This document shows positions 1 through 64,000 of a DNA stretch of 64,000 nt, one piece after another (the first letter of the stretch is position 1; each line of letters starts with the position of its first letter). The position numbers and the translations under genes were made by a program. The DNA comes from Bifidobacterium sp. ESL0800. Its GTDB lineage: Bacteria > Actinomycetota > Actinomycetes > Actinomycetales > Bifidobacteriaceae. The notes below the pieces were generated by a model. That model saw only the letters and a program-made list of their open reading frames with translations, ran no database searches and was not told the origin of the DNA. The stretch is taken from positions 1,674,001-1,738,000 of the forward strand of contig NZ_CP113913.1 in the NCBI RefSeq assembly GCF_029395355.1, given 5' to 3'.

Positions 1-619
1 CGTAAAGCTCCGGGTCGACGCGCTGCAAGCCCGACATGAAGATGACAATCGGGTAACCGAGCTGAATCCAGATGAGGATGGCCATCAAGCTGGGCAGTGC
101 GCTCTTGGGGCTGCCAAGCCAGTTGCTTTGCAGGGACGCCAAACCGATCTTCGTCAGCAACGCGTTGAATGCTCCGTCGTCAGGACGGAATATCCATCCC
201 ATGATGATCGAAGCGACGGCGACAGGCAGCAGTTGCGGAAGGTAGTACAAGGCACGGATGAGCGAAGCTATCTTGGAACCGAATTTCTTTTGAATGACAT
301 CGGTCAGAAGAGACGAGATCAACAGACCCAGAATGGTCGGAATAATCACAATGGCGACGATGATCCAGAACGAGTTGCGGAACGACTTCCAAAACATTTC
401 GTCCCTGAACAACCTCGCCCAATTGCTGCCACCGATAAAACGAACCGGCCCGACACCACGCCAACGGGTAAAGCTGAGGACGACATTCCATATCGCCGGC
501 ACGACGATGATGACAGTCAGACTGATAAGCCCCAAAAGCAGATACGGAATGAATTTTGAGGACTTGTCGCCAGGCAATCTGGAGTATGAGACCCTTTTGG
601 TCTTCTTGCGTTGAGACAT
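1..619 (-). CDS. Sugar ABC transporter permease (MalF type), 3' end beyond the window
   Basis: Inner-membrane permease of a carbohydrate ABC importer, read leftwards and cut by the window start; about 206 codons are present. The start is the ATG at 617-619, preceded at a good distance by AGGAGG (625-630). The N-terminus is Lys/Arg rich (SQRKKTKR), followed by a hydrophobic span (PYLLLGLISLTVIIVVPAIW) and then SFTRWRGVGPVRFIGGSNW, which is typical of MalF/UgpA-type permeases. More hydrophobic segments follow (NSFWIIVAIVIIPTILGLL). It lies downstream of the binding-protein gene on the same strand, with a stem-loop between them. The second permease is presumably outside the window. The substrate cannot be told from sequence. 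Confidence 0.9.
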   Translation of the reverse strand, partial: MSQRKKTKRVSYSRLPGDKSSKFIPYLLLGLISLTVIIVVPAIWNVVLSFTRWRGVGPVRFIGGSNWARLFRDEMFWKSFRNSFWIIVAIVIIPTILGLLISSLLTDVIQKKFGSKIASLIRALYYLPQLLPVAVASIIMGWIFRPDDGAFNALLTKIGLASLQSNWLGSPKSALPSLMAILIWIQLGYPIVIFMSGLQRVDPELY

Positions 620-705
620 ATATGCCTCCTTGGAATTAAAAACGGATAGCTAAGCGTTGAATCATCTTGCCTTGCCAATGCCATCAAGACGAGATGACGA
701 TTTGA

Positions 706-761
706 AGCCGGTCCATGGGTTCCCACACGTGGTGGCACCCATGGCATCCCATGGACCGGCT
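706..761. other. Intercistronic stem-loop between binding protein and permease
   Basis: Arms AGCCGGTCCATGGG (706-719) and CCCATGGACCGGCT (748-761) are perfect 14-bp complements, with an inner CCATGGG/CCCATGG alternative. There is no U-tract. In comparable ABC operons such a hairpin lets the binding protein be made in excess over the permeases by partial termination or mRNA protection. That role is inferred here. Confidence 0.7.
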
Positions 762-799
762 AGAAACAGTAGAGGAAAGAAAGAACAATCAGCGGATCG

Positions 800-2107
800 T
801 TACTTGTCCTTAACCCCCATATCCTGCACGCCGGTGGTATATGCCTTCTGCATGGCCTGCAGCGTCTGCTGGGGGTTCTTGGTCCCGTTGACGAGCTCCT
901 GGAACTCCGAGGACATCGCATCGGTCAGGTTCGTGGCAGGATAATCAGGATAGTACGCAAGCTTGCCCTGCTTCGAGAAGTTCAGATATTCCTTGATCAT
1001 CTTCCGGTTCTTCTCGTTGGTGACCTTCTTCATGTCAGCATTGAGCGGGACACCGCCGGCATTGCCGATTTCGGTCTGCAAATCCTTGGAGATGGTGTAG
1101 TTCAGAAGCTTCGCAGCCCAATCCTTATGCTTGGCCTTCTCGGGAATGGTCAGGATGTTGCCAGTGCAACCCTGCAGCATCTTTATCCCCGGCAACGCGG
1201 CGCCGTCCCAGTTGAATTTGATTTGCTCGTTGAAGCGGCTTTCGATCCATGTACCGGTCTGATAGATGGGGTACTCGCCCTTGATGAAGGAAACGTTGGT
1301 GTCTTCCTTCTTCAGACCCGTAGCATTCCTCGAGATATATCCCTTGTCAAGCCACTCGTTGATCTTGTTGGTGGCATAGGTAAGAGGCTCGGACTTCCAA
1401 TTGACGTCGTTCTTGTACAGCTGCCAGTTATCGATGAATTTCTGGTCCGTTTTGGTATTGACCAAAGACCACCACAACCACATGACCCCGAATTCACCAG
1501 CATCGGCAGCGATAGGAGTGATGCCGGCAGCCTTGAATTTTGCGCACGCATCTTCGAACTCGCTCATCGTGGTCGGCACCTTGATATTGTATTTAGCGAA
1601 CAGATCGGTGTTGTAGAACACACGCTGGAATTCGGCATATGTCGGCAAACCGACCCACTTGTCACCGTCCATCACGCCTTTGTCGTCATATTTGGCCACA
1701 TTGGCGTCAGCCTTGGTGATGACCTTGTCCCAGCCGTATTTTTTGACATACGGTCCGAGGTCAGACAGCAGACCCATCGACGAAAGCATGCCGGCGCTGC
1801 CGTTGCCGCGGTTGGACTCCATAACATCCGGAGCCTGTTCGGAATTGAGGAACTGACTGGCATTCTGGGCAATTTGGGTGAATGACTTCGTCTCGATCTT
1901 TACTTTGATGCCAGTGTCTTTAGTAAAACGCTTCACTGCTTCTCGCCAATCGGCCGTCTCCGCCGAGGCCGGATTTTCGTAGTACCAGAAGGAAATGCTG
2001 TCCGGTTTCGAATTGTCTTCCTGAGCGTTGCTGCCTCCGCAAGCGCTTAAGGCCGTTATCGATAACGCGGCGGCACTGAGTGCTGCGATTGCCTTAATGA
2101 TTTTCAT
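800..2107 (-). CDS. Extracellular sugar-binding lipoprotein of ABC importer
   Basis: A 435-residue family 1 solute-binding protein. The signal peptide ends in a lipobox (ALSAC, lipidated Cys about residue 23) followed by GGSN, so it should be anchored on the outer face of the membrane. The mature part has the usual features: SISFWYYENPAS near the start, then an ALPGIK segment and a C-terminal region ending QTLQAMQKAY. The start at 2107 has AAAGGAGC just upstream. It lies between its LacI regulator (2255-3295) and the permease (1-619), all on the minus strand, and a LacI-type palindrome at 2139-2152 sits about 30 bp before the start. The sugar is unknown; malto- or plant oligosaccharides would be typical. 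Confidence 0.93.
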   Translation of the reverse strand: MKIIKAIAALSAAALSITALSACGGSNAQEDNSKPDSISFWYYENPASAETADWREAVKRFTKDTGIKVKIETKSFTQIAQNASQFLNSEQAPDVMESNRGNGSAGMLSSMGLLSDLGPYVKKYGWDKVITKADANVAKYDDKGVMDGDKWVGLPTYAEFQRVFYNTDLFAKYNIKVPTTMSEFEDACAKFKAAGITPIAADAGEFGVMWLWWSLVNTKTDQKFIDNWQLYKNDVNWKSEPLTYATNKINEWLDKGYISRNATGLKKEDTNVSFIKGEYPIYQTGTWIESRFNEQIKFNWDGAALPGIKMLQGCTGNILTIPEKAKHKDWAAKLLNYTISKDLQTEIGNAGGVPLNADMKKVTNEKNRKMIKEYLNFSKQGKLAYYPDYPATNLTDAMSSEFQELVNGTKNPQQTLQAMQKAYTTGVQDMGVKDK

Positions 2108-2138
2108 TATTGCTCCTTTACAATATGTACTGGTTTTT

Positions 2139-2152
2139 TCGAAACGTTTCGA
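2139..2152. promoter_or_regulatory. LacI-type operator upstream of the binding-protein gene
   Basis: TCGAAACGTTTCGA is a perfect 14-bp palindrome with the central CG typical of LacI-family sites. A near-identical copy lies at 3350-3363 before the neighbouring lacI-type gene, so both are probably bound by that regulator. Confidence 0.75.
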
Positions 2153-2254
2153 CGCCTACTATGAGAACCCTCTACTATTTCAACGATTGTTTTGTCTCTT
2201 TTTTACAAAGGAAAAGGTCTCATCAAACGTCCATCATCATTTCATGCATGTGGT

Positions 2255-3295
2255 TTATGCATCAATCACCCCCGTTCCGGTCTTGGAAACAGGCCCGAAA
2301 GAACCCCTGTCAACGAACGTCGGAGGAGACAGCCTCACCATTCCCCTGATGTCGTCGTTCCTTTCTATTGCATCGAGAAGAACCTCCAAAGCTTCTTCGC
2401 AAAGCAATTCAGGAGTGATCGGCATCTCGGAAATACCTTGGCTCACCGGCATCGAGGACAGGAAAGTACCGCACGATATCACTGATATATCTTCGGGTAC
2501 CGAAATCTTGTCCTTGTGCAGAACATCCAATACTTTGTTGAGGATGATCGAATCCGACTGATTGACAATCGCGGTCGAACCGTTCTTCCCCAGCAAGCAC
2601 TCGTCTACGAATTGACGGGGATTGAAAGTCTTGTAATTGGTCAACGCCGGCTCATTGACCTCAATGCCAAAATCCTTGGCGCTGTCCAGGAAAGAACGCC
2701 TGAACAGGAGCCGGTAACCTGAAATCGGCATGTCCAGATTTTCAATGCTGCGAAGAAACGATACGCGCTTATGGCCGTAATCATGCAACTTGCGCGCCAC
2801 CAAACGCCCCATCTGCGCGAAATCGATATCGACGCATGCGCAATCATCGTGATCCACGGGATAACCGATAGCGACACATGGCTTCCCGAAACTTTTGGCG
2901 TATAAGGCACGCTTGTCGTATTCATCCACATCGAGCAGTACGACGCCATCCGCTATGCCGCTTTGCGTGACACGACGGATATCGTTAACGGGATTTTCAC
3001 CTGTAAGCAACAGGACATCATACCCACGTTCCTTGGCCTTCAACGCCATCTGCATGAAATAGACACTGATCCTGGGCCGCTTTGCCTCGCGACAGCCAGG
3101 AGCGATGGCGATGATACGATTCGGTTCTCCACGCAACTTTCTTGCACTGGCATTGGGAACATAGCCCAGCTTGTCTATCGCAGCCAAGACCGCATCGGTG
3201 GTTTTTGAAGAAATCGAGCGCTTGCCCGAGAGCACATAGGAGACCGTGGAAACGGAAACGCCCGCGGCTTTGGCCACGTCTTTGATCCCAGTCAT
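2255..3295 (-). CDS. LacI-family transcriptional regulator of the ABC sugar operon
   Basis: A 346-residue repressor. Residues 3-25 form the LacI helix-turn-helix and hinge (IKDVAKAAGVSVSTVSYVLSG), followed by a periplasmic-binding-protein-like effector domain ending near SPPTFVDRGSFGP. The ATG at 3295 has AGGAGG upstream (GGCGAGGAGGTCGGCG before the start). It lies directly upstream of the binding protein on the same strand. Copies of the same palindrome before this gene (3350-3363) and before the binding-protein gene (2139-2152) suggest it represses both itself and the importer until the sugar is present. The effector is unknown. Confidence 0.93.
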   Translation of the reverse strand: MTGIKDVAKAAGVSVSTVSYVLSGKRSISSKTTDAVLAAIDKLGYVPNASARKLRGEPNRIIAIAPGCREAKRPRISVYFMQMALKAKERGYDVLLLTGENPVNDIRRVTQSGIADGVVLLDVDEYDKRALYAKSFGKPCVAIGYPVDHDDCACVDIDFAQMGRLVARKLHDYGHKRVSFLRSIENLDMPISGYRLLFRRSFLDSAKDFGIEVNEPALTNYKTFNPRQFVDECLLGKNGSTAIVNQSDSIILNKVLDVLHKDKISVPEDISVISCGTFLSSMPVSQGISEMPITPELLCEEALEVLLDAIERNDDIRGMVRLSPPTFVDRGSFGPVSKTGTGVIDA

Positions 3296-3349
3296 CGCCG
3301 ACCTCCTCGCCGCTCTTCATCAAGTCTCTAGGAAACGATACGATATTTA

Positions 3350-3363
3350 TCGAAACGTTTCAA
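3350..3363. promoter_or_regulatory. LacI-type operator, probable autoregulatory site
   Basis: TCGAAACGTTTCAA differs by one base from the perfect palindrome at 2139-2152. It lies 55 bp upstream of the lacI-type start in the spacer shared with the divergent phosphatase gene. Confidence 0.7.
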
Positions 3364-3566
3364 CTACAAACAAGGTATACCCTCGGAAGGAGAAAGTCAA
3401 ATTCCGCTCGCTTCGATGTGCGCTTTCAAAGTTGTCATCGCACATATCGGATATTATTCGCTTGGAGAGCAATAGCGGCGACACCATCACGTTTATGCCG
3501 CTGTCCATCCTCAACACATAAGCGGGCAGAAACTTTCTACGACGAGAAGCGAAAGGCAAGGAAGTC

Positions 3567-4310
3567 ATGAGCAATCAACAAACCGACGGAACGGAAACCG
3601 TGACCATTTATCTCGCCAGGCACACGCAGACGACCTCCAATGTCATGGACATCATGCAAGGCTGGTCCGATTTCCCGATCACCGAAGAAGGCTACGAGAT
3701 CATCCGCAATTTCGGACGCGGGCTGAGGGGGATCAAATTCGACGCCGCGTACGCCGGCAATTTGTCACGCCATTACGCCACGGCACGGGGCGCTCTTGAC
3801 GAATCGGGGAACGAGGATGTCGAGATTCATGTCGATCCCGACCTGCGCGAGGCCAATTTCGGTAGCTTCGAGGGACGAAACGCCACAGACACGTTCAAGG
3901 CCGCTGCGGTCCACATGGGTTACAAGACGCAGGAAGCGGTTTTCGCCGATCGGGGGATGAAGGCCCACCTCGACCTGCAGGACGCAATCGCGCAGCTGGA
4001 TCAGCTTGACCTATGCTCGTCTCCGATCGATCAGAGCGTACGGGCCGAATTCTCCACGCAAATACAGGATCGCATGACCAGAGCGCTCACCAAAATCGCC
4101 GATACCGCCGTCGAGAAGCACCAGCACAACGTCCTCGTCGTCAGCTCCGGCCACAGCATCCGTGAATTTTTGTGGGCGACCGACCACGATGCGGATCTGA
4201 CGAACCAGGAAAACACAGCCACCACCAAGCTCACCTATCGCAACGGTTCCTTTAGCATCGTCGGTCCTACCGGTTCCTTGGAATATCGCGAACGCGGAGC
4301 ACGTCTTTAG
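3567..4310 (+). CDS. Histidine phosphatase (phosphoglycerate mutase-like) family protein
   Basis: A 247-residue cytosolic protein of the histidine phosphatase superfamily, which transfers phosphate through a phospho-His. The nucleophile lies in LARHTQTTSN (His about residue 19; the usual Gly of RHG is Thr, a known variant). The second His is in SSGHSIREFL near residue 196, and the acid residue is probably in DPDLREANFGSFEG. The start ATG at 3567 has AAGGAAG upstream. It is divergent from the LacI gene and followed by a long hairpin (4317-4367). The substrate cannot be assigned; such proteins act on sugar phosphates or nucleotides. Confidence 0.88.
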   Translation: MSNQQTDGTETVTIYLARHTQTTSNVMDIMQGWSDFPITEEGYEIIRNFGRGLRGIKFDAAYAGNLSRHYATARGALDESGNEDVEIHVDPDLREANFGSFEGRNATDTFKAAAVHMGYKTQEAVFADRGMKAHLDLQDAIAQLDQLDLCSSPIDQSVRAEFSTQIQDRMTRALTKIADTAVEKHQHNVLVVSSGHSIREFLWATDHDADLTNQENTATTKLTYRNGSFSIVGPTGSLEYRERGARL

Positions 4311-4316
4311 CGGTAT

Positions 4317-4367
4317 CAGCGAACCTGCGCAAACCCAACAACAGCGTGCGGTTGTGCAGGTTCGCTG
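4317..4367. terminator. Long stem-loop after the phosphatase gene
   Basis: CAGCGAACCTGC (4317-4328) pairs exactly with GCAGGTTCGCTG (4356-4367), with partial extension into the loop. It starts 6 bp after the stop codon. There is no U-tract, so it is a stem-loop terminator of the actinobacterial kind or an mRNA end stabiliser. Confidence 0.6.
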
Positions 4368-4485
4368 GACAGTTCAGCCAATCACGGGGCAGGCGGCACT
4401 ACTGCTGGTAACGTTGTGTTCCGCAGGCAGCGCCAGTAATACATAGTGCTGCGCAGACGCATATCAAGACGACAGACGGGACACC

Positions 4486-5220
4486 ATGGGTTTCATTCAC
4501 TTCCTCATTGAGCTTCTGAAAGACCCTCGAACCATCATCGCCGGCTGGATCTCGATGGGCGTGGCTCCCACCCTGGGCTTCATCTTCCTTATTGTCTTCA
4601 TCGAAACCGGCGTGGTCTTCTTCCCGTTCCTTCCAGGCGACTCCCTGCTGTTCGCGGCCGGTTTCTTCGCCGCCCCGGACGCCGTGACCGGCAAATCCGC
4701 GCTTCCCTTGTTCGCGCTGCTGCCGGTGGTCTGGATCGCGCCGATTGTAGGCGACCAGTGCAACTACTTCATCGGCCATTTCTTCGGACGCAAGATCATC
4801 GAAAGCGGCAAGGTCAAGGCCATGACCCCCGAACGCCTCGCCAAAACCGAAGCGATGATCGACAAGTGGGGCCCGCTCGCGGTCTTCCTCGGCCGCTTCT
4901 TCCCGTTCATCCGCACGTTTATGCCGTTCATTTCCGGACTTTCCGGCATGCGCTGGCGCAGGTTCACCCCGTTCTCGATGCTCGGCGGCTTCACTTGGTC
5001 GACGCTGTTCACCCTGCTCGGCTACTTCTTCGGCGGCATCCCCATCGTTCAGGACAATTTCGAGCTGGTCATCATCGCCATTCTCGTTATTTCGCTTCTT
5101 CCCACGATCATCGGGCTTGCGAAGGCCAAATTCGGCAAGAAAAACAATGGAAGCGACTCCAACGACGGCATCAAAGAGAGCGCTGACGCAACGCTTGAAG
5201 AAAGCGAATCCGCCGACTGA
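4486..5220 (+). CDS. DedA-family integral membrane protein
   Basis: A 244-residue multi-spanning protein of the DedA/VTT family, proposed to move phospholipid or undecaprenyl phosphate across the membrane. It carries the family signature FFPFLPGDSLLFAAG (about residues 44-58) and the conserved stretch LAVFLGRFFPFIRTFMPFISGLSGM (about residues 135-160) with the essential Arg residues. The C-terminus (KKNNGSDSNDGIKESAD) is a polar acidic tail. It stands alone between the phosphatase and the lactate operon. The start at 4486 lies in GACACCATGGG; a clear Shine-Dalgarno is weak, and GACGGGAC is the best candidate. Confidence 0.92.
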   Translation: MGFIHFLIELLKDPRTIIAGWISMGVAPTLGFIFLIVFIETGVVFFPFLPGDSLLFAAGFFAAPDAVTGKSALPLFALLPVVWIAPIVGDQCNYFIGHFFGRKIIESGKVKAMTPERLAKTEAMIDKWGPLAVFLGRFFPFIRTFMPFISGLSGMRWRRFTPFSMLGGFTWSTLFTLLGYFFGGIPIVQDNFELVIIAILVISLLPTIIGLAKAKFGKKNNGSDSNDGIKESADATLEESESAD

Positions 5221-5791
5221 AGTCAGCCAGGCTCGCGCGCACTCGTTTCTTCGGGCTCCGGTCGTCCATCATTCCCGCGTGAAACGAATCACGAGCAAAA
5301 GCATACTAGAGTCTCTATCTAAAGTTCAATTCCGATAATTTCTATTTCATAAAATAGATGTCAAACGTTATTACCGTCTGGGCAACACTCATTGATTTGC
5401 CAACAAAGATTGAAGAAATACCTTGGACCAACCTCAATAATGTGAGGCAAAGAACAATTCTATAGATAAATACAACCAATTAATCCTAGAAAAGCATCTC
5501 AGCAAACCATCCTTTCAGAGATTGATCAATCTTCTATTTTCAAGCATTATTACCCTCTTTGTTGCAACAAAATCTCGAAAAAAACGCTAGCCCAACCATA
5601 AAATGTGAGGAATATCACATTGACAAATTCTTTTTTATGCTCTTTTTCGGCTTTTCGTGATTTCAGACATATATCGTTATATATTGAAGGCTAATTTTGA
5701 TGGAGAATGAAACGTTAGATGTTCACGCAAAGAAGCCATCGACAAAAGCCTGACAGCAATAACATCTCAAGGCCAACTTGAAGGAGTAAAG
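5221..5791. other. AT-rich intergenic control region before the lactate operon
   Basis: About 570 bp without a gene and clearly richer in A+T than its surroundings. Besides the CRP-like site (5602-5621) it holds an inverted repeat CCTCA-N6-TGAGG (5432-5447) and an AT palindrome ATATAT-CGTT-ATATAT (5669-5684). A TTGACA hexamer at 5620-5625 could be a -35 element, but no convincing -10 is found at the standard distance. The lutA ribosome-binding site AAGGAG ends the region. Confidence 0.6.
5602..5621. promoter_or_regulatory. CRP/FNR-like operator upstream of lutABC
   Basis: TGTGA-N6-TCACA, extended to AATGTGA and TCACATT, is the textbook binding site of CRP-family activators. It abuts a TTGACA hexamer (5620-5625). 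This suggests control of lactate use by a CRP/FNR-type protein; in this position it could also repress. A binding assay or regulon comparison has not been done. Confidence 0.6.
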
Positions 5792-6616
5792 ATGAAGGTA
5801 GTGATTTTCTCCACCTGCCTGGTCGATCTGATATTTCCCAATGTCGGGAAAGCCATGGTCGAAGTTCTTGAAAGGTTCGGCTGCGAAACTTACATGCCGA
5901 TGCAGCAAATCTGCTGCGGGCAAATTACGTTCAACAGCGGATACGTCAAAGAATCCACGAAGGTGATGCACAACGAGATCGATGCCCTGATGAGCGTCGA
6001 CGCCGATTACATCGTCGGCCCCGCCGGTTCCTGCGTCAATATGTTGAAGGAGCTGCAGTTCCACCTGCCCGCCGGCGACGACGAATACAAGGCCAAGGCC
6101 CACGAAATGGCCAACAAGACCTACGAGTTCTCGCAGTTCCTCTATCGCGTGCTCGGCGTGCTCGACGCCGGCGCGGAACTCGACGCCGTGGCCACCTACC
6201 ACCGTTCCTGCCATATGACCCGTCTACTCGGCGAGCGCGAGAGCCCTTATATTCTTATGGACCACGTCAAGGGCCTCAAAGTCAAGGAACTTCCGCATAT
6301 CGAGAACTGCTGCGGTTTCGGCGGCATGTTCTCCATGAAAGTGCCTTCGGTTTCCCAGGAAATGGTCAACGAGAAGGTCTCAGACGTCGAAAGCACCGGA
6401 GCCGAGGTCCTGATTTCCTGCGACCCAGGTTGCCTGATGAACATCGGCGGCCGTTTCAATAGGCTCGGCAAAAAGATCACCATCATGCATCTGGCGGAAG
6501 TGCTCAACAGCAATGTCGACATGAGCCGCGTGAAGTACGTCGACGCAGCCGAACGCAAGGCCATCGACGAACAGACTTTGCAGCATTCCAACGCACATGA
6601 GGAGGCTCTGGTATGA
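5792..6616 (+). CDS. lutA: Lactate utilization protein A, CCG-domain Fe-S protein
   Basis: A 274-residue subunit of the LutABC (LldEFG) L-lactate oxidising complex, which converts lactate to pyruvate on the cytoplasmic face. Two CCG domains are visible: QICCGQITFNSGY near residue 41 and ENCCGFGGMF near residue 171, followed by SCDPGCLMN. These Cys residues bind iron-sulfur clusters and often pair with a partner subunit. AAGGAG precedes the ATG. The stop overlaps the lutB start (ATGA at 6613-6616), so translation is coupled. It could in principle be a glycolate-oxidase type subunit, but the three-gene order fixes it as Lut. Confidence 0.95.
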   Translation: MKVVIFSTCLVDLIFPNVGKAMVEVLERFGCETYMPMQQICCGQITFNSGYVKESTKVMHNEIDALMSVDADYIVGPAGSCVNMLKELQFHLPAGDDEYKAKAHEMANKTYEFSQFLYRVLGVLDAGAELDAVATYHRSCHMTRLLGERESPYILMDHVKGLKVKELPHIENCCGFGGMFSMKVPSVSQEMVNEKVSDVESTGAEVLISCDPGCLMNIGGRFNRLGKKITIMHLAEVLNSNVDMSRVKYVDAAERKAIDEQTLQHSNAHEEALV

Positions 6617-8472
6617 GCACCACACAAATGGATGACACCATGTTCAAGCGCACCGGAAAATCTACCGGCACGATGCTGCAATATGGCGACAAAAACTTCG
6701 TCAACCGTGTTCACCAGAGCACGACAGACAAATTCGCACACCGCGCCATCTCCAACGCACAGGATGCGCAGTGGGTCAAGCGCGAGACCGCTCGTGCCGA
6801 ACTCGGCAACTGGGAGGGATGGCGCGATCTGAGCGAGCAGATCCGCCAGCAGGTCATTCGATATCTGCCCGACTATCTTGAGGAATTTTCCGACAACGTC
6901 GAAAAGCACGGCGGCCATGTCTTCTTCGCACAGACCGATGTCGAGGCACGTGACTTCATCACCGATCTGGTCAAGAAAAAGAAGGCGCACAACATCGTCA
7001 AGCCGAAGTCCATGGTCACCTCCGAGATCGGACTCGACAAGGCACTGCTGAAAATCGACGGCGTCAAGGTCACCGAAACCGATCTGGCCGAGTTCATTTT
7101 GGAACTCGACGATTGGGACGAACCTTCCCACCTCGTCTTCCCGGCGCTGCACAAGAACCGCGACCAGGTGCAGAAGCTCTTCCAAAAGCTTGGTTACAAG
7201 GGCGACAACGACCCACAGCATGAGGCGCGGTTCTCCCGCAAGGTGCTGCGTGAACGCTTCCTTGAATCCGACATGTCCATCACCGGCTGCAACTTCGCCG
7301 TCGCCGACCAAGGCATGGTCAACATCGTCACCAACGAAGGCAACGCCGACCTCTCCATGGCCATCGCGCCCACGCAGGTCGTCGTCATGGGTATGGAAAG
7401 GCTCGTACCGACCCTGAAAGAGGCCGAGACGATGGACAACATGCTCGTGCGCTCCGCAGTAGGTACGAAGCTCACCTCGTATTGCAGCTTCGTCTCCCCC
7501 AAGCTTCCCGACGAGGCCGACGGCCCCGAGGACTTCTACGTGGTCATCGTCGACAACGGGCGTTCCAACGCGCTCGGCACCGAGTTCGAGCCGATCCTGC
7601 AGTGCATCCGCTGCGCCTCCTGCCTCAACGTCTGCCCGATTTACCGCAACATCGGCGGCAAGGGTTATGGCTCCATCTATCCGGGACCGATCGGTGCCGT
7701 GCTCTCCCCGCTGCTGCAAGGCGACTACGCGGAATTCCACGATCTGCCGTATGCCTGCAGCCTCTGCTCGGCCTGCACCGCGACCTGCCCCGTCAAGATT
7801 CCGCTGCACGAGCTGCTCTTAAAGCATCGCGAAGTCATGATGAACGACAAGCATATGGGCGACCTGATCGCCGACACCGTGATGAAGGTCGTCGGCATTG
7901 GTACCGGTCATTCCTCGCTCTTCCGCACCGCGCTGACCTTCGACCACGTTGCGATGAACACCATCGCCAAGAAGGGCATCAAGGACCCAGCCACGGGTTC
8001 GCGCGTGCCGGACACCGCCAAGAACCTCGACGAGAACGGCAAGCATGAGGAATGGATGCCGTTCGTCTTCGGCGGGTGGACCAAGGTCCGCGATCTGCCG
8101 GAACCGCCGGCGCACTCCAAGAACTTCCGCACCTGGTATAACAAACGCAAGAAGTCGCAGATCGCCGAAGCCGGCGGTGAGGAAGCCTTCCGCAAGGCCC
8201 AGGCTGGCGTCCTCGCCAAGAACCCGAACGCTCCCAAGGCTTTCGGCGCTTATGACAACAGCGTTTCCGCGCGCAAGGTCGGCCACGAGCAGGCCACGCC
8301 ATTGAGCGACGCGACCGTTCCCGTGGCGCTCGGCTCCATCGAGGAGGCCGGAGTCGGCCATTACGCCGACCACGACAGCCACACGAGCCATGAGAACGCT
8401 GTGCGCCATGGTATCGCTCCGGCAAAAACCGAAGCCGCTGCAAATTCCGCCGACAATGGGAAGAAGGACTGA
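6613..8472 (+). CDS. lutB: Lactate utilization protein B, LUD and ferredoxin domains
   Basis: A 619-residue central subunit of the lactate oxidation complex. An N-terminal LUD domain covers roughly residues 60-310 (NFAVADQGMVNIVTNEGNAD is the conserved part). Two [4Fe-4S] motifs follow, CIRCASCLNVCP near residue 332 and CSLCSACTATCP near residue 382. The protein is longer than the usual 470-490 residues: the tail after about residue 490 runs through a low-complexity Ala/His/Glu stretch (ENAVRHGIAPAKTEAAANS). It is coupled to lutA by a 4-bp overlap and followed by lutC after 5 bp. Confidence 0.95.
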   Translation: MSTTQMDDTMFKRTGKSTGTMLQYGDKNFVNRVHQSTTDKFAHRAISNAQDAQWVKRETARAELGNWEGWRDLSEQIRQQVIRYLPDYLEEFSDNVEKHGGHVFFAQTDVEARDFITDLVKKKKAHNIVKPKSMVTSEIGLDKALLKIDGVKVTETDLAEFILELDDWDEPSHLVFPALHKNRDQVQKLFQKLGYKGDNDPQHEARFSRKVLRERFLESDMSITGCNFAVADQGMVNIVTNEGNADLSMAIAPTQVVVMGMERLVPTLKEAETMDNMLVRSAVGTKLTSYCSFVSPKLPDEADGPEDFYVVIVDNGRSNALGTEFEPILQCIRCASCLNVCPIYRNIGGKGYGSIYPGPIGAVLSPLLQGDYAEFHDLPYACSLCSACTATCPVKIPLHELLLKHREVMMNDKHMGDLIADTVMKVVGIGTGHSSLFRTALTFDHVAMNTIAKKGIKDPATGSRVPDTAKNLDENGKHEEWMPFVFGGWTKVRDLPEPPAHSKNFRTWYNKRKKSQIAEAGGEEAFRKAQAGVLAKNPNAPKAFGAYDNSVSARKVGHEQATPLSDATVPVALGSIEEAGVGHYADHDSHTSHENAVRHGIAPAKTEAAANSADNGKKD

Positions 8473-8477
8473 ACATC

Positions 8478-9179
8478 ATGACCGATCGTGAGACATTCCT
8501 CAACTATCTCGCCGAGAAAAGCGGACGCCCGCGCCACCAGCTCAAAGATCATCCTCTTGAGCCGGTCAACGACCTTCCCGAAAGCACACTTTCGGGCCAC
8601 AGCGTCGACGAGCTGCTCGAGATCGCCCGCAAAAACGCGCCTGCCGTCCACGTCGATTTCCAGACGACCGACAAGGCCGGACTGCCCGCCGCGCTCGACA
8701 AGTTCATCGCGGCCAAGGCCGACGGCAAGCTCATGCTGCCCACCTACGACGAGAACTACAAAGCCTTCGGACTCGAGGATTGGCGCGACGGGCTTGACCC
8801 GAAACCGTCGTTCTGGGTGCCGGGTGCCGGCCGCAAGGCCAACATCGACACGGCGAACCACTCGGAGGCGGCCATCGGTTTCGCCGATTTCCTGTGCGCC
8901 GAATCCTGCACCATCACCGCGCCGACCACTCCGGGCCAGGGCCGCGCCTTCCACTTCCTGCCGGTGCATTATCTGAGCATCATCCGCAAGTCGAGGATCG
9001 TGGCGAGAACCCGCCAGGCGATGGACTATTATGAGCCACGCATCAAGTCCGGCGAGATCAAGACCTCGAACCTCAACTTCATCACCGGCACTTCGTCGAC
9101 CGGCGATATCGAGATGGTCCTGGTCGTCGGCGTCCACGGTCCGCTCGACATGACCTATCTGGTCGTCGAGGACATGTGA
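8478..9179 (+). CDS. lutC: Lactate utilization protein C, LUD domain
   Basis: A 233-residue third subunit of LutABC. It has a single LUD domain with the conserved ADFLCAESCTITAPT and ISFITGTSSTGDIE-like stretch (here NFITGTSSTGDIEMV), ending GVHGPLDMTYLVVEDM. It starts 5 bp after the lutB stop and is the last gene of the operon, ended by the perfect hairpin at 9241-9276. Function is inferred from family and operon context: with lutA and lutB it is needed for growth on lactate or for resisting it. Confidence 0.94.
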   Translation: MTDRETFLNYLAEKSGRPRHQLKDHPLEPVNDLPESTLSGHSVDELLEIARKNAPAVHVDFQTTDKAGLPAALDKFIAAKADGKLMLPTYDENYKAFGLEDWRDGLDPKPSFWVPGAGRKANIDTANHSEAAIGFADFLCAESCTITAPTTPGQGRAFHFLPVHYLSIIRKSRIVARTRQAMDYYEPRIKSGEIKTSNLNFITGTSSTGDIEMVLVVGVHGPLDMTYLVVEDM

Positions 9180-9240
9180 TTTTTCGGCTGCCGTCGGCCG
9201 CCTGACCAATCACGGGCGATAGATGACAGCCGAAAAGCCG

Positions 9241-9276
9241 ATTGGGCGCTCCCTGAATACTCGGGGAGCGCCCAAT
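9241..9276 (+). terminator. Rho-independent terminator of lutABC
   Basis: ATTGGGCGCTCCC (9241-9253) pairs perfectly with GGGAGCGCCCAAT (9264-9276) around a 10-nt loop and is followed by TGCTATTTCTTGTT. It lies 60 bp after the lutC stop. Confidence 0.85.
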
Positions 9277-9335
9277 TGCTATTTCTTGTTACCAATGCTT
9301 ACGACGTTTCACCAACAGCAACACCCGGAAAATAT

Positions 9336-9402
9336 GCGTGAGGCAAGCCCCCCCCCAGAAGGCGAAGGTGTACAAAAGTACATCGAGTCTTCCGAGGGCC
9401 TT
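9336..9402. repeat. Direct repeat copy 1 (about 67 bp)
   Basis: GCGTGAGGCAA, then a C-rich tract, then GAAGGCGAAGGTGTACAAAA and GTACATCGAGTCTTC, then GGGCCTT. The same order recurs at 9512-9578 with changes mainly in the C-rich and G-rich parts. The centre has the small palindrome TGTAC-AAAA-GTACA. This copy has lost the flanking arms of copy 2 and has a nine-C run. Its origin is unknown; it does not encode a credible protein. Confidence 0.75.
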
Positions 9403-9493
9403 AAACATTTCACTCGGAAAATACGCGTACGACATCACATTACCGTCGACGAAGGCGTACTGCTGGTACGTCGAAACCCCACACAGTTCCCCG

Positions 9494-9605
9494 GGCCAGC
9501 ACTGACGACACGCGTGAGGCAAAAGGCCCCCGGAAGGCGAAGGTGTACAAAAGTACATCGAGTCTTCTGGGGGCCTTTTGACGCTCCGTGTCGTCAGTGC
9601 TGGCC
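9494..9605. repeat. 112-bp near-continuous hairpin containing repeat copy 2 and the araD 3' end
   Basis: GGCCAGCACTGACGACACG (9494-9512) is the exact reverse complement of 9587-9605. Inside, GCGT/ACGC and CAAAAGGCCCCC/GGGGGCCTTTTG continue the pairing around the second copy of the 67-bp repeat. The right arm includes the last codons and stop of araD, so the left arm is an inverted copy of the araD end. It lies between convergent lutC and araD and can act as a bidirectional terminator. Confidence 0.75.
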
Positions 9606-10286
9606 GTAGACGTTCTGGTAGCGGTCGTTAAGCTTATCGATGTCTTCCTGCGCAATCGGGATGATATCGCCGAGCTGCTTGGCGGCCCACATGGTGTGCG
9701 CCACCTCTTCGGTCATCGCGGCAGCCTTGACGGCGGCCTCAGCGTCCTTGCCGATGGTGAACGGACCGTGGTTCTGCATCAGAACAGCCGGCGAATGCGG
9801 GTACTTCTTGAGCGTCTCGACCACGCCCTCGCCGATGGCCTCGCTGCCGATGAGCTTGAACGGGCCGACCGGAACTGGGCCGCCGAACTCGTCGCCCATC
9901 ATCGTCAGGCCGCACGGAATGTTCTGGCCGGTGGCCGCCCAGGCGGTCGCATAGGTGGAGTGAGTGTGCACGACGCCATAGACGTCAGGCATATTGCGAT
10001 AGATATAGGCGTGGGACTTGGTGTCGGAGCTCGGCGCAGCCAGGCCGTCGACCGGGTCGCCGTTCAGATCGCAGACCACCATCGATTCCGGCGTCAGGCT
10101 CTCATAGCGCATTCCGGAGGGCTTGATCACCATCAGATCGGCAGTGCGCAGGCGCTGGGAGACGTTGCCCGCAGTCCATACCACAAGGTTCCACTTCAAG
10201 AGCTGCTCATGCAGGGTGGCGACGACCTCGCGCACCTGCTTGACTTCGGCACGAACCTCGGGTCCGAAATCGTCTAATGTAGTCAT
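9594..10286 (-). CDS. araD: L-ribulose-5-phosphate 4-epimerase
   Basis: A 230-residue class II aldolase/epimerase that converts L-ribulose-5-phosphate to D-xylulose-5-phosphate, feeding the bifid shunt. Zn ligands are visible in GVVHTHSTYATAWA and in LMQNHGPFTIG, and NVSQRL and PSGMRYESL form the substrate loop. The ATG at 10286 is preferred over an upstream in-frame start at 10307 because AAAGGAATAGC sits directly before it. No araA or araB is adjacent, so it may serve several pentose routes. Two palindromes upstream (10331-10342, 10380-10397) are candidate operators. The stop lies inside the long hairpin. Confidence 0.93.
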   Translation of the reverse strand: MTTLDDFGPEVRAEVKQVREVVATLHEQLLKWNLVVWTAGNVSQRLRTADLMVIKPSGMRYESLTPESMVVCDLNGDPVDGLAAPSSDTKSHAYIYRNMPDVYGVVHTHSTYATAWAATGQNIPCGLTMMGDEFGGPVPVGPFKLIGSEAIGEGVVETLKKYPHSPAVLMQNHGPFTIGKDAEAAVKAAAMTEEVAHTMWAAKQLGDIIPIAQEDIDKLNDRYQNVYGQH

Positions 10287-10330
10287 TGCTATTCCTTTCA
10301 ACCGCAATCACCTCAGACGCACCTATTCGC

Positions 10331-10342
10331 GTCACCGGTGAC
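10331..10342. promoter_or_regulatory. Perfect palindrome upstream of araD
   Basis: GTCACCGGTGAC is a perfect 12-bp palindrome 45 bp before the araD start. It is a candidate repressor site; the cognate regulator is not in the window. Confidence 0.45.
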
Positions 10343-10379
10343 CGACCGTATTATTGTTACATTTCCAATTTACAGCACC

Positions 10380-10397
10380 TATGTTACCGCTCACATA
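10380..10397. promoter_or_regulatory. LacI/GntR-like imperfect palindrome upstream of araD
   Basis: TATGTTACCGCTCACATA is symmetric at 14 of 18 positions around a central CG. It lies about 95 bp before araD, between araD and the divergent tRNA promoter. Candidate operator only. Confidence 0.45.
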
Positions 10398-10480
10398 AAG
10401 GTTATTGCAATTCGCATTCAAGAAATTACCATCATTTATCACTTTCGCCCCATCCGAAGTTTCGCTCACAACCCGCCGAA

Positions 10481-10509
10481 TTGTACTTGGGACCGGGTTG
10501 TACTAGAAT
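10481..10509 (+). promoter_or_regulatory. Promoter of tRNA-Ala
   Basis: TTGTAC (10481-10486) and TAGAAT (10504-10509) are spaced by 17 bp, placing the start site about 30 bp before the tRNA. The leader contains an inverted repeat CTTGAGT-N5-ACTCAAA (10522-10540). Confidence 0.65.
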
Positions 10510-10545
10510 ATGTAACGTTGTCTTGAGTGACGAACTCAAAGGCAT

Positions 10546-10618
10546 GGGGCTGTAGCTCAGTTGGTAGAGCGCTTCGTTCGCATCGAAGAGGTCGTGGTTT
10601 CGATTACCATCAGCTCCA
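10546..10618 (+). tRNA. tRNA-Ala (anticodon CGC)
   Basis: A 73-nt cloverleaf. Acceptor arms are GGGGCTG and CAGCTCC with the G3-U70 wobble that marks alanine tRNAs. The D-arm is GCTCAGTTGGTAGAGC. The anticodon stem CTTCG/CGAAG holds the loop TTCGCAT (anticodon CGC). The T-arm is GTGGT-TTCGATT-ACCAT with one G-U pair, which departs from the usual GGGTTCGATCCC. The CCA end is not fully encoded. Its last 18 nt plus one base form the att repeat of the downstream insertion, so the present 3' end may come from the element. Confidence 0.93.
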
Positions 10619-10619
10619 C
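10601..10619. repeat. Attachment site copy at the tRNA-Ala 3' end
   Basis: CGATTACCATCAGCTCCAC, the 3' part of tRNA-Ala, recurs exactly at 12073-12091. A tRNA 3' end duplicated as a direct repeat is the standard scar of tyrosine-integrase insertion. Confidence 0.85.
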
Positions 10620-10629
10620 AAGCAAGGTT

Positions 10630-10654
10630 TCCGGGATTTCTCGGAGATTTTTTT
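10630..10654 (+). terminator. Terminator after tRNA-Ala (element side)
   Basis: TCCGGG-ATTT-CTCGGA hairpin (one G-U pair) followed by GA and seven T. The sequence resembles the displaced terminator at 12096-12130, as expected if the element carries its own version of the tRNA 3' flank. Confidence 0.75.
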
Positions 10655-10809
10655 GCAAATGTATGCCCAATACAGTGCTTGAGAATCGCTCTGCCAATGG
10701 TTCAAATCCGTCGAAAAACGAAATTTATTACCCTCACAGGGAACAATACATGGTAAAGTCTGTTATACAGATTTTGAGAACTCCTATCAGCAGAAAGGCA
10801 GCAGGCACT

Positions 10810-11130
10810 ATGAGCACGACAAGCGATCCCATGATCTACGACGTCATGCGCGAAACGTCCAACAAGCTCGTGGGCACGTACCTGTACCGGCTGAACCATA
10901 CCAGCGACCTGCAACAACAAGACTCGCTGAAAAGCAGGATTTCCGCTGTCTATTCATTGGTCAAGAACATCAATCCAAACGATCAACAAACAATCCTTAC
11001 CGCTACCAGCCAGTTCGCAAGCCTCGCCAAAGAGCAGAGCACATTGATCCAAGTGCAAAAGGATCATTCGATTCATCCGCTGACTACGACGCGACATACC
11101 GATAGTCGGGTCGTCGCTTCTACACGTTGA
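10810..11130 (+). CDS. Putative antitoxin of the zeta toxin module
   Basis: A 106-residue hydrophilic, probably helical protein (MSTTSDPMIYDVMRETSN start; LKSRISAVYSLVKNINPND in the middle) ending in a basic, unstructured tail (HTDSRVVASTR). No family is recognised from the sequence alone. Its position immediately before, and overlapping, the zeta toxin start gives the antitoxin call, as in epsilon/zeta and PezAT modules. There is no HTH of PezA type, so it is more like a short epsilon-type inhibitor in role. The start has AGAAAGGCAGCAGG upstream. AT content is higher than in flanking host genes. Confidence 0.6.
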   Translation: MSTTSDPMIYDVMRETSNKLVGTYLYRLNHTSDLQQQDSLKSRISAVYSLVKNINPNDQQTILTATSQFASLAKEQSTLIQVQKDHSIHPLTTTRHTDSRVVASTR

Positions 11131-11966
11131 GCGCATATATGCTGACAGCCAGTCAGCTCCAGCATATTTTCACTTCACAAATCATCCCGTTCAAACTCGG
11201 CGAGCCCGAGACTGAAGGCGCTCCTACGCTGTATATGGTCGGAGCACAACCCGGAGCAGGAAAGACCAAAGCTATAGCGATTATTGGTCAGCGTACGGGC
11301 GCGACGGAAGTCAATGGCGATGACCTTCGTGTGTTTCACCCCGACTATTATGACATCCTGCGCCGGCAACCGACAAAAATGCCTGAGCTGACACAGCCCG
11401 CTGTCAATACTTGGGTAGAGATGAGCCTCGGCTACCTGATGAATCGGCACGCTGATACTATCGTTGAGACCACATTCAGGCACGCGCAGGCGAATATCCC
11501 CACATTGAAGGCTTTTCACGATTCAGGTTACAGGACGAAACTCGTCGCACTAGCCGTGCCCCAAGCCCTGTCGCTCATGGGCATCATCACGAGATACATC
11601 GGCCAGGTCGAAGAAACCGGGAACGGACGTTGGACCAGACCGGAAGCTCACGATGAGGCTATACGTCTCATTCCGCAAACCCTACGTCAGCTTGCTGCCA
11701 CCGGATGTGTAGACAATATAGATATCGTCGATCGAGACGGGAATATTTTATTGACGGGTCAACCGTCGAATGGCGATACCACCAAACTCATCGACAATAC
11801 GCTTGCAGAGCACAGCAAACTCGATGCAGTCACACCGGAGCAAGCATTGCTCTTCCGTACCAACCTGAGCAAAGTCGAATCATTCTTATCATCGCACAGC
11901 AATCAGCGCGCACTCGTTAAACCGGTATATGAACGTCTTCAACAAGCCGAGCAGGAGATGCCGTAG
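11127..11966 (+). CDS. Zeta toxin family protein
   Basis: A 279-residue P-loop kinase of the zeta/PezT family, which phosphorylates UDP-N-acetyl-sugars and so blocks wall synthesis, or has related targets. The Walker A motif is MVGAQPGAGKT (about residues 41-51). The conserved VNGDDLRVFHPDYYD follows, with the catalytic Asp, then the substrate-binding ETTFRHAQ near residue 117. The TTG at 11127 overlaps the upstream stop, giving coupled translation; the ATG at 11139 (MLTASQLQ) is an alternative start. It is the only recognisable enzyme in the tRNA-borne insertion. Confidence 0.85.
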   Translation: MSAYMLTASQLQHIFTSQIIPFKLGEPETEGAPTLYMVGAQPGAGKTKAIAIIGQRTGATEVNGDDLRVFHPDYYDILRRQPTKMPELTQPAVNTWVEMSLGYLMNRHADTIVETTFRHAQANIPTLKAFHDSGYRTKLVALAVPQALSLMGIITRYIGQVEETGNGRWTRPEAHDEAIRLIPQTLRQLAATGCVDNIDIVDRDGNILLTGQPSNGDTTKLIDNTLAEHSKLDAVTPEQALLFRTNLSKVESFLSSHSNQRALVKPVYERLQQAEQEMP

Positions 11967-12006
11967 CAACCGCACTGACGACTTTCAGACCCCGAAAATA
12001 CGTTTT

Positions 12007-12027
12007 AGGTACACATACAGGTACACA
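12007..12027. repeat. Paired AGGTACACA repeats beside the distal att site
   Basis: AGGTACACA occurs at 12007-12015 and 12019-12027 (12-bp period), about 45 bp before the distal att copy. Short direct repeats here are typical arm-type sites of tyrosine integrases; the integrase itself is missing. Confidence 0.5.
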
Positions 12028-12072
12028 AGAATTCAATAAGACCGGTAATCGTTGAAATATCAACAGATTATG

Positions 12073-12091
12073 CGATTACCATCAGCTCCAC
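12073..12091. repeat. Distal attachment site copy
   Basis: Exact copy of the 19 bp at 10601-10619. What follows (12096-12130) is a tRNA-type terminator, so this end represents the original chromosomal tRNA 3' flank. Confidence 0.85.
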
Positions 12092-12095
12092 TCTT

Positions 12096-12130
12096 AGGGT
12101 TTTCGGGATTTCCCCAGAAGCCCTTTTTCT
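12096..12130 (+). terminator. Displaced original tRNA-Ala terminator
   Basis: AGGG and CCCT flank an imperfect stem (TTCGGG with CCCCAGAA) followed by five T. It directly follows the distal att copy and is orphaned from the tRNA by the insertion. Confidence 0.55.
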
Positions 12131-12179
12131 TGCCAGTTTGCCAGTGTCTACAAGGGTTTTCAGGGGGGGCGCCGAAACT

Positions 12180-13043
12180 TTATTGCTTTATAGTTGCGAG
12201 GCGCTGCTCGACGTATTCTTCGAGAATTTCGGCGGTGAGACCGTCGTAACTGTTGAGGGAGGCGAACTGGGGGCCGGCGGACGTGTCCGTCTTGATGAAG
12301 CCCATTTGGGCGATGGTCGTCGCGCCCGAGGCGACGGCCGCCTCGATACCGGTCATCGAATCCTCAATGGCGATGCACTTTGCCATTTCCTGGCGGAAAG
12401 CAACCAAGCGCGTATCACCCGTAGATCCTGCTGAACGCTCAGCAGCGGAATCGCTCTGATTACCGAATTTGCCGATACTGTCGGAATCCGATACACGATT
12501 TGAAGCACCATTGTCACTATCGGTGTCGCTGCCAGACCGAGCCTCCATCCCGTTGACTGCGAGTATCTCTTCCGGAACCTCAATGCCCACGACCTTTGCG
12601 GCGGCAAGATACGGCGCGGGGTTAGGCTTTTTCGGCAGATCGTCGTCGCTGCATACATAGCCGACGAACGCGCCAACGGGTGCCTGACGCACCAGATTCT
12701 CGGCCATGCGCCGCGGCGATGCCGTGACCAGAACCGACGGAATTCCGGCGGCAATCAGCGAGCGCAGCACATCTTCGACCCCTGCGATCCAAGGCATATG
12801 TTCCGCTTCCTTGCGCGCCACGCCTTCGATCATCAACCGCGCCACTTCACTGGCCGGCAATTGCGTGCCTTTGTCGACCATCAGTTGCGCGACCTGCGGA
12901 ACCGGCTTGCCCGAGCAGGTCCAGCCGATATCCTCGCTCCAGTAGCCGCCGTGTTCTCGGGCGATGTCCATCTCGACGGCATGCCAGTAAGGCTCCGAGT
13001 CGATCAACGTGCCGTCCATATCCCACAGCACGGCCTTCAGCAT
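12180..13043 (-). CDS. HAD-family hydrolase with a Ser/Asp-rich insertion
   Basis: A 287-residue HAD phosphatase or beta-phosphoglucomutase-like enzyme. Motif I is WDMDGTLIDSEPYW (nucleophile Asp8, Asp10), motif II is VLVTASPR, the Lys is in DDLPKKPNPAPYL, and motif IV is IAIEDSMTGIEAA. About 50 residues rich in Ser, Asp, Asn and Gly (EARSGSDTDSDNGASN onward) are inserted just before motif IV, where relatives have a few residues; this should form a flexible surface loop. The ATG at 13043 (MLKAVLW) fits the fold best; a GTG at 13097 is in frame. The substrate is unknown. Confidence 0.85.
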   Translation of the reverse strand: MLKAVLWDMDGTLIDSEPYWHAVEMDIAREHGGYWSEDIGWTCSGKPVPQVAQLMVDKGTQLPASEVARLMIEGVARKEAEHMPWIAGVEDVLRSLIAAGIPSVLVTASPRRMAENLVRQAPVGAFVGYVCSDDDLPKKPNPAPYLAAAKVVGIEVPEEILAVNGMEARSGSDTDSDNGASNRVSDSDSIGKFGNQSDSAAERSAGSTGDTRLVAFRQEMAKCIAIEDSMTGIEAAVASGATTIAQMGFIKTDTSAGPQFASLNSYDGLTAEILEEYVEQRLATIKQ

Positions 13044-13365
13044 TCGGTCTGAACTCGCCCCATCATGTTGTTGCCGCAAAGCCAATGAAAATGCCACCTT
13101 GTTCTATCCGTTTATGCCGACTGATTTATACATACATAACTGTGATACATGCTATCAGCATCGTCTTATATTTTGTATATCTCTATCATGCCATAAGCAC
13201 TCGCTTTAGCCATATCACCCATTACCCAGCTCATTACGCAACCTATTACACAATCACACAGGCCAAAATACGGCAGAAAAGACCAAACTGGCCGGTTTCG
13301 GTTACTATGCCGAAGCCTCGTCTACAACCGCTCGAAGAACCTCTTCACGGAATCCACGGAATCAC
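13044..13365. other. AT-rich spacer with probable chaperone-operon terminator
   Basis: No gene is seen. On the minus strand GGCTTCGG-N8-CCGAAACC (13294-13317) forms a hairpin about 50 bp after the hspR stop and is followed by GTCTTTTC, making it the likely end of the dnaK operon. The rest is AT-rich and should carry the HAD gene promoter. Confidence 0.5.
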
Positions 13366-14070
13366 TCAGTCGAAATAGTGGCCCCAGACGACCAGCGAAC
13401 GAGGGTCGACGAACGGGTCGGCATACGGCTCGCCATCAGGCTTCGCGGCGTGGCGAGGCTTGTGGGTCGGTTGCTCTTGCGACGCAACGGATCCGGATCC
13501 GGCTTCATCCGATTGCGCACCTGACGCATATGGATTGGTGGCATCGCTGGTGGCATCGTTGGCATAATACGGCCGCCCCGGAAGCTCGCGGGTACGGGCT
13601 TGAACGTCGTGACGCCAGCGACGAGCCTGACGCGAGCGCTGGATCTCGGTGATGTCGCCGTCGGAATCGGCCGCGAAAATGCTGGAACCGCGCGGGCGTT
13701 CGAGACGCTTCACCTCGCGCCGCAACTGGCGGTTCTCCTCCTGCAGCTCAAGAATCCGCGAGATGCCGGCGAGGTTGATGCCGTCTTCCTGGCTCATCTG
13801 CTGGGCCTCGGCGAGCTTGTGCACATCGCGCAGGGAATAGCGGCGGGCGCCACCTTCCGTACGCTGCGGGACGATGAGCCCTTGACGGTCGTATTGGCGC
13901 AGAGTTTGGGGGTGGATGTCCGCCAGCTGCGCGGCACGACCGACGCTGAAGACGGGCAGGTCGATATCAAACCCGACGTCATCGGCACCGTCCAGATCGG
14001 CACGGTGCTCGACCAACGCAACGGCGCACAACCCGTACAGCGCCCGCACTTCTTGAGTTATCCGGGCCAT
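13366..14070 (-). CDS. hspR: HspR, MerR-type heat-shock repressor
   Basis: A 234-residue repressor that binds HAIR inverted repeats, usually together with DnaK, to silence the chaperone operon. The MerR HTH is clear: FSVGRAAQLADIHPQTLRQY and RRYSLRDVHKLAEAQ, followed by a coiled segment ELQEENRQLRREVKRLE. The ATG at 14070 is chosen because GGAGG (14079-14083) sits 8 nt before it, whereas the upstream GTG at 14079 overlaps that site. The protein is longer than the usual 130-190 residues because of a polar tail rich in Ala, Asp and His. It is the last gene of dnaK-grpE-dnaJ-hspR, after an unusually long 413-bp gap. Confidence 0.93.
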   Translation of the reverse strand: MARITQEVRALYGLCAVALVEHRADLDGADDVGFDIDLPVFSVGRAAQLADIHPQTLRQYDRQGLIVPQRTEGGARRYSLRDVHKLAEAQQMSQEDGINLAGISRILELQEENRQLRREVKRLERPRGSSIFAADSDGDITEIQRSRQARRWRHDVQARTRELPGRPYYANDATSDATNPYASGAQSDEAGSGSVASQEQPTHKPRHAAKPDGEPYADPFVDPRSLVVWGHYFD

Positions 14071-14483
14071 CGCATTCACCTCCGCTCATCTTTGTCTACC
14101 ACTTTATTCATTCCGTATGGCATTGACTTCAATATCCATCAATACCATACGCATTGCCTATCCAACTCAAAACTGCTTGATTGGCCTACCCGCAAACTTT
14201 CCAGACGGTCGCGAATAGACCAATCAGACAACCCAACGCCAGACCTCGGCGAGACGACGATTATCGCCACCTGCCAAAACGATATGTCAAAACATATCGC
14301 AACCGGCATCCGTACCAGACCAACGACTCGTTCATATCTAACCGTTGACTCGGTTTTTTATTATCAGGTTTGGCGGCCGACCCACAACGGGCCAACCGCC
14401 AAACCAATTACCACAACGTTCAAAGCCGAATACCATTACTCCCTTACCCGGCCTTTACGCTTTTCGTGCCTACGCGACGCGAA
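14071..14483. other. Long spacer between dnaJ and hspR with a stem-loop
   Basis: 413 bp without a gene, unusual within this operon. GGTTTGGCGG (14367-14376) pairs perfectly with CCGCCAAACC (14396-14405), about 80 bp after the dnaJ stop. No U-tract follows in the direction of transcription, so it may be a processing or attenuation hairpin. A separate hspR promoter is possible, but none was convincing. Confidence 0.5.
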
Positions 14484-15524
14484 TCATTCGCGTTCTTTGG
14501 CCACCTCGTCGATGAACTCGCCGGAATTTCTGTCGAATTCCTTGGCATCGTGCTTCTGCGCCATGCTGGGCCTGCTCGGCACGCGGATTTCGACGCGTCC
14601 GACCAAGTCACCATCACGGCCAGGAACACCCTTGCCGCCGACACGCACCTCGGCACCGCTCGATGTGCCCGCCGGCACACGGAACGTGACCTCGTTGCCG
14701 TCGAAGTCCAGCGCCTTGACGCGGGCACCAGCCACCGCTTCACCGATGGTGACCGGAAGCGGCATCACGATATCGTTGCCATCGAGGCTGAATTTCGTGT
14801 CGTTCTTCACATGAATCTGCAGGTACATATCACCTGCGGACCCGCCGTTGGAACCGAGCTTACCCTTGCCAGGGAGCCGAATCTTCTGGCCTTCCTTGAC
14901 GCCGGCCGGAATGTGGGTCTTGAACTTACGTCCGCCTGCCTTGAGCGAAACGGTCGCGCCCTTCACAGCCTGACGGAAGGTCAGCGTAATCTTCGAGTTG
15001 CGGTCCTCGCCGCGCACCGGACGCTGCGGTTCGCGGTAGGTGCTCGACCCGCCGCCCGCGCCGTAGGGCATGCCCGAGCCCGCGTAACCGCCGGCACCCT
15101 GGCCGGCAGCATTACCGAACATCGAGAAGATGTCGTTGAGGTTGGTCGGACCGCCACCGGAGGTGGAGAAGCGAACCCCGCCGGGGCCGCCCGCACCGCC
15201 GCCGAACATCGAGCCGAAGATGTCGGAGAAGTCGGAGGCACCGCCACCGAATCCGCCTTGTCCGCTCCCGCCGGCGAACCGTGCGCCGCCTCCCGCGAAC
15301 TGGCGGATCGCGTCATACTTGCGCCGCTGGTCGGCGTTGTTGAGCACATCGTAAGCCTCCGAGATGTCCTTGAACTTCTCCTCGGCCTCTTTGGTTTTGT
15401 TGAGATCGGGATGGTACTTGCGCGCAAGCTTGCGGTACGCCTTGGTAATCTCCTCGCTCGTCGCGTCCTTGGAGACGCCGAGCACCTTGTAAAAATCTTT
15501 ATCTAGCCATTCATTTTCAGCCAT
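14484..15524 (-). CDS. dnaJ: DnaJ-type co-chaperone lacking the zinc finger
   Basis: A 346-residue J-domain protein that stimulates DnaK ATPase and delivers substrates. The J domain spans residues 8-75 with the essential HPD in [16 protein letters not shown] Gly-rich region follows (residues 85-165, many GGGA and GAGG runs). The C-terminal beta-domains start at about residue 185 ([16 protein letters not shown]). The four CxxCxGxG zinc repeats of classic DnaJ are absent, so it is of the DnaJ-B/CbpA type found in actinobacterial dnaK operons. It lies 127 bp after grpE, with a stem-loop between. Confidence 0.93.
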
Positions 15525-15583
15525 ATCATTGCCCTCCTTTTCGGGCCCTGAGCCGGTACATTGTCTGCAACGACCTCACCAAA

Positions 15584-15627
15584 CGATAAGTGCGACCCTC
15601 CGGCCACGCGGGGAATCGCACTTGTCG
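15584..15627. other. Stem-loop between grpE and dnaJ
   Basis: CGATAAGTGCGA (15584-15595) pairs with TCGCACTTGTCG (15616-15627) with one G-U. It lies within the operon and may reduce read-through into dnaJ or mark an mRNA processing site. Confidence 0.55.
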
Positions 15628-15651
15628 CATTACATCGTTGCCTCAAACCCG

Positions 15652-16545
15652 CTAGGCCTTGGGGGAAGCCACCACCACACGGGCGGCCCGAATCACGCGG
15701 TCGCCGATGCGATAGCCCGCCTCTACGACGGTGTCCACAGTCTCTTCGGTCGCGTCGGCATCCGGTTTGTGAAGTATCGCCTCGTGCTTGGTCGGATCGA
15801 AGGTCTCGCCCTTCTTGCCGAACTTCTCCACGCCGAACTTCTCGAACGTCTTGTCGATCTTGTTGGCCACGGCGGTGAACGAATCGTCCATATCGCTATG
15901 CTCACGGATGCGGTCAATATCGTCGAGTGCCGGGAGCAACGCGGTCAACACGTCGATGATGCCGTGCTGGCGGAAGATCTCCTGCTCTTTCTTGGAACGG
16001 TTACGGAAGTTGACGAACTCGGCACGCTCGCGTTGGAGCGCCTCGAGATAATCCGCGGCCTCCTTCTTCGCCTGTCCGAGCGGGGTCAGCGTGTTCTCGC
16101 CATCCTTGTCGCTCTTGCCATCGGTTGCATCGTCAGCACTACCGGTCTTATCCGACTTATCTGCATCGCCGTTTGCGTTATCGCTTTCGGTTGCACCGTT
16201 GGCGGCGCTGGCTTGACCATTGTCAGTAGACTGGCTGGCAGCCGTTTGCGCGGAACCGTCGTTCACGTTCGTATTGTCGTTCTTGGCAGCTGAGGCGGCA
16301 GTATCCTGTGGATCCTGCTTCGCTTCGTCGTCGGCCTTGCTATTCGACTGTTCGGAGCTCATTGTTTCACCCGCCTTTTCGCCGGTCGTTCCGGCGTGAG
16401 TACGCTCGGGTTCGCCCGGACCGGCCCCATCCGCCGGACCGCCGAATCCCGCGTCCGACGCATCGAACCCAGCCAAACGGCTGAGCCATGCGTCGTCGGG
16501 ATCCGGCAGATCCTTCAGATAGTCGTCCTTATCGAACCCGGACAC
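15652..16545 (-). CDS. grpE: GrpE, nucleotide exchange factor of DnaK, with long acidic N-terminus
   Basis: A 297-residue protein. The GrpE domain is the C-terminal half: a long helix (QAKKEAADYLEALQRERAEF), the conserved NFRNRSKKEQE, then DVLTALLPALDDIDRI and the beta domain ending in GYRIGDRVIRAARVVV. The first ~130 residues are a low-complexity Gln/Ser/Asp/Asn region (DTAASAAKNDNTN, NGATESDNANGD), much longer than the usual 20-60 residue leader. It starts 2 bp after the dnaK stop, so translation is probably coupled. Confidence 0.94.
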   Translation of the reverse strand: MSGFDKDDYLKDLPDPDDAWLSRLAGFDASDAGFGGPADGAGPGEPERTHAGTTGEKAGETMSSEQSNSKADDEAKQDPQDTAASAAKNDNTNVNDGSAQTAASQSTDNGQASAANGATESDNANGDADKSDKTGSADDATDGKSDKDGENTLTPLGQAKKEAADYLEALQRERAEFVNFRNRSKKEQEIFRQHGIIDVLTALLPALDDIDRIREHSDMDDSFTAVANKIDKTFEKFGVEKFGKKGETFDPTKHEAILHKPDADATEETVDTVVEAGYRIGDRVIRAARVVVASPKA

Positions 16546-16547
16546 GA

Positions 16548-18452
16548 TTACTTGTTGTCCTTCTTGTCGTCGTCATCGTCCACGACTTCGGCGTCCACCA
16601 CGTCGTCGTCATCGGACGAGGACGAGCTGGAGCCAGCCGCGCCGGCAGCGCCCGCAGCAGCGCCAGCACCTGCGGCACCAGCGGCACCTTCGGCACCCTG
16701 CTGCGCATAGAGCGCCTGACCGATCTTCTGCGAGGAAGTGGTCAGCTTCTCCTGAGCGGACTTGATCTTGTCGATGTCGTCGCCCTTCAGCGCTTCCTTC
16801 AAAGCGTTGACATCGTCGGTGACTTCCTTGACCACGTCATCGGAGAGCTTGGCCTTGTTGTCGTTGACCATCTTCTCCATCGAGTAGGCGAAGGATTCGG
16901 CGGTGTTGCGGGTCTCGGCGTCTTCCTTGCGCTTCTTGTCGTCGGCCTCGTGGGCTTCGGCTTCCTTGACCATGCGGTCGATCTCGTCCTTGGGGAGGGC
17001 GGATCCGCCGGTAATGGTCATGGACTGCTCCTTGCCGGTGCCCTTGTCCTTGGCGGAGACGTGCACGATGCCGTTCGCGTCGATATCGAAGGTGACCTCG
17101 ATCTGCGGGACGCCACGAGGAGCCGGAGCGATGCCGGTCAGCTCGAAGGTGCCCAAAGGCTTGTTATCACGGGCGAACTCGCGCTCACCCTGATAGACCT
17201 GAATCAGCACGGAGGGCTGGTTGTCCTCGGCCGTGGAGAAGACCTCGCTGCGCTTGGTCGGGATGGCGGTGTTGCGGTCGATGAGCTTGGTCATGATGCC
17301 GCCCTTGGTTTCGATGCCCAGCGAAAGCGGGGTGACGTCAATCAGCAGGACGTCCTTGCGGTCGCCCTTGATGACGCCGGACTGCACCGCGGCGCCGACC
17401 GCCACGACCTCATCCGGGTTGACGGACTGGCTCGCTGCCTTGCCACCGGTGAGCTCCTTCACGAGTTCCTTCACGGCGGGCATACGGGTCGAGCCGCCGA
17501 CGAGGACCACATGGTCGATGTCGGAGACCGAGATATTCGCATCGTGCAGCACGTTGTTGAACGGCGTGCGGCAACGGCCGAGCAGATCGGAAGTCATTTC
17601 CTCGAAGTGTGCACGGGTCAGCGTCTCATCCAGGTGGACAGGCGTGCCGTCGGGGGTCATGGCCAGATACTGCATCGAGATCGAGGTCTCGGTGGAGCTG
17701 GAGAGCTCCTTCTTGGCCTGCTCAGCGGCTTCCTTCAGGCGCTGCAGCGCGATCTTGTCCTTGGACAGGTCGACGCCGTACTTGTTCTTGACTTCGCCGA
17801 CGAGCCAATCGATGATCTTCTGATCCCAATCGTCGCCGCCGAGCTTGTTGTCGCCGTTCGTGGCCTGCACCTGAATGGTGGCGAAGCCGTCGTCATCCTT
17901 GCCGATCTCCAGCAGGGACACATCGAAAGTGCCGCCGCCAAGGTCGAAGACCAGGATGCGCTCGTCTTCCTTGCCCTTTTCAAGGCCGTAAGCCAGAGCC
18001 GCAGCCGTCGGCTCGTTGATGATACGCAGCACGTTCAGGCCCGCGATCTTGCCCGCGTCCTTGGTGGCCTGACGCTGTGCGTCGTTGAAGTATGCAGGGC
18101 AGGTGATGACCGCATCGGTCACCGGCTCGCCCAAGTAAGCCTCGGCATCGCGCTTGAGCTTCATCAGCACCTGCGCGGAAATCTCCTGCGGAGTCCACTT
18201 CTTGCCGTCGATATCCACCGACCAGTCGGTGCCCATGTGGCGCTTGACCGAGCTAATGGTGCGATCGACGTTGGTCACGGCCTGACGCTTGGCGACCTCG
18301 CCGACGAGAATCTCGCCGGACTTGCTGAACGCGACCACCGACGGGGTGGTGCGAGCGCCCTCGGCGTTCACGATGACCGTGGGCTCGCCGCCTTCGAGCG
18401 TTGCGATGCAAGAGTTTGTGGTACCCAGATCAATACCTACTGCACGTCCCAT
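16548..18452 (-). CDS. dnaK: DnaK, Hsp70 chaperone
   Basis: A 634-residue Hsp70. The ATPase domain begins [20 protein letters not shown] and contains [17 protein letters not shown] and [15 protein letters not shown]. The substrate-binding domain includes [14 protein letters not shown] and [15 protein letters not shown]. The C-terminus is an Ala/Gly run followed by an acidic tail ([18 protein letters not shown]), as in other actinobacterial DnaK. AAGGAG lies before the ATG. It is the first gene of the operon, and its promoter region carries two HAIR-like sites. Confidence 0.98.
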
Positions 18453-18572
18453 ATTCGTTTCTCCTTATTCGTTACGTTTCACATCTGTTCGCTCGGGTCC
18501 GGCGTCGCGGCGCGACGTTCGTTTCGTCGCTCGCGGCCCGCATCCAGGTTCGCACCTGTTACGCTTCCAAAA

Positions 18573-18593
18573 CCTGAGCCTACTACACTCAAC
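18573..18593. promoter_or_regulatory. HAIR-like HspR operator 1
   Basis: CCTGAGC-N7-ACTCAAC matches the HspR element CTTGAGT-N7-ACTCAAG with three differences and the exact spacing. It lies just downstream of the likely dnaK start site. Confidence 0.7.
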
Positions 18594-18605
18594 TTTTAAT
18601 CTCAA

Positions 18606-18611
18606 ATTATA
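18606..18611 (-). promoter_or_regulatory. dnaK -10 element
   Basis: TATAAT on the minus strand. The -35 region falls at about 18629-18634, overlapped by HAIR 2, while HAIR 1 covers the start site. No good -35 hexamer is seen. Confidence 0.55.
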
Positions 18612-18631
18612 TTCCCGATTTTCCGAAAAAA

Positions 18632-18652
18632 CTTGAGTCTTTTTGGCTCAAC
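18632..18652. promoter_or_regulatory. HAIR-like HspR operator 2
   Basis: CTTGAGT-N7-GCTCAAC: the left half is identical to the HAIR consensus, the right half differs at two positions, and spacing is exact. It overlaps the dnaK -35 region. Confidence 0.78.
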
Positions 18653-18899
18653 TTTTTGAAATCAGGGATTCTATAGCTGTAAAACGCTGAAATTTCAAGG
18701 ATTTGATAACTTATAAGGCATAAAATGATTCCGAATAACAATCTTGGTCGACGTTGACTATTCTCGCGCAAGCCGTCAAATCACGAATTATTTCTCCTTA
18801 TTGGCAAAGGTTAACTTACACTAACCCATGGTTACCAAAAGAGAGAGGCGAATACGTACATATTATCTTTGGCAGCCAAGAGTTAGTGCGAGTGCACAA

Positions 18900-19496
18900 T
18901 CACAGAAACTTGTACGAGAACAGACCCATTACGGCGCCGACGAAAGCGCAAATAATCGCAATGACAACAATCTGCTTGGTACTTAGCGGCTTGCCCTTGC
19001 GCGACGAACGATCGACCTCATCCCCCGCCAGATATTGGCGCAGCTCCTTATATGTCAGCACATCGATATCACGTTGCAACTTGTAGCACCAGCCGACCGC
19101 AATAAGGCCGCACAAATAGAGCACCATGCTAATGGGCGCGAACCATCGCCATGCCTGGGCAGGGCCTTGGCCTTTGACGACCATCAGCACCGTCATCACG
19201 AGCCCCGCCGCGATAAACACGCACCCCACAATGAACAGCGTCAGTATGCGTGTGCCGTTGCGCTTGATTTCTTCGTTCATAGTTTCCACATCTCCTTTGA
19301 CCAGTTCGTCCAGTGTGATGCCGAAAAGATTGCCGAGCAGCAGGAGGTTCTGCACGTCCGGGTAGGTGCGGCCGGTCTCCCAGTTCGAAACCGTCTGACG
19401 CGAAACAAAGATCCTGCCAGCCAGATCATCCTGCGACAGACCCATCGCCTCACGATGCTCGCGAATCTGACCGCCCAGCCGCATCTCAACCGCCAT
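18900..19496 (-). CDS. XRE-family HTH regulator with membrane-spanning C-terminus
   Basis: A 198-residue protein. The N-terminal XRE HTH (GGQIREHREAMGLSQDDLAG, then RIFVSRQTVSNWETGR) is followed by NLLLLGNLFGITLDELVKGD, the usual continuation. Three hydrophobic segments follow (LTLFIVGCVFIAAGLVMTVL, FAPISMVLYLCGLIAVGW, IVVIAIICAFVGAVMGLF), so it is a membrane-bound regulator. The ATG at 19496 is chosen for the domain start; longer in-frame starts exist up to 19652. An inverted repeat at 19649-19669 is its likely operator. Targets are unknown. Confidence 0.85.
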   Translation of the reverse strand: MAVEMRLGGQIREHREAMGLSQDDLAGRIFVSRQTVSNWETGRTYPDVQNLLLLGNLFGITLDELVKGDVETMNEEIKRNGTRILTLFIVGCVFIAAGLVMTVLMVVKGQGPAQAWRWFAPISMVLYLCGLIAVGWCYKLQRDIDVLTYKELRQYLAGDEVDRSSRKGKPLSTKQIVVIAIICAFVGAVMGLFSYKFL

Positions 19497-19648
19497 TACC
19501 CCGCCTTTCCCGTTTGAAGCAGAAACCATCACCGAACCGCCCCAAATCATTTGTTCACCAAGCGACTGCACAATCTGCGCGGAATTCTGCAAACTATCTA
19601 TCTTCAGCTTACAGAATCCAAGCGCAACAGACGTGAGCAACCGCAGAA

Positions 19649-19669
19649 TCACTCATGAACATTGAGTGA
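19649..19669. promoter_or_regulatory. Inverted repeat upstream of the XRE regulator
   Basis: TCACTCA-N7-TGAGTGA, perfect arms, lies in the 360-bp spacer (19497-19856) between the XRE gene and the Abi gene. TCACTCATG also occurs at 20567-20575 before the Abi gene. Candidate operator; the rest of the spacer shows nothing clear. Confidence 0.5.
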
Positions 19670-19856
19670 GTTCAGCCGATCCGCCGGCAATCATTCCGAC
19701 GATTTCAAGGTAACCCGCCGTGGCCGGACACTCCAAGCCAGAACGCGAAAAATCCCTGCCAAAAGTCTTTGACATGGCGGAATTCCAACGATTTCAGAAC
19801 CATACACATCTTCCGTACTAAAAGCAGCAATTCTAAACTCATTTCATAAACGAGAG

Positions 19857-20531
19857 TCATGCACAACTTGGACGGCCACGGCGCAACTCGGCGACACGCG
19901 ACTTCTGCTGAATCCAACGAGCCGCCTTCGGATCAATCACGTTCGCAAGCCATATGACATTTGTATATTGCTCGTCAAGATAGACGTTCTCAGTCTTGAC
20001 ATTGGCGCTGACTAGGGGCTCTTGATGACTACACCGATTACGCATAGCAAGTAAACGCATAACATGAATCTCAAATTCCTTGCGGCGCCGAGAACGATAA
20101 TACGGCATCCCACCATTTGCTGGATCACGCAATGCTTTCCAAACTGTAGGCTCCAATTTGCGAACCAGTAGAAAACGCCACGAATCTAAAGACAAACCAG
20201 CAACCACTCTATTCGCAGTGACTTCATGCCCGTCATAACCAATACGTCGTTTGACTCGACCTACCGCTTTCTGAAACTCGTAGTCGAAACCAAAGTAGGC
20301 CGCAGCGTCATACCAATTTGATTGGCCACACGCTTTGGCCAACCTCCGAGAGATAAAGTTGCGCAGCAACACTTCAACATGAGCAATATCTTCAAGATAA
20401 GCCTTCGACAGACGCGTATTCCACACGTACAAGGCCACCGGATCCAACGCAGCGTCTTCGTAGCGTCGCATCCGCTCAGCAGAGAACCAGCGACGCAAAT
20501 CCATGAGCGTAATTTGCGTTTCATCCGTCAT
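19857..20531 (-). CDS. Abi-family (AbiD/F-like) protein with HEPN-type motif
   Basis: A 224-residue protein of the Abi_2 family linked to phage abortive infection. Typical features are an N-terminal RRWFSAERMRRYEDAALDP and YVWNTRLSKAYLEDIAHVEV, and a late LLAMRNRCSHQEPL (about residues 168-181). The RNRCSH element fits the R-x4-H signature of HEPN ribonucleases, so an RNA-cleaving role is plausible but inferred. It stands alone, next to an XRE regulator, with no clear partner antitoxin. AT content is high in and upstream of the gene, suggesting acquisition. Confidence 0.8.
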   Translation of the reverse strand: MTDETQITLMDLRRWFSAERMRRYEDAALDPVALYVWNTRLSKAYLEDIAHVEVLLRNFISRRLAKACGQSNWYDAAAYFGFDYEFQKAVGRVKRRIGYDGHEVTANRVVAGLSLDSWRFLLVRKLEPTVWKALRDPANGGMPYYRSRRRKEFEIHVMRLLAMRNRCSHQEPLVSANVKTENVYLDEQYTNVIWLANVIDPKAARWIQQKSRVAELRRGRPSCA

Positions 20532-20757
20532 ACATTCTATACTAGCAAGTGCAAGGCCCCGTGAAAGTCACTCATGCGAAACATCATGAAACTCCGGGGT
20601 CAATTCATTCACAAGTATAGGATTTCTCCGAAAAACAAACAACAACAATGTTATTTTTAAAAACGTGGAAATCAAAATCCACTTGAATCCAGTAAATATC
20701 GCTAAACCGTTGCGATATATGCCATTCAGCTCTCAAATTTTACAATTGTCATCAACT

Positions 20758-20803
20758 CTATTGATCAATTTGCATAAGTTCTATTAGTCAATCTGCATCA
20801 GTT
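20758..20803. repeat. 23-bp imperfect tandem repeat
   Basis: CTATTGATCAATTTGCATAA(GTT) and CTATTAGTCAATCTGCATCA(GTT) are adjacent and identical at 19 of 23 positions. They may be paired binding sites upstream of the Abi gene. Confidence 0.65.
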
Positions 20804-20920
20804 TTCCTGTTACCTGTAACAAAGTTAGAACCCACATTATGCAATGGCGATAGGCCAAGATACGAAACCCTGCCGACAATCCTTAAGAAAAATCGGCAGA
20901 GCAGGTTAATTGACATTGCA

Positions 20921-21004
20921 CGCTCGCACTTTAGCGTGGTTACAAAAGGCGAATCGGCGGAATACCGCGAAAACCGGTTTTGCAACCACGCCAAAGTGCG
21001 AGCG
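20921..21004. terminator. 84-bp hairpin at the end of the MFS gene
   Basis: Arms 20921-20947 and 20978-21004 are 27 bp with two mismatches (CGCTCGCACTTT and AAAGTGCGAGCG at the base). It starts 22 bp after the stop at 21027, read on the minus strand, and has no U-tract. Confidence 0.7.
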
Positions 21005-21026
21005 TCGCTGACCTATATCGTCCGGA

Positions 21027-22688
21027 TCACCGCTCGATGGTGGTGGAGAGCTCCTTTTGGCGCACGAAGAAGAAGACAAGCACAGCGGCGACCATGAACG
21101 GGACCATCCACAGGAAGATGGGCAGCAACGCGCTGTTGTAAGCATCGACGATCGGGGTGCGCAGCATGTCGGGCAGAGCGTTGACACCGCTCGGGGTGAG
21201 GTTGCTGGCACTCAGGTGCGAAGCGGCACCTTGCATGGCGGCCAGGCCCTTGGCCGAACCCGCACCAGCAGCACCGGCAGCACCTGCGCCGGCGGTCGCC
21301 GAGCCAGCGGCACCAGCAGCGGCCATGTGAGCCATCGCGGTCGCGAGATTATCGTGCACGAAACCGGTAAGCCTCGAGGTGAAGATGCCGCCGACGATGG
21401 CCGTGCCGATGGTGGCGCCGACCTGCTTGAAGTAGTTGAACGAGGCGGTCGCGGTGCCGACGATGGAGGCCGGGAAGGCATCCTGCACGATGAGCATGAG
21501 AATCTGCTGGCCGAGGCCCAAACCCAAGCCGAAGACCACCGTGTAGAGGCAGAGCATCCAGATCGGCGAATCCGGCTTCAGCGTGGAGAGCAGCACCAAG
21601 CCAACCGCCATGATGGAGGTGCCGACGATCGGGAAGACCTTGTACTTGCCCGTCTTGGAAACGAGGGCGCCGGACGCGATCGAGGTGACGAGCACGGAGG
21701 CCATCATCGGCGACATCAGCAGGCCGGCCTGGGTGGCGGTGACGCCGGTGGTCATCTGGATATAGGTCGGCAGGTAGCTCAGCACGCCGAACATGGCCAC
21801 GCCGATTAAGAGGGCGCCGAGCGTGGCGACGTCGAAGTTGGAGTTGCGGAAGAGATTCATCGGCATAACCGGTTCCTTGACCTTGAGCTCCACGGCGATG
21901 AAAGCGGCGATCAGCACGGCGAGCGAGACGATGACCTCGGCCCAGTTCCAGGTGTGCGGCTTGCTGGCGTTGGTGCAGACCAGCACGACGATGACGGTGA
22001 TCGCGGCAATCAGGGCCATGCCAAAGTAATCGATATGGGACTGATTTTCACGGCTTGGCTTCGGCAGATGCAGGAAGACGGACACCGCCGCGAGCGCCAG
22101 GACGCCCAGCGGAAGGTTGATCCAGAAGGCCCAGCGCCAGCCCGGGCCGCTGGTGAGCCAGCCGCCGATCAGGGGGCCGGCCACCGAGGAAACCGCGAAG
22201 ACCGCGCCCATCACGCCCATGTACTTGCCGCGCTCACGGGCGGGCACCACGTCGGCAATGGCGGACTGGGAGAGGATCATAAGGCCGCCGCCGCCAAGAC
22301 CCTGGATGACGCGGGCGGTGACCAACAGGTTCATGCTGCCGGCCAGACCGCCCACGGCGGAACCGCACATGAACAGCGCGATGGCGATCAAGAGCAGCGG
22401 CTTGCGGCCGAAGAGGTCGCTGATGCGGCCATAGACCGGCATCATCACGGTGAGCGCGAGCCCATAGCCCGTGATGACCCAGGTCATGCGGTCGACGCCG
22501 CCGAGGTCGCCGACGATGGTCGGCATAGCGGTGGAGAGCACGGTCTGGCTCAATGAAGACATGAGCATGGTGACCATCAGGCCGATGAAGACGAGCGTCA
22601 CGTCGCGCTTCGACGGACGCCCCGGCCGCGTCTGCTCGCCGGCGTCGGCGGATTCAGCGCGATGCATTGCATAGACAACAGAAGACAT
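21027..22688 (-). CDS. MFS drug exporter, DHA2 (EmrB/QacA) family
   Basis: A 553-residue, 14-helix proton antiporter. Marks of the family are SQTVLSTAMPTIVGDLGG after helix 1, GRISDLFGRKPLLLIAI (motif A), MGVMGAVFAVSSVAGPLIGG (antiporter motif C) and GATIGTAIVGGIFTSRL. An Ala/Gly-rich extracellular loop ([20 protein letters not shown]) precedes the last helix. AAAGGATTG precedes the ATG. It sits downstream of a second DHA2 gene on the same strand but is separated by 775 bp, so it is probably transcribed separately. Substrate unknown; drugs, bile salts or dyes are typical. Confidence 0.92.
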   Translation of the reverse strand: MSSVVYAMHRAESADAGEQTRPGRPSKRDVTLVFIGLMVTMLMSSLSQTVLSTAMPTIVGDLGGVDRMTWVITGYGLALTVMMPVYGRISDLFGRKPLLLIAIALFMCGSAVGGLAGSMNLLVTARVIQGLGGGGLMILSQSAIADVVPARERGKYMGVMGAVFAVSSVAGPLIGGWLTSGPGWRWAFWINLPLGVLALAAVSVFLHLPKPSRENQSHIDYFGMALIAAITVIVVLVCTNASKPHTWNWAEVIVSLAVLIAAFIAVELKVKEPVMPMNLFRNSNFDVATLGALLIGVAMFGVLSYLPTYIQMTTGVTATQAGLLMSPMMASVLVTSIASGALVSKTGKYKVFPIVGTSIMAVGLVLLSTLKPDSPIWMLCLYTVVFGLGLGLGQQILMLIVQDAFPASIVGTATASFNYFKQVGATIGTAIVGGIFTSRLTGFVHDNLATAMAHMAAAGAAGSATAGAGAAGAAGAGSAKGLAAMQGAASHLSASNLTPSGVNALPDMLRTPIVDAYNSALLPIFLWMVPFMVAAVLVFFFVRQKELSTTIER

Positions 22689-23464
22689 GGCAATCCTTTG
22701 CGAGTTAGAGGGTGGAGCCGTCTTGTTGCGCTTGGAATCATGCGCCAGAATACGTGCTGGAACCGGCTTTGCGCCTTGCCGTTGCGAAGTTCGTCGGGTT
22801 CAAATCCGTTCGACGCCGACAGCGAGCCGGCAAATGCCATATGACACCGAGATGGAACCCAACGGGAATGCGTATTCTGGCCGCTTTAACCTCACAGGGA
22901 ATGCAAAAGGCCGGTATCGCGCGAGCGAAAATCGCCCTTGACGCAATACCGGCCACAGACTTACGACGGCCTAAATTTCTTTTCATTGGCAGGTTATCGG
23001 TTGATGCCGCATCAGCGCAAGCCGATTCGCTGTGACGTTTGTCATACCTGAAAATCAGAGGTTTCGGCGAGCGTGTCTAATTGATACGACCATATCGATA
23101 TTTTCGAACGGTATTTGGCGCAATAGCAGCCTTTTCGGCATACCGAGATTACTCGCCAGCCGTCATCACACCAGCCGCGCAACGATTTTCGACACCACGA
23201 AACAAGACCGCAGGAATCAGCCTGCAGCACAACTCTCTGCGCTACCAGCGTATTTACTTTGACTGACGAGTTACGCGACAGACCACCTTTGGTTTCATCG
23301 TGCGCCTGCTTTAATTGAAAAAACTCAGCTCAATATCATTTCCCGCGCCCACACCACAACATATGACGTCCAAGACCTAAAGCGGGGCATGAAAAACAGA
23401 ACGGCCATGGCCGGCCACTTTGTGTTTCAATGCCCCGTTTTCAGACGATTTGTTCTGCTTGTCT
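22689..23464. other. 775-bp spacer between two MFS genes
   Basis: No credible gene. It contains a hairpin GGCCGGTATCGCG/CGCAATACCGGCC (22909-22921 and 22942-22954, one mismatch) and the terminator-like structure at 23383-23437. The region nearest 22688 should carry the promoter of the first MFS gene; no regulator gene is adjacent. Confidence 0.5.
23383..23437 (-). terminator. Terminator after the second MFS gene
   Basis: CGGGGCAT (23383-23390) and ATGCCCCG (23430-23437) form the stem, extended by GAAAAACA/TGTTTC. On the minus strand it is followed by CTTTAGG. It lies 27 bp after the stop. Confidence 0.6.
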
Positions 23465-25189
23465 CTACTTCACTTTGTCACGCTTAGCGGCACGGGCGAC
23501 CCAGACCGAGGCGATCAGGCCGATGGCGAGCAGGACGATGGCGGCAACCAGCGTCCATTGGCCGGCGCGGGTGAAGGCGGAGGTCATCGCGTCGACCACC
23601 TGCGGGCCGAGGGCACCGAGCTTGCCGTGGGTGCCCTGGGCGCGGATGCCGACGATGGCTGAGCCTGCCGAGGCGTCGAGCGACTTGGTGAGGCCGGAAA
23701 CCAACTGTGAAGGCAACCCGCGTACGCCGGAAAGCGCGGACGGCGCGATATTCGTAACCATCACCGAAAGCACCAGGCCGGCGAGCGCCGCACCGATGCC
23801 GGTGCCGAGCTGACGGATGGTCGACTGCGTCGCGGACCCTTCTCCCGACTGGGCTACGGGCACTTCGGAAAGTACAAGGCTGGTGAGTTGGGCGGCGGCA
23901 AAGCCGAGTCCAAGACCGTAGAGCACGAACGGCACGAGCATCCATGCGACCGGCAGGCCCGGCCGCATCATCGCCATCAAGATGACCACGCTCAAAATCT
24001 CGACGATCAGGCCGAGCTGCACGGTGTGCGGCGCACCGATTTTCGCGGTGACCGGACGCGCGAGACCGCCGGAGACGATGGCGCCGAGGCCCATGACAGC
24101 CAAAAGCGCACCGGTCGGGATCATATCGAGGCCACGCACATTAATAAGGTAGAGCGGCAACACGAACATGATCACGAATTCGCCGGCCTGAATCGCGCCC
24201 GCGGCGATGTTGCCCATGGCGAAGGTCGGGATTTTAAAGAGCGACAGGTCAAGCATCACCGGCAGTGCACGGCGGGCGCGGCTGTTTTCGGTGTAGATGA
24301 AGAGCGCGAAGAAGACGACGCCGAGCACGATGCAGATCGGGATGACCGAAACCGGCCAGCTCGCGCCCCACTTGAAGCCGAACACGGCAAAGTCGCCCTT
24401 GGGGTGCCACCAGCCGTAGGTCTGACCTTCAATCAGGCCGAAAAGCAGGAAGGCGGAACCCAACGCGGAAAGCACGACGCCCAGCGGGTCGAAGCCGTCG
24501 GGTTTGGCGGCAGACTTGGAGGAATCGGACGCGGCCAGTTTCTGTGCGGCGGCACCGAGCGCGGAGGCTCCGGCCTTGCCGCCGGTTTTCGGCACGAAGA
24601 AGATGGCCGAGATGAAGACGATGACACCCAGCGGCACGTTGACGAGGAAGATCCAGCGCCAGCCGATGGTCTGGGTAAAGAGGCCACAGAGGAACGGGCC
24701 GATGGCCGCGGCCGCGCTCATCACCGAACCCCAGACACCGAAGGCGATGGCACGGTTCTTGCCCCGGAACGAGGCCGAAACGATGGAAAGCGTCGACGGC
24801 ATCACCAGCGCACCGCCGACGGCCTGCACCGCACGGGCGCTCAGCAGGAGCGTTGCCCCGTTGGACGAGGCGGCCAGAACCGAACCGGTGACGAAGACGA
24901 CCACGCCGACCTGCAGCGTGAGCTTACGTCCCTTCATATCTCCGAGCTTGCCGAACGGCAGCAGCAGCGCAGCGAGAATGATGTTGTACAGCGAGGTAAC
25001 CCACTGCGCATCGGTCAGGTTCAGGCCGATCTCGCGGATCATCACCGGAATGGAGACGTTGACGATGGAGCCGTCGAGCACGATCATCGCCAGCGCGAGC
25101 GCCAGCACCCACAGCGCGTTCCACGGCGGCTTGGCGGCGGCGACCGCGTCCTTCGGACTGCGGACCTTCCCGTTATCTTGTTGAGTCAT
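23465..25189 (-). CDS. MFS drug exporter, DHA2 family, TetR-controlled
   Basis: A 574-residue, 14-helix exporter. Visible marks are LDGSIVNVSIPVMIREIGLN (helix 1 to loop, motif D1), PFGKLGDMKGRKLTLQVG (motif A), FGVWGSVMSAAAAIGPFLCG (motif C), and a final QLGTGIGAALAGLVLSVMV. The start ATG at 25189 is preferred over 25228 because AGGGGAAG lies just upstream. A long Ala/Ser loop lies between helices 6 and 7. It is divergent from a TetR gene (25449-26282), and the shared spacer holds a perfect palindrome, so induction by a toxic ligand is likely. Confidence 0.92.
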   Translation of the reverse strand: MTQQDNGKVRSPKDAVAAAKPPWNALWVLALALAMIVLDGSIVNVSIPVMIREIGLNLTDAQWVTSLYNIILAALLLPFGKLGDMKGRKLTLQVGVVVFVTGSVLAASSNGATLLLSARAVQAVGGALVMPSTLSIVSASFRGKNRAIAFGVWGSVMSAAAAIGPFLCGLFTQTIGWRWIFLVNVPLGVIVFISAIFFVPKTGGKAGASALGAAAQKLAASDSSKSAAKPDGFDPLGVVLSALGSAFLLFGLIEGQTYGWWHPKGDFAVFGFKWGASWPVSVIPICIVLGVVFFALFIYTENSRARRALPVMLDLSLFKIPTFAMGNIAAGAIQAGEFVIMFVLPLYLINVRGLDMIPTGALLAVMGLGAIVSGGLARPVTAKIGAPHTVQLGLIVEILSVVILMAMMRPGLPVAWMLVPFVLYGLGLGFAAAQLTSLVLSEVPVAQSGEGSATQSTIRQLGTGIGAALAGLVLSVMVTNIAPSALSGVRGLPSQLVSGLTKSLDASAGSAIVGIRAQGTHGKLGALGPQVVDAMTSAFTRAGQWTLVAAIVLLAIGLIASVWVARAAKRDKVK

Positions 25190-25262
25190 CAGTAATCTTC
25201 CCCTACTGCCAGTGCCGGTATGCGACATGACTATTATGACAAATCATCAGTAGATGCGTATT

Positions 25263-25283
25263 TTTGCGACACTATGTCGCAAA
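25263..25283. promoter_or_regulatory. TetR-type operator in the MFS/tetR divergent spacer
   Basis: Perfect inverted repeat TTTGCGACA and TGTCGCAAA around CTA. A half-site TGCGACA recurs at 25221-25227. It lies between the divergent exporter and its TetR regulator, as expected for an autoregulated pair. Confidence 0.75.
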
Positions 25284-25448
25284 CCTCGAGCGACTATACG
25301 CCTTGACCGCACGCCGCGCAAATCCGCAGCCTCGTTTTAGCCGGAAGCCCAGAAACCAAGGGGTAACGCAGTGCGGACAAGGTGCCCCGATAATATGGAA
25401 TATAACGATGCCGCCAGCAGCAACGCTACAGAAAAACGAGAGGACGAT

Positions 25449-26282
25449 ATGCCACGCATCAATGAGGCCAATCTTGAGGAACATCGCCGTCACACCATGA
25501 ACGCGCTGCTCGATTCGGCGGAAAAAATCATGCGCGAGCAGGGCGGCGAAGCCCTCACACCAGCCAACGTCAGCCGCGGGGCCGGCATCGCCCGCAACTC
25601 GATCTATCGATACGTCAAAGACATGAAGGACCTGCGCCGTCAGCTCATGGCAAGGCATATGCCGCAGTGGGTCGCGGCGCTGGAAAAGGGGCTGGGCGGC
25701 GTCACCGATCCCGCGGAAATCATCGTGCAGTGGGTCAAGATCAATCTCGAACAGTCCATTTTGCAGGGTCATGATTGGATGACGCAGATACCGTTGAGCG
25801 ACGCCGAGACCTATCGCGACGACAAAGATCTTTGGCAGGGACGTGACGACGACGGGCGCAAGGCCGAAAACAACGAAAACCCGGAAACAAAGCCGGGGCC
25901 GAGCACGAAATCCAAGAGCGCTGACAGCGACGACAATCCCGACACCTCGGACAACAACACGGCAAACAAAGCAGACGAAAAAGCGACTTCGGCGACCGAC
26001 ATCTTCTGCGGCCATTCAATCCAGACTTCCGGCACGCCCTCCCTTGAGCCCAACCAGCCCAGCCTCCACCAACGCGTCAATGCGCCCATGACCGCCGCGT
26101 GGAAGCAGCTGCGATCCACCAGGCCGCAGGTTGGCATCGCCCTCACCGAGGGGTTGGTCACCAGCGGCATGCGACTGCTCAACGGCAAAGAGCATCAAGG
26201 CGAAAAGACCCAAACCGCCACCATCCGCGACATCATCCAATCCACACGCGCCATCGTCGAACAGCTGCGCGACGACAAATGA
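25449..26282 (+). CDS. TetR-family transcriptional regulator with acidic linker
   Basis: A 277-residue regulator. The TetR HTH spans about residues 14-60 (HTMNALLDSAEKIMREQGGE, then TPANVSRGAGIARNSIYRYV). A ligand domain follows, interrupted near residues 130-180 by a low-complexity Asp/Asn/Lys stretch (DSDDNPDTSDNNTANKADEK), longer than normal for the family. The ATG at 25449 has AGAGGA upstream; in-frame starts exist up to 25371. It is divergent from the DHA2 exporter and probably represses it and itself through the palindrome at 25263-25283. Confidence 0.88.
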   Translation: MPRINEANLEEHRRHTMNALLDSAEKIMREQGGEALTPANVSRGAGIARNSIYRYVKDMKDLRRQLMARHMPQWVAALEKGLGGVTDPAEIIVQWVKINLEQSILQGHDWMTQIPLSDAETYRDDKDLWQGRDDDGRKAENNENPETKPGPSTKSKSADSDDNPDTSDNNTANKADEKATSATDIFCGHSIQTSGTPSLEPNQPSLHQRVNAPMTAAWKQLRSTRPQVGIALTEGLVTSGMRLLNGKEHQGEKTQTATIRDIIQSTRAIVEQLRDDK

Positions 26283-26456
26283 CGCAGGAAGCACAGGTCG
26301 GAAGTCGCCAATAGTCCTCACCGACAGCGACCCACTTACGCGAAGGAGCCTTTGATGTCCTCGGCCAGCAGCCGCCTCATGGCCGTCTCAACACAAACGG
26401 AATAAACATTACGAACCACTCAATGGCGATACTAGACAACATTTTTTTATCACAGC

Positions 26457-26471
26457 TATCATATAATGATA
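26457..26471. promoter_or_regulatory. Palindrome covering a -10 element before the four-gene cluster
   Basis: TATCAT-ATA-ATGATA contains TATAAT (26462-26467), 37 bp before the first small gene. It could be a promoter with an overlapping operator; the -35 is poor. Confidence 0.45.
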
Positions 26472-26503
26472 ACAAAAACCCGGTGTATTAACAAGGGAGT
26501 TGA

Positions 26504-26734
26504 ATGCCTTACTCCGATACCATTCGCACAACAATCGCAAGGCTTGACCGTAAAACGGCCCAACTCAACGCCGACTGCGAACGAATGCGTCGACGCCTGT
26601 CGGGCTTACGCACGCTCAAAACCCACGTAACGAGCCAATTCAACGAATTCAACAACCAACAAGCAGCCCGACAATCCGCAGTTGAAGCAGCAGGGATACG
26701 GAGAGTGGAAAATGGCACCTCCCGTTTTCAATAA
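26504..26734 (+). CDS. Small coiled-coil protein of unknown function
   Basis: A 76-residue, highly charged helical protein (RTTIARLDRKTAQLNADCER, then MRRRLSGLRTLKTHVTSQF). Heptad-like spacing suggests a coiled coil. No signal or membrane segment. AAGGGAG precedes the ATG. Its 3' end overlaps the next gene by 23 bp. It is not recognised; its size and helical build recall WXG100-like or DUF5082-type partners of secreted proteins, but no WXG motif is present. Confidence 0.6.
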   Translation: MPYSDTIRTTIARLDRKTAQLNADCERMRRRLSGLRTLKTHVTSQFNEFNNQQAARQSAVEAAGIRRVENGTSRFQ

Positions 26735-27083
26735 AGATGGAAGCATCACACGGAATGCCACTAGACAACATAATGGGAAAACACAGAAATACTCACGAAC
26801 ATTTGATCCTAGCCACAGATCAATCTCCATATCAGCCGGCGTTTCACAATCCGTAGAAAGCGGCACCGTCTCCACTGAGTTAGGACTCAAAGCGACCAAA
26901 AATACACATTGGCACCACTTCCGCAAACCGCAGCCGGTGCAAGCCCCTGTAAAAGTCCCAGTCCTGCATCTGCCTGATTGGCAACGACAGCCTGTGCGTG
27001 AACCAGTTCCCGGTCGCACGCCCGCTCCAGTAATTCCACCATTCATTCCGCCATTCATTCCACTTCCCGTCCCCGCATTCTGA
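26712..27083 (+). CDS. Uncharacterised protein with proline-rich C-terminus
   Basis: A 123-residue protein. The N-terminal half is polar (APPVFNKDGSITRNATRQHN); a Ser/Val-rich stretch (SISISAGVSQSVESGTVSTE) follows. The C-terminus is strongly proline-rich (PVPGRTPAPVIPPFIPPFIP), ending in PVPAF. No signal peptide. GGAGAG sits just before the ATG at 26712, and an upstream TTG at 26682 is in frame. It overlaps the preceding gene and lies 14 bp before a lipoprotein gene, so the genes are one transcript. Function unknown. Confidence 0.6.
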   Translation: MAPPVFNKDGSITRNATRQHNGKTQKYSRTFDPSHRSISISAGVSQSVESGTVSTELGLKATKNTHWHHFRKPQPVQAPVKVPVLHLPDWQRQPVREPVPGRTPAPVIPPFIPPFIPLPVPAF

Positions 27084-27097
27084 AAGGAGCAAACTCC

Positions 27098-27730
27098 ATG
27101 GCACCACGTCACCCACAACAAAAGAGCCGCCTGCGGGCAGCCACCACGCTCCTGATGGCCCTCCTCACCATGCTCTTCGCCACCGCATGCGGCACCACAC
27201 CCAAAACCGACACAACACCCGCTCCGAAGCCACAACCCAAGACCGAGAAAATCACCTACCCAGCACAATCCATGCGTAGCTTCGGATACAGCAATGACGC
27301 GCGCGGATCCCGCAAAGCAGCCAAAGACCTCAAGGACTCAGGAGACTTCACCGACGCTTACGCCACCAAAAACGGCGACGTCATCATTATCACCACAGAA
27401 AAACAACGACAAACCAAAATTAAAAAGAACAACGAATGGATTGCAAACGGGGAACGAACTTTCCGAAAAAGCAATCCCGACTACCGCTACCAGATCAACC
27501 AAGACGGAACCGCCATGACCGTATGGACCGACAGGCATCTCAGCCCCAAATCCAGCTCCGGTATCTTCCTACTTGTGCCTATCGGTTATGGTTCCAAATT
27601 TTACATGACAGGCCACACCGGCCCATGGGACATGGACATCACCATACGCAACAGCCACACCAGCCAACAAGTCGGGCACTTCAAAGCCTCGCAAAACATC
27701 AACCCCGACATGAACACCTTCGGCGACTAA
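27098..27730 (+). CDS. Small lipoprotein of unknown function
   Basis: A 210-residue secreted lipoprotein: basic N-terminus (RHPQQKSRLRAATT), hydrophobic LLMALLTMLF, then the lipobox ATAC with Cys about residue 30, then a Thr/Pro linker (TTPAPKPQPKTEK). The globular part has mixed beta-rich sequence (DVIIITTEKQRQTKIKKNNE; PIGYGSKFYMTGHTGPWDMD). A clear AAAGGAG precedes the ATG. It is third in the four-gene unknown cluster. No family recognised. Confidence 0.75.
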   Translation: MAPRHPQQKSRLRAATTLLMALLTMLFATACGTTPKTDTTPAPKPQPKTEKITYPAQSMRSFGYSNDARGSRKAAKDLKDSGDFTDAYATKNGDVIIITTEKQRQTKIKKNNEWIANGERTFRKSNPDYRYQINQDGTAMTVWTDRHLSPKSSSGIFLLVPIGYGSKFYMTGHTGPWDMDITIRNSHTSQQVGHFKASQNINPDMNTFGD

Positions 27731-27776
27731 CGCAACCTGCTGTCGCCCGCACCCAAAACCACAATTTAGGAGAACC

Positions 27777-28313
27777 ATGAGAAAAGAGACCATCTTCGAT
27801 GGCGCTGCGACCATTGAGATCCCGGACAATTATGTGCGTTGGAACACCAGCGGCATTCCACGAGCCAATCAAACCAACGACAGCGACGACGGCAACAAGG
27901 AACCTGATCCGATCGTCTCGTGGATGGCGCACGGCGCGCTATTCAGATTCCGCGACACCGCCTATATCTCGGGCATCATATTCGACAGACCATGGCCCGG
28001 GAACGGTCTCGACAAACGATTGGACGAGTATTACCGCACCGCCATGCGCAGCCTTCCCATGGTCCGTAACGCCGAAATCGCAACACGTCCGATTCCTGAC
28101 GGTGACGCAAATTTAGAAATCGGCATGCTTCAATACACATTCGCCACTCCAACCCAGGATTGGTTTGCCTGCGTCGCGCTATTACCCGCGAAAGCCCAGG
28201 AAGCTGCCATCATGATGATCTGCAAACTCGACCATGCCATCGTGGGCGCGACGGAATTCATGACCATCGCCGATTCCATCGCACCGGAATGGATTGAAAC
28301 GGAACAAGAGTAA
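27777..28313 (+). CDS. Uncharacterised protein, DUF1795/DcrB-like appearance
   Basis: A 178-residue soluble protein starting RKETIFDGAATIEIPDNYVR, a pattern seen in DUF1795-like folds. Later parts are GIIFDRPWPGNGLDKRL and a hydrophobic ACVALLPAKAQEAAIMMICK core, then the end MTIADSIAPEWIE. No signal peptide. AGGAG precedes the ATG; the gap to the lipoprotein gene is 46 bp. Such proteins often accompany secretion or immunity loci, but nothing here proves that. The family call is tentative. Confidence 0.65.
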   Translation: MRKETIFDGAATIEIPDNYVRWNTSGIPRANQTNDSDDGNKEPDPIVSWMAHGALFRFRDTAYISGIIFDRPWPGNGLDKRLDEYYRTAMRSLPMVRNAEIATRPIPDGDANLEIGMLQYTFATPTQDWFACVALLPAKAQEAAIMMICKLDHAIVGATEFMTIADSIAPEWIETEQE

Positions 28314-28375
28314 ATCGACCAAACCCCCAGACGAAACAACAGGGTCAAATCCTAGCGCGTTGTTAATCCACCGAA

Positions 28376-28394
28376 TTGTCCACTTTTATCCACA
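28376..28394. promoter_or_regulatory. Two DnaA-box sequences upstream of nrdHIE
   Basis: TTGTCCACT (28376-28384) and TTATCCACA (28386-28394, a perfect consensus box) lie 10 bp apart, about 230 bp before nrdH. DnaA controls ribonucleotide reductase genes in some bacteria, so this could link dNTP supply to replication. Confidence 0.55.
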
Positions 28395-28503
28395 TTTCAA
28401 AGGCGACATTGGGGACAAAATACCCAATTTTGTGACATATCGCACACCGCAAATTCGACACCCGTAAGATCACTATCGCACAACCCTTGCGTTTATTGTC
28501 AAA

Positions 28504-28519
28504 GCACTATATCTAGTGG
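28504..28519. promoter_or_regulatory. NrdR box of the nrdHIE operon
   Basis: GCACTATATCTAGTGG fits the NrdR consensus (ACAC-W-ATATAT-W-GTGT) with few changes. A degenerate second copy may lie at about 28531-28548. NrdR represses ribonucleotide reductase when ATP/dATP is bound. Confidence 0.65.
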
Positions 28520-28621
28520 TTTTTCTAACGACACGCTACTAGAAGTTGGGGTTCAGTTTGGAACTACATCCATGTAGTCTGGTCACTTGAAAGCTTACAA
28601 GACATCGATTCGGAGGTTACG

Positions 28622-28897
28622 ATGACCGTTACCGTTTTCACCAAACCACGCTGCCCGCAGTGCGAGGCGACCAAGCGCCAGCTCAAGCGCCAGGGCATTG
28701 CGTTCGAGACCGTCGACCTGACCGAAAACCCCTCCACCCTTGAGCAGATCACCCAGGCCGGCTTCCGTCAGGCACCCGTCGTCATCACGCCCGACGCCTC
28801 CTGGAGCGGCTACCGCCCAGACCTCATCAAGCAGCTCGCAGCTGGCGCAGTCAAGATCTCCGCCGACGCTAAGACCCAACAGACCGTTCTCGCCTAG
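28622..28897 (+). CDS. nrdH: NrdH, glutaredoxin-like electron donor
   Basis: A 91-residue redoxin that reduces the class Ib ribonucleotide reductase, itself reduced by thioredoxin reductase. The N-terminus TVTVFTKPRCPQCEATKRQL has the active-site CPQC (Cys 11 and 14; most NrdH have CVQC or CMQC). WSGYRPDLIKQL is the conserved C-terminal motif. GGAGG precedes the ATG. First gene of nrdHIE. Confidence 0.95.
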   Translation: MTVTVFTKPRCPQCEATKRQLKRQGIAFETVDLTENPSTLEQITQAGFRQAPVVITPDASWSGYRPDLIKQLAAGAVKISADAKTQQTVLA

Positions 28898-28955
28898 TTC
28901 GACGATGGACCGGACCAACCAGACCAACCACACAGAACATAGAGAGAAGGCGACG

Positions 28956-29543
28956 ATGGCGGACGCGAGTATCGATGACGCCACCACACACGCAGAACCC
29001 GTCACAGGAACCGCGAACGCAGCAACCGAGCCGTACGACGACGAATGCGTCACGCCCAGCGAGCCGGAAGCCAAGGCCAAAGGCGAGCATATCGGCGCCG
29101 TGGTCTATTTCTCGTCGGTTTCGAACAACACCGCGCGCTTCATTGAAAGCTGCGGTTTCCCCGACGAGGGCATCAACGTCTATCGCATTCCGCTGCGTCC
29201 AAAAGAGGCACCGCTGCAGGTACGCGAACCGTACGTCCTGATCGTGCCGACCTACGGCGGCGGCAACATCGCCAAGGCCCTGCTTCCGCAGATTCGCAAG
29301 TTCCTGAACGGGCACAAGAACCGCAGTTTCATCCGCGGGGTCATTTCCTCGGGCAACAGAAACTTCGCCACGGCCTTCTGCGCCGCCGGCGACATCATCT
29401 CCAAGAAATGCCACGTGCCGTTCATGTATAATTTCGAGCTTTTGGGCACCCCGGACGACCAGCGTCAGGTGCGCGAGGGCATCCGCGACTTCTTCCTCGA
29501 CGCGAAGAACAGGCAGAGCGGGCAAGGCCAGCAGCAGCAATAA
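28956..29543 (+). CDS. nrdI: NrdI, flavodoxin-like activator of class Ib RNR
   Basis: A 195-residue protein that supplies superoxide for assembly of the Mn-tyrosyl cofactor of NrdF. The NrdI fold starts about residue 47: AVVYFSSVSNNTARFIES, then VLIVPTYGGGNIAKALLP and GVISSGNRNFATAFCAAGD. A poorly conserved 45-residue N-terminal extension precedes it. The ATG at 28956 has AGAGAGAAGG upstream, and in-frame starts further up lack this. Its need for a partner NrdF makes the absence of nrdF right after nrdE notable. Confidence 0.93.
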   Translation: MADASIDDATTHAEPVTGTANAATEPYDDECVTPSEPEAKAKGEHIGAVVYFSSVSNNTARFIESCGFPDEGINVYRIPLRPKEAPLQVREPYVLIVPTYGGGNIAKALLPQIRKFLNGHKNRSFIRGVISSGNRNFATAFCAAGDIISKKCHVPFMYNFELLGTPDDQRQVREGIRDFFLDAKNRQSGQGQQQQ

Positions 29544-29699
29544 AGCGGCGATAACACCGCAGCCGCAGCCACAGCCTTAAGCAGTGATAAAAGTTTTGCG
29601 CCGCCATCCCTTCCGTTACTTGGAATGGCGGCCATAAAAATTGAATTTGACACCGAATACCATCGCCGTTTCACGACGATCCAAGAAGATAGGAACACT

Positions 29700-31886
29700 A
29701 TGGGACTCAACGATTCCGCGCTGAGCATGGACAACACCGTCGAAGACACCGGTTTCGATCCGGAGCATGATTACCATTCGCTCAACGCCATGCTCAACCT
29801 TTACGACGAGGACGGCAAGATCCAGTTCGGCAAGGACAAGGAAGCCGAGCGCGCCTACGTCAACTCCCACGTCGCGCAGAACACCAAGCAGTTCGGCTCC
29901 ACCGCCGAGCGCCTCAAGTACCTCGAGGACAACCTTTATTACGAGCAGGCTGTCTTCGACAAGTACACCCCCGAGTTCCTCGACTCCTTCTACAAGCACG
30001 TCGAGGACTTCGGCTTCGAGTTCGAGACTTTCCTGGGCGCTTTCAAGTTCTATCGTTCCTACGCGCTGAAGACCTTCGACGGCAAGCAGTACCTCGAGGA
30101 CTTCCCGCAGCGCTGCGCCGCCGTGGCGCTCGAGCTGGCCGACGGCGACGAGAAGGCCGCCGTCAAGTACGTCGACGAGATCCTCTCCGGCCGCTTCCAG
30201 CCCGCCACCCCGACCTTCCTCAACCTGGGCAAGGCCCAGCGCGGCGAGCCCGTCTCCTGCTTCCTCGTGCGCATCGAGGACAACATGGAGTCCATCTCCC
30301 GCGGCATCAACTCCGCCCTGCAGCTCTCGAAGCGCGGCGGCGGCGTGGCCCTGCTGCTGACCAACCTGCGTGAGCAGGGCGCCCCGATCAAGCACATCGA
30401 GCACCAGTCCAGCGGTGTCGTGCCGGTCATGAAGCTTTTGGAGGACTCCTTCTCCTACGCCAACCAGCTCGGCGCGCGTCAGGGCGCCGGCGCGGTGTAC
30501 CTCAACGCGCACCACCCCGATATCCTGCGCTTCCTCGACACCAAGCGCGAGAACGCCGACGAGAAGACCCGCATCAAATCGCTCTCCCTGGGCGTCGTGA
30601 TCCCCGACATCACCTTCGAGCTGGCCAAGCGCAAGGAGAAGATGGCCCTCTTCTCCCCCTACGACGTCGAGCGCGTCTATGGCAAGCCGTTTGCAGATAT
30701 TTCCGTCACCGAAAAGTATGACGAAATGCTCAACGATGACCGCATCCACAAGACCTACATCGACGCCCGTGAGTTCTTCATGACCTTGGGCGAGGTGCAG
30801 TTCGAGTCCGGTTACCCCTACATCCTCTTCGAGGACACGGTCAACAAGGCCAACCCGATCGACGGCCGTGTGACGATGTCGAACCTCTGCTCCGAGATCC
30901 TGCAGGTGCAGGAGCCCTCGACCTACAACGACGACCTGAGCTACGACCACGTCGGCAAGGACATCTCCTGCAACCTCGGCTCCTTGAACATCGCGAAGGC
31001 GATGGACGGCGGCCTGGCCGATCCGGTGCAGACCGCGATTCGCGCGCTCACCAGCGTCTCCGACCAAACCCACGTCGACTCCGTGCCGTCCATCAAGCGC
31101 GGCAACGAGGAGAGCCACGCCATCGGCTTGGGCCAGATGAACCTGCACGGCTTCCTCGCCCGCGAGCATATGTTCTACGGCTCCGAAGAGGCGCTGGACT
31201 TCACCGACATGTACTTCATGACCGTGGCCTACAACGCCTACAAGGCCAGCCACGCCATCGCCGTCGAGCGCAAGCACGCCTTCGTCGGCTTCGAGAAGTC
31301 CGACTACGCCAAGGCAGCGGGAGCGGGCAACTACTTCGACAAGTACACCGACGGCAGCCGGACGCTGGCACCCAAGACCCAGACGGTCAAGGACCTCTTC
31401 GAGCGCTTCGGCATCCACATCCCGACCGTCGCCGATTGGGAGGCCCTGCGCGACGAGATCCTGAAGGACGGCATCTACAACGCCTACCTGCAGGCCGTCC
31501 CGCCGACCGGTTCGATCTCCTACATCAACCACTCCACCTCCTCGATCCATCCGATCGCCTCGAAGATCGAGATCCGCAAGGAAGGCAAGGTCGGCCGCGT
31601 CTATTACCCGGCGCCGTACATGACCAACGACAACCTCGAGTACTTCCAAGACGCCTACGAGATCGGCTGGAAGAAGATCGTCGACACCTACGCCGAGGCC
31701 ACTCAGCACGTCGACCAAGGCCTGAGCCTCACGCTCTTCTTCCCCGCCGGCGTGACCACCCGCGAGCTCAACAAGGCGCAGATCTACGCCTGGCGCAAGG
31801 GCATCAAGACCCTCTACTACATCCGCATCCGCCAGCAGGCGCTTGAGGGCACCGAGGTCGAGGGCTGCGTCAGCTGCATGCTCTAA
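29700..31886 (+). CDS. nrdE: NrdE, class Ib ribonucleotide reductase alpha subunit
   Basis: A 728-residue catalytic subunit reducing NDPs to dNDPs. Key elements are present: [20 protein letters not shown] (first redox Cys), [13 protein letters not shown] (radical Cys and Glu), [10 protein letters not shown] (second redox Cys), [20 protein letters not shown], and a C-terminal CVSCML shuttle pair. Tyr residues for radical transfer lie in the tail [19 protein letters not shown]. The ATG at 29700 matches the usual bifidobacterial start ([12 protein letters not shown]); an in-frame extension reaches 29625. A terminator follows at 31941-31980, so nrdF is not in this operon. Confidence 0.97.
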
Positions 31887-31940
31887 GCCGCGTTCGCACT
31901 GATACATAGTCAGCGCGAATCTCAATGCAAGAAAACACAG

Positions 31941-31980
31941 AAACCCGTCGAGATCACAGAGGTCTCGGCGGGTTTCGTTT
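31941..31980 (+). terminator. Rho-independent terminator of nrdHIE
   Basis: AAACCCGTCGAGA (31941-31953) pairs with TCTCGGCGGGTTT (31963-31975, one mismatch) and is followed by CGTTT. It lies 55 bp after the nrdE stop. Confidence 0.8.
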
Positions 31981-32051
31981 ACCTTATAATCCTACAAATT
32001 TTCCTGGCTTCGGGCTTCATGCCTCGCCGGCAATAACCACGGCAAATCCCC

Positions 32052-33122
32052 TCACTTGCTCGCGTTCGGGTTCGGTCTGGTCGAGGCGCGGCGCACCAGC
32101 TTCGGATCCACCAACGTGGTCATATGAACGTGGGTCTCCGGATTTTCCAATTCGTCGATAAGATGCGTCATGGCCTGCTCGCCCATATCGTTGGCCGGGG
32201 CATTGACAACAGTCAAAGGCATTCTGGAACGCATCGGCAAGCGTATGCCTTCGCAACCGACGATACTGATGTCATCCGGAACTTGAATCCCACGTTCAGT
32301 GAAATTTTCAATAAGCCCGGCAGCCAACGCGTCACCGCCGGTCACAATCCCATCCGGCCGTTCGTCGGCAGGCATGTCGCTGATCTGCGAACCCAACTGA
32401 TACCCATCTTCAAAAAGCAGTCCACCCGCATCAAACGTGGAAAACTGAACAGCCGACTTCGCCGCTTCAACCGCCCGCTGCACGCCGAGCTGACGATTCT
32501 GTATGGACTCATAGTCAAAAAGATGCGCCGCGAAGAGAATCTTTTTGCAGCCCGTCTCAATCAGCTCCTGAGCGGCCAATTGCCCTACCGACACGTTGTT
32601 TTCCATCACCGAGCAAACGGCGCACGCCCCCGTAGGCGAACTGTGGTCAAGCAGCACTATGGGCTTATGCGCGTGCCGAACCTTGGCGATATCCTCAACG
32701 GGGTCGGTGACTGTGCTCAACAGAATGCCGCTGACGTCAAGCCTGATGAAGGTCTCGATCAGATCACTTTGCCTGTCTTTGTCCGAGAAAGCGTTGGCTC
32801 CGAGGACCTGCATATTCCGGTCTTCGCACACTTCCTGAATACCTTCGAAAATATGGGTGAACAGCGAGTGCTCGATATCCGTCATCACAAAGCCGACCAA
32901 CGATGAAGCGACACCGGAACGCTCGGCCTGTCCGCTTCCTTGCATATGCAATCTGGGAGGCTTGCGGGGCTCGTAACCCAGCTCCGCGATCACCGCGGAA
33001 ACCCGCTTGCTCAACGCCGGCGACACCCGATCCGGATAATTCAAATAATTCGATACCGTGCCGATGGACACGTCGGCGATACGCGCGATATCCGAAATAC
33101 TGACTCTTTTCGTAGTGACCAC
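32052..33122 (-). CDS. LacI-family regulator of the rhamnosidase operon
   Basis: A 356-residue repressor. HTH near residues 8-30 (ISDIARIADVSIGTVSNYLN), then the hinge and a periplasmic-binding-like domain with FVMTDIEHSLFTHIFEGIQE. It is divergent from the alpha-rhamnosidase (33400), and two palindromes of the same type lie in the 277-bp spacer between them. It probably represses the rhamnosidase-symporter-glucosidase genes until a plant glycoside or rhamnose derivative is present. The effector is inferred. Confidence 0.92.
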   Translation of the reverse strand: MVTTKRVSISDIARIADVSIGTVSNYLNYPDRVSPALSKRVSAVIAELGYEPRKPPRLHMQGSGQAERSGVASSLVGFVMTDIEHSLFTHIFEGIQEVCEDRNMQVLGANAFSDKDRQSDLIETFIRLDVSGILLSTVTDPVEDIAKVRHAHKPIVLLDHSSPTGACAVCSVMENNVSVGQLAAQELIETGCKKILFAAHLFDYESIQNRQLGVQRAVEAAKSAVQFSTFDAGGLLFEDGYQLGSQISDMPADERPDGIVTGGDALAAGLIENFTERGIQVPDDISIVGCEGIRLPMRSRMPLTVVNAPANDMGEQAMTHLIDELENPETHVHMTTLVDPKLVRRASTRPNPNASK

Positions 33123-33195
33123 CAGGATTCCCTCTACCGTTGAACGAATGATATCTGTATCTTATTACCGTCGCCGTATCGACGTTGTCTACTTT

Positions 33196-33209
33196 TTTGA
33201 AATTTCAAA
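33196..33209. promoter_or_regulatory. Operator 1 in the LacI/rhamnosidase spacer
   Basis: TTTGAAATTTCAAA, perfect 14-bp palindrome, about 28 bp from a second site of the same half-sequence. Candidate site for the divergent LacI protein. Confidence 0.7.
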
Positions 33210-33223
33210 TATAGGGACGATTG

Positions 33224-33238
33224 TTTGAAAATTTCAAA
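33224..33238. promoter_or_regulatory. Operator 2 in the LacI/rhamnosidase spacer
   Basis: TTTGAAAATTTCAAA: arms TTTGAAA and TTTCAAA around one A. Together with operator 1 it gives two sites nearly three helical turns apart, good for cooperative binding. Confidence 0.7.
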
Positions 33239-33399
33239 AACTAGTCTTACTATTTAAGTATTCGGTTCATTTCCGTCTATTGACAGCGCCGAAATAAACG
33301 GAAATCTGCCTCTGTCGTAGGGACAGCGACCATCGCCACGTCGCTTCAGCGGAGACACACGAAGGCTTTACGACCGTTGAACCCAAGGAAGGATCATCA

Positions 33400-36111
33400 A
33401 TGGACAATCACAACGCAACATCATCAACAGACGGGACGACCCTGACGCTCGACCCCACGGCCGCAGCCGTTGGGTACGACGTCCTCGACCTCACCATCGA
33501 GCACTTTCCCGGCGACGTGATGGGCATCGGCATTCCCGCGCCGAGAATGAGCTGGGTTTACGACCACAAACCGCCACAGGGCGCGCAGATTCTTCTGAAG
33601 ATTCGCCGCCGCGTGCCGGGGGGCAAACCCGTCGACGAAAGCACGTACCTGCCGGCGAAGCAAAGCGTCTTGGTGCCTTGGCAATTCAACCAGCTGGTGT
33701 CGCGGGAGCGGGTGAGCGCCACCGTTCAGGTCGTCTCCTCGCAGCATGCACCGCTGGGTAAGCCGAGCGACGAGCTGCACTTCGAGATCGGCCTCCTACG
33801 CGAATCCGAGCATGTCGCCGATTACGTCGGACCTTCCTGGCCCGAAGCCGAAACCGACCACCGCCATCTGCCGCTGGTGCGCACCGATGTCACCCTGCGC
33901 GAAAAGCCCACGAGCGCCCGCCTCTATCTGTCGGCCTTGGGACTCGTCGAAGCGGAAATCAACGGCCGCAAGGTCAGCGAGGACGCGCTGACCCCGGGCT
34001 GGACGCAGTACGAAAAGCGCATTCCCTGCTGGACCTACGACGTGACCGACAAGCTCAACGCCGGCGGCAACGCCATGGGCTTCTGGCTGGGCGACGGATG
34101 GTATCGCGGGCGCATCGGCTTCGACGGCGGCTATGCCAATTATTACGGGGACCGTATCGGGGTCCTGGCGCAGCTTGAAGTCGAATACGCCGACGGCACC
34201 ACCGAAAAGATCTGCTCCAATTCGTGGGACAGGCAGTGGAAAGCCACGCTCGGCCCCATCGTCAGCTCCGACATGTACGAAGGCGAATGCTATGACGCCC
34301 GTCTCGAGCAGCCCGGATGGTCGACCTACGGTTTCGACGACAGCGCCTGGAAGCCGGTCGCCGAATCGTTCTGCGACCCAGCGAAGATCGAGAATCCCGA
34401 GATCCTCTCGATTCGTCCGCAGGAAAAGCACGAGCCGGTGTCCGTCAAGAAGATCGGCGAGCGCAGTTGGCTGGTCGACTTTGGCCAGAACTGTTCCGCA
34501 CGTATCCGCCTGCACTTGCATGACCTCGCGTCCGGCGACACCGTCACATTGCACCATGTCGAGGTGCTGGAACCCGACGGCTCCATCGCCACCCGCACCC
34601 TGCGCCGCGGCCAGCAGCTGGACTCCTACACTTCCAACGGCCAGAACGCCTGGTGGGAACCCCGCTTCGTGATGCACGGCTTCCGCTACGTCCAGATCGA
34701 CGGCTGGCCCGGCGAGCTGAGCGCGGACGATATGGATTGCCGCGTCTATCACTCCGAGCTCAAACGCACCGGCGAGCTGGAGACTTCCAACGAGATGCTC
34801 AACAAGCTGCACCACAATATCGTCTGGTCGATGCGCTCGAACTTCATGAGCATCCCCACCGACTGCCCGCAGCGCGACGAGCGGCTCGGCTGGACCGGCG
34901 ACATCTGCCTCTTCTCCCCCACCGCGACGTATTTGTATGATGTTCAGGCGTTCCTGAACAACTGGCTGCACGACCTAAGAACCGAACAGGTCAAGTGGGG
35001 CACCGTCCCCTACTACGTGCCGTTCGTGCCGCTGGGAGGTTGGTCGCATCCGACGGCCATTTCCGAATGGGGAGATGCGGCGGTCGCGGTGCCGTGGGCG
35101 CTTTACCGGGACAGCGGCGACGCCGAGATCCTGCGCGAGAACTACGACCTGAGCCATGACTGGGTCGACGAGGTCGCAGGCTATCTTTCCCCCGACGGCG
35201 TCTGGGACCGCAGGCCCGAATTCGTCCTGGGACAGCTTGGCGATTGGCTCGACCCGAGCGCCCCGCCGGACCGCCCGTCCCTGGCCATGACGCAGAAGGA
35301 GCTGGTGGCCACCGCCTACTTCGCCCGCAGCTGCAGCCAGGTCACCCGGATGGCGCAGATCCTAGGCAAGGACGACGACGCCAAACGCTTCGGCGAGCTC
35401 TACCGACACGTGCGCCGCGGGTTCATCGACCGGTTCAGCAACATGGACGGCACCATGACCAGCGACACGCAATGCGCCTATGCGCTCTCCATCGCCTTCG
35501 GCCTGCTGGACGACGATGACGTGCGGCGGGTGAAGGCCGGCAACAGGCTGGCCGAGCTCGTGCGCGATTCGGGCGGCAAGGTGAGCACCGGTTTCGCCGG
35601 CACCCCGTTCGTCCTTCCTGCGCTGAGCATGACCGGACACGACGAGGAGGCCTTCTCCCTGCTGGAATCCACCGAGTGCCCGAGCTGGCTCTATCAGGTG
35701 AAGATCGGAGCCACCACGACGTGGGAACGCTGGGATTCGATGGAACCCGACGGCACGCTCAACCCGGGAGGCATGACCTCGTTCAACCATTACGCGCTGG
35801 GCTCGGTGGCCACATGGATGCATTCGCATATCGGCGGCCTCGAAGCCATCGACGCCGGCTGGAAGCGTTTCCGCATCGCCCCGCATATGGGTGGCGGCAT
35901 CACCCACGCCTCCACCTCGCATATCACGCCGTTCGGCCGTGCCGCGGTTTCCTGGAAACTGGTCGACGCGCAAGGCGAGGAAAACGCTGCGGGAACCACG
36001 CTGGAAATGGACGTCACGGTTCCTGTCGGAGCCACCGGCACGGTGGAACTGGCCAACCATGAGCCTTGCGAGCTGAAGGCCGGCCACCATCGGCTGACCA
36101 TCAATCTGTAA
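33400..36111 (+). CDS. Alpha-L-rhamnosidase, GH78
   Basis: A 903-residue glycoside hydrolase that removes terminal L-rhamnose from plant glycosides such as rutinosides or naringin. Typical order: N-terminal beta-domains, then RKVSEDALTPGWTQYEKRIP and LGDGWYRGRIGF, the catalytic (alpha/alpha)6 part with SIPTDCPQRDERLGWTGD (general acid region) and GATTTWERWDSMEPDG (general base region), and a C-terminal beta-sandwich. No signal peptide, so it acts inside the cell on imported glycosides. AAGGAAGG precedes the ATG. First gene of a unit with a symporter and a GH1 glucosidase. Confidence 0.93.
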   Translation: MDNHNATSSTDGTTLTLDPTAAAVGYDVLDLTIEHFPGDVMGIGIPAPRMSWVYDHKPPQGAQILLKIRRRVPGGKPVDESTYLPAKQSVLVPWQFNQLVSRERVSATVQVVSSQHAPLGKPSDELHFEIGLLRESEHVADYVGPSWPEAETDHRHLPLVRTDVTLREKPTSARLYLSALGLVEAEINGRKVSEDALTPGWTQYEKRIPCWTYDVTDKLNAGGNAMGFWLGDGWYRGRIGFDGGYANYYGDRIGVLAQLEVEYADGTTEKICSNSWDRQWKATLGPIVSSDMYEGECYDARLEQPGWSTYGFDDSAWKPVAESFCDPAKIENPEILSIRPQEKHEPVSVKKIGERSWLVDFGQNCSARIRLHLHDLASGDTVTLHHVEVLEPDGSIATRTLRRGQQLDSYTSNGQNAWWEPRFVMHGFRYVQIDGWPGELSADDMDCRVYHSELKRTGELETSNEMLNKLHHNIVWSMRSNFMSIPTDCPQRDERLGWTGDICLFSPTATYLYDVQAFLNNWLHDLRTEQVKWGTVPYYVPFVPLGGWSHPTAISEWGDAAVAVPWALYRDSGDAEILRENYDLSHDWVDEVAGYLSPDGVWDRRPEFVLGQLGDWLDPSAPPDRPSLAMTQKELVATAYFARSCSQVTRMAQILGKDDDAKRFGELYRHVRRGFIDRFSNMDGTMTSDTQCAYALSIAFGLLDDDDVRRVKAGNRLAELVRDSGGKVSTGFAGTPFVLPALSMTGHDEEAFSLLESTECPSWLYQVKIGATTTWERWDSMEPDGTLNPGGMTSFNHYALGSVATWMHSHIGGLEAIDAGWKRFRIAPHMGGGITHASTSHITPFGRAAVSWKLVDAQGEENAAGTTLEMDVTVPVGATGTVELANHEPCELKAGHHRLTINL

Positions 36112-36278
36112 ATCAATCCCGTGCAGGCGTCGAGACCGTATCGTTTCAACGCCTGCACACGCTACAGGTCACGTCTGACGCAATCGAAGCGCAGACAGGA
36201 CCCCGACCAAATTGTCAAGGTCTCACGAAAGCAACATATCTGGGCCTTACAGCGGTACAACAAAGAAAAGGAAGAACC

Positions 36279-37625
36279 ATGGAACTCAATGACGAGCCTC
36301 GTCCGGATACGGATGAAGGCCAGATTACGACAGACGGCGCTGCAACCGCAACCGTTGCCGTAAAGAATCTCAGCAATCTCGCACCCGACACCGGCAAGCC
36401 TTTGGACATGAAAGCCAAGATTCGATTCGGCATCGGCTTCGTCCTGTTCGGCCTGCTGTGGATGACAGCAGGAACCGCCGGCTCCGCCGTGCTCCTTCCC
36501 CAGCGATTCAGCGAACTGAATATCGGCGTGCCCGAGGTGATTCTCGGCACCATGAATTCGGTGGGCTGCGTGTTCGCACTGGTCTCCAATATCGTTTTCG
36601 GCGCATTCAGCGACGTGACGCGTTCACGATTCGGCAAACGTACACCGTGGGTCATCGTCGGTGGGTTCATCGCCGGCGGCGGATATGCGATTACCGCCAC
36701 CAGCACAACCCTGTTCGGCATCGTCGCCGGCTGGTCCATCGTCCAGATCGGCGTCAACTGCATGATCGCCCCGGCAATCGCCGTGCTCTCCGACCGCATT
36801 CCCGAAAACGTGCGAGGCACCTTCTCGGCATTCTACGGCGGCGCGGATCTCGTCGGCTCATCGCTCGGTACCTTCGTCGGAGCCAAATTCATCTCCAACA
36901 TGGGCACCGGCTTCACGCTCGGCGTCGCGTTGTTCATCTTCGCCGGCGTGGCCGCAGTCCTCGCCTGGCCGCGTGAACTTTCCTCAAAGAGCACCGGAAA
37001 CGCGGAAAAGCTGCACTTCTCCGAAATCGCCAAAGCCTTCATCCCGCCCACCAAGAACTGCCGCGACTTCTATCTGGCCCTCTGCGGCAGGCTCATGTTC
37101 ATTCTCGGTTGGCAGATGATCGGCGGCTACCAGCTCTATATCCTGCAGAAGTACTGCCATATGAGCAAAACCGTTTCCGCAAGCGTGCTTTCGCAGATGG
37201 CGGCGCTGGCCATGGTGGTCCAGATCATCATGTCGCTGGTCTCCGGCCCGCTTTCCGACAAGCTGCACAGGCGTAAGATCCTGGTGTTCATCGGCTCCGC
37301 AATCATCGCCGTCGGCCTTGCCATCCCGTGGTTCTTCCCGACCAAGGAAGGCATGCTGGCCTACGCGCTCGTCGGCAACTTCGGATACGGCATGTACAAG
37401 GCCGTCGATCAGGCGCTGAACGTCGACGTCCTGCCCAGCGGCGATGAGGCTGGCAAGGATCTGGGCATCCTCAACCTCGCCAATACCTTGGGCCAGGTCA
37501 TCGCGCCTGTTATCGTCAGCGCCATCATCGTGGCGACCAACAGCTACGCAATCCTCTTCCCGATTGCGATCGCCGGTGTGATGATCGGAGCAATCATCAT
37601 CATGTTCATCAAGAAAGTGAAGTAG
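36279..37625 (+). CDS. MFS/GPH-type sugar symporter
   Basis: A 448-residue, 12-helix transporter of the glycoside-pentoside-hexuronide or related MFS type. Clear marks: IVFGAFSDVTRSRFGKRTPW (the cytosolic loop signature), then IVGGFIAGGGYAITATSTTL, and GPLSDKLHRRKILVFIGS between the halves. AAAGAAAAGGAAG precedes the ATG; an in-frame extension to 36066 is not credible. It lies between the rhamnosidase and the beta-glucosidase and probably imports rhamnose-containing glycosides or disaccharides such as rutinose. It is a paralogue of the transporter at 49678-50961. Confidence 0.9.
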   Translation: MELNDEPRPDTDEGQITTDGAATATVAVKNLSNLAPDTGKPLDMKAKIRFGIGFVLFGLLWMTAGTAGSAVLLPQRFSELNIGVPEVILGTMNSVGCVFALVSNIVFGAFSDVTRSRFGKRTPWVIVGGFIAGGGYAITATSTTLFGIVAGWSIVQIGVNCMIAPAIAVLSDRIPENVRGTFSAFYGGADLVGSSLGTFVGAKFISNMGTGFTLGVALFIFAGVAAVLAWPRELSSKSTGNAEKLHFSEIAKAFIPPTKNCRDFYLALCGRLMFILGWQMIGGYQLYILQKYCHMSKTVSASVLSQMAALAMVVQIIMSLVSGPLSDKLHRRKILVFIGSAIIAVGLAIPWFFPTKEGMLAYALVGNFGYGMYKAVDQALNVDVLPSGDEAGKDLGILNLANTLGQVIAPVIVSAIIVATNSYAILFPIAIAGVMIGAIIIMFIKKVK

Positions 37626-37662
37626 CCATCAGGCGATTCATCATCAGATGACACGATACAAC

Positions 37663-37700
37663 GAACGTCGGCCCCAGGAAGTGTGGTGGGACCGACGTTC
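37663..37700. terminator. Stem-loop after the symporter gene
   Basis: GAACGTCGG (37663-37671) pairs with CCGACGTTC (37692-37700), with CCC/GGG continuing inside. No U-tract; it may limit read-through into the GH1 gene. Confidence 0.6.
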
Positions 37701-37779
37701 ACTATATTCATTCCGCTTCCCAAACGAATTCCGGTCTCGGTGATATCGGAACAAAACCGGACAGCGGCACAGTAGCTGT

Positions 37780-37833
37780 ACAACAGCAGCACAACAGCAG
37801 CACAACAGCGCATCAGTACACAGCAGTACACAG
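37780..37833. repeat. Short tandem repeats before the GH1 gene
   Basis: ACAACAGCAGC twice plus a partial third copy (37780-37812), then CAGTACACAG twice (37814-37833), immediately before the AAGGAG of the GH1 gene. Confidence 0.75.
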
Positions 37834-37847
37834 CAGCAAGGAGCATC

Positions 37848-39236
37848 ATGGCTTTCACATTCCCGAACAACTTTACCTGGGGCGTCGCAACGGCGTCCTA
37901 CCAAGTCGAAGGAGCTTCAGAGGAAGACGGGCGCGTGCCCTCCATCTGGGACACGTTCTGCCAGCGACCAGGCACCATCGCCGACGGCTCTTCGGGGCGC
38001 AACGCCTGCGATGAATACCACCGATACCCCGAGGACATCGATCTGATGAAGCGACTCGGGGTCACAGCCTACCGTCTTTCAATCGCCTGGCCACGTATCG
38101 TCACCGAAGACGGAACGGTCAACCTTGCCGGCATCGACCATTACCGTCGTCTCCTCGAAACCTTGCGCAAGGCCGACATCAAGCCCGTGGTGACGCTTTA
38201 TCACTGGGATCTTCCGCAATACCTGCAGGACAAGGGAGGCTGGGCGAGGCGCGATACCGCGTTGCGCTTCGCCGATTATGTCGGCTGTCTGGCCGATGCG
38301 TTCGGCACGCAAGTCGATACGTGGACGACGCTGAACGAGCCGTGGTGCTCCGCATACCTCGGCTACGGCAGCGGTGTGCACGCCCCGGGAATCCAAGATT
38401 ACGAACAGGCTTTGAAAGCCGTTCATCACCTCAATCTTGCCCATGGGCTGGCCGCCAAAACCATACACGAGCAATTGGGGGACGATACGCGGGTGTCGGT
38501 GACACTCAATCTTTCCGTCGATATCGCACAAAGCCAAGCACCGGAGGATATCGCCGCGAAAAAACGGATGGACCTCATCGCCAACGAGGTGTTCCTCGAA
38601 CCGATGCTGGAGGGACGCTACAATCCGGAAATCGCCGAAGCGACCAAAGACATCACCGATTGGGGCTTCGTCGAGGACGGCGATCTGGAAACGATCCATC
38701 AGCCGATTGCGGCCTTGGGACTGAACTATTATTCGACCAAGCACGTCAGGCGCCGCCAAAATCCCGAAACCGAAACCGCAAGGAACGCCATGCCCGCACA
38801 GGAGGACGTCGAGGTCCTGCCCCCCGAAGGCGAATTGACCGCGATGGGCTGGAATCAGGAGCCGGCGGCGCTCAAGCGAACGCTTATCGATTTGGGAAAG
38901 CGGTTCCCCGACATCGAGCTGATGATTACCGAAAACGGTTCCGCCTGGGACGATGCGGTTACGGCCGACCCCTCGGCCCCACACGGCAAGATCGTGCACG
39001 ACCCGCAGCGCGTGGCTTATATGCGGGCGCATCTGAAGGCCGTCGCCGAAGCCATCGACGCCGGCGCCAGCGTCACCGGATATTTCACATGGTCGCTGCT
39101 CGACAACTTTGAATGGGCGCTGGGTTATACCAAGCGTTTCGGCATCATCCGTGTCGATTACGACACCCAGGAACGTATCTGGAAGGATTCGGCGCTGGAA
39201 TACCGGCGCATCATCAAAGCCAACGCCATAGAGTAG
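37848..39236 (+). CDS. Beta-glucosidase, GH1
   Basis: A 462-residue cytosolic retaining beta-glycosidase. GH1 marks: FTWGVATASYQVEGASEEDG at the start, the acid/base Glu in TWTTLNEPW, the nucleophile Glu in LMITENGSAW, and the end FEWALGYTKRFGIIRVDY. AAGGAG precedes the ATG. After rhamnose is removed by the GH78 enzyme, this enzyme could release glucose from the flavonoid glucoside; that joint role is inferred from position. Confidence 0.94.
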   Translation: MAFTFPNNFTWGVATASYQVEGASEEDGRVPSIWDTFCQRPGTIADGSSGRNACDEYHRYPEDIDLMKRLGVTAYRLSIAWPRIVTEDGTVNLAGIDHYRRLLETLRKADIKPVVTLYHWDLPQYLQDKGGWARRDTALRFADYVGCLADAFGTQVDTWTTLNEPWCSAYLGYGSGVHAPGIQDYEQALKAVHHLNLAHGLAAKTIHEQLGDDTRVSVTLNLSVDIAQSQAPEDIAAKKRMDLIANEVFLEPMLEGRYNPEIAEATKDITDWGFVEDGDLETIHQPIAALGLNYYSTKHVRRRQNPETETARNAMPAQEDVEVLPPEGELTAMGWNQEPAALKRTLIDLGKRFPDIELMITENGSAWDDAVTADPSAPHGKIVHDPQRVAYMRAHLKAVAEAIDAGASVTGYFTWSLLDNFEWALGYTKRFGIIRVDYDTQERIWKDSALEYRRIIKANAIE

Positions 39237-39442
39237 GCACGCCGATCCCCATCCACGCGGATCGAACCGATAAACCGGGTCGCGCCAAATCACCACACAA
39301 TGTCTGTTGGTGCGGCCCAATTTGGTTTATCTCAATTCGGTACATCCCGATTCGGTATGGCTGGATTCGGCTTGGCTGAGCCTTAATCGAGCCCCAATCC
39401 AGGCGCAACCACATCAACCTGCAAAGCAAGTCGGATGCCTCT

Positions 39443-40225
39443 CTAGCCCTTCTTGCCCGCCCAACCAAGCTCGGCGGAAATCGAGGCGGCGGCATCGGCC
39501 ACCAACGGGCCGACCTCGCGCATGCGTTCGAAGGGCATGAAGGTCTTGAAACTCGAGACGGAAATCGCACATACGATTGTGCCGGATTCGTCGCGCACCG
39601 GCGCGGCCACGCAGCGCACGCCCGGCTCGTTTTCCTCGAGATCGTAGGCCACCCCGCGTTTGGCATAGCGTGCCATCGCGTTGGCGAAGGCCTTCGCCCC
39701 GGAATAATTGTGCTCCGGCTGGCGTTCCATGCGCTTGCGATCGTCGATATACTGCTTCTCCCAACGGTCTCTCTGGTCGAGCAGAAGCGCTTTGCCGATG
39801 CCCGTGTAGGTCAGCGGCATCCGGCAGCCCGGCCACGAACGAATCTCGACGGAACGTGTGCCGTTGACCTTGTCGAGATACAGCGTCTCGCCATCGTCCT
39901 CGACGGCGAGGTGGATGGTGTCGCGGGTGGCGTCGGAAAGGTCGAGCAAATACGGACGGGCGACGGCGCTGATCGACGTGTCCTCGCGCGCCTGGAAGCC
40001 GAGCTCGATCAGGGCGGGGCCGAGCGCCAGGCTGCCGTCGACGTTGTCGCGCAGCATGCGCTCTCCACGCAGCGCCTGAATCAAGCGATGCGTGGTGCTC
40101 CGGCTCAGCCCGGTGGCCTCGGTCAGCTCACGCAGTGTGCGCGACCCCGCGGCGACGGCTTTGAGCACCGCGATGCCGTTGATCAGCGTCTGGGCACCAC
40201 GCACGTTCGTGGTTCCTTCGTTCAT
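39443..40225 (-). CDS. IclR-family regulator of rhamnose catabolism
   Basis: A 260-residue regulator: winged helix (ETLINGIAVLKAVA-like start, then TLRELTEATGLSRSTTHRLI) and an IclR effector domain with DTIHLAVEDDGETLYLDKV and VAAPVRDESGTIVCAISVS. The ATG at 40225 is taken as start; a GTG at 40234 is also possible, and no strong ribosome-binding site helps. It is on the same strand as the aldolase and dehydratase genes (rhmA 26 bp upstream), so it probably belongs to their transcript and controls the divergent site at 42432-42446. Confidence 0.9.
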   Translation of the reverse strand: MNEGTTNVRGAQTLINGIAVLKAVAAGSRTLRELTEATGLSRSTTHRLIQALRGERMLRDNVDGSLALGPALIELGFQAREDTSISAVARPYLLDLSDATRDTIHLAVEDDGETLYLDKVNGTRSVEIRSWPGCRMPLTYTGIGKALLLDQRDRWEKQYIDDRKRMERQPEHNYSGAKAFANAMARYAKRGVAYDLEENEPGVRCVAAPVRDESGTIVCAISVSSFKTFMPFERMREVGPLVADAAASISAELGWAGKKG

Positions 40226-40258
40226 AGAGTCCACGATAGTCGCCCGTCCGTAGTTGCA

Positions 40259-41032
40259 TTACTTGTATTGCGCGAGCGCGGCGTCAAGACCGTGCACATA
40301 GACGTCGGTATCGCCGGCAACCGCCACGAAATCGGCACCCCACGCGAAATACTGCTTGGCGGTGGGCGCGTCGAAGGCGAGCGAGCCGACGGCCTTGCCA
40401 TGTGCCTTGATGACGTCAAAGGCGTGATGGACCTCGTCGCTGATGGCGGCGGCGTCGTCGGGATGGCCGAGCGAAGCCGAAAGGTCGGCGGGTCCGATGA
40501 AGACGCCGTCGATGCCCTCAACGCTGGCGATCTCTTCGATATTGCCGAGCGCCTCGCGCGATTCGACCTGTACGATCAGGCAGATCTCGCTGGCCGCGTC
40601 ACGCATGTAGTTCGGGATCATGCCCCAACGCCCGGAACGTGCGATGGAACCGCCGACGCCGCGGATGCCCTTGGGCGCGTAGTTGACGGCCTTGACCATC
40701 AGCTCGGCCTGCTCACGGTTGTTGACCATCGGGATCAACAGCGACTGAGCACCGATGTCGAGCACCTGCTTGATGCGCACCGGGTCGGCCGCCGCCGGAC
40801 GCACAATCGCCGGGGTATCGTAACCCTGGCAGGCGCGAAGCTGTGCCTCGATCGTCGTCAGGTCGTTCGGGCCATGCTCGCCGTCGATGAGTATCCAGTC
40901 GTAACCGATGCCCGCGGCGATCTCCGCCGACGTGGGGGATCCCATCGCGACCCACAGACCTTTGAGCTGCTTGGGGCCGGGCTGACGGATCGCCGCCTTG
41001 AACGGATTATGTTTCAATTGCTGTGTAGCCAT
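40259..41032 (-). CDS. rhmA: 2-keto-3-deoxy-L-rhamnonate aldolase (HpcH/HpaI family)
   Basis: A 257-residue class II, metal-dependent aldolase. Family marks: GLWVAMGSPTSAEIAAGIGY, DWILIDGEHGPND, CLIVQVESREAL (metal Glu), GIDGVFIGPADLSASLGHP (metal Asp), and the last Trp/Arg-free stretch FVAVAGDTDVYVHGL. It cleaves 2-keto-3-deoxy-L-rhamnonate to pyruvate and L-lactaldehyde; the substrate call comes from the adjacent rhamnonate dehydratase. AAGGAAC precedes the ATG at 41032; a longer in-frame start at 41113 is less likely. Confidence 0.88.
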   Translation of the reverse strand: MATQQLKHNPFKAAIRQPGPKQLKGLWVAMGSPTSAEIAAGIGYDWILIDGEHGPNDLTTIEAQLRACQGYDTPAIVRPAAADPVRIKQVLDIGAQSLLIPMVNNREQAELMVKAVNYAPKGIRGVGGSIARSGRWGMIPNYMRDAASEICLIVQVESREALGNIEEIASVEGIDGVFIGPADLSASLGHPDDAAAISDEVHHAFDVIKAHGKAVGSLAFDAPTAKQYFAWGADFVAVAGDTDVYVHGLDAALAQYK

Positions 41033-41059
41033 GATGTTCCTTCTCTCCATTCGCACAAA

Positions 41060-41116
41060 CCCATGGCCGCCGAAAGAAACCACGGCGATACGCGCGATAT
41101 CTTTGGCAGCCATGGG
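41060..41116. other. Stem-loop between the dehydratase and aldolase genes
   Basis: CCCATGGC (41060-41067) pairs with GCCATGGG (41109-41116). It lies in the 98-bp spacer between rhmD and rhmA and uses the same CCATGGG core as the hairpin at 706-761. Confidence 0.5.
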
Positions 41117-41130
41117 CTGGCACGATTCGA

Positions 41131-42357
41131 TTAATGCTTGAACGGACGCTCGAGCGGGCAGTCGCGGTTGAGTTCGACACCGAAACCGGGCTTGTCCAAT
41201 TCCTCGGCGGTGATGATGCCATCATGAGGCACCGGCTCGCCGATCAAAATCGGGTCGAACTGCGGACGGATATGGTCGGCCTTCGGAGCCGTCATCAGCA
41301 TCTCGCTGAACGGGGTGTTGGTGAAAGTGATCACGGCGTGGTGCGAATAGACGGACGAGCCGTGAGGCACGACCAGCTGGCCGTGGGCCTTGGCGACCGC
41401 CGCGATTTCGCACAGCGACGTGACGCCGCCGCACCAACCGACATCGGGCTGCAGGATGTCGACACCCGCGTCGGAGAGCTCCTTGAAGCCTTCGAGCGTG
41501 CCGGTGTGCTCGCCGGTGGTCATCAGCATGCCCGCCGGCATCACGCGCTTCAACTCGCGGTAGGAATCGATCTGGCTGGCGGGGAAGCATTCCTCCATCC
41601 ACTTGAGCTTGTACGGCGCGGCCGCGTGGGCGAACTTGGTGGCGTAATTGACGTCCATGCTCATCCAGCAGTCATACATCAGCCAGAAATTGTCGCCGAC
41701 CTTCTCGCGCATATCGGCGAGCGTCGCAATGTCTTTTTCAATACCCTCGTCACCGAACGCCGAGCTCCAGTGGGTCGGCATCTTGCCGCCGATGAAGCCC
41801 ATTTTCTGGGCCAAATCGGGCCGTGCACCCGTGGCATAGAAGTGGATCTCGTCGCGTACCGCGCCGCCGAGCAGCTTGTAGACCGGCATCTTCAGGACCT
41901 TGCCGTAGAGGTCCCACAGCGCCAGATCGACGCAGGAGACGGTGTTGATCACCACGCCGCCGCCACCGGAATAGAAGAGCGTGGCGTTGAGCATCTGGTC
42001 GTGGATCAGCTTGATCTGGTCGACGCGCTTGCCTTCCACGAAGCGCGAAAGGTGATGCTCGACGATGAAGCAGCCGATGGCCCCGGCCGTGGAAATCGCG
42101 AAGCCCGTGGTGCCGTCGCTGGCCTCGACCTCGACCACCAGCGTGCCCAATACGTTGAGGCCAAAGCTCTGCCGGGACTGCTCGTATTCGGGGTATTTGC
42201 TCATCGGCGTGGCGATGTGGTCGTCGATCCAATGGCCGGGCCCTTGGTCGTGATAGTCTCCGCCGCCCTGCCCGTGGACCTTGGCCGCAGCCCCACCCAT
42301 GGAATAGGCGCGGATCGCGGTAATCGTGGGCATCTTCAATGATGGTGCCAATGTCAT
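41131..42357 (-). CDS. rhmD: L-rhamnonate dehydratase (enolase superfamily)
   Basis: A 408-residue enzyme close in length to E. coli RhmD (about 400 residues). It dehydrates L-rhamnonate to 2-keto-3-deoxy-L-rhamnonate using Mg2+. Visible: [20 protein letters not shown] near the N-terminus, [19 protein letters not shown], metal ligands in [24 protein letters not shown] and LMTTGEHTG, and catalytic His in [24 protein letters not shown] precedes the ATG. Divergent from the SDR gene, with an IclR-like site between. Confidence 0.93.
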
Positions 42358-42431
42358 AGCGATTCCTCTCCGTTAAAGAAAAAACAGTGCCGATATCCAG
42401 ATTATCGCGCGCATATATTTGTCCCTATATA

Positions 42432-42446
42432 TGAAACATCGTTCCA
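42432..42446. promoter_or_regulatory. IclR/KdgR-like operator in the divergent rhamnose spacer
   Basis: TGAAACATCGTTCCA is an imperfect palindrome resembling KdgR-type (IclR family) sites and sits in the 193-bp spacer between rhmD and the SDR gene. AT-rich flanks (ATATAT, AAATAT) support a promoter role. Candidate site for the IclR at 39443-40225. Confidence 0.55.
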
Positions 42447-42550
42447 AATATGGTGAAATAGGATATATACAGGATTTTTGCGCACCTCGATTGCGCTCGG
42501 CAGCCGTCGCCCGCGAAAGTCCGGCATCGTCAAGCAACGAAGGAGTGTTC

Positions 42551-43348
42551 ATGACCAGCAATTCTTACGATTTCAATGGCAAAGTCGTCATCGTCACCGG
42601 CGGCGGCACCGGCATCGGCAAGGCCGTCACGCAAGGGTTCCTCGACAACGGCGCCACCGTAGTGGCCGTGGGCCTGCGCAAAGATCCGCTCGAAGACACC
42701 GTAAAAGGCTACAAAAACGGACATATCCACATCACCGACGTTTCCGACCACGCGCAGGTCAAGGAACTCGTGCAATCCGTCGTCGACGAATTCGGCCACC
42801 TCGACGTGGTCGTCTCCAACGCGGGCATCTTCGAGGGCGGCGAGGTGGAGCACGTCTCCGACGAAGTCTGGCACAAGCTCTTCTCCGTCAACCTCGACGG
42901 CCTCTTCTACCTGACCAAGGAAGCCTTGCCGCACCTGATCAAATCGCACGGCAACATCGTGGTCGACACCTCCGTTTCCGGCCTGTACGGCGACTGGGGG
43001 CAGACCGCCTACAACTCCACCAAGCACGCCATGAACGGCTTCGTGCGCTGCGTGGCCCTCGACTACGGAGCCAAAGGCGTGCGCATCAACGCTTTCGCGC
43101 CCGGCTTCATCGAAACCGACATCAACAAAGAAGTGTGGAGCGACCCCGAGCGCGTGGCGCCCTACACGCAGCGCGTGGCGCTTGGGCGCACCGGACGGCC
43201 CGAGGATTGCGCCGGAATCGCGCTGTTCCTCGCCTCCGACGACGCCGCATACCTGACCGGCCTGGTCGTGCCCGTCGACGGCGGCACCACCGCGGCGACC
43301 GGGCAGGGCCGCAACTCCTACGAGAACGACACCCGTTCCGTATTGTGA
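42551..43348 (+). CDS. SDR oxidoreductase, probable L-rhamnose 1-dehydrogenase
   Basis: A 265-residue short-chain dehydrogenase. Rossmann motif VTGGGTGIGKAV (about residues 16-27), VSNAGIFEGG, catalytic Ser in DTSVSGLYGDW and Tyr/Lys in TAYNSTKHAMNGF, then the PGFIETDINKEVW segment. It would oxidise L-rhamnose to the lactone with NAD(P)+; the substrate is inferred from neighbours. L-fucose is the main alternative. AAGGAG lies before the ATG. Divergent from rhmD, followed by a perfect hairpin and the lactonase gene. Confidence 0.85.
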   Translation: MTSNSYDFNGKVVIVTGGGTGIGKAVTQGFLDNGATVVAVGLRKDPLEDTVKGYKNGHIHITDVSDHAQVKELVQSVVDEFGHLDVVVSNAGIFEGGEVEHVSDEVWHKLFSVNLDGLFYLTKEALPHLIKSHGNIVVDTSVSGLYGDWGQTAYNSTKHAMNGFVRCVALDYGAKGVRINAFAPGFIETDINKEVWSDPERVAPYTQRVALGRTGRPEDCAGIALFLASDDAAYLTGLVVPVDGGTTAATGQGRNSYENDTRSVL

Positions 43349-43358
43349 GATACTCGGC

Positions 43359-43406
43359 TGTCAGCTTGTCCTGATTCCGGCAAAGTCCAATCAGGACAAG
43401 CTGACA
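43359..43406 (+). terminator. Perfect 18-bp hairpin after the SDR gene
   Basis: TGTCAGCTTGTCCTGATT (43359-43376) pairs perfectly with 43389-43406 around a 12-nt loop. It starts 11 bp after the stop codon. No U-tract, so partial termination or 3'-end protection is likely. Confidence 0.7.
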
Positions 43407-43533
43407 CCCACTTGGTCACCAGAGAAACGGCAGCCACGTTCCCAACGATATCGGCACGTTGGCCGTATTCGGCAAACAGCAATACGATGGCCCTTATTAT
43501 TTAATACAATTTTCATGTCAAGGGTGACGTCAA

Positions 43534-44550
43534 ATGAACACTTCATATGAACGCGACAACTCAAAAAATCCGGAGCCAGCGGGTGAACCTGCGGTTTTCA
43601 GCGAAACCGTGACGGACCGTCTGACGACGATCATTCCGGAGACGCGAGCGCAGGCCACCAAGCCCCGGCCCTTTATCGACACACACGTCCACTTGATGAA
43701 AGCCTCGCTCTACTCGTGGTTCAATCCCTCGAAACCCGCGACATTCGAGGGGCCGTGGGACCCGCTGTTTACCATGGGCGACTTCACTGCCGACAAGCTG
43801 GCCCAGGAAGCCGAAGGCACGCCGATAGAGCTGAAAGGCGCGGTCCACATCCAGGCGAACGCCGACGACTCCATCGCCGAGATCGAGGCGGTGGAGGCCA
43901 TGGCCGCACGCTCGGCCTGGCCAATCAGAATCATCGGCGGCGGCGACCTGAGCGACCCCGATATCGAAAGCCTTTTGGAGCGCGAAGCCACGTTCGCCGA
44001 CGTACGCGGCGTGCGGCAAAACCTCAACATCCATCCGCATCCGCTCTATGCCTATGTCGACAAATCCTATATGGACGACCCGCAATGGCTCAAGGGACTC
44101 GCGCTGCTCAAAAAATACGGCATGAGTTTCGACATGCAGCTTTACCCCACCCAATTCGCGCGCGCCTGCGAGGTCATCGACGCCAATCCAGAGACACTGT
44201 TCATCATCGACCACGCCGGTATGTGGGCCGACCGGGACCTTGCCGGATGGCAGCTGTGGAGCAAAGGGCTGCGAAATCTGGCACAGCGCGATAATTGCGC
44301 CATAAAGATCTCGGCGCTGGCCTCGCTCGACCACCGCTGGACCTTGGAAAGCATCAAACCCATCGTCTATACGATTCTCGACGCTTTCGGCACCGATCAC
44401 GTCATGTTCGGCTCGAATTTCCCCGTCGACAAGCTGCACGGCACCTACGGTGACATCGTGCACGGCTTCGCACGCTGCGTCGAAACGCTTTCCGAACCCG
44501 AACAAGACGCGCTGTTCGTTGACAATGCGAAGCGTTGGTATCGTTTCTGA
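43534..44550 (+). CDS. Amidohydrolase-2 family protein, probable L-rhamnono-gamma-lactonase
   Basis: A 338-residue metal hydrolase. The N-terminal metal motif is FIDTHVHLMKASLYSWF; later marks are FIIDHAGMWADRD and VMFGSNFPVDKLHGTYGD, typical of the family that includes sugar-acid lactonases. It would open L-rhamnono-gamma-lactone to L-rhamnonate, linking the SDR and RhmD steps. The first ~45 residues are an unconserved polar leader. AAGGGTGACG precedes the ATG. The substrate is inferred from the pathway. Confidence 0.85.
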   Translation: MNTSYERDNSKNPEPAGEPAVFSETVTDRLTTIIPETRAQATKPRPFIDTHVHLMKASLYSWFNPSKPATFEGPWDPLFTMGDFTADKLAQEAEGTPIELKGAVHIQANADDSIAEIEAVEAMAARSAWPIRIIGGGDLSDPDIESLLEREATFADVRGVRQNLNIHPHPLYAYVDKSYMDDPQWLKGLALLKKYGMSFDMQLYPTQFARACEVIDANPETLFIIDHAGMWADRDLAGWQLWSKGLRNLAQRDNCAIKISALASLDHRWTLESIKPIVYTILDAFGTDHVMFGSNFPVDKLHGTYGDIVHGFARCVETLSEPEQDALFVDNAKRWYRF

Positions 44551-44560
44551 AACATTCTGA

Positions 44561-44692
44561 AACAGTTTCGCAAGTCCGTAGAAGGATTTTGAGGCATTTC
44601 CAGAACAATTCCGAAAGAGACTTTCATAAATGATCGGAACAGTTTCGGGAGTACTTGACGCATTTCCGAAAAGGATTTTCGAAAAGGATTTC
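44561..44692. repeat. Degenerate repeats upstream of the NrdF-like gene
   Basis: AACAGTTTCG occurs at 44561-44570 and 44638-44647, GCATTTCC at 44594-44601 and 44660-44667, and AAGGATTT(T/C) three times (44582, 44671, 44684). They suggest an old tandem duplication in the spacer 44551-44804. A GTTTC/GAAAC inverted repeat lies at the left end. Confidence 0.55.
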
Positions 44693-44804
44693 TGCACTAT
44701 TCTACGGACATCATCTCTTGCATCTTTCGCTCAGCGAATACGGGAGCGGGCCTCGGTAATCTAGAAGGCAGAACCCCTTTTGTTGATCTATGTAAGGAAC
44801 ATCC

Positions 44805-46040
44805 ATGCCCTTCACCGCTATGAACTGGAATCTCGCCGGCGCCAACGCCGACGCGGACCGCGACGCCTTCAACGCCATGACCGCGAACCTGTGGACGCCG
44901 GAACAGGTTTCGCTGGCTGACGACACCAAGGATATTCGCGGGCTGGGCGATGCTCAGCGGGTTGCGCTGAGCCGCATTTTCGCGGGCCTTGCCGCAGTCG
45001 AATCGCTACAGGCCAGCGGCGCGACGAGCGTTCTGAGCACCGACGCCGGCAAAGGCAGCGACCACACCGGTATCGGGCAGGCCGTTTTGACCGCCATCGC
45101 ATTCGGCGAATCCATCCATACGAAAGCTTATTCGGCGCTGATCGCGGCGCTCGGCAATAACGACGGCAATAGCAGCGACAACAACGACACGCAATCCCCA
45201 TTTGCCTGGACCGAGCAGAATGAATCGATGCAGGCAAAGCTGCAACTGCTCAATGATGTATATGCAACTGATTTGAATATTCCAAACGTCACTGTTTCCG
45301 GCGCAGCGGAGCAATCAAACCAAAACGCGGGCACTCCCGCCAATTCGCTGGGCATCTCGTCACCGGACGAGATTGCGACACCAAACTCTTCGGCTTCAGA
45401 TTCTTCAAGTGTTAACAACGACAATTCCGGCGCTGGGAGTACCCCCGACCTCGGCGCGCTCAAACGGCTCGCGGCGGCCGTGTTGGCAGAGGCTCTGCTG
45501 GTGGAATCCAGCTTCTACCTGCCGATGTGGCTTTCCAGCCGAGGGGCAATGACGAAATCCGCCGATATCATCCGCCTGATCAACCGCGATATCGTCACTT
45601 CCAGCTCGTACCTCGGCTCCGTTTACCAGCGTAAGCTCGAGCAACTCGACGACAGCACCCGCGAGAATATGCGCCAATACGTTTACGACCTGGCCAACAA
45701 CCTCTATTTCGCCGAAGAGGACTACAGCTACACCTTGCCATACGCCGACCTCGGCCTCGACGACGACATCGAGAAGTTCCTGAGCTACAACGCCAACAAG
45801 GCACTCTCCTACTTGGGATATCCCGCCCTGTTCCCCGCCGAGATCAGCCAGCCGAACCCGGCCGTCACCGACGAGCTCAACGATATGGAATCCGTGATGT
45901 CTGCGCTCAAATCCGGCAGTCTGTTCGCCGGCACCGGCATCAACTCCACGGGCACCGCCGCCACTTCGCCTTCGTCTTCGACCGGCGCCACCGCGGCCAA
46001 CACCGCCGAAGAAACGAACGACGACGACTGGGACTTCTGA
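44805..46040 (+). CDS. nrdF: Highly divergent NrdF-like protein lacking two metal ligands
   Basis: A 411-residue class Ib R2-like protein. It aligns with Salmonella NrdF over its whole length: AMNWNLAG at the start, FGESIHTKAYS (Glu102, His105, radical Tyr109), VLAEALLVESSFYLPMW (Glu229), SSRGAMTKSADIIRLINRD, FLSYNANKALSYLGYPALFP, and the R1-docking tail DDDWDF. But the motif RDEAVHGYY of normal NrdF reads RDIVTSSSY here, so the ligands matching Glu192 and His195 are Ile263 and Ser266; the ligand matching Asp67 is Glu66. About 100 residues of Asn/Ser-rich insertion sit at 117-216. AAGGAAC precedes the ATG. The frame is intact. It may be an inactive or alternative-cofactor R2, not a plain nrdF. 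Confidence 0.82.
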   Translation: MPFTAMNWNLAGANADADRDAFNAMTANLWTPEQVSLADDTKDIRGLGDAQRVALSRIFAGLAAVESLQASGATSVLSTDAGKGSDHTGIGQAVLTAIAFGESIHTKAYSALIAALGNNDGNSSDNNDTQSPFAWTEQNESMQAKLQLLNDVYATDLNIPNVTVSGAAEQSNQNAGTPANSLGISSPDEIATPNSSASDSSSVNNDNSGAGSTPDLGALKRLAAAVLAEALLVESSFYLPMWLSSRGAMTKSADIIRLINRDIVTSSSYLGSVYQRKLEQLDDSTRENMRQYVYDLANNLYFAEEDYSYTLPYADLGLDDDIEKFLSYNANKALSYLGYPALFPAEISQPNPAVTDELNDMESVMSALKSGSLFAGTGINSTGTAATSPSSSTGATAANTAEETNDDDWDF

Positions 46041-46152
46041 GTGACTACAGCGGGGATTGCGCACGACCGGGCCACTGCCGTCTTATGCGTCGTCCTCTTT
46101 GCTGTGAAGTAATATAAACTTGAGAAAAACACCGATTCGCGAAAAGGACAGC

Positions 46153-47118
46153 ATGACAGTAACCAGTACCGACGTTGCGCGTGCTGCAGGAGTCTCGCGA
46201 ACGACCGTAAGCTACATCCTGAACGGGAAAGGCGAGCAGTTCACCGAAAAAACCCGCAAATTGGTGAAGAAGACGGCCAAGGATCTCGGATATCGCCCGG
46301 TCGCTGCGGCACAGACCTTGGCACGCGGATCCAGCAACGTCATTCTGACGCTCATTCCTCTTTCCCCGAACGTGGAATTCATGGCGATGATGTCGCAATT
46401 GGCCCAGCGGCTTTCCAAGGAATCGCAGACATTGCTGATGATGCCTCCCGCGGTGTCGGCCAAAGATTTGGAATACACCGTCCAGACCGTGCGTCCGCGC
46501 CTTTTCCTCGCGGAGACCCACTTGACGCCTGCACAGAGAAAAGTACTGAAGAAAGCCAAGACACCGTTCGTGGACGTCGCCGCCGAAACCTCACGCAAAG
46601 GCGGCATGAACTGGCGTATCGGGCAGCTGCAGGCCGAGCATCTCAGCGCGTGCGGCATCACGCAATTGGTGTATGCGCGCCTCTCCACCGCAGAAAACGA
46701 CGTCATACAAAAGGCTCGCCAGGCCGGCTTCTTCGCGAAATGCGACGAGCTGGGGTTGCCAAAACCGGTTACCGTCACCGTCAACCCGCAATCAGACCTG
46801 AACATCGACATCATGCGGTCGCTGAAAAAACATGCCGGCATCGCTTGCTATAACGACGATACCGCCGCGGCGATGCTGGGCGCCGGGCATCTGATCGGGC
46901 TCAGCGCACCGGACGATTTCGCCATCATCGGCGTCGACAACACCACGATCGCGCTGCAGACCGATCCCCAATTGAGCACGATTGCCACCAAAGGCGAGAT
47001 ATTGCCTCTGATCGACACACTTCTTTCGATTCCCGAGAATTCCGGCGATTACACGACCTGCAAGAATCCGAATCTCACGGTCATCACCCGCGGCACGACG
47101 AAAAGCGGACTCGCGTAA
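46153..47118 (+). CDS. LacI-family transcriptional regulator
   Basis: A 321-residue repressor: HTH at the N-terminus (TSTDVARAAGVSRTTVSYIL, NGKGEQFTEKTRKLV), then an effector domain with NVILTLIPLSPNVEFMAMMS and a C-terminal GVDNTTIALQTDPQLSTIA. The ATG at 46153 has AAAAGGAC upstream; the in-frame ATG at 46120 lacks this. It is convergent with the GH2 gene. The double palindrome at 51016-51040 before the GH2-linked symporter is the likely target, by position. Confidence 0.9.
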   Translation: MTVTSTDVARAAGVSRTTVSYILNGKGEQFTEKTRKLVKKTAKDLGYRPVAAAQTLARGSSNVILTLIPLSPNVEFMAMMSQLAQRLSKESQTLLMMPPAVSAKDLEYTVQTVRPRLFLAETHLTPAQRKVLKKAKTPFVDVAAETSRKGGMNWRIGQLQAEHLSACGITQLVYARLSTAENDVIQKARQAGFFAKCDELGLPKPVTVTVNPQSDLNIDIMRSLKKHAGIACYNDDTAAAMLGAGHLIGLSAPDDFAIIGVDNTTIALQTDPQLSTIATKGEILPLIDTLLSIPENSGDYTTCKNPNLTVITRGTTKSGLA

Positions 47119-47232
47119 ACCAAAAGGCGCTTCCAAGCCGATACCTTGCATATCAGCTCGAAAGCACCTTTCAAGTTGCCTTGAAAACCGGGGCTTCGAT
47201 TGGGTTTCGATTGAACTCCGATTAACGCCGCA

Positions 47233-49632
47233 TCACGATAGATCCAGCGTCGCCTCAGGCACACCCGGCGCGGACACCGCAATCCGGCAATCGCCCTCGC
47301 CCGGCCTTACAGCCGCCAAAGCCCTGCCTTCATAGGTGGTGCAGCTATCGGCGAGGAAGGATTCCTCGGTCACGCTCCGGCCGGTGCCCAAGCCTTGCAG
47401 TGTCCCGTCGAACACGGATACCGAAATGTGAAGGTCAGCGTCTTGGCAGACCTGCCCATCGGCATCGAGCACGGAGATTTCGACCAGCTTGATGTCGTCG
47501 GCAAGTTCCCGATGCTCCGGCGCGAAGGCGGAAAGCCGCACTTCAGCCGGCTTGCCCGTGGTCTTCAGCTGCGTCTCACCGACTTTTTCGCCGTTACGGT
47601 AAGAAATCGCGCTCAGCGTTCCCGGCAGGTAGGGAATCACGGCTTTCGCCATATAGTTCCTCTCCTCACCCACGCTGGCCCGCGCCTTTTCCTCGCCGTT
47701 GAGGACGAGCGCCACCTCGTCCGCATCGGCGTACACCTCGACGGTCACCGGGGTGTTCTCCGCGATATCCCAATTCCAAGAGGCTTTCGCGTCCGACCAC
47801 GACCAACCTTGCGGCACGGCCGGATTTTCGGCGTGAGCGGGGTCTTCGACGGCGATATAAGGAGCTTTGCGCAGCCCGAAAACAATCTCGCGATAATACG
47901 AAATCGGCTGCCGGACACCGATGATGTCGATGTCGCCGCAATTGCCCGTCAAGGCCGGATACGGTGCCGCGAACGGCGCCTCTTCGCCGGGATACTTGGG
48001 ATTGCCGAGTCCCGTCTCACCCAAGTAATCCCAGCCGGTCCACGTGAAATCGCCCAAGACATACGGCAACTCGCTGACCAAGGCCCACAGCCTGTCGATT
48101 TTCGACGGGAAGGTTTCCGAGCCGACAAAAATACGGTTCGGATGCGTCTTGTGGTCCTTCTGATAGCGGAGCTCCCCATAGTTGAGGCCGACCACATCCA
48201 ACGCGCCGGCGGTCTCCTCTATCACCGCACCGACCTCGGGACGGCCCATCAGCTCGTTGGTGGCGTCGTCGGTGGAAAGAATCGCGTTGAATCCCTGCTT
48301 CTCGCTGCCGGATTGTGCGACAATCCTCATCAGCTCGTCACGGGCGGCCATGGCACCGTTGATGGCGGAGGTCACGAAACGCGTGGAGTCAAGGCTGCGA
48401 ACCTCGTCCGCCAGCAATCTTGCCTGACGTGCGCCGAAACGATCGCCGCTCTCCAGGATCTCGTTGCCGACCGAATAGAGGATGACGCTCGGATGGTTAT
48501 AGTCGCGAACGACCATGGCATCCGTGTCTTGCCGCCAATTCGCCTCGAAACGACCGGAGTAGTCATCGGCGTTTTTGCTGTAATGCCACATGTCGAACGT
48601 CTCGTCCATCACCAGCATGCCGACCCGATCGGCCGCTTCGAGCATGGCACGGGACAGCGGGTTATGCGAGGAACGAATGGCATTGAAACCGGCGGCTTTG
48701 AGCAGACGTACACGCCGCTCCTCCGCGGCGTCGAACGTCGCGGCGCCCAGAATCCCGCTATCGGGGTGCACGCAGGCACCGCGCAGCTTCACCGGCTGCC
48801 CGTTGATGCGCAGGCCGTGGCGCGGGTCGAGTTCGAGGGTGCGGAACCCGAACTCGGCCGACGTCTCGTCGAGCGCGGCATCCTCTTCAAGGACCTTGGC
48901 TTCCAGCCGATACAGGTTCGGATGCTCCACATCCCACAGCGCAGGATCAGCCACATAAAGGCGCTGGTGCACACCCGCCGTTTCGCCGGCGAGAATGGTC
49001 GCCTTGGTGCGTTCCGTGTTGCACACCTTGCCGTCCGCGGACAGTATGGAGGTCTCCAACGTCACGGTCCGGGTCGTCACCGAATCGTTGACCACATCGG
49101 TATCGACTTCGACGGTGCCGTCGCCGCCGCAAACAGACGGCGTGACGCGCGGGCCGACAGCGGTGATATGAACGAGGTCGCCGACGAGAAGGTTGACCGG
49201 ACGAATCATTCCGGCGCCCGAATACCAGCGCGAGTCCCGATGGGCACGGCACTCGACGGTGATGGTATTCGTCTGTCCATAGTCGAGATAGGGGTTTGCG
49301 GGAATGTAGAAACGCGAATACCCGTAGGAATGCTGCCCGGCATATGCGCCGTTGATATATACCATCGCATCTCGATAAACGCCTTCGAATTCGAAAACGA
49401 CGCGTTTGTCGGCCCACTGCTCAGGCACTTCGAACGACTTCTTATACTGCCAGGCCCCCGACGAGAAATAGCCGACGGACGAGCCGTCCGAGCCGTCCTT
49501 CGAACGGCCACCGGCAAGCATGGCGTCATGCGGCAATGTCACCCGCTGCTTGTTCTGGTCTCCGGCGGATTCAAAAATCGAGCCGAGCGGCGCGAACAGC
49601 CAATCGTCATTGTAGGGTATACGTTTCATCAT
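47233..49632 (-). CDS. Glycoside hydrolase family 2 (beta-galactosidase-like)
   Basis: A 799-residue cytosolic hydrolase. GH2 order: sugar-binding jelly roll (MKRIPYNDDWLFAPLGS; RFYIPANPYLDYGQTNTITV), beta-sandwich, then TIM barrel with LRGACVHPDSGILGAATFDA, IRSSHNPLSRAMLEAADRVG, acid/base Glu in VILYSVGNEILESG and nucleophile probably the Glu of FVGSETFPSKIDRLW. C-terminal beta-domains follow. AGGAAGGAAC precedes the tandem ATGs at 49632/49629. It is paired with a symporter (49678-50961) on the same strand. Substrate could be a beta-galactoside or beta-glucuronide. Confidence 0.9.
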   Translation of the reverse strand: MMKRIPYNDDWLFAPLGSIFESAGDQNKQRVTLPHDAMLAGGRSKDGSDGSSVGYFSSGAWQYKKSFEVPEQWADKRVVFEFEGVYRDAMVYINGAYAGQHSYGYSRFYIPANPYLDYGQTNTITVECRAHRDSRWYSGAGMIRPVNLLVGDLVHITAVGPRVTPSVCGGDGTVEVDTDVVNDSVTTRTVTLETSILSADGKVCNTERTKATILAGETAGVHQRLYVADPALWDVEHPNLYRLEAKVLEEDAALDETSAEFGFRTLELDPRHGLRINGQPVKLRGACVHPDSGILGAATFDAAEERRVRLLKAAGFNAIRSSHNPLSRAMLEAADRVGMLVMDETFDMWHYSKNADDYSGRFEANWRQDTDAMVVRDYNHPSVILYSVGNEILESGDRFGARQARLLADEVRSLDSTRFVTSAINGAMAARDELMRIVAQSGSEKQGFNAILSTDDATNELMGRPEVGAVIEETAGALDVVGLNYGELRYQKDHKTHPNRIFVGSETFPSKIDRLWALVSELPYVLGDFTWTGWDYLGETGLGNPKYPGEEAPFAAPYPALTGNCGDIDIIGVRQPISYYREIVFGLRKAPYIAVEDPAHAENPAVPQGWSWSDAKASWNWDIAENTPVTVEVYADADEVALVLNGEEKARASVGEERNYMAKAVIPYLPGTLSAISYRNGEKVGETQLKTTGKPAEVRLSAFAPEHRELADDIKLVEISVLDADGQVCQDADLHISVSVFDGTLQGLGTGRSVTEESFLADSCTTYEGRALAAVRPGEGDCRIAVSAPGVPEATLDLS

Positions 49633-49677
49633 GTTCCTTCCTCATGAAATCGTCTGGTGAAAGCGAACGAAAGTCCG

Positions 49678-50961
49678 TCACTTAAGGCCCTTGACGAAAC
49701 AAATGGTGATAGCGGCCAAAATGCAGAAGACAATCATCAGGACAAACGGCCAGGTGTAGCTGCCGGTCGCACCTACGATCGCACCCGTCACGGCCGGAGC
49801 CATGACCTGCGGACCGGCATTGGCGATATTCATGATGCCCAAATCACGTCCGGCGTTGGCGACGTTGGGGAGCACGCGGCTGGTCAGCGCTTGGTCGACG
49901 GCCATATACGAGCCATATCCCAAACCGATGAAGGCGGTCGCAATCCATGCGCCGGTCTTGCTGGGGACGAGCCAATACACAAAGCCGCCAGGCACCATGA
50001 TCAACGTCGAAGCGCCGACGAACAGCGCAAGATGGCCCACTTTATCAGCGATGAACCCGCCAAGCGCGGACGCTATTACTCCCAGGACCGTCGAGAATCC
50101 GGTCAAAGAGACCATGAAGGCCGAAGCCTTGTTGATGTCGCCGATGCCGATGTGGTCACGAAGAATATAAAGCTGGAACGACATGATCACGAAATAGCCG
50201 AAAACCATGAAGAAACGAGCGATGAAGGTCCACCAATAGTTGCGAGCCTCCTTGAATCCGGGGAGCAGTTTGCCGCCCTTGACGGCTTTCTTGTCGGTTT
50301 TCACGCTCGCCGTCGGCACCGAGATATCCTTGGTGGTCCATGCGAAAATCTGCGTGATCGCCAGGAAGATGGCGCAGATGAACACATAACCGTTGAAGAC
50401 CTTCGGCGACAATCCAGCCAAGGCGACACCGATAAAGGAACCGACCATGTTGGTGCTGCCGAGCAGGCCGGACATGAATCCGCGGTTCTTCACCGGAACA
50501 CGCTTGGGAAGCACGGTGGTCAACGCGGCCTGCACCGAGTTCAGAGGCCACATCATCGCCGCCCAGGAAATCGTGAGCAGCAGCGTCGAATGAATCTGCG
50601 ATTGGAGCATCAGGCCGATCACGCCCACGATGCCGGCGCCGAAAATCCATACATTACGACGCCCGAGGAACTTCACCTTCGTATGGTCCGAAAGCCAACC
50701 GACCACCGGCTGGGATATCACGCTCGAAATCGAGGCGATCGAGGTCACCGTTCCAAGTGCCGCGGCGGAAGCGGCCGCCCCCGGCACGATGGCCGCCACC
50801 TGTTTGCCGAGCAGCACCTGCATCACGCCGCCCCACACCATGAACATCGCACCGTTGGCGATGGGGTAGATGAGCCACAGCCAAGGGCTCATCGTCGCAG
50901 GCCCGTCGTCTCCGCTGCGGACCGCTGTCGAGCTTGTTGAACTTCCATGTTCGTCCGTCAT
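49678..50961 (-). CDS. MFS/GPH-type sugar symporter linked to the GH2 enzyme
   Basis: A 427-residue, 12-helix transporter. It shares build with the symporter at 36279-37625: IASISSVISQPVVGWLSDHT, KVKFLGRRNVWIFGAGIVG, and in the second half IASALGGFIADKVGHLALFV and GYGSYMAVDQALTSRVLPN. GGAAGGAG precedes the ATG at 50961. It is transcribed ahead of the GH2 gene (45-bp gap), and a pair of palindromes lies upstream. It likely imports the GH2 substrate. Confidence 0.9.
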   Translation of the reverse strand: MTDEHGSSTSSTAVRSGDDGPATMSPWLWLIYPIANGAMFMVWGGVMQVLLGKQVAAIVPGAAASAAALGTVTSIASISSVISQPVVGWLSDHTKVKFLGRRNVWIFGAGIVGVIGLMLQSQIHSTLLLTISWAAMMWPLNSVQAALTTVLPKRVPVKNRGFMSGLLGSTNMVGSFIGVALAGLSPKVFNGYVFICAIFLAITQIFAWTTKDISVPTASVKTDKKAVKGGKLLPGFKEARNYWWTFIARFFMVFGYFVIMSFQLYILRDHIGIGDINKASAFMVSLTGFSTVLGVIASALGGFIADKVGHLALFVGASTLIMVPGGFVYWLVPSKTGAWIATAFIGLGYGSYMAVDQALTSRVLPNVANAGRDLGIMNIANAGPQVMAPAVTGAIVGATGSYTWPFVLMIVFCILAAITICFVKGLK

Positions 50962-51015
50962 TGAATCTCCTTCCAACTTCATTGTCGCGAAAGTATTGCG
51001 TCACGCGATTTCTAT

Positions 51016-51040
51016 TGACGCGCGTCACTGACGCGTGTCA
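51016..51040. promoter_or_regulatory. Two adjacent LacI-type operators upstream of the symporter/GH2 unit
   Basis: TGACGCGCGTCA (51016-51027, perfect) and TGACGCGTGTCA (51029-51040, one mismatch) lie 13 bp apart, 55-80 bp before the symporter start. The close spacing puts the two sites on nearly the same face of the helix. The remaining spacer to 51259 holds nothing clear. Confidence 0.7.
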
Positions 51041-51259
51041 AAACAGCATCATATGGCTTTCTTTTGTCTGTGTCAACTTATTACCGGTTCAACGCCGTAA
51101 GTAAGGTTCCGCATGTTGAAGCTGCCAACGTAGTCTTAAACCAATTTGAACATACAAATACTGAAAAAATACCGTATTTAGGCCGCTGCAATCGCATCAG
51201 CGAATCAAATATGGCAACACCAGGGAATCAGCGCAACCAAGGACGGGAACGGAAAAAGC

Positions 51260-52660
51260 TTACGCCCTACCGGACCACTTCGGGTTGATGCTCATGGTCT
51301 GGAAACGCTGCTGCATCACCGAGTCGCCAAAATGTTCGCCGAAGAAGCGGGCGACCGGCGAGGTCTGCGGCAGGCCGGCGATACGGCCATACCAGCTGTC
51401 CAGCGCCATCAGCGTGACCGCAATGTCGATAAGCATGAATACCAGCGCAACGGCCGTCAGCGCGTAACGCCACTTCCACGGGATGAGATTGATGAATTTC
51501 AAGATCCTCGGCAGCAGTTCGCGCAACCAGATCAGGCCCGCCAACCCCCAGAAAACCATGTACTTGCCGCTGGTCTTCCCGCCAAAAAGCGGCAGCCAGT
51601 CGTTCGAATAGTTCCACGCGATGATGCCGAACGCAATCTGCATGAACCACGCCACGAACGCCTCGAACAGCCCGCCGATAATCGCGCTGGAGAAGAAAAT
51701 CAGGACGGCGTTGGCGTGCCAGAGGCGGTTCAGGCACATCGTCAGCACCACAACCCCGAAGCCGTAAATCGGCGAGAACGGCCCCCAAATCAATCCCGCA
51801 CGATCCTGCCACTCGTTGAAGAAGATGAGATGGTAGATTTCCTCGACAATCAGCCCGCCGACGCAACCGACCACGAAAAGCCAGAACACGTTGAAAACAT
51901 TGAGTTCGACGTAGCCTTTGCCGCTCGGGTCACGGCCGAGCATGCCAGAGCCTTTGGCTTCAAAGTACTCGTCACGCTCGTCCATCCGTTTGAGTTTGCG
52001 CTGCACCGCACGTTCGCCGATCAGCGCCGGGTCGAGCGCGATGGCGAGCGCCACCAGAATCGCGATCTGAACCAGCGAAAGCCCGACACCGATTCCAAGC
52101 CCCTGCAATGCCAACGAAAGCATGCCCTGAGCCACGGTCAGCCCCATCAACACGTAGGCCCATTGCGCCGCATGTTTGCGCATATTGCGCAGCAGCATGA
52201 CGCCGAACACGATGAGGGCGGCGGCGTTGACCAGCGAGACGACGGCCTGTGCACAAGTGAGCAGGAACGTCAGGTCCAGCGCATCGACCTGAAGTCTGCC
52301 GGCAAGAAGCTCACGGACACTATCGAAAATCGCAAAGCCGACGTAGGGCACACCCACCAATCCGGTAAATAGCACGAGCACGCCGTAAATCCGACCGATA
52401 AGCGTCAGGTGCTGACTCGCCTGATTTGCCAGATTATGCGAGGCGCCACGCACCCCTTCGGCAGCTCTGGTGGCCGAATGCACCACAGCACCCGCGGCGG
52501 AACCGGCGACCTTGCCAAGTGCTTTCGGCGACTTGCCCCGAGCATCTCGCGAAACGGGCATTGTGGTCGATCGGTTCACACGTTCGGTATCGGAGTTGCC
52601 AGAATTACCGGAATTACCGACATTGCCAGAATTATCGAAACTATCGGAAGCAGCTTTCAT
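51260..52660 (-). CDS. Putative ABC transporter permease, CmpB-like membrane protein
   Basis: A 466-residue polytopic membrane protein. The C-terminal half has the conserved VGCVGGLIVEEIYHLIFFNE and LIWGPFSPIYGFGVVVLTMC (about residues 270-315) of the CmpB-type family (often annotated putative ABC permease); the N-terminal half has four more hydrophobic spans. The first ~70 residues are a Ser/Asn/Gly leader (NSGNVGNSGNSGNSDTE). The ATG at 52660 fits the RBS GGGGAG; 52741 is also in frame. No partner ATPase is adjacent. Function unknown. Confidence 0.8.
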   Translation of the reverse strand: MKAASDSFDNSGNVGNSGNSGNSDTERVNRSTTMPVSRDARGKSPKALGKVAGSAAGAVVHSATRAAEGVRGASHNLANQASQHLTLIGRIYGVLVLFTGLVGVPYVGFAIFDSVRELLAGRLQVDALDLTFLLTCAQAVVSLVNAAALIVFGVMLLRNMRKHAAQWAYVLMGLTVAQGMLSLALQGLGIGVGLSLVQIAILVALAIALDPALIGERAVQRKLKRMDERDEYFEAKGSGMLGRDPSGKGYVELNVFNVFWLFVVGCVGGLIVEEIYHLIFFNEWQDRAGLIWGPFSPIYGFGVVVLTMCLNRLWHANAVLIFFSSAIIGGLFEAFVAWFMQIAFGIIAWNYSNDWLPLFGGKTSGKYMVFWGLAGLIWLRELLPRILKFINLIPWKWRYALTAVALVFMLIDIAVTLMALDSWYGRIAGLPQTSPVARFFGEHFGDSVMQQRFQTMSINPKWSGRA

Positions 52661-53049
52661 CGCCCCGCTCCCCTCATCTCGTTCAACAAACAGCCATCGC
52701 CTATTCTCTACAAGGCTACTCGCCGCAGCGCCCGCAACCAAACGAAGCGCCGCATTATTCCAAGACCGAACACGACATCATAACGGCAGTTTGCCTCACC
52801 AAGTTTCCCGCAATCTCCAAGGCAAAGCGAGCATCGATATATTGTCGGTGCCCGCTTTTGACGTTCCAATGCCATGCGCCAATACACCATGTTGTCCACA
52901 ATTCCGTCGATAAGCCAGCCACTTATCCCCTTATCCACATTTCTCTCTTTTCCATTTGCTTTCAAGAACCGTTCTTGGTTTGCTTGACGCACCAGCGGCC
53001 CGCGACGAATGCAGGCAAGAACCGAAACCCGTCTACAGAAAGGAGCGAC
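52661..53049. other. Spacer with clustered DnaA-box-like sequences
   Basis: About 390 bp without a gene. TTGTCCACA (52892-52900), TTATCCCCT (52923-52931) and TTATCCACA (52931-52939, perfect box) lie within 48 bp, before the toxin-antitoxin pair. dnaA and dnaN are not in the window, so this is not shown to be oriC. Confidence 0.55.
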
Positions 53050-53361
53050 GTGTCTTTTGAAAACGATGAAAATAGTCCAGAAGCATCCGATGGATTTATG
53101 TGGTACAATATTCAAGTATTTCCGCTTCGCTCAGCTTTTAAGCACGGCGTGAGCGAAGAAGACATGCGTCATGTTTTTGAACACCCGAATATGGTAATAG
53201 ATCCAAAAGAAAGTCCAGCCAGAAAATTGTACTTAGGATTTGACACCATCGGCCGACCATTGGAAGTGATAACAATGATGGTAAAAGGCGGAGAAGCCAT
53301 CATACATGCTATGCCAATGCGGAAGAAGTACATCTCTGGACTTGAGAAAGGACAATTATGA
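53050..53361 (+). CDS. Probable toxin of a type II toxin-antitoxin pair
   Basis: A 103-residue protein starting at a GTG with AGGAG just upstream. Core: RSAFKHGVSEEDMRHVFEHP, LYLGFDTIGRPLEVITMMV and IIHAMPMRKKYISGL, a pattern seen in BrnT/DUF4258-like ribonuclease-fold toxins (KHG... and HAMP.RKKY). Its stop overlaps the downstream antitoxin start (ATGA at 53358-53361). Toxin-first order matches BrnT/A-type modules. The gene is richer in A+T than its neighbours. RNA cleavage is inferred from the family. Confidence 0.72.
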   Translation: MSFENDENSPEASDGFMWYNIQVFPLRSAFKHGVSEEDMRHVFEHPNMVIDPKESPARKLYLGFDTIGRPLEVITMMVKGGEAIIHAMPMRKKYISGLEKGQL

Positions 53362-53726
53362 AAGACGGAATACTTGATTTTGACGACTTTCCACCAGACG
53401 TGGCAGCAGACTTGCGGGCTGCTGCCGAGGAGGCAGAACGCGGCTACACCGACGAGCAGCTACGTCACGCCAAAGTCCGCTATCCGGGCCATCCGCTGCT
53501 GACCGCACGAGTGAATCTGAGCAACCGTATCATCAACACCGTCACCGACCACCGTCGCCCAGGGCGGCCGCTGGCCGTGGGGAAAACGCGCGCCGACAGC
53601 GTGATCCGCGTGCGGCTCGACAGCGCACGCAAGAACGCGCTCAAAACCTATATGAAGAAGCACCACATCACCAATCTGAGCACCGCCGTCCGGCAGCTGC
53701 TCGACATCGCCCTGGCCGCCGAATAA
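53358..53726 (+). CDS. Probable ribbon-helix-helix antitoxin
   Basis: A 122-residue protein. The N-terminus is acidic (KDGILDFDDFPPDVAADLRA); the C-terminus carries RADSVIRVRLDSARKNALKT and LSTAVRQLLDIALAAE, a ribbon-helix-helix-like DNA-binding layout. It overlaps the toxin gene by 4 bp. It should neutralise the toxin and repress the pair. Family is called by pattern, not search. Confidence 0.7.
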   Translation: MKDGILDFDDFPPDVAADLRAAAEEAERGYTDEQLRHAKVRYPGHPLLTARVNLSNRIINTVTDHRRPGRPLAVGKTRADSVIRVRLDSARKNALKTYMKKHHITNLSTAVRQLLDIALAAE

Positions 53727-53902
53727 TCCTGCCAGTATTCACGCACATTGCGCTCATGACAGAAGATTCCGGGGGCCGAATAGGGTGATACATCGGATGC
53801 GGTAACTCATCCCGTTCAAAACCGGCAGATATAACAACAACCGTCGGCAGTAGAAAACAGAAACCTGCATCCGAATCGTCATCAACTTTCAAGGAGCCCG
53901 CT

Positions 53903-56506
53903 ATGAGCAATGTGCTGGCCATCGTGCGACGCGACATCGTGCGCCTGTTGCGCGTGCCGGCCGCATGGGTGGTCCTTTTCGGGCTCATCTTCATTCCCCC
54001 GCTCTACGCATGGTTCAATATCGCCGGGTTCTGGAACCCCTACGGCAACACGAACGGCATCAAGGTGGTCGTGGTCAACAACGACCGCGGCACCGACTCC
54101 AAAGCCATCGGAAAGATGAATATGGGCGACCAGATCGTCCGCCAGCTCAAGGGCAACAAGCAACTTGGCTGGAAATTCGCCGACCAACACGAGGCCATGC
54201 AACGCGTTCAATCCGGGGAAAGCTACGCCTCCATCGTCATCCCGAAAGACTTTAGCGACCGTGTCGCCGGCGTCATCGAGGGGCGCAACGCACGTCCGAC
54301 ACTGGAATATTATGTCAACGAAAAGGCCAACGCGCTGGCCAGCCGCATGACGGACACCGGTGCTTCGACGGTCGACAGCCAGGTCAACGAGACCTTCGTT
54401 TCCACCGTAAGCAAAGTGGTCTCCGGCATTGTCAACAAAACCGATACCGATATCAATGCCAAAGCCGATACAGCCACCGCCAGCACCCTCGCCGACCTCA
54501 ACAAGGCACAGCAATCCGTCACCGAGATACGCGACAATATCGCCGATTTGACGACGACCCTCAACGACGTTCCCGACAAGACGAAGACCGCCCGGAGCAC
54601 GCTTGACAAAACGCAGAAGGCCGGCGCACAGACCTCCAGACAGCTCAAGGACGTCTCCTCCGCAATCGGCAATACGCAAAACGCCCTCAATGATTTCAGC
54701 AACAACGCCGGCGGTACCCTCGACCAAAGCTCCAGTCTGCTTTCACAGGCTAGCGCGAACGCCAATATCGCCATCAACTCGGTCGCGGCAGGGCTCACGA
54801 AAGCCAATGGAGACGTGGGTTCGGCACTGTCGACGGCTCAGCAGATCAACAAGGACACCGGCAGTCTTATCAGCCGCTTGGAGGCGGCAGGAGTGCCGGG
54901 AAGTTCAAGCGTGGTCGCCGACCTCAAGGCGCAGAACCAGCGCCTCGGCGATTCCATCAACGCCTTGAACGACCTCAATTCCAGCAAACATCTCGGCGCG
55001 ACGGTTTCCAACACCGTCTCCGCGGCCAATGGTATCAACACTTCCACGCAATCGGCGTTGGGTAACGTTGCGAGCGCCAGAAAAACCATCGCAACCGGTG
55101 CGTTGCCTCAGCTGAACAACGGCCTCAACGGCCTTTCGACGGTGGCCGCCACATCTTCGGCCAACCTCGCTTCGCAAGGCTCGTTGATTACGCAATCCAC
55201 GCTCGTGCTGGACCAGCTTGACCAAGACGCCGCCACGGCGGCCAAAGCCCTTGCCGGCACCGACAAAGGTCTGGCGAACCTGCAAAGCCATCTTTCCACG
55301 CTCACCACCGACGTCACGGCTCTTTCCAGCTCCTCCGCGCTCGGTAGCTCCGGAATCCTGGCGAAATCCGTGGGCGGCAACGGCAAGCTCGATGCGGCGA
55401 AAATCGCGGATTTCATGCTCTCGCCCACCGTTCTCGACACGAAAGTGGTCTATCCGGTCACCACGTACGGTTCCGGCATGGCACCGCTGTTCACGAACCT
55501 GACGCTGTGGGTCGGCGCGTTCATGCTGGTGGTGCTGATGAAGCTGGAGGTGGACGACGAAGGACTGGAAAACGAACCCACACCGGGCCAGCGCTATTGG
55601 GGGCGCTGGATTCTTTTCGCACTGATCGCCTCAGTGCAAGCCATCGTCACCGTGCTCGGAGAGTTGGTCATCGGCGTGCAATGTCACAACGTGCCGATTT
55701 TCATCATCACCGCAATGCTCGCCTCAATGGTATACGTCAGTATCACCTACGCGCTCTCGACTTCGTTCATGCATGTCGGCAAGGCGCTGTGCGTGGCGCT
55801 GGTCATCGTTCAGATCCCGGGCTCGTCGGGCATGTACCCCATCGAAATGATGCCGAAATTCTTCCGCGACATGTACCCCTACTTCCCGTTCACCTACTCC
55901 ATCAACGCGCTGCGCGAGACCATCGCGGGCTTCTACCATGCCGACTGGTTCATCAACATGGGCAGGCTCATGATTTTCGCCGTCCTGTTCTTTATCCTCG
56001 GGCTCGCGGTCAAGCCGCATATGGGCAATCTGCAGAGCCTGGTCGACCGTCAGCTCAAAGCCAGCGGTATCATCACCAACGAACCCGCGCTACACAAAAC
56101 CCACGAATACCGGATTTCGCAAGCCCTGAGCATGTTGGCAGACAAAGAGGAATACCGCGCCGGCATCGAGGAACGCGCACGGAAATTCGCTCTGCTCTAC
56201 CCCAAGCTCATGCGCGGGGCGCTGGCTTTCGGCATCGCCATTCCGGCGGCCATGGCCATCACCTTCTCGCTGACCACCGGCACCAAGGTGATTGCGCTGG
56301 CCGCGTGGGTCATCTGGTTCCTTGCCACCATCATTTTCCTGGTTGTCGTCGAATCTATCCGTGACAGCCTCGCCCGTCAGGTACGCCTTGGCAATCTTGA
56401 GGACGACGCCGTACGTTCGTTGCTCTACGAACGCCAGCGACCACGCGGCAAGAAGGCACAGGCAAAGGTCCTTCGAAGCAACACGATCGGAGGCGACCAG
56501 CGATGA
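53903..56506 (+). CDS. YhgE/Pip domain membrane protein 1
   Basis: An 867-residue protein of the YhgE/Pip (phage infection protein) group, related to type VII secretion EsaA and to ABC-2 permeases. One N-terminal helix (VPAAWVVLFGLIFIPPLYAW) is followed by NIAGFWNPYGNTNGIKVVVV and a long outside region rich in coiled-coil and Ala/Ser/Thr repeats (about residues 150-510). Then come four to five helices (LFTNLTLWVGAFMLVVLM; IPGSSGMYPIEMMPKFF loop; FTYSINALRETIAGFY) and two more near the C-terminus. AAGGAG precedes the ATG. It overlaps the second YhgE gene by 4 bp, suggesting a two-protein complex. Confidence 0.9.
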   Translation: MSNVLAIVRRDIVRLLRVPAAWVVLFGLIFIPPLYAWFNIAGFWNPYGNTNGIKVVVVNNDRGTDSKAIGKMNMGDQIVRQLKGNKQLGWKFADQHEAMQRVQSGESYASIVIPKDFSDRVAGVIEGRNARPTLEYYVNEKANALASRMTDTGASTVDSQVNETFVSTVSKVVSGIVNKTDTDINAKADTATASTLADLNKAQQSVTEIRDNIADLTTTLNDVPDKTKTARSTLDKTQKAGAQTSRQLKDVSSAIGNTQNALNDFSNNAGGTLDQSSSLLSQASANANIAINSVAAGLTKANGDVGSALSTAQQINKDTGSLISRLEAAGVPGSSSVVADLKAQNQRLGDSINALNDLNSSKHLGATVSNTVSAANGINTSTQSALGNVASARKTIATGALPQLNNGLNGLSTVAATSSANLASQGSLITQSTLVLDQLDQDAATAAKALAGTDKGLANLQSHLSTLTTDVTALSSSSALGSSGILAKSVGGNGKLDAAKIADFMLSPTVLDTKVVYPVTTYGSGMAPLFTNLTLWVGAFMLVVLMKLEVDDEGLENEPTPGQRYWGRWILFALIASVQAIVTVLGELVIGVQCHNVPIFIITAMLASMVYVSITYALSTSFMHVGKALCVALVIVQIPGSSGMYPIEMMPKFFRDMYPYFPFTYSINALRETIAGFYHADWFINMGRLMIFAVLFFILGLAVKPHMGNLQSLVDRQLKASGIITNEPALHKTHEYRISQALSMLADKEEYRAGIEERARKFALLYPKLMRGALAFGIAIPAAMAITFSLTTGTKVIALAAWVIWFLATIIFLVVVESIRDSLARQVRLGNLEDDAVRSLLYERQRPRGKKAQAKVLRSNTIGGDQR

Positions 56507-59076
56507 GAACGATCTGGAGCCTCTTCCGCGGCGACTTGCGGCGCATGACCAGCAATATCATCTCGATCATCATCCTGATGGGGCTGGTCGTCATCCCCGC
56601 GCTGTTCACGTGGTTCAATGTCACCGCAAGCTGGGATCCGTTCGGCAACACGAAAAACCTCAAATTCGCGGTCGCGAGCGTCGATGATGGCTATTCCAGC
56701 GATCTGATGCCAGTGAAAATGAAACTTGGCGACCAGGTCATCGGCCAGCTTCGTGCCAACAGCCAGCTCGACTGGACGTTCACCACTAAAGACAAGGCTA
56801 TTGAAGGCACCAAGGCGGGCACTTACTACGCGGCGGTCATCATTCCCAAGGATTTCAGCCGCAACATGATGACCTTCTTCTCCTCAAACGCCAAACATGC
56901 GACGCTTGAGTATTACACCAATGAGAAGAAGAACGCCGTCGCCCCGAAGGTCACCGGCCAAGGCGCCGACCAGATCTCCAAAGAGGTCAACGAGATGTTC
57001 GCGAAGACCATCACCAGCACCGCGCTGAGCGTGGCGAACGGACTTTCGAAGCAGCTCGATTCCTCGGACGCCCGCGGTCGCCTGACCACATTCAACGGCA
57101 ATATCAACGATCTGGCCAGCCAGCTCAACGATTCCGCAACAAGCGTGGACGCCTACGCCAGCCTTATCGACGTCTCCCAGACCCTGCTTTCCAGCTCTTC
57201 GGCCCTGCTTTCCAACGCTTCGAACGATGCCGGCAAATCATTGCGACAGCTCAACAAGGCAGCCGGCAGCGTCAAAGACGTTTCGGGTGCGCTCAACACC
57301 GCAACTTCCACGCTTTCTCAGGCTTTGAACGCCAGCAGTTCAGGAAACGCGACCATCGGCACAAGCATCGGCAACGCCTTCGACAGCGTCGGCAAATCTT
57401 CCGCCGACGTTTCGGCGACGCTGCGCAAACAGGCTGGGCTCATCGGCGAGCAGGCGGCGCAATATCAGAAAATCCGGGATACGTTGGCCGGGTTGCCGGC
57501 GGCCCCGACCGACACACTTGCCACTCTTGATAGCATCATCGCAAAGCAAAAGGCTCTGCAAACCGCTCTGGACGCTTCGGCCAACGACCTTGAAGCGAAA
57601 ACCGGCGACGCGGCACGGCAACGCGAGCAAATCATCGACCTCGCCAAGCAATCAAAGTCCGCCATCGACGGGCTCAACGCCGACCTTTCCGCAACCTTGA
57701 AACCCCAAATCGCAAACATTACCGCGTCGCTTGCCTCGGTTTCCGGCACACTGAGCGGCACCGGCACGGACCTCAACAACGCCGTGACCGCGCTGAACGA
57801 CACCACCAACCAGGCCAGCGGCAAACTCAAGCAGGCGCAGGCAACGCTCAGCGGCACCTCCGCCACGCTTTCGGCGGCCAGTGGCAAGCTGACCACATTC
57901 AGCAGGCAATTTACCGATGCGCTGGACAGCGGCGACATGGCCAAAGTCAGGAAGCTGCTTTCCGACGACCCCGACAAGCTCGCGGCCACGCTTGCCGCAC
58001 CTGTCGCGCTCAAGCGCAACGCCGTGTTCCCGGTCGAGAATTTCGGCACATCGCTGACGCCGTTCTATACGTTCATTCCGCTCTGGGTCGGCTCGCTGCT
58101 GATCGCGCTGACCATCAAAACCGACGTTTCACGTGAAACAAGACGCAGGCTAGGCGAGATCGGCTCTGGCTGGAGCTGGTTGCGCAAACGACAGCGCAGG
58201 TATCAGCGTCAGAAGCGACGCAGCTCCGAAAGCAGGGCCGGCATCGGGGCCGAAACGTCGCCTGCCGTTCTTTCCTCTGCGACTGCTGCCAGCATGGCGC
58301 AAAACCATGCCACAGACGTTGCTGCACTTGCCGGAGACGGCAATGACAGCGGCAGCAACAGCACGCTTGGAGACGTACTGTCGGCGAATCCGGGAACCCC
58401 AGACGAGGCCAATACGCTCGTTCTCAATCATCCAATCGACGCCGATAACGAAACCACACAACGGATGGGCGTAACCAGAACTAACGTCGATACCGCGCCC
58501 CAGACTGTTGCAGAGCCTGTCTCGCCAGATGACGAATCCGTCCCCATCGACGACGCCGGACGCCTTTTCACCGAACCGAAACCCTACCAGCTTTTCCTCG
58601 GTCGTTTCGGCATCTTCGCTTTCATCTCGTTGCTGCAGAGCACCTTCTCCTGCGCCGGCACGTTGCTCTTCCTGCGCGTCCACGCGGTTCATCCGATGCT
58701 GTTCATGCTTTCCGGCTGGATTTCCGGCCTGGTCTACGCCTTCGTCATCTATACGCTCGTCGCCTGCTTCGGCACCATCGGCAAGGCGATGTCGGTAATC
58801 GTGCTTGTCATGCAGATTTCCGGTTCTTCCGGTACCTACCCGTTGCAGGTGCTGCCGAAATTCGTGGCGGTCATCAATCCGTTCCTGCCGGCCACCCACT
58901 CGATCCAGGCCGCTCGCGCCGCCATCGCCGGCATCTACCAGAACGATTTCTGGATCCAGCTGGGTATCGTCCTGATCTACGCCGCCGTGATGCTTGTCAT
59001 CGGCCTGCTCATGCCGAAACCCTCGAAATTCAACACCTGGTTCTCCGGCCAAATGGAGCGCACCAAGCTAATCTAA
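56503..59076 (+). CDS. YhgE/Pip domain membrane protein 2 with large cytosolic insert
   Basis: An 857-residue paralogue of the preceding protein: N-terminal helix (SIIILMGLVVIPALFTWFNV), then ASWDPFGNTKNLKFAVASVD, a long outside Ser/Ala coiled region, and helices with LQISGSSGTYPLQVLPKFV-like loop (here MQISGSSGTYPLQVLPKFVA) and PATHSIQAARAAIAGIYQ. Between the second and third helices (about residues 540-690) it has a ~150-residue low-complexity insert absent from the partner, basic at first (RKRQRRYQRQKRRSSESR) then Ser/Asp/Asn rich. The codons at 58125-58140, at the start of this insert, form a parS-like palindrome. Confidence 0.9.
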   Translation: MRTIWSLFRGDLRRMTSNIISIIILMGLVVIPALFTWFNVTASWDPFGNTKNLKFAVASVDDGYSSDLMPVKMKLGDQVIGQLRANSQLDWTFTTKDKAIEGTKAGTYYAAVIIPKDFSRNMMTFFSSNAKHATLEYYTNEKKNAVAPKVTGQGADQISKEVNEMFAKTITSTALSVANGLSKQLDSSDARGRLTTFNGNINDLASQLNDSATSVDAYASLIDVSQTLLSSSSALLSNASNDAGKSLRQLNKAAGSVKDVSGALNTATSTLSQALNASSSGNATIGTSIGNAFDSVGKSSADVSATLRKQAGLIGEQAAQYQKIRDTLAGLPAAPTDTLATLDSIIAKQKALQTALDASANDLEAKTGDAARQREQIIDLAKQSKSAIDGLNADLSATLKPQIANITASLASVSGTLSGTGTDLNNAVTALNDTTNQASGKLKQAQATLSGTSATLSAASGKLTTFSRQFTDALDSGDMAKVRKLLSDDPDKLAATLAAPVALKRNAVFPVENFGTSLTPFYTFIPLWVGSLLIALTIKTDVSRETRRRLGEIGSGWSWLRKRQRRYQRQKRRSSESRAGIGAETSPAVLSSATAASMAQNHATDVAALAGDGNDSGSNSTLGDVLSANPGTPDEANTLVLNHPIDADNETTQRMGVTRTNVDTAPQTVAEPVSPDDESVPIDDAGRLFTEPKPYQLFLGRFGIFAFISLLQSTFSCAGTLLFLRVHAVHPMLFMLSGWISGLVYAFVIYTLVACFGTIGKAMSVIVLVMQISGSSGTYPLQVLPKFVAVINPFLPATHSIQAARAAIAGIYQNDFWIQLGIVLIYAAVMLVIGLLMPKPSKFNTWFSGQMERTKLI
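58125..58140. promoter_or_regulatory. parS-like ParB-binding site inside the YhgE gene
   Basis: CGTTTCACGTGAAACA matches the conserved parS 16-mer TGTTTCACGTGAAACA at 15 of 16 positions; the inner 14 bp (58126-58139) are a perfect palindrome. In-gene parS sites close to oriC are known in many bacteria. Encoded residues are DVSRET. Confidence 0.8.
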
Positions 59077-59332
59077 AGCCCCGAGACCAAACCATCAGTA
59101 CCAATCCTAAGCCTCCGAAATCTCGGCCATCGATATCAGCAGCTCATCGAATCTCCTGAATTGGCAAGGCACCCGATACCGTCCGGCTTCTTATTCCAAT
59201 ATGATCCTGGCACCATTGTCGGGAAAAAGGTGGCCAGACCGGTCAACGCGTCAATACCTCGTATCGGCTCTGACAGACAAATACCCGAATACCATGTATT
59301 GCCATAGACAGCGCAATTCCAGCCGATAGCCG

Positions 59333-60124
59333 TCAGCCCTGCACCTTGGCGGCCTTGGTCGGGTTGACGAACGAAATCGGCGCGTCACCTTGCTGCGCGC
59401 CCTCGACCTGCGCACCCGTGGAAGCCGGCTTGCCTCCCGCAGCCTCGTATGCCTCGCGCGCCCTGTCATCGTTCCACTGCTCGCCGACCAGAATGCCGTG
59501 GTTCAGCATGATCTCACGCTGCGCACACGAGGCGACCAGCGCATCGTGCGTCACGACGATGATGGTCGTGCCCTGCTCGTGCAGCTCACGGAAGAGGTCG
59601 AGCACGATCTTCTCGTTCTTCTCGTCCAAATTGCCGGTCGGCTCGTCGGCCAAAATGAGCTTCGGATGGTTGATCAGGGCACGGGCGATGCACACACGCT
59701 GCTGTTCGCCGCCGGAAAGCTCGCTCGGCAGGTGCTTCGCGCGGTCCTTCAGCCCGACGTGGTCAAGGGCTTCAAGTGCTTCCTGCTCGTCGACCACCGA
59801 ATGGTAATACTGTGCCACCATGACGTTCTCGACGGCGGTGAGATGCGGCACGAGGTAGAACTTCTGGAAGACCAAGCCGATGACGTTCTTGCGCACGTCG
59901 GCCAGCTGGGTGGCGTTCAGATCGTTGAGTTCGCGGCCCTCGAGCGTCACTGAGCCCAACGAGGGCGAGTCCATGCAGCCGATGATGTTCATCAGCGTGG
60001 TCTTGCCAGACCCGGACGAGCCGACGACCGCGAGCCACTGCCCTGCCGGCACGGTGAGGCTGAGGTCATCCACCGCGTGAAGGTCACCATAGATCTTCGA
60101 AATATGATCAAGTTCGAGCAGCAT
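59333..60124 (-). CDS. ABC transporter ATP-binding protein (MacB/LolD type)
   Basis: A 263-residue ATPase. Walker A GSSGSGKT, signature [16 protein letters not shown], Walker [14 protein letters not shown] and H-loop IIVVTHD are all present; [20 protein letters not shown] is typical of the LolD/MacB group. AAAGGAG precedes the ATG at 60124. A 40-residue Ala/Gln/Gly tail follows the domain. It is the last gene of an operon with two FtsX-type permeases and a DUF2318 protein, the layout of P19/FTR1-linked iron loci. Confidence 0.94.
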
Positions 60125-60180
60125 AGCCACTCCTTTCAATAGTTTCTTACACTGTTACGTTTATTTCCGCAGGACTTTCG

Positions 60181-61854
60181 TCATTCTTCCTGCAGCACGA
60201 CGGCCGGATCGATCCGCACCGCGTTGCGCACCGGCGGCAGCGACGCAAGCACCGCGACCAACATCGCCACTACCACGGATGCGAGCGCCAACGGCCAGTT
60301 GAGAGAAAGCTTCTGCCCGAAAACGGAAGCGCTCAACGCGCGCGCGAGCACATAGCCGATAGCTGTGCCGAACAATCCGCCAATCAGCCCATAAAGTGCC
60401 GCTTCAACGGTGAATTCCACCGCTATGTTCCGTGATGAAGCTCCAAGCGCCTTGCGCAGACCGATTTCGTTGCGACGCTGAGAGACGATGGACGAAATCG
60501 TGGTCCCGACGCCAACGAGCGTCAGCACGAGCACAACAACCGTCACAATCCAGAACAAGGTCTGCAGCATCGTGATGATGTGGACGTTGGACGAGGTGAT
60601 TTTCGTGACCTTCTGCGCCTTGGCATTGAGCGAGGCCTTCTTGTTGATACTGCTTACGAGACTGCTCAGACCAGCATCCGACGTATCGACCGAAAATTCG
60701 ACCACATCCGCCCCACGCTCAAAGCCGGTGAGCTTATCGACGTCGAGGTTGTTGGCATAGACCATGTCATCCTCGCTGCCGCCGGTGTCGACGATGCCGT
60801 CCACGCGGAATTCCATACCGCCTGCGTTGGGAGCGGTGGGCTTCCACTCGGCCAGCTGGACGGAACCGGAGTGATTATCGGCATTGTTGACGGCTGAATC
60901 TGTCGAATTCCATTTCACGAGGTTGACGGAACCGGGGCTTACGACAGACATCTTCACACCTAGCATGCTTTGCGTGTTCGTAACCGCCATATCCATATCC
61001 GACATATCGGGGGCCTTGGCCTCCGCCGATATGTCGCCCAGCGCCTTGCCCAGCTTGTCCTTCACCGTCGCGTCAGCCATACCCTGCCGTACATCACCGG
61101 CATGCGACGAATCGGACATCTTCATGCCCTTCATGTTTTGCATGTCATGACCTGACGAATTGCCGTTTGCCGACGCGGTTGAGCCGGTGCCGGAATCGCC
61201 GGTATCGCTGCTACCGCTAGTCGAGCCGTTCGAACCCGAGCTTCCATTGCCCGAACCAGCGCTACCGGAACCATTAGAACCATTGGAACCATCAGTTCCG
61301 CCAGTCGCGGCGGCCACACTTTTACCGGGGCTGTATTTGATGGTGATAACCGAGCCGATCTTGGCGTCAAGCTTCGTCGCCGCGTCGCGTCCGAGCATCA
61401 CCCCGCCGTTCGACGGCCACTTGCCCTCTACGCTCCAGTGATGATTGAGCGCCTTCACATCGTGCGGGTCAATGCCCGCCACCACGAACGGCAACGAGTT
61501 GATACGCGTGTTCTCGTACCGATACGAAGCCGAGCGCTCGGAACCGGCGTCTTTGACCGCAGTATTCAGCGATGTAACACTTTCCCGGTCGAATCCGGAA
61601 GTTGCGGCATTGGCGCCGTCGGAACCTTCAACAGCCTTTCCACCGACGGTCCGTTGCGTCGGCGTGACGATCAGATTGGCACCATAAGCCCGCATTTCCT
61701 CATTCATCTGCTGCGGCACCGCCACACAGATGGCGGCGAGACAGAAGAGCGTCGCCGCACCCACCAGGGACGCGACCACGGCCATCAACGCTCGCGAGCG
61801 CCGCCGAAACACCGCGCTGAACAGCATACGGAAGAACATCTGTCGATTTGTCAT
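60181..61854 (-). CDS. FtsX-type ABC permease with Met/His-rich insertion
   Basis: A 557-residue permease: N-terminal helix (SRALMAVVASLVGAATLFCL), a MacB-like outer domain, and three C-terminal helices (LFWIVTVVVLVLTLVGVGTT, with QRRNEIGLRKALGAS and the end LASLPPVRNAVRIDPAVVL). The outer domain is interrupted by a Gly/Ser run (about residues 181-231) and by Met/His-rich pieces (HDMQNMKGMKMSDSSHAGD, about 235-260; DMSDMDMAV, about 281-290), which could bind copper or iron. The ATG at 61854, with GGAAGG upstream, is preferred; 61872 is possible. It starts 7 bp after the upstream permease stop. Confidence 0.9.
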   Translation of the reverse strand: MTNRQMFFRMLFSAVFRRRSRALMAVVASLVGAATLFCLAAICVAVPQQMNEEMRAYGANLIVTPTQRTVGGKAVEGSDGANAATSGFDRESVTSLNTAVKDAGSERSASYRYENTRINSLPFVVAGIDPHDVKALNHHWSVEGKWPSNGGVMLGRDAATKLDAKIGSVITIKYSPGKSVAAATGGTDGSNGSNGSGSAGSGNGSSGSNGSTSGSSDTGDSGTGSTASANGNSSGHDMQNMKGMKMSDSSHAGDVRQGMADATVKDKLGKALGDISAEAKAPDMSDMDMAVTNTQSMLGVKMSVVSPGSVNLVKWNSTDSAVNNADNHSGSVQLAEWKPTAPNAGGMEFRVDGIVDTGGSEDDMVYANNLDVDKLTGFERGADVVEFSVDTSDAGLSSLVSSINKKASLNAKAQKVTKITSSNVHIITMLQTLFWIVTVVVLVLTLVGVGTTISSIVSQRRNEIGLRKALGASSRNIAVEFTVEAALYGLIGGLFGTAIGYVLARALSASVFGQKLSLNWPLALASVVVAMLVAVLASLPPVRNAVRIDPAVVLQEE

Positions 61855-61861
61855 TGAATGT

Positions 61862-63229
61862 TTACCTTCCATGCAGCACCTCCGCCGGACGCAGGTGCAG
61901 AATCGAACGGATCGAGGAGAACGAGGCAATCAGAATGGTCACAGCCAAAAGCACGAATACCAGCACGAATACCATGGGCCGCATCGCCACTCCCGAGCCG
62001 AAAACGACATGCCCGATCACTTGTGCGAGCACCGAGCCGAGCCCTGCACCGACCAATCCGCCAATCAGTGAAATGACCGCCGTTTCGGTGAGCATCAGCC
62101 TTGAAACCGCACCGTCCGTCGCGCCGATAGCCTTCAAAAGCGCCAGTTCCGAACCGCGCTCACCGATTGAAGATGCCATGAGATTGGCCACGGCGATGGC
62201 CGCTGCGATGAGGCTCAACGCGGTCATCAAAATCATCACGGCCTGTGTCTTATGCAGCACGTCGCCCTGCAACGCCGCCACCTGCCGTACCTGCTTGGCA
62301 ACGGCCCCGGGCATGACCTCCTCGATCTGATAGGCGATTGAAGACGGATAGGCCGTGCAATACCAGGTCTCCCACTCCTCCTGGCTCAGTGCCGCAGGGT
62401 CTTTCTCGGCCTTGCGTGCCAACGCGTTCTCGGGAGTGGTGAGCGCCTTGACCTCGATTTTGTCGATGGAATCCGGCAAATCGGAGAGCCTCTGAGCCGA
62501 CCACGAGGGAATGTACAGACCGCTCGAATCATTGTCGCCCGAATCGAAAATCCCGACGATCCGCACGCGCTGGCTGCGATGCTGTCCGTCGGCCGCGACC
62601 TTGGAAACCGTAACGGTCTGCCCGACTTTGGTATGGGTGGCACCGGCCAGTTCCTTGCCCATCATCCCCTGAACAACGCCGGCTTTGTCGGTATCGACCG
62701 AGGCCGCTACGACCTTGCCGGTTCCCGCAGCCCCCGTTCCATCCTTGGCCCAGGCCCCGTCGATTTTCCACCACGAACGCATGCCCCTGACCCCGGCGAC
62801 CACGCTTTCACCGGTTGCCAGCGGCACTTTCTTGGAAAACCACGTCCCCGTCACCGGCACATTACGCCCGTCGATCATGGCGTTCACGTTGAGCTCCGGC
62901 GCAAAATCGGTGATATTAAACGCCCAGAACGTCGTTTTGATGCTGGGCACGTCCGATTCCTTGAGGAACGAGGTCGGGTCCGCGGTTTCGGCACCATTAC
63001 CCGCGTCGGCGGTATTGTACAGATCCGACACCACCGCGTCGGCCTTGGGACGCACCACGATATTCGAGCCGTACGTCGACAGTTCGGCATTGAGCTTGTC
63101 GCCCACATCGAAGACGACACCGAGCATCGCCACGCAGATTGTGGCCGACAGGCATACGGTCACCGCAATCAGCAACCGCCGCTTGAGCTGCCGTGAAAAC
63201 GAGCGAAACACCATTCGTAACAGGAACAT
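61862..63229 (-). CDS. FtsX-type ABC permease
   Basis: A 455-residue permease: N-terminal helix (LLIAVTVCLSATICVAMLGV), outer MacB-like domain (residues 40-320) and three C-terminal helices, with SSIGERGSELALLKAIGATD and the end FSSIRSILHLRPAEVLHG. The ATG at 63229 has GAGGG upstream; a GTG at 63238 is in frame. It is followed by the second permease after 7 bp and preceded by the DUF2318 gene. The two permeases probably form a heterodimer with the ATPase. Confidence 0.92.
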   Translation of the reverse strand: MFLLRMVFRSFSRQLKRRLLIAVTVCLSATICVAMLGVVFDVGDKLNAELSTYGSNIVVRPKADAVVSDLYNTADAGNGAETADPTSFLKESDVPSIKTTFWAFNITDFAPELNVNAMIDGRNVPVTGTWFSKKVPLATGESVVAGVRGMRSWWKIDGAWAKDGTGAAGTGKVVAASVDTDKAGVVQGMMGKELAGATHTKVGQTVTVSKVAADGQHRSQRVRIVGIFDSGDNDSSGLYIPSWSAQRLSDLPDSIDKIEVKALTTPENALARKAEKDPAALSQEEWETWYCTAYPSSIAYQIEEVMPGAVAKQVRQVAALQGDVLHKTQAVMILMTALSLIAAAIAVANLMASSIGERGSELALLKAIGATDGAVSRLMLTETAVISLIGGLVGAGLGSVLAQVIGHVVFGSGVAMRPMVFVLVFVLLAVTILIASFSSIRSILHLRPAEVLHGR

Positions 63230-63312
63230 TACCGTCACCCTCTTTTCATCACAAAACTGTTGTGCTCATCTATGGTCCAGGCACGGCAACGCAACCAATC
63301 CGTTCTGTCCCG

Positions 63313-63421
63313 ACATGGGTTCGCGGCATAATTCCGCTTCTGAGCCACAAACCCATGATGAGGGGCTTCCAGAACATGGGTTCGCGGCATCAACCGCCGT
63401 CCAAGCCCAAAAACCATGTTG
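63313..63421. repeat. Two tandem stem-loop units between DUF2318 and permease genes
   Basis: ACATGGGTTCGCGGCAT occurs at 63313-63329 and 63374-63390, 61 bp apart. Each copy is followed by a complementary segment (AACCCATG at 63349-63356; CCATGTT near 63414), so each can fold as a hairpin. It lies in the 223-bp spacer within the operon. Confidence 0.65.
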
Positions 63422-63452
63422 GAATAATCGTGCATGAGCGTCATCGCCTCCC

Positions 63453-64000
63453 TTATTCCTTGAAATGCGACGACAACGCGTCGAGGTCGGAGGTGTGGAT
63501 GGTGATTTTGCCGTGCGACGCCTCGAACGGGAACGGTATCGGGTTGCATCCGCCCTTGAAGCCGATGGTCGCCACGTTCATCTCCACTTCGCAACGCTTG
63601 CAGATGATCTTGCCGTCTTTTTCGTAATAGCCCGCGTCGCCGCAGGTCAGGCAGGCGTCAAGGCCGACGCCGTAGGAGCCGCCGTTCTTCTTGATGATGA
63701 TGAAGCGCATCACCGTGCCGTCCTTGGCCTTGTACTGGAAGCGGTGCAGATGGCCATCGTCCACCTTGCTGAAGGCGATGGTAGCGATGCCATTGTGCTG
63801 CGAATACCCTTCCGGCGGCGAAAGTGAAGGTTGTTCGTGGACTTTGGCCACGCCTGCAGTCAGCGCGACCGTCACCACAATCATGGCAATCAGGCTCCAT
63901 ATTCCTGCAGCTTTGGCACGACGCCGGAACGCTTTGTGCTCGCGGACCACGGCATCGTTCGGTCCGGTGAGCGGCTTGCGGAAGCCAGCCACAATCGAGG
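63453..64000 (-). CDS. DUF2318 domain membrane protein, 5' end beyond the window
   Basis: At least 179 residues are visible; the reading frame stays open to the window edge, so the GTG at 63992 need not be the real start. One helix (IWSLIAMIVVTVALTAGVAK) is followed by a DUF2318 domain: FSKVDDGHLHRFQYKAKDG, FIIIKKNGGSYGVGLDACLT, the Cys pairs CLTC and CKRC, and GGCNPIPFPF. The family is linked to P19/FTR1 iron uptake, as in Campylobacter, where it precedes two FtsX permeases and an ATPase in the same order. The cofactor is probably a metal bound by the CxxC pairs; this is inferred. Confidence 0.85.
   Translation of the reverse strand, partial: SIVAGFRKPLTGPNDAVVREHKAFRRRAKAAGIWSLIAMIVVTVALTAGVAKVHEQPSLSPPEGYSQHNGIATIAFSKVDDGHLHRFQYKAKDGTVMRFIIIKKNGGSYGVGLDACLTCGDAGYYEKDGKIICKRCEVEMNVATIGFKGGCNPIPFPFEASHGKITIHTSDLDALSSHFKE

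Follow-up and report, generated by a model that had tools for sequence, protein, structure and literature searches.

Yeast and apicomplexans are known to possess R2 proteins without catalytic function, and the locus described here raises the question of whether an inactive R2 can govern an active RNR. It lies in a stretch of 64,000 nucleotides from Bifidobacterium sp. ESL0800, which was analysed as a whole and is referred to below as the window, and it consists of an nrdF-like gene with an ATG start codon and the sequence AAGGAA 5 nt upstream:

44805 to 46040, plus strand: degenerate nrdF (putative pseudo-R2), 411 aa, recognised from the open reading frame, Pfam, alignments and orthologues in 11 other genomes of the same genus and in G131

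The product matches the Pfam family Ribonuc_red_sm (7.9e-50); 11 NCBIfam models match it as well, all scoring below their own cut-offs. A single-chain AlphaFold2 model was built from an input alignment of 32 sequences and had a mean pLDDT of 72.9, with 187 of the 411 residues at pLDDT >=90 and the low parts in the linkers and termini. This model matched Salmonella NrdF (2r2f) with a Z of 38.3 (2.0 A, 284 residues) and the Gardnerella class Ie R2 (8rag) with a Z of 37.0 over 278 residues. In R2 family profile and fold, the protein thus agrees with the class Ib R2 proteins.

Because the structure-match output reports ranges only, residue pairing rests on sequence alignments, in which class Ib R2 sequences from the PDB align with the protein on either side of an insertion. 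Residues were compared across 97 of 99 distinct NrdF ORFs, made up of 63 class Ib sequences, 22 QSK sequences (class Ie, with Gln/Ser/Lys at three Glu positions) and 12 degenerate sequences (11 of the genus and that of G131); the G083 copy, which contains a stop, and the G103 gene, whose frame is apparently disturbed, were dropped before the residue count and the trees. In Salmonella NrdF numbering, the key positions of the family are D67, E98, H101, Y105, E158, E192 and H195, and alignment with the PDB class Ib R2 proteins, the 63 class Ib sequences and the 22 QSK sequences paired them with Glu66, Glu102, His105, Tyr109, Glu229, Ile263 and Ser266, respectively. The corresponding codons are found at:

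45000 to 45002, plus strand: Glu66, replacing the Asp67 ligand (alignment; Glu in 12 of 12 orthologues)
45108 to 45131, plus strand: Glu102-Ser-Ile-His105 ... Tyr109, the kept ligands and the radical-Tyr position (His and Tyr in all 12 orthologues, Glu in 11)
45588 to 45602, plus strand: Asp262-Ile263-Val-Thr-Ser266, by which RDExxH is changed to RDIVTS (sequence and alignment)

All six ligands (D/E/H/E/E/H) were present in each of the 63 class Ib sequences sampled, which are identical to one another at twelve key positions, whereas the degenerate NrdF has E66, E102, H105, E229, I263 and S266. The QSK sequences were identical at the key positions in 21 of 22 cases; the exception, presumably that of G086, whose QSK gene spans two frames, has the same ligand residues and a tail that is out of frame. 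Among the 12 degenerate sequences, the His101 and Tyr105 positions are unchanged, the Asp191 position is Asp and the radical-path Trp is kept throughout; the Glu98 position is Glu in 11 and Ser in G025, the Glu158 position is Glu in 8 with Gln in the other 4, the Glu192 position is Ile in 11 with Leu in the remaining one, and the His195 position is Ser in all 12. These alignments agree with the initial annotation, which had read Glu102, His105, Tyr109 and Glu229 as kept, Ile263 and Ser266 as substitutes for the Glu and His ligands, and Glu as a substitute for Asp. A sequencing error at 45589-45606, which would have undone that reading, is ruled out because the 12 orthologues carry the same motif, as does the broken G083 copy. 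The pattern had also been held to differ from that of known class Ie proteins, rightly so: these have QSK or VPK for the three Glu and keep both His, whereas the degenerate proteins have Glu (Ser), Glu (Gln) and Ile (Leu), with Ser for the second His.

The conserved C-terminal radical-transfer Tyr is absent from the degenerate proteins, a loss that the initial annotation passed over; no Tyr occurs past residue 360 in any of the 12, and the alignment column of this residue holds Phe, Ala or Ser. A review describes the tail Tyr (E. coli Y356 equivalent) as essential and as conserved across all class I RNRs characterised to date (PMC8463856). With two ligands and the tail Tyr lost, both radical making by the dinuclear site and hand-over of the radical to R1 look disabled. 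It is very improbable that the protein is a catalytic R2 with another cofactor, as had been suggested, for example a mononuclear metal held beside Tyr109 by Glu66, Glu102 and His105, the site-1 ligands of the R2 structure. These three residues occur together in 11 of the 12 sequences and Tyr109 in all of them, but two ligands and the tail Tyr are gone from every one, and the Glu102 and E158 positions vary as given above.

The remaining parts of the protein that set it apart are two linkers and the end of the chain:

45153 to 45452, plus strand: stretch in which a variable Asn/Ser-rich insertion flanks a helical patch that is conserved (aa 132-155), delimited by low-pLDDT linkers, gaps and dN/dS
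45885 to 46001, plus strand: extended Ser/Thr/Ala-rich tail linker that lacks the radical-transfer Tyr in 12 of 12
46002 to 46037, plus strand: R1-docking tail TAEETNDDDWDF, aa 400-411, recognised by its dN/dS and by a Trp and a Phe present in 12 of 12

From the radical Tyr to LKR there are 109 residues in the window protein versus 42 in class Ib NrdF, and the Asn/Ser insertion, first put at 100 residues, really amounts to 67 extra residues relative to class Ib NrdF. Among the 12 degenerate proteins the insertion varies from 17 to 94 extra residues, and in the orthologue alignment gaps make up 34% of aa 119-131 and 41% of aa 156-215. The DDDWDF docking tail is kept as originally described, its Trp and Phe being present in every orthologue.

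The gene was sought with the PF00268 profile in 112 genomes of the genus and by protein search in 189 genomes of the family, and it was present in 12 of the 112 (its own genome included) and in G131, a member of a sister genus. Open frames were found in 11 of the 12 genus copies, making 12 intact copies with that of G131; the G083 copy has a single in-frame TGA, located in the variable linker. Outside the family, a search of 396 phylum genomes at a strict limit of 1e-38, with four candidates scored per genome among the matches listed, returned its own genome only (1 of 396). A scan of genome contigs added one further locus, in Bifidobacterium sp. ESL0784. Three genomes of the same QSK clade (G012, G086 and G088; 94-96% complete) do not have the gene; these absences and the in-frame TGA of G083 indicate that it is dispensable. 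A phage or plasmid origin was rejected, as 333 phage and 404 plasmid records match with every best place below 60% identity and the IMG/VR relatives kept (80 of 391) are at 27-42%.

Selection was measured by the Nei-Gojobori method with G000 as the reference against 11 orthologues over 342 ungapped columns. The dN/dS of the degenerate NrdF was 0.08-0.28 (dS 0.36-1.45), while that of the QSK NrdF was 0.038-0.085 for G000 against 10 genomes of the same genus and 0.28 against G131; the degenerate NrdF is under weaker constraint than the QSK NrdF. By region, with all pairs of the 12 compared, dN/dS was 0.18 in the N-terminal core, 0.12 in aa 132-155 and 0.135 in the C-terminal core, and it rose to 0.41 in the Asn/Ser linker (aa 156-215) and 0.57 in the tail linker (aa 368-399). 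The docking tail, at 12 residues, had the lowest value of all regions (0.058), and it adjoins the least constrained one. Both the overall range and the value of the tail indicate a selected protein and no pseudogene, which bears out the initial annotation on this point. That the gene is a class Ib nrdF which was replaced and is now a slowly decaying relic, without any function at present, is accordingly improbable. The lost catalytic residues, the hypervariable linkers, the stop in G083, the three clade members without the gene and the distance of about 13 kb from nrdE in the window would all suit a relic, but they stand against 12 intact frames with dN/dS well below 1 at these dS values and identical residue losses in 12 of 12. 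The contrast between the docking tail and the relaxed linker beside it speaks against a relic and suggests that R1 binding is a function that has been kept.

The other nrd genes of the window lie upstream:

28622 to 28897, plus strand: nrdH (Pfam Glutaredoxin, 6.9e-15; position ahead of nrdI)
28956 to 29543, plus strand: nrdI, the sole Pfam PF07972 match in the genome
29700 to 31886, plus strand: nrdE (R1), the sole Pfam PF02867 match in the genome

A single NrdE and a single NrdI are encoded in every one of the 12 genus genomes, 5' of the degenerate nrdF and in the same orientation, so that this gene occupies the nrdHIE neighbourhood of a class Ib R2. The distance from nrdE is 143-167 nt in G091, G089, G025 and G093; it grows to about 1.3 kb in both G087 and G092, to 2 kb in G085 and to roughly 6-17 kb in G084, G083, G090, G082 and the window (13 kb). 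In the class Ib relative G007, an intact nrdF lies directly 3' of nrdE. Positions 32000-44700 of the window, between nrdE and the degenerate nrdF, hold sugar-use genes (a LacI regulator, a GH78 rhamnosidase, a GH1 protein, an enolase-type dehydratase, an SDR and a fuconolactonase-like amidohydrolase).

A PF00268 search together with the residue comparison found no intact class Ib NrdF in the 12 genus genomes. Each of them has one QSK NrdF, and neither nrdE nor nrdI occurs in the sequence stretches around the QSK gene in any of the 12. A search for a second, canonical nrdF had been proposed as a check; the other NrdF proved to be of the class Ie QSK type, a rare metal-free one, which rules out a canonical second nrdF as partner. 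The QSK R2 of Gardnerella is reported to carry DOPA and to support ribonucleotide reduction in vitro, and in the interpretation of its authors QSK R2 proteins can use R1 proteins that also serve dimanganese R2 proteins (PMC11846895). Since a QSK NrdF is present in 12 of 12 genomes and this type is active in Gardnerella, a radical source exists in these genomes; residues needed to make or pass on the radical have been lost where a competent R2 type is present. The anaerobic NrdD was present in all 8 genomes tested.

Side by side with a QSK NrdF, the degenerate protein might serve as a partner in the manner of Rnr4, forming a heterodimer with it (or binding NrdI) and aiding maturation or stability with no competition, a possibility that we regard as unlikely, though deserving of some weight. 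Yeast Rnr4 has lost three iron ligands and forms a heterodimer with Rnr2 (PMC2704937), the apicomplexan R2_e2 lacks the tail Tyr and keeps the docking tail, with an alpha2-beta-beta' complex reported from Plasmodium (PMC3824934), and a partner of this kind is consistent with the predicted R2 fold and the constraint on the C-terminal core. However, identity between the window protein and the QSK NrdF of the same genome is 30% in the N-terminal half and 37% in the C-terminal half, and G012, G086 and G088 have no such partner, yet their QSK NrdFs match the G000 one at 97-98% identity (G086 read in two frames). These near-identical QSK NrdFs in genomes without the degenerate gene indicate that the QSK NrdF needs no partner.

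The origin of the gene was examined in a FastTree tree of 97 sequences and an IQ-TREE tree of 40 sequences. The degenerate group had full support in both and was placed in both on a long stem (branch 1.3-1.6) inside the bifidobacterial NrdFs. It joined three class Ib NrdFs of the genus in the IQ-TREE tree (support 80) and QSK in the FastTree tree (0.58), so the trees alone leave the origin undecided; long-branch attraction is possible given so long a stem, and midpoint rooting, by which the root fell on the branch of the degenerate group, was discarded. Derivation from a QSK copy is thus possible by the FastTree join, but class Ib ancestry is favoured by the place of the gene in the operon and by Glu98 and Glu158, which most of the sequences retain. 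Most simply, the degenerate gene would be the native operon nrdF, because nrdIE lies upstream on the same strand and the intact nrdF of G007 directly follows nrdE. The loss of the cofactor from this native nrdF probably followed a takeover by a class Ie R2, as suggested by the single NrdE and NrdI upstream, the absence of a class Ib NrdF from these 12 genomes and the solo QSK nrdF. The degenerate-gene tree differs from the NrdE and QSK trees, in G093 above all, and this conflict suggests transfer of the degenerate gene within the clade.

Two features near nrdHIE bear on how the genes are controlled:

28504 to 28519, plus strand: NrdR-like box upstream of nrdH, differing from the NrdR-box consensus at 2 positions
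31940 to 31976, plus strand: terminator-like hairpin 3' of nrdE (RNAfold on the 110 nt after nrdE, raw energy)

NrdR-like boxes were scored at <=2 mismatches against the consensus palindrome. The QSK nrdF has such a box within 300 nt in 11 of 12 genomes, nrdI has one within 650 nt in 8 of the 10 genomes examined, and the degenerate nrdF has one within 300 nt in 0 of 12; the background is 3 in 500 random 300-nt stretches of the window, and matches at <=3 mismatches are not above chance across the window as a whole. The exceptions are the QSK gene of G087 (4 mismatches) and the nrdHI genes of G093 (3) and G088 (5). The 110 nt past nrdE fold stably into long stems in 13 of 13 genomes (-34 to -61 kcal/mol, raw RNAfold energies), the 110-nt stretch cutting the last stem in G090. 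A sigma-70-type promoter upstream of the degenerate nrdF had no match in the window. On the absence of an NrdR-like box and the stable fold after nrdE, the degenerate nrdF looks uncoupled from the other RNR genes.

The reading that we prefer, and to which we give an about even chance, is that the protein is a non-catalytic pseudo-R2 that would dock on NrdE via its DDDWDF tail, compete with the QSK NrdF and lower or buffer aerobic RNR activity. The protein would descend from the class Ib NrdF that the native nrdHIEF operon encoded, in a lineage that gained a metal-free class Ie (QSK) NrdF working, as gene content suggests, with the single resident NrdE and NrdI. The operon NrdF, freed from radical making, would then have lost two ligands, Glu192 and His195, together with the Tyr through which the tail passes the radical to R1, with selection retaining its fold and R1-docking tail. 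Docked on NrdE in competition with the QSK NrdF, it may lower or buffer aerobic RNR activity under conditions that are not tied to control by NrdR. The initial annotation had offered a regulator or decoy for NrdE, which fits the purifying selection and the strongly constrained docking tail; the NrdE binding, the competition and the regulatory effect are what we infer from sequence. A decoy competing with the QSK NrdF would be the simplest form of an NrdE-binding modulator, and the Rnr4-like mixed dimer is its main rival. The pseudo-R2 reading is weakened by the dispensability of the gene, a constraint below that of the QSK NrdF, the lack of a promoter match and the long stem, since a branch of this length is expected of relaxed evolution too.

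Compared with known systems, the degenerate NrdF is like bifidobacterial class Ib NrdF in its fold, its operon position after nrdHIE and its docking tail, and its C-terminal half is 45% identical to that of the class Ib protein of G007 with identity of up to 52% in others; it is unlike them in that two of the six ligands are gone, as is the tail Tyr, the Asp ligand has become Glu and the insertions are long and variable. It shares with the class Ie QSK R2 of Gardnerella (8rag/8rah) an R2 fold without a full metal site; however, it has mostly Glu for the Gln and Ser of QSK and Ile or Leu for the Lys, it has lost His195, which QSK keeps, and it is without the tail Tyr. Like yeast Rnr4, it is a ligand-deficient R2 beside a radical-making R2 (PMC2704937); Rnr4 is described as a eukaryotic genome-duplication paralogue with a reported heterodimer, whereas here the other R2 is metal-free and a heterodimer would be hypothetical. 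The apicomplexan R2_e2 (PfR4) is likewise described as keeping the docking tail without the tail Tyr, on a long branch and with a standard R2 alongside (PMC3824934), but R2_e2 keeps its metal ligands and lacks the radical Tyr outside Plasmodium, and the degenerate NrdF is the reverse. The degenerate NrdF is outside the Rnr4 and R2_e2 clades, and outside class Ib and class Ie by the defining residues of those classes; it would act like Rnr4 or R2_e2 only if binding occurs.

A 2017 study of RNRs in bifidobacteria describes no signature indels for NrdF (PMC5535262), and the open-access literature matches listed include no bacterial non-catalytic R2 or NrdF. We suggest tentatively, and with rather more doubt than conviction, that this is a bacterial pseudo-R2, the first such in bacteria: a class Ib NrdF that, in its own operon position, was turned into a dedicated regulator of a shared NrdE after the class Ie takeover. 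If so, it would provide a way of controlling NrdE independently of NrdR. Stages in the replacement of class Ib by metal-free class Ie are recorded in genomes with both R2 types intact (G002, G075, G095, G131 and G148), in the 12 genomes with QSK and a disabled copy, and in genomes whose only type is QSK, among them G012, G014 and G088.

Several of the sampled genomes show further irregularities in their nrd genes. In G086, nrdE, nrdI and the QSK nrdF are each broken over several frames, which looks like poor assembly rather than biology. The sole nrdF of G103 (C15, about 266666-267544) has its disturbance near the E158 helix, and this appears to be an error or decay of the sole class Ib R2. 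A cluster in G131 (C1:1528000-1545000) consists of nrdI, the QSK nrdF, a second nrdI, nrdE and the class Ib nrdF, with both R2 types around one NrdE. The degenerate nrdF of G131 is accompanied by a 3' nrdE fragment (residues 536-728, 96% identical to the window NrdE), and the two are a probable import from this bifidobacterial clade; copies lie at C1:5000-24900 and C1:2179125-2180462, close to both contig ends, and may reflect an overlap of about 23 kb in the assembly.
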